From assembly GCA_944386965.1 (NCBI GenBank), contig CALXDE010000261.1, forward strand, positions 1 through 5,337: a stretch of 5,337 bases of DNA. The letters run 5' to 3'. The position numbers and the translations under genes are program-made. This DNA is from an uncultured Oscillospiraceae bacterium (lineage in GTDB: Bacteria; Bacillota_A; Clostridia; Oscillospirales; Oscillospiraceae). The notes under the pieces were generated by a model. It was not told where the DNA came from. It ran no database searches and saw nothing but the letters and a program-made list of their open reading frames with translations. This document shows positions 1-5,337 of this stretch, piece after piece. Every line of letters begins with the position of its first letter. Position 1 is the first letter of the stretch.

Positions 1-617
1 CGGCGGATGAGCTCCGTGCCGCCCAGCATGTTGCTCCACTGGTCGTTGCCGCCGAACTGCATGTTGCACCCGTAGTGCTGGAACATGTAGTAGAAGTCAT
101 AGGACTGCATAATCATGTAGTTGAACTCCAGGAAGGAGAGGCCCTTCTCCATGCGCTGCTTGTAGCACTCGGCCCGGAGCATGTTGTTCACGCTGAAGCA
201 GGCCCCTACCTCCCGCAGCAGCTCGATATAGTTGAGCTTTAAGAGCCAGTCGGCGTTGTTGAGCATCAGGGCCTTGCCCTCGGAGAAGTCGATGAACCGC
301 TCCATCTGCTTTTTGAAGCAGTTGCAGTTGTGCTCTATCGTCTCCGGGGTCATCATATTGCGCATGTCCGTGCGGCCGGAGGGGTCGCCGATGTAGCCGG
401 TGCCGCCGCCGATGAGGGCGATGGGCTTGTTGCCGGCCATCTGGAGCCGCTTCATCAGGCACAATGCCATAAAGTGGCCCACATGCAGGCTGTCGGCGGT
501 GGGGTCAAAGCCGATGTAGAAGGTGGCCTTGCCGTTGTTGACCATCTCCCGGATCTCCTCCTCGTTGGTGACCTGGGCGATGAGGCCCCGGGCCTGCAGT
601 TCCTCGTACACTTTCAT
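1..617 (-). CDS. tyrS: Tyrosyl-tRNA synthetase, N-terminal half (3' end outside window)
   Basis: This cytoplasmic class I aminoacyl-tRNA synthetase charges tRNA-Tyr with tyrosine using ATP. About 205 residues are visible, roughly half of the usual ~400, because the gene runs off the left edge; the KMSKS loop and the C-terminal S4-like tRNA-binding domain are therefore not seen. Visible signatures are [15 protein letters not shown] (residues 34-48, tyrosine pocket plus the HIGH motif as HVGH), [13 protein letters not shown] (70-82), [10 protein letters not shown] (168-177) and [10 protein letters not shown] (187-196), all characteristic of bacterial TyrRS. Two ATGs compete. The one at 621-623 lies 1 nt from the AGGAG, while the one at 615-617 has 7-nt spacing and gives the familiar MKVYEEL start, so I chose 617. 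The gene lies 41 nt downstream of the reductase gene and shares its tyrosine-type T-box leader. Identification is certain; only the start is arguable. Confidence 0.96.
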
Positions 618-658
618 ATCCATTCTCCTCTATGTTTTATGTATTGATTGAGTTCTAT

Positions 659-1195
659 TTATTGCTTTGTTCTTCTGCGGTAGATCAGCTCTGCCACGCC
701 ATTCTCCTGTCGCTGGTTTCCCAGCGACAGGGGCAGGCGCTCCAGTCCCGGCCTGAAGAGCGGAATCCCCGCCCCCAGCAGCACCGGCATCACACTCAGG
801 CGGAACTCCTCGATCTCCGGCAGGCACTGCTCCGCCACATCCGCGCCGCCGCAGATCCAGACCGCGCCGTCCACCGCTTCCCTGAGGCGGCGCGCCAGCT
901 CCGCGGCATTTCCCTGTAGAAAATGGACGCCCGTCGGGGCGTTCTCCTCAGGATGGCGTGTCAGAACGTATACCGGCTTTCCTGCATAAGGCCATATCTC
1001 CGGCGACAGCGCCCGGCGCACCTGGCGGTAGGTGCGTCCGCCCATGACGACAGCGCCCACGCCGCTCCAAAATTCACCGTATCCATAGTCCCCCTGGAAG
1101 GCGGCTTCCTCGCCGCCCAGCCAGTCCACACCGCCCGCGGCGTCAGCGATGTAGCCGTCCAGACTGAGGGAGATATATAGTACGACTTTTCCCAT
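659..1195 (-). CDS. Dihydrofolate reductase family protein (RibD C-terminal domain-like)
   Basis: A 178-aa protein of the RibD-C/dihydrofolate-reductase-like superfamily, which comprises small cytosolic NADPH-dependent reductases of the YyaP/YwjB kind; the true substrate is usually unknown. The whole length is one domain: the N-terminal strand LYISLSLDGYIA (6-17), GAVVMGGRTY (47-56), PVYVLTR (74-80), the cofactor-loop GG in WICGGADV (113-120), and PVLLGAGIPLF (137-147) near the C-terminus. All of these are typical of the family. An in-frame ATG four codons upstream (1205-1207) has no Shine-Dalgarno site, whereas ATG 1195 has GGAGG 5 nt away and gives the usual MGKVVLYIS start. The gene lies 71 nt after the T-box terminator and 41 nt before tyrS, so it should be induced with tyrS under tyrosine limitation. 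That location is unexpected for a reductase. Family is confident; substrate, and whether it has true DHFR activity, are unknown. Confidence 0.9.
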   Translation of the reverse strand: MGKVVLYISLSLDGYIADAAGGVDWLGGEEAAFQGDYGYGEFWSGVGAVVMGGRTYRQVRRALSPEIWPYAGKPVYVLTRHPEENAPTGVHFLQGNAAELARRLREAVDGAVWICGGADVAEQCLPEIEEFRLSVMPVLLGAGIPLFRPGLERLPLSLGNQRQENGVAELIYRRRTKQ

Positions 1196-1266
1196 GAAAG
1201 CCTCCATCCGCTGTCAGCTCCGCGGCACGCACTCTCAGACACCGCATTCTGCCGCCCGCCGACCGC

Positions 1267-1305
1267 AAAAAACAATCCGCCCCCTGTCCTTTCGGACAGA
1301 GGGCG
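1267..1305 (-). terminator. T-box regulated intrinsic terminator
   Basis: On the minus strand, CGCCCTCTGTCC and GGACAGGGGGCG form a 12-bp stem with one G-U pair, closed by a GAAA tetraloop (1278-1305). It is followed by ATTG and a six-T run (1267-1275). The 5' arm also contains the CCTCT needed for the competing antiterminator, so this is the off-state structure of the T-box switch. Confidence 0.93.
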
Positions 1306-1548
1306 TTGCAAACAAAACGCGGTACCACCTCTGGCTTCGCCGCCTCCTCGCGGAGACAGCCTCATGAAGTCCCGCACACAGGACCTCCGGCGCTGTATCG
1401 GGCGTACCCGGCGGCGCCTACTGGGACCTTTCGTCCGTTGGGGCCGCTGCTCCGGGATGTATTCCCGCCGCCGCCCTCTCCCCTTTTCACCGGCCAGGGG
1501 CTCTCTTGCCAGGACTCTGCGGCGCTACTTCTTCCCATCATCGCGTCA
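1267..1548 (-). promoter_or_regulatory. T-box leader (tRNA-sensing riboswitch), probable tyrosine specifier
   Basis: This is the untranslated leader of the reductase-tyrS transcript. It carries the conserved T-box sequence GGTGGTACCGCG (1318-1329), whose bulge pairs with the free CCA end of uncharged tRNA. Upstream are Stem I landmarks: GATGATGGGAAG and AAGTAG at its base (1525-1542), an AGAGAG tract (1501-1506) and GGTGAAAAGGGG (1480-1491). The specifier region reads GGGAA-UAC-AUCCCGGAGC. Aligned by its downstream AUCCCGGAGC to the equivalent stretch of known leaders, the specifier is UAC (1459-1461), coding Tyr and matching the downstream tyrS. AGAGG before the T-box can pair with CCTCT of the terminator 5' arm to form the antiterminator. 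When uncharged tRNA-Tyr binds, transcription should read through. The T-box identity is very firm; the specifier register is by eye. Confidence 0.93.
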
Positions 1549-1554
1549 CGTGGC

Positions 1555-1583
1555 ATTATACCGGGAAACAGGAGAATTGTCAA
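1555..1583 (-). promoter_or_regulatory. Sigma-70/SigA promoter of the T-box operon
   Basis: Perfect consensus TTGACA (-35, 1578-1583) and TATAAT (-10, 1555-1560) are separated by exactly 17 bp, placing the start of transcription near 1548 and just ahead of the T-box Stem I. The -35 box is only about 20 bp from the inverted repeat that marks the AT-rich element, so the host promoter is intact. Confidence 0.92.
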
Positions 1584-1602
1584 TGGGGAATCCATCCCTC
1601 CA

Positions 1603-1619
1603 CTTCAATTCGTAAAGTA
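1603..1619. repeat. Left inverted repeat of candidate element (17 bp)
   Basis: CTTCAATTCGTAAAGTA is the exact reverse complement of 5321-5337. Identity stops on the inner side (A1620 against C5320); the outer side cannot be tested because the window ends. It lies at the change from GC-rich to AT-rich sequence, as expected for a transposon terminus. Confidence 0.75.
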
Positions 1620-1626
1620 AACAATA

Positions 1627-1650
1627 ATCCCCCGGCAAATGCCGGGGGAT
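1627..1650 (-). terminator. GC-rich hairpin just inside the left repeat, possible terminator
   Basis: ATCCCCCGGC and GCCGGGGGAT form a perfect 10-bp stem with a 4-nt loop (1637-1640). On the minus strand it is followed by TATTGTTTACTTT, a T-rich but interrupted tail, so it could stop transcripts from the cargo genes before they enter the T-box promoter region. On the plus strand it has no T run and sits directly before the ribosome-binding site of the small AUU ORF, where it could instead block readthrough from outside. The hairpin is certain; its role is inferred. Confidence 0.55.
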
Positions 1651-1668
1651 GGAAAGGAGGTTTAAAAA

Positions 1669-1818
1669 ATTAAAACAGTAAAACTTTTAAATTTAGATGA
1701 ATTAGAAAAATTGTCTGAACAAATTCAAAAGAGAAAAATTATTCGGAATAAGGAAGAATTGATGGAGGAAGTTCTAAAAGAATGGAAAGCTGTATTTGGT
1801 TTTATTCCTAAAAATTGA
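1669..1818 (+). CDS. Small charged protein with apparent AUU start (or ATG-lost remnant)
   Basis: A 49-codon open frame follows a perfect AGGAGG (1655-1660) with ideal 8-nt spacing, but the codon there is ATT. An in-frame TAA at 1663-1665 rules out an upstream start, and the next in-frame ATG is only at 1762, near the end. Read from ATT the product begins MKTVKLLNLDELEKLSE and ends WKAVFGFIPKN: short, rich in Lys and Glu, probably helical, with no membrane segment and no motif I recognise. AUU initiation is real but rare (infC is the classic case), so this is either a weakly translated gene or a gene silenced by a single ATG-to-ATT change. It is convergent with the zinc-ribbon gene and overlaps its 3' end by 11 nt. 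The codons are AT-rich like the rest of the element. Confidence 0.45.
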   Translation: MKTVKLLNLDELEKLSEQIQKRKIIRNKEELMEEVLKEWKAVFGFIPKN

Positions 1819-2041
1819 ATTTATTTAGTAAGACTTTTTTAATTTCTTTTGCTATGTTTAGGGTTGAGATCCAATCGTTATATTTACAGTAAGGACATTC
1901 AAAAAAGAAATCTTTGTCACGAAACACTTCATCACAATAACAATCTATTATTTTGCCACATTTGTCGCATACAATGCCTACTGTAGATTGGTGTTTCATA
2001 TATTCTTTAATATATGGCATATATGAAACTAAAGATTCCAT
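1808..2041 (-). CDS. Small zinc-ribbon protein, function unknown
   Basis: A 77-aa soluble protein with two Cys knuckles, C25-x2-C28 and C49-x2-C52, plus a C34-x-C36 pair between them. This is a zinc-ribbon-like arrangement with six cysteines that could bind one or two metal ions. The N-terminal ~20 residues (MESLVSYMPYIKEYMKHQ) and the C-terminal ~20 are probably helical; there is no signal or membrane segment. I do not recognise a named family. The start at 2041 has AGGAGG at 8 nt, but that site is buried in a strong RNA stem (2047-2092), suggesting restrained or conditional translation. It is the last gene of the minus-strand cargo run, 58 nt after the 52-aa membrane peptide, and its 3' end overlaps the convergent small ORF. 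Possible roles include nucleic-acid binding or a partner of the other cargo; neither is shown. Confidence 0.78.
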   Translation of the reverse strand: MESLVSYMPYIKEYMKHQSTVGIVCDKCGKIIDCYCDEVFRDKDFFFECPYCKYNDWISTLNIAKEIKKVLLNKFNF

Positions 2042-2046
2042 AAAAT

Positions 2047-2092
2047 CATCCTCCTAAATATGATACCTAATTGTACCATACTTAGGAGGATG
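2047..2092 (-). promoter_or_regulatory. 20-bp RNA stem sequestering the zinc-ribbon gene's ribosome-binding site
   Basis: Minus-strand RNA can fold 2073-2092 onto 2047-2066 as an unbroken 20-bp stem with a 6-nt loop (AAUUAG, 2067-2072). The two non-Watson-Crick positions (2058/2081 and 2063/2076) are G-U in minus-strand RNA but A-C in plus-strand RNA, so the structure fits the minus transcript only. The 3' arm contains the AGGAGG of the next gene and the 5' arm contains its complement CCUCCU. The stem is followed by only AUUUU, a poor terminator tail, so blocking of translation is the likelier role, with partial termination as an alternative. Confidence 0.65.
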
Positions 2093-2099
2093 TGGGAAG

Positions 2100-2258
2100 T
2101 TATTTTTTATCGTTTGGTCTGACGGCAACAACTATAATTCCAATAATTCCAAGTAAAAACCCCCACAAAAAGCCACCATTCATTCCCCGACCAGAGGAAA
2201 TAGATTTCGCAATAAAGCCGCAAATTAACAAGTAAATAAGTGACACAATAAAATACAT
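2100..2258 (-). CDS. 52-aa two-helix membrane peptide
   Basis: A small hydrophobic protein with two predicted membrane helices: MYFIVSLIYLLICGFIA (1-17), and GGFLWGFLLGIIGIIVVAV (about 28-46), separated by a short polar turn KSISSGRGMN and ending in the charged tail RPNDKK. The Gly-rich second helix followed by a short basic/acidic tail resembles many small unnamed Firmicute membrane proteins; no function is recognised. The start at 2258 is preceded by GGAAGGGG at about 6 nt. An in-frame ATG at 2277-2279 would add seven residues (MKRKGNI) but has no ribosome-binding site. It lies 41 nt after the 115-aa membrane protein gene in the same direction and 58 nt before the zinc-ribbon gene, so co-transcription is likely. 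Confidence 0.72.
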   Translation of the reverse strand: MYFIVSLIYLLICGFIAKSISSGRGMNGGFLWGFLLGIIGIIVVAVRPNDKK

Positions 2259-2299
2259 AATATTCCCCTTCCGTTTCATTATTCAAAAGAATATTCGCT

Positions 2300-2647
2300 T
2301 TAATCTGGAGGAGTATTTTGAGAAATATTATTTATTGTAGATTGATTGGCAGCCAGTAGTTGTACATGTCCATTTGCTATTTTCGATAAGTAGTAAATTG
2401 CAATGAATCCTACGCCCATTAAAGTGGATATAGCAGTCAAGACAAAGAATCCGGTTGCATAATTACCATTGATAATAAAATTATAGGCATCTCCGCCTAC
2501 ATAAGCATTATGGTACTCATATGGATAGAATTCTCCATTATCATAGTTAAACATTTTATCCATGCCAAGGCCCAAGAGAACGATTGAAGCAATAAATGAA
2601 ATAATCGACAAAATTATCCAGACTTTATTTCCTGTGGGCTTTTCCAT
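2300..2647 (-). CDS. 115-aa two-helix membrane protein, unknown function
   Basis: A conserved-looking hypothetical membrane protein. Helix 1 spans about residues 9-28 (WIILSIISFIASIVLLGLG) and helix 2 about 66-87 (GFFVLTAISTLMGVGFIAIYYL). Between them is an extracytoplasmic-type loop rich in Tyr, Asn and Gly (MFNYDNGEFYPYEY, then NAYVGGDAYNFIINGNYATG). A short polar tail, about 88-115, is rich in Asn, Gln and Ser. The NAYVGGDAYNFIINGNYATGFFVL pattern is familiar to me from unnamed Firmicute proteins, but I know no assigned role. AAGGAG precedes the ATG by about 9 nt. The gene follows the lipoprotein stop by 21 nt, implying an operon and perhaps a shared envelope function. A holin-like or immunity-type role is conceivable but unsupported. 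Confidence 0.83.
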   Translation of the reverse strand: MEKPTGNKVWIILSIISFIASIVLLGLGMDKMFNYDNGEFYPYEYHNAYVGGDAYNFIINGNYATGFFVLTAISTLMGVGFIAIYYLSKIANGHVQLLAANQSTINNISQNTPPD

Positions 2648-2668
2648 GTCAATATTCTCCTTTTTATA

Positions 2669-3331
2669 TTAGCTCAGTTCTTCTTGTATAGCATCATTTA
2701 TTAGTTGTAAATCAAAATCATCATCATTAGTCAAAGGGAGAGAACCTATATCAAAAATTCCATTTGAATATTCGGGAAATCCCTCTACTTTAGCGTCATC
2801 GCATAACAAAAAGGTTGATACTGTGTTTCCTCCGAATCCGTTTTGTGCTGAAATATCAACAAAATATGCAGAGCCATCTACCCCTAACGACATGTCCATA
2901 ATAGCTCGAATTGAAATTGAAGCAGGGTTCTTGAAAGAAGAAGCATACTTCAACAAACAATCAACAAAAGTTTTTTCTTCGTCAGATAAACTGTCATATG
3001 CGGTTTTTTGTAACACAGTTACAGAACATGATTCTATAATACCGTTTGATGATGATATGGTAATTGTTGTTTGTCCAGAAGATATCGCTGAAATAATTCC
3101 GTGTTCATCCACTACTGCAACCGTTTCGTCGGCAGATTCCCATTTCAACCCAGAATTTTCTGCCGTATCAGGGAAAATAGAATATGTAAGATGATAAGTT
3201 TCGCCTACAACAATTTCACAATCATTTGTTGACAATATAATTTTTTCTATTGCATGATTGCAAGAAGTTAATACTACGGTAATTAGAACAAGCAAAGCAC
3301 ATAATGGCATATAGAGGGTTGCTCGTTTCAT
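2669..3331 (-). CDS. Lipoprotein with bacterial Ig-like (BIG2) domain
   Basis: A 220-aa probable membrane-anchored lipoprotein. The N-terminus MKRA is followed by a hydrophobic stretch (8-20) and the lipobox L-T-S-C with the lipidation Cys at 24, so the mature protein should sit on the outer face of the membrane. Residues ~29-107 read as a BIG2-type Ig-like fold: KIILSTNDCEIVVGETYHL, WESADETVAVVDEHGIISAI, then SGQTTITISSSNG. These domains usually act in adhesion or as structural spacers. Residues ~112-220 form a second mixed domain (SLSDEEKTFVDCLLKYASSF, then an acidic end with NDDDFDLQL) that I do not recognise. ATG 3329-3331 follows AGGGAGG by 8 nt; a TTG directly upstream at 3332-3334 is a possible alternative start. 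The ribosome-binding site begins 4 nt after the transposase stop, and the 115-aa membrane gene follows 21 nt downstream. It is the first cargo gene. Confidence 0.85.
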   Translation of the reverse strand: MKRATLYMPLCALLVLITVVLTSCNHAIEKIILSTNDCEIVVGETYHLTYSIFPDTAENSGLKWESADETVAVVDEHGIISAISSGQTTITISSSNGIIESCSVTVLQKTAYDSLSDEEKTFVDCLLKYASSFKNPASISIRAIMDMSLGVDGSAYFVDISAQNGFGGNTVSTFLLCDDAKVEGFPEYSNGIFDIGSLPLTNDDDFDLQLINDAIQEELS

Positions 3332-3350
3332 CAAAAAATCCTCCCTAAAA

Positions 3351-4769
3351 TCACAACTTCGCCATAATACAATCCAATTTTGCCTTTACTTCTGCTGTAC
3401 ACACAGCATACAGCTTCATCATTTCAAGTAAAGTAATCACCCCGAACTCTAGTCCAACATAAAGTACGATGAAGCCTTGTACCTTGACAATGTAGTTTTT
3501 CAATACGACCGGCAACGACTTACCAAGATACTGCTCACCTTCTGGAAGCATCGTATAAAGCTGGAAAAATAAATACCCAAAAAGCACGGCAACAATGTGG
3601 AAAGTAATCACCTTTAACTTAGTGCTCTTAAAATCTTCAAGTTTCCAGAATTCTTTTAGCTGTCGGTAGTCTTCTTCTATTTCGGGACGCAGATTATAGG
3701 TTTTCAAAATATCTGCCGCTGATTTAGATGTATCCGTCGTAGCGAAAACGTAATAGTTATCAGCCTCTATGTCCCAAACGACACAAGCATTGATATCAAC
3801 ATTGGGAGGGCCGTGGTTACTACTATAATCTCCCCAATATGGGCCGAGGCCAGTGACCAAGCAAATCCTCTGTGTTGGGAAACGAGTGATAGGATGCTTT
3901 GCCCACTTGTTTTCTTCTTTGGCAATTTGTACTGCCATGTCATAAGCCTGCATGTGTTTTCTTAATGGGACATAGGTATCAACTTTTCTATTTTCTTTGA
4001 GATAGTTAATTAAATCCCGAGATAAGAAACCTCTGTCGTTTATCAGAATATCTCCTGGCTTCAACATAGGCGTGGTACGAATCATTTCTTCGCTGAGTGC
4101 CAGATCGTGGCAGTTTATGGGGCCAAATCGGATTTCTTCTATGATACCAGTATCTTTTACCAGTCCTCTAAGAGTTGCTAATTTGTAGCCTCTGGCCCGT
4201 TCTTCTAAACCGGAAGGACTGCGTTTGCTATAAGAAACACCAGCCCCTTCATAATTGGCATTAAAATAATTTACTTCAAGATCAGTGCAATCCAAAATAT
4301 GAATGTTAGCTTCTATGTCTAACTTTTTCATAATTTGATTTTGAACTGCTGAATTATAGCCCTGGATTAGAATATCTGGCGTATATTTGCCAATTAAAAA
4401 TCGTAAGCTACCTTCCTGCATTAAGCCCTGTTCTAACCTACCCTCGGTATCTATCAGAGTATATCCGAGCTTGGCTAGTGTCCTGTGATCGGTTAAAGCA
4501 AAAGGAATATCAGTAAGGCTTGTTTTGACCTTCATTTTAGCGGCAATCGCAGCAGCCCAAATGAGATCATATGGAATGGTTGTGTTGTGTGCTCTGTAGT
4601 CTGGAATACTCTGACTGATAGAAGAAAGGATACCTTCGGTGTACATAGCAAGAATAATTTCATCTATTAGATTTGTTGTACTGAGCATTGCGGCATCAAG
4701 GTTTCCGTTCCTTACTTGCTCAAGAACAGATTCCCGATTCTCTTTACAAACTCTAATCACTATGCACAC
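3351..4769 (-). CDS. IS4-family DDE transposase
   Basis: A 472-aa transposase of the DDE_Tnp_1/IS4 type, which cuts and pastes its element by a DDE RNase-H-fold active site. The first acidic residue is in HILDCTDLE (D160 or D163), the second in ILINDRGFLS (D245), and the third in the IS4 signature Y-x2-R-x3-E-x6-K, matched exactly by Y358, R361, E365 and K372 within YNLRPEIEEDYRQLKEFW. All catalytic positions are present, length is normal for the family and no frameshift is seen, so it may be active. The long stretch between the second D and E (246-357) is the usual beta-rich insertion of IS4 enzymes. GTG 4769 has AGGAGG at 6 nt; GTG 4760 has a second AGGAGG at 8 nt and is nearly as good, giving 469 aa. 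It is divergent from the XRE gene and reads directly into the cargo genes. The IS4 subgroup is not determined. Confidence 0.93.
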   Translation of the reverse strand: MCIVIRVCKENRESVLEQVRNGNLDAAMLSTTNLIDEIILAMYTEGILSSISQSIPDYRAHNTTIPYDLIWAAAIAAKMKVKTSLTDIPFALTDHRTLAKLGYTLIDTEGRLEQGLMQEGSLRFLIGKYTPDILIQGYNSAVQNQIMKKLDIEANIHILDCTDLEVNYFNANYEGAGVSYSKRSPSGLEERARGYKLATLRGLVKDTGIIEEIRFGPINCHDLALSEEMIRTTPMLKPGDILINDRGFLSRDLINYLKENRKVDTYVPLRKHMQAYDMAVQIAKEENKWAKHPITRFPTQRICLVTGLGPYWGDYSSNHGPPNVDINACVVWDIEADNYYVFATTDTSKSAADILKTYNLRPEIEEDYRQLKEFWKLEDFKSTKLKVITFHIVAVLFGYLFFQLYTMLPEGEQYLGKSLPVVLKNYIVKVQGFIVLYVGLEFGVITLLEMMKLYAVCTAEVKAKLDCIMAKL

Positions 4770-4789
4770 CTCCTTCCTCCTCTAATTCT

Positions 4790-4859
4790 ACTTATAGTGT
4801 AGCACAATTCTACAAATAATTCAACTATAAGTTTTGCATTTTTCCACCAAATGTATAGT
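4790..4859. promoter_or_regulatory. Candidate operator region between transposase and XRE genes
   Basis: ACTTATAGT (4790-4798) and ACTATAAGT (4824-4832) form an exact 9-bp inverted repeat. A third TATAGT lies at 4854-4859. The three half-sites start at 4793, 4824 and 4854, about 30-31 bp apart, close to three DNA turns. They flank or overlap the transposase promoter and lie just upstream of the XRE promoter, as expected for a small repressor controlling both genes. Binding is inferred. Confidence 0.45.
4796..4824 (-). promoter_or_regulatory. Probable promoter of transposase and cargo genes
   Basis: On the minus strand, TTGAAT (4819-4824) and TACACT (4796-4801) are separated by 17 bp. The spacer holds the palindrome TGTAG-N7-CTACA (4798-4814), which overlaps the -10 box, so a bound repressor here would block RNA polymerase. 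Transcription would begin about 20 nt upstream of the ribosome-binding sites. Confidence 0.6.
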
Positions 4860-4868
4860 TTATTTGGG

Positions 4869-4874
4869 TACAAT
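4869..4874 (+). promoter_or_regulatory. Possible -10 box of the XRE regulator gene
   Basis: TACAAT preceded by GGG lies 22 bp before the start codon. No convincing -35 box is present 16-18 bp upstream, so this promoter, if real, is weak or depends on another factor. A transcript from here would have a leader of only about 15 nt, containing the GAGGTGA ribosome-binding site. Confidence 0.35.
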
Positions 4875-4896
4875 AAATTGAATTGAGGTGAGCAAA

Positions 4897-5289
4897 ATGC
4901 AAACTTTAGGGGACAGAATCAAGGCATACAGAATCTCAATTAAAATGACACAAATGGATTTTGCCGCAAGGCTTGGCATAACGGGTTCTTCTGTTTCAGC
5001 ATATGAGAATGGGACAAGATTGCCGTCTTATGAAGTGCTGGTTAAAATAGCTGATGCTCTTGGTGTAACTACTGATGAGCTTTTAGGCCGGAAGAAGAAT
5101 GATAAGGTCATAATCGATGTGACTGATCTGACACCTCGGGAAAGAAATGTTATCCAGGAATTGATAGATTTGTTGACGGAAAAAGAAGAAAAGAATCCCA
5201 CAATAAAAGCAACGCTTGTATCTACAACTGTAAATACAGGCTACGGATTAAAGAAAAATAAAAAGAGCCTAAAAGGCTCTTTGGATTAA
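4897..5289 (+). CDS. XRE/Cro-type helix-turn-helix transcriptional regulator
   Basis: A 130-aa DNA-binding protein. Residues 6-62 form an HTH_3 (XRE/Cro/CI) domain: LGDRIKAYRISIKMTQMDFA, the turn LGITGSS, the recognition helix SSVSAYENGTRLP (31-43), and the closing IADALGVTTDELL (51-63). The rest (about 70-104, VIIDVTDLTPRERNVIQELI, then a Lys/Glu-rich stretch) is probably a helical dimerisation tail, and the last 25 residues are Lys-rich and likely flexible. GAGGTGA lies 5 nt before ATG 4897; a GTG at 4888 overlaps that site and is unlikely. It is divergent from the transposase across about 127 bp carrying repeated half-sites, which fits a repressor of transposase/cargo and of itself. No toxin partner or peptidase (ImmA) domain is visible. 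Confidence 0.9.
   Translation: MQTLGDRIKAYRISIKMTQMDFAARLGITGSSVSAYENGTRLPSYEVLVKIADALGVTTDELLGRKKNDKVIIDVTDLTPRERNVIQELIDLLTEKEEKNPTIKATLVSTTVNTGYGLKKNKKSLKGSLD
5262..5282 (+). other. Hairpin inside the end of the XRE coding region
   Basis: AAAGAGCCT and AGGCTCTTT form a 9-bp stem with an AAA loop, overlapping the codons for the last residues (KSLKGSL). It is followed by GGATT rather than a T run, so alone it is a poor terminator. It may protect the 3' end of the mRNA or pause polymerase ahead of the terminator 9 nt downstream. Confidence 0.5.
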
Positions 5290-5290
5290 G

Positions 5291-5319
5291 AAAGAGGCTG
5301 GATAACCCAGCCTCTTTTT
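5291..5319 (+). terminator. Intrinsic terminator after the XRE gene
   Basis: AAAGAGGCTGG and CCAGCCTCTTT form an 11-bp stem with a 5-nt loop, and T residues continue to 5319, so this is a standard Rho-independent terminator. It starts directly after the XRE stop codon and ends 1 nt before the right inverted repeat. The A-rich 5' flank also gives some T-run character on the opposite strand, so it may work against incoming transcripts too. Confidence 0.88.
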
Positions 5320-5320
5320 C

Positions 5321-5337
5321 TACTTTACGAATTGAAG
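5321..5337. repeat. Right inverted repeat of candidate element (17 bp, cut by window end)
   Basis: TACTTTACGAATTGAAG is the exact reverse complement of 1603-1619. The match reaches the last base of the window, so the repeat may be longer. It lies 1 nt after the terminator tail. Confidence 0.75.

Follow-up and report, generated by a model that had tools for sequence, protein, structure and literature searches.

The block and its transposase

The window, a 5,337-nt stretch from an uncultured Oscillospiraceae bacterium (contig CALXDE010000261.1), holds an AT-rich block of 3,735 bp that is bounded by a terminal inverted repeat. The 22-nt repeat arms, at 1603..1624 on the + strand (left, cargo-side end) and 5316..5337 on the − strand (right, transposase-side end, the final 22 nt of the sequence), share 91% identity, and their outer 17 bp are identical; the left arm carries the end CTTCAATTCG-N-AAAGTA, as in relatives. 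In shuffles that kept two compositional blocks apart and counted only non-overlapping exact matches, an inverted match of 17 bp was reached in 0/300 cases, the longest being 10-16 bp, and a superseded version of this control that counted palindromes gave 18-20 bp in 11/300 shuffles. The GC content of 500-base windows was 0.58-0.66 wholly left of the block versus 0.32-0.43 wholly inside it. These shuffles and GC windows bear out the original prediction of an exact 17-bp inverted repeat around an AT-rich block in GC-rich surroundings. Because the sequence stops exactly at the right repeat (5337), the right flank and with it any target duplication of the window lie beyond the contig; the 8 bases directly left of 1603 are TCCCTCCA. 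Terminator-like hairpins lie just inside both ends, one at 1627..1650 (− strand) pointing out of the cargo genes (fold −21.8 versus a shuffle mean of −11.0, sd 2.6) and one at 5289..5319 (+ strand), 3′ of the XRE gene (fold −32.4 versus a shuffle mean of −13.4, sd 3.2).

The block encodes a 469-aa DDE transposase (3351..4760, − strand) that has the motifs of the IS4 family. It scores 40.4 bits against Pfam DDE_Tnp_1, past the cut-off of 23, and its best NCBIfam match, IS4_1, reaches 70.4 bits, under the cut-off of 115. The residues Y355-x2-R358-x3-E362-x6-K369, which conform to the Y(2)R(3)E(6)K motif of the family, are invariant in 36/36 aligned sequences. In alignment A1, the spacings D160-D242 (82) and D242-E362 (120) fall within the D(60-110)D(100-150)E rule given for the IS4 family in PMC2266710, with position 160 rather than 157 inferred to be the first catalytic D. 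Both signatures that the original prediction read in the transposase are present. Its profile had no match among solved structures at E 0.01. Relatives came from alignment-based scans, and scans with the single transposase as query returned no match; metagenome homologues numbered 975 for the transposase and 204 for the 115-aa membrane protein described below. No relatives of the transposase were found in plasmid or phage records, and none of the whole 3.7-kb unit in plasmid records.

Cargo genes of the window

Directly 3′ of the transposase gene, after a gap of 16 bp, lies the gene for a 221-aa lipoprotein (2669..3334, − strand) with a lipobox, an Ig-like Big_2 domain (38.9 bits) and a C-terminal SAQNGFGGN domain. 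When a model of this protein was used in a fold search, the judgeable matches among those listed were Ig-like domains, and the C-terminal domain had no fold match of its own among the best 50 of each library. No relative of the lipoprotein was found in plasmid records. It is followed by a 115-aa membrane protein with the motif NAYVGGDAYNxIIN (2300..2647, − strand), which has relatives in virus-collection contigs and in G009:C232, where the relative adjoins an element end, and by a 59-aa small membrane protein (2100..2279, − strand) that weakly matches the phage membrane-protein family phrog_19123 (E 2e-4). The membrane nature of these two small ORFs was judged by eye, and one was modelled as two helices. 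The lipoprotein and two small membrane proteins named in the original prediction are therefore present, as the lipobox, the Big_2 score and the membrane ORFs indicate.

The last cargo gene on this strand encodes a 77-aa protein (1808..2041, − strand) in which three cysteine pairs were recognised by eye. It had been called a zinc-ribbon protein; the Zn_ribbon_3 match is weak (E 0.005) and lies under the cut-off, and the protein is a putative zinc ribbon. When three small proteins of the window were run by tblastn against every fetched locus, no match appeared, which leaves the 59-aa and 77-aa proteins without a relative there, and PADLOC produced no convincing model match for the window's four cargo proteins. 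A 49-codon frame at 1669..1818 (+ strand), absent from the original prediction, has a good ribosome site, AGGAGG, and ATT as its only start; it matches RHH_1 weakly (E 0.055) and has no clear homologue.

Related units carry cargo between duplicated target sites

Both ends are known in seven cargo-bearing relatives, each of which ends in CTTCAATTCG-N-AAAGTA or in a variant of it. All seven are flanked by exact target duplications, of 8 bp in L001, L003, L004, L009, L095 and G779 and of 10 bp in L007. Over all 12 units with both ends, bare ones included, duplications within the 7-13 bp that PMC2266710 gives as the span of IS4 subgroups occur in 9 (8 bp in six, 10 in two, 11 in one); none was found at L010 and L016, and L008 runs to a contig end. 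L001 has empty sites: of the eight other genomes with a right-flank match, six match its joined flanks over their full length, these congeners lacking the whole 3.6 kb, and in the remaining two the right part of the joined flanks aligned and nothing more. Insertions with the same ends, for which the original prediction had proposed a search, thus exist.

In a tree, the 11 transposases of the window type form one clade (support 100/99) separate from three bare ISs. Eight of these units, the window and the seven relatives, are bounded at both ends and three are partial (L002 and L005 with one end, L020 with no clear end), and the cargo of these three is therefore assigned by position only. Left out of the tree were L013, whose coordinates crossed a stop, the fragments L092, L094, L011 and L022, and the truncated L012 and L014-L019. 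Bare ISs with related ends are known in the sister clade (L008, L010), and a further bare IS, L013, was also found; the transposase moving alone with different ends, an outcome that would have counted against a single unit, was seen solely as this sister clade, whose end is related. Cargo units measure 2.8-5.9 kb, with one at 26.6 kb, and the records in which the clade occurs bear titles that include Clostridia, Bacilli and Gastranaerophilales. In five samples of whole genomes, starting genomes included, matches at set limits were found in 2/394, 5/391, 3/400, 1/397 and 3/288, many of them to fragments, and these counts are not meant as a frequency. The end motif had 17 matches in viral records, and the transposase was tied to two of these records only (L046, the record of L022, and L057, the record of L021); the other matches are probably due to chance.

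The relatives show that ends, transposase, HTH regulator and cargo move as one unit. The claim that the block itself is one mobile unit is upheld to the extent that its relatives are, through the seven duplications and the L001 empty sites, the window's own flank lying beyond the contig.

Divergent XRE regulator and candidate operator

An XRE regulator gene (4897..5289, + strand; HTH_3, 61.8 bits) is divergent from the transposase gene, as had been predicted. For the protein, phage-type regulators are the best matches (phrog_8, 1.4e-24), with the RstR-type model NF041951 under its cut-off. A divergent HTH gene stands upstream of the transposase gene in 8 of the 11 tree units and also in fragment L092; L004, L007 and L095 have no HTH gene at this place. 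Distances between the HTH proteins track those between the transposases (Mantel r 0.60, p 0.006, 9 units), a correlation to which the division into two HTH groups may contribute much. Judged on sequence grounds, from the position of the HTH gene and its codivergence with the transposase, the XRE regulator is part of the element.

A candidate operator lies at 4790..4832 (− strand), where a transposase promoter TTGAAT-17-TACACT, recognised by eye and missing from the promoter scan, is combined with an inverted pair, ACTTATAGT / ACTATAAGT, at 34-bp spacing. Taken alone, the spaced pair is significant only in the window (p 0.010); it is weak in three relatives (0.065, 0.09 and 0.16) and absent in five, and the joint p of 0.035 refers to a spacing range picked after looking at the data. 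The next gene is co-directional and begins 2-23 bp 3′ of the transposase gene in the window, L001, L002, L020 and fragment L022 (starts as in the ORF list), and after 91 bp in G779. Since most cargo in L003, L004, L007 and L009 points towards the transposase gene, a single operon is not general. Operator and operon evidence for control of the cargo by the XRE protein is thus suggestive only.

Cargo varies between relatives

The original prediction held that the element spreads an envelope-associated module. The gene set of this module is not constant: the mix of cargo differs from relative to relative, with lipoproteins, small membrane proteins and zinc ribbons as recurring families and an AriA/AriB pair in one, G779, between its ends and 3′ of the transposase gene. 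An AriA ATPase beside an AriB DUF4435 protein, the hallmark of PARIS, was found in G779 only, and this ATPase also matches PtuA models. A tblastn search of phage records with the L003 lipoprotein gave nothing, although the protein matches the phage family phrog_806 and an uncharacterised solved beta-sandwich (5bxg). In homologues P0141, P0148, P0154 and P0243, zinc-ribbon-like and membrane parts appear, by eye, to be fused.

Two cargo families, the membrane protein and the lipoprotein domain, have relatives in IMG/VR contigs away from element ends. Among 20 membrane-protein loci there, 19 of them evaluable, a lipoprotein gene lies within two genes in 5; lipoprotein ORFs made up 6/71 near the membrane gene versus 3/216 far from it (Fisher p 0.008), by our own lipobox rule and with some loci (L104, L105) near copies of each other. 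Genes for lipoproteins and for small membrane proteins are common in general.

Comparison with known elements

Passengers are already known in the IS4 family, in the IS231 subgroup and in ISSsu2 composites, and the units described here form a separate clade. The IS231 subgroup and its passenger forms, as outlined in PMC2266710, are alike in DDE/YREK, in duplications near 10 bp, in single inverted repeats and in passengers inside the unit. They differ in their ends, which begin CAT, in contrast to CTTCAATTCG with terminal CTT in the window clade, and in layout, with extra DNA between the left end and the transposase, whereas the window has an HTH gene in front and passengers 3′ of the transposase. 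IS231 passengers listed in that account comprise resistance, virulence or metabolism determinants and ORFs of unknown function. The ISSsu2 transposons of Streptococcus suis, as described in PMC10886379 (2024), likewise combine an IS4-like transposase with passengers that include regulators (padR, marR), but are composite, with transposases at both ends and the end CAATGTCATTAAGTTAA, and their passengers are putative virulence-associated genes. By direct-repeat length, the nearest subgroup listed in table 1 of PMC2266710 is ISPepr1 (7-8 bp; the window clade has mostly 8), whose end YT-AA-YTT---A shows a partial likeness that needs a one-base shift (YT-AA-Y versus TTCAATT). ISPepr1 elements, compared by their description, differ in measuring 1500-1600 bp, and no passengers are reported for them. 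No description of the present element was found in the open-access literature.

A probable repressor-bearing passenger transposon

With good probability, the block is an IS4-type transposon that bears a repressor and carries envelope genes as passengers. The transposase would act on the CTTCAATTCG ends in the manner of other DDE/YREK enzymes, the XRE protein would bind between the two divergent genes and repress both the transposase and the lipoprotein and membrane genes 3′ of it, and the hairpins inside both ends would insulate the unit. With less certainty, the lipoprotein, membrane and cysteine-pair proteins may work at the envelope of the cell, where their likeliest role would be that of phage-exclusion (moron-type) proteins paying for the element's keep. 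An analogy is offered by the Ltp-type superinfection-exclusion lipoproteins of temperate phages, surface proteins encoded by moron-like genes that block DNA injection according to PMC3952083; this likeness is one of kind only, and phage exclusion is possibly the role of the cargo.

A bare IS4-type IS could instead have landed in or beside an older island, the far repeat belonging to another copy and cargo and regulator lying outside the unit. Such an event is very improbable: bare ISs do occur (L008 and L010 in the sister clade, and L013) and the window's own target duplication is out of sight, but duplications flank the outer ends with the cargo inside in 7/7 relatives, the L001 empty sites lack the entire 3.6 kb, the HTH protein and transposase codiverge, and no second transposase was recognised among the window ORFs. 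That the XRE gene and passengers are a captured prophage lysogeny region, with the XRE protein not regulating the transposase, is unlikely, if less so. While the best scores of the XRE protein against phage-type regulators would suit this origin, its gene keeps a fixed upstream divergent position whatever the cargo (8/11) and tracks the transposase.

The cargo might also serve the transposon or the host envelope in a way unrelated to phages, for example in stress sensing, with the XRE protein as a stress switch timing transposition. The zinc-ribbon-like/membrane fusions of some homologues would suit a sensor and the cargo does lie directly 3′ of the transposase gene, yet AriA/AriB is present in one relative, and virus-collection contigs contain the membrane and lipoprotein-domain families again, away from the ends of this element; we regard a role unrelated to phages as possible but doubtful. 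Given envelope genes in the relatives and a defence pair in one of them, a pair composed of an AAA_15 ATPase and a DUF4435 protein that is absent from the window, the transposon family appears to be a vehicle for genes of this kind. If the cargo is anti-phage, short transposons would provide a phage-independent route for the spread of prophage-type exclusion genes and defence systems, and the genes directly 3′ of the transposase would offer a compact test system.

Only tentatively can this be extended to a so far undescribed IS4-type lineage specialised in ferrying phage-exclusion genes, in which lipoprotein, membrane and zinc-ribbon morons and entire defence systems from prophages would be co-expressed with the transposase under a single XRE switch, and cassettes exchanged with unrelated transposons such as IS1595 types. 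IS1595 elements carry passengers. At L118, an IS1595-type transposase, of an unrelated family, is adjoined by an XRE (by eye), zinc-ribbon plus QNGFGGN and membrane set resembling that of L007; no clean inverted repeat was found around it, so the set is known as adjoining only. Cargo without the transposase, which would speak against a single unit, was encountered for two families, in virus-collection contigs and beside this IS1595-type transposase, and not as an ancestral form of the locus.

Ends of the unit and mobility of its relatives

The original prediction that an exact 17-bp inverted repeat bounds an AT-rich block (1603-5337) was confirmed, as an inverted match of 17 bp was reached in none of 300 block-wise shuffles of the window. 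The chromosomal part to its left (bases 1-1550) is GC-rich and contains, on the minus strand, a RibD_C/DHFR-like gene and a partial class I tRNA-synthetase gene of the W/Y type, the latter read by us as tyrS, together with a T-box leader that scores 84.6 bits against a gathering score of 93. The order along 3-1583 (minus strand) is a 12-of-12 promoter (1583-1555), T-box leader, RibD_C/DHFR-like gene and synthetase gene, and the element lies roughly 20 bp further upstream. For one window protein, the longest contig given by the protein search is 5,337, so the source contig probably ends with the right repeat; assemblies often break off at repeated elements. Hairpins lie just inside the left and right ends of the unit, and 6 of 14 ends from seven relatives fold more than 2 sd below their own shuffles.

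The transposase (3351-4760, minus) has 975 homologues in the protein database, the best at 95%. Searching with a 36-sequence transposase alignment yielded 19 genome loci and three virus-collection loci (L-numbers denote fetched loci, G-numbers genomes or records), whose flanks revealed CTTCAATTCG-N-AAAGTA, or a variant of it, as the shared end. Ends and target duplications were checked in 13 units, window included. All seven cargo-bearing relatives among them have exact duplications: TTATTTCA (L001), ATACTTTC (L003), TTCCTTTC (L004), TTCTTCTTTA (L007), GTACTATT (L009), AACTCCTC (L095, where the last five bases of the right end are degenerate and the end was located via the duplication) and TTAAATAT (G779). 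A duplication is also present at L013, which is bare (transposase without cargo), and one of 11 bp surrounds a 1,086-bp derivative in L015 (7919-9004), probably a non-autonomous form with both ends and a truncated transposase. L010 and L016, likewise among the 13, showed no duplication at their ends; L008, the last of the 13, ends with its contig. One genome, G012, holds seven transposase fragments (L033, L035-L040), six at contig ends, which we take for copies of a relative, either broken or repeat-collapsed.

A comparison with empty sites had been proposed with the original prediction, and L001 provided one. Its right flank was sought in ten genomes of its genus and matched in nine, one being its own. 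In six of the other eight, the two flanks, once joined, can be aligned over their whole length (75-83% identity) with no 3.6-kb unit between them; in the remaining two the alignment covers only their right part. The target bases are poorly conserved because the junction falls within a diverged intergenic stretch. These empty sites indicate that the XRE gene, transposase, lipoprotein and zinc-ribbon gene of L001 arrived together.

Transposase clade and HTH regulator

In a tree of 14 rows, 11 transposases of the window type split from three bare ISs with branch support of 100/99. The window and seven relatives in this clade have both ends, L002 and L005 one each, and L020 only a poor candidate with two mismatches; L091, one of the bare rows, has one end identified. 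A divergent HTH gene lies upstream of the transposase in two groups, one comprising the window (XRE regulator, 4897-5289, plus), L001, L002, L020, G779 and the fragment L092 (38-57% local identity), the other L003, L005 and L009 (54-66% identity); L004, L007 and L095 have no such gene at this position. Distances among the HTH proteins correlate with those among the transposases (Mantel r 0.60, p 0.0064, 9 units), partly owing to the two-group split. Because G779, the outermost clade unit as drawn, has the HTH gene, its early presence and later loss would be a simple reading.

In the window, an inverted pair (ACTTATAGT / ACTATAAGT, 34-bp spacing) flanks a promoter, TTGAAT-17-TACACT, that was found by eye and is missing from the promoter-scan output. 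L001, L002 and L092 have pairs of differing sequence at 31-33 bp, and five units yielded none. Unit by unit, the pair is significant in the window only (p 0.010); the joint p is 0.035, with the spacing range picked after a first look. We regard the pair as a lead to a candidate operator region.

Cargo composition

The original prediction of one mobile unit spreading an envelope module held in part: relatives are mobile and some cargo families recur, while the gene mix varies, with cargo differing in every unit. The window carries a lipoprotein (2669-3334), two membrane proteins of 115 aa (2300-2647) and 59 aa (2100-2279) and a 77-aa cysteine-pair protein (1808-2041), all on the minus strand. 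L001 and L002 carry a lipoprotein and a zinc-ribbon-like protein (Pfam matches below cut-off); L003, two membrane proteins, a lipoprotein matching phrog_806 and an XRE; L004, a zinc ribbon (above cut-off), a membrane protein and a putative ribbon-helix-helix protein (by eye); L009, one membrane-anchored ORF and an XRE. L007 combines a zinc ribbon (above cut-off) bearing the C-terminal domain of the window lipoprotein (41% over 63 aa) with a membrane protein, an XRE and two long ORFs that we read as phage-structural; the one searched in Pfam gave no match. The 115-aa protein has a relative adjoining an element end in G009:C232, a genome contig (42%, E 2e-11; a profile search agrees). Among further shared families, the L001 lipoprotein recurs in the partial unit L020 (L022 is also partial) and the small L004 protein in L095; L003 and L007 share a second XRE and, together with L005, a 58-60-aa membrane protein. 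A tblastn search of every fetched locus recovered no match to the 59-aa, 77-aa and 49-codon frames of the window, which disfavours a fixed module.

Cargo families outside the elements

Relatives of the window membrane protein occur in 20 virus-collection loci and of the lipoprotein C-terminal domain in two; the exact 10-bp core of the element end was found in none of the 22. By eye, from ORF translations, their neighbours resemble portal, head and tail genes in some cases, and an integrase and CI-like repressors also occur. A lipoprotein gene lies within two genes of the membrane-protein relative in 5 of 20 loci (L109 not evaluable), and by our own lipobox rule lipoprotein ORFs make up 6/71 near and 3/216 far from it (p 0.008). 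The annotated Pasteurella phage Pmp1 encodes one relative (51% over 53 aa). Four homologues of the membrane protein appear by eye to be fused to zinc ribbons, which would link both cargo types in function. In L118 (2747-5566), an IS1595-type transposase adjoins an XRE, zinc-ribbon-QNGFGGN (a motif of the lipoprotein domain) and membrane set resembling that of L007, with no recognisable element ends around them; such a set may be common to unrelated transposases. L022 (1-1776), in a 161-kb IMG/VR contig, has one element end and two small membrane-protein ORFs next to genes we read as phage-like, and the contig is a possible phage vehicle.

The ends of G779 lie 26,638 bp apart in an IMG/VR record that reads as bacterial chromosome, with cas-like genes and a repeat array to the left (by eye). 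Between them lie a small membrane protein, transposase and XRE and, behind the transposase gene, the PARIS-type defence pair AriA and AriB (L085, 7091-9396). A further block within the same unit (L085/L086) holds a SocA/Panacea protein, a relaxase, a serine recombinase and, by eye, restriction-like genes; as the outer 8-bp duplication is intact, this block probably arrived later.

Mechanism and relation to known elements

Among relatives, the units are mobile, the HTH gene is conserved and cargo recurs. The DDE/YREK transposase would act on these ends, the XRE protein would repress a putative transposase-lipoprotein-membrane operon, and the cargo proteins would have an envelope function. Given that one relative carries AriA/AriB and that cargo families occur in phage-like surroundings, we prefer, tentatively and at somewhat less than an even chance, putative phage exclusion as the cargo's role; surface lipoproteins such as Ltp provide a model by likeness of kind (PMC3952083).

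DDE/YREK and duplication length agree with the IS4 family, with a score under the curated NCBIfam cut-off. The element is excluded from IS231, whose ends do not fit, and agrees with ISPepr1 only in part. Passengers on IS4 elements are already known in IS231 (PMC2266710) and as ISSsu2 composites (PMC10886379). Our searches of open-access papers turned up no description of this clade, its HTH gene or its envelope cargo.

Two further features lie in the left part of the window unit. A 20-bp stem (90%) at 2047-2092 covers the ribosome site (AGGAGGATG) of the 77-aa cysteine-pair gene, whose start codon is at 2041, possibly as translational control or a cassette boundary. The 49-codon frame (1669-1818, plus), convergent with the cargo genes, has an AGGAGG ribosome site and ATT as its sole start.
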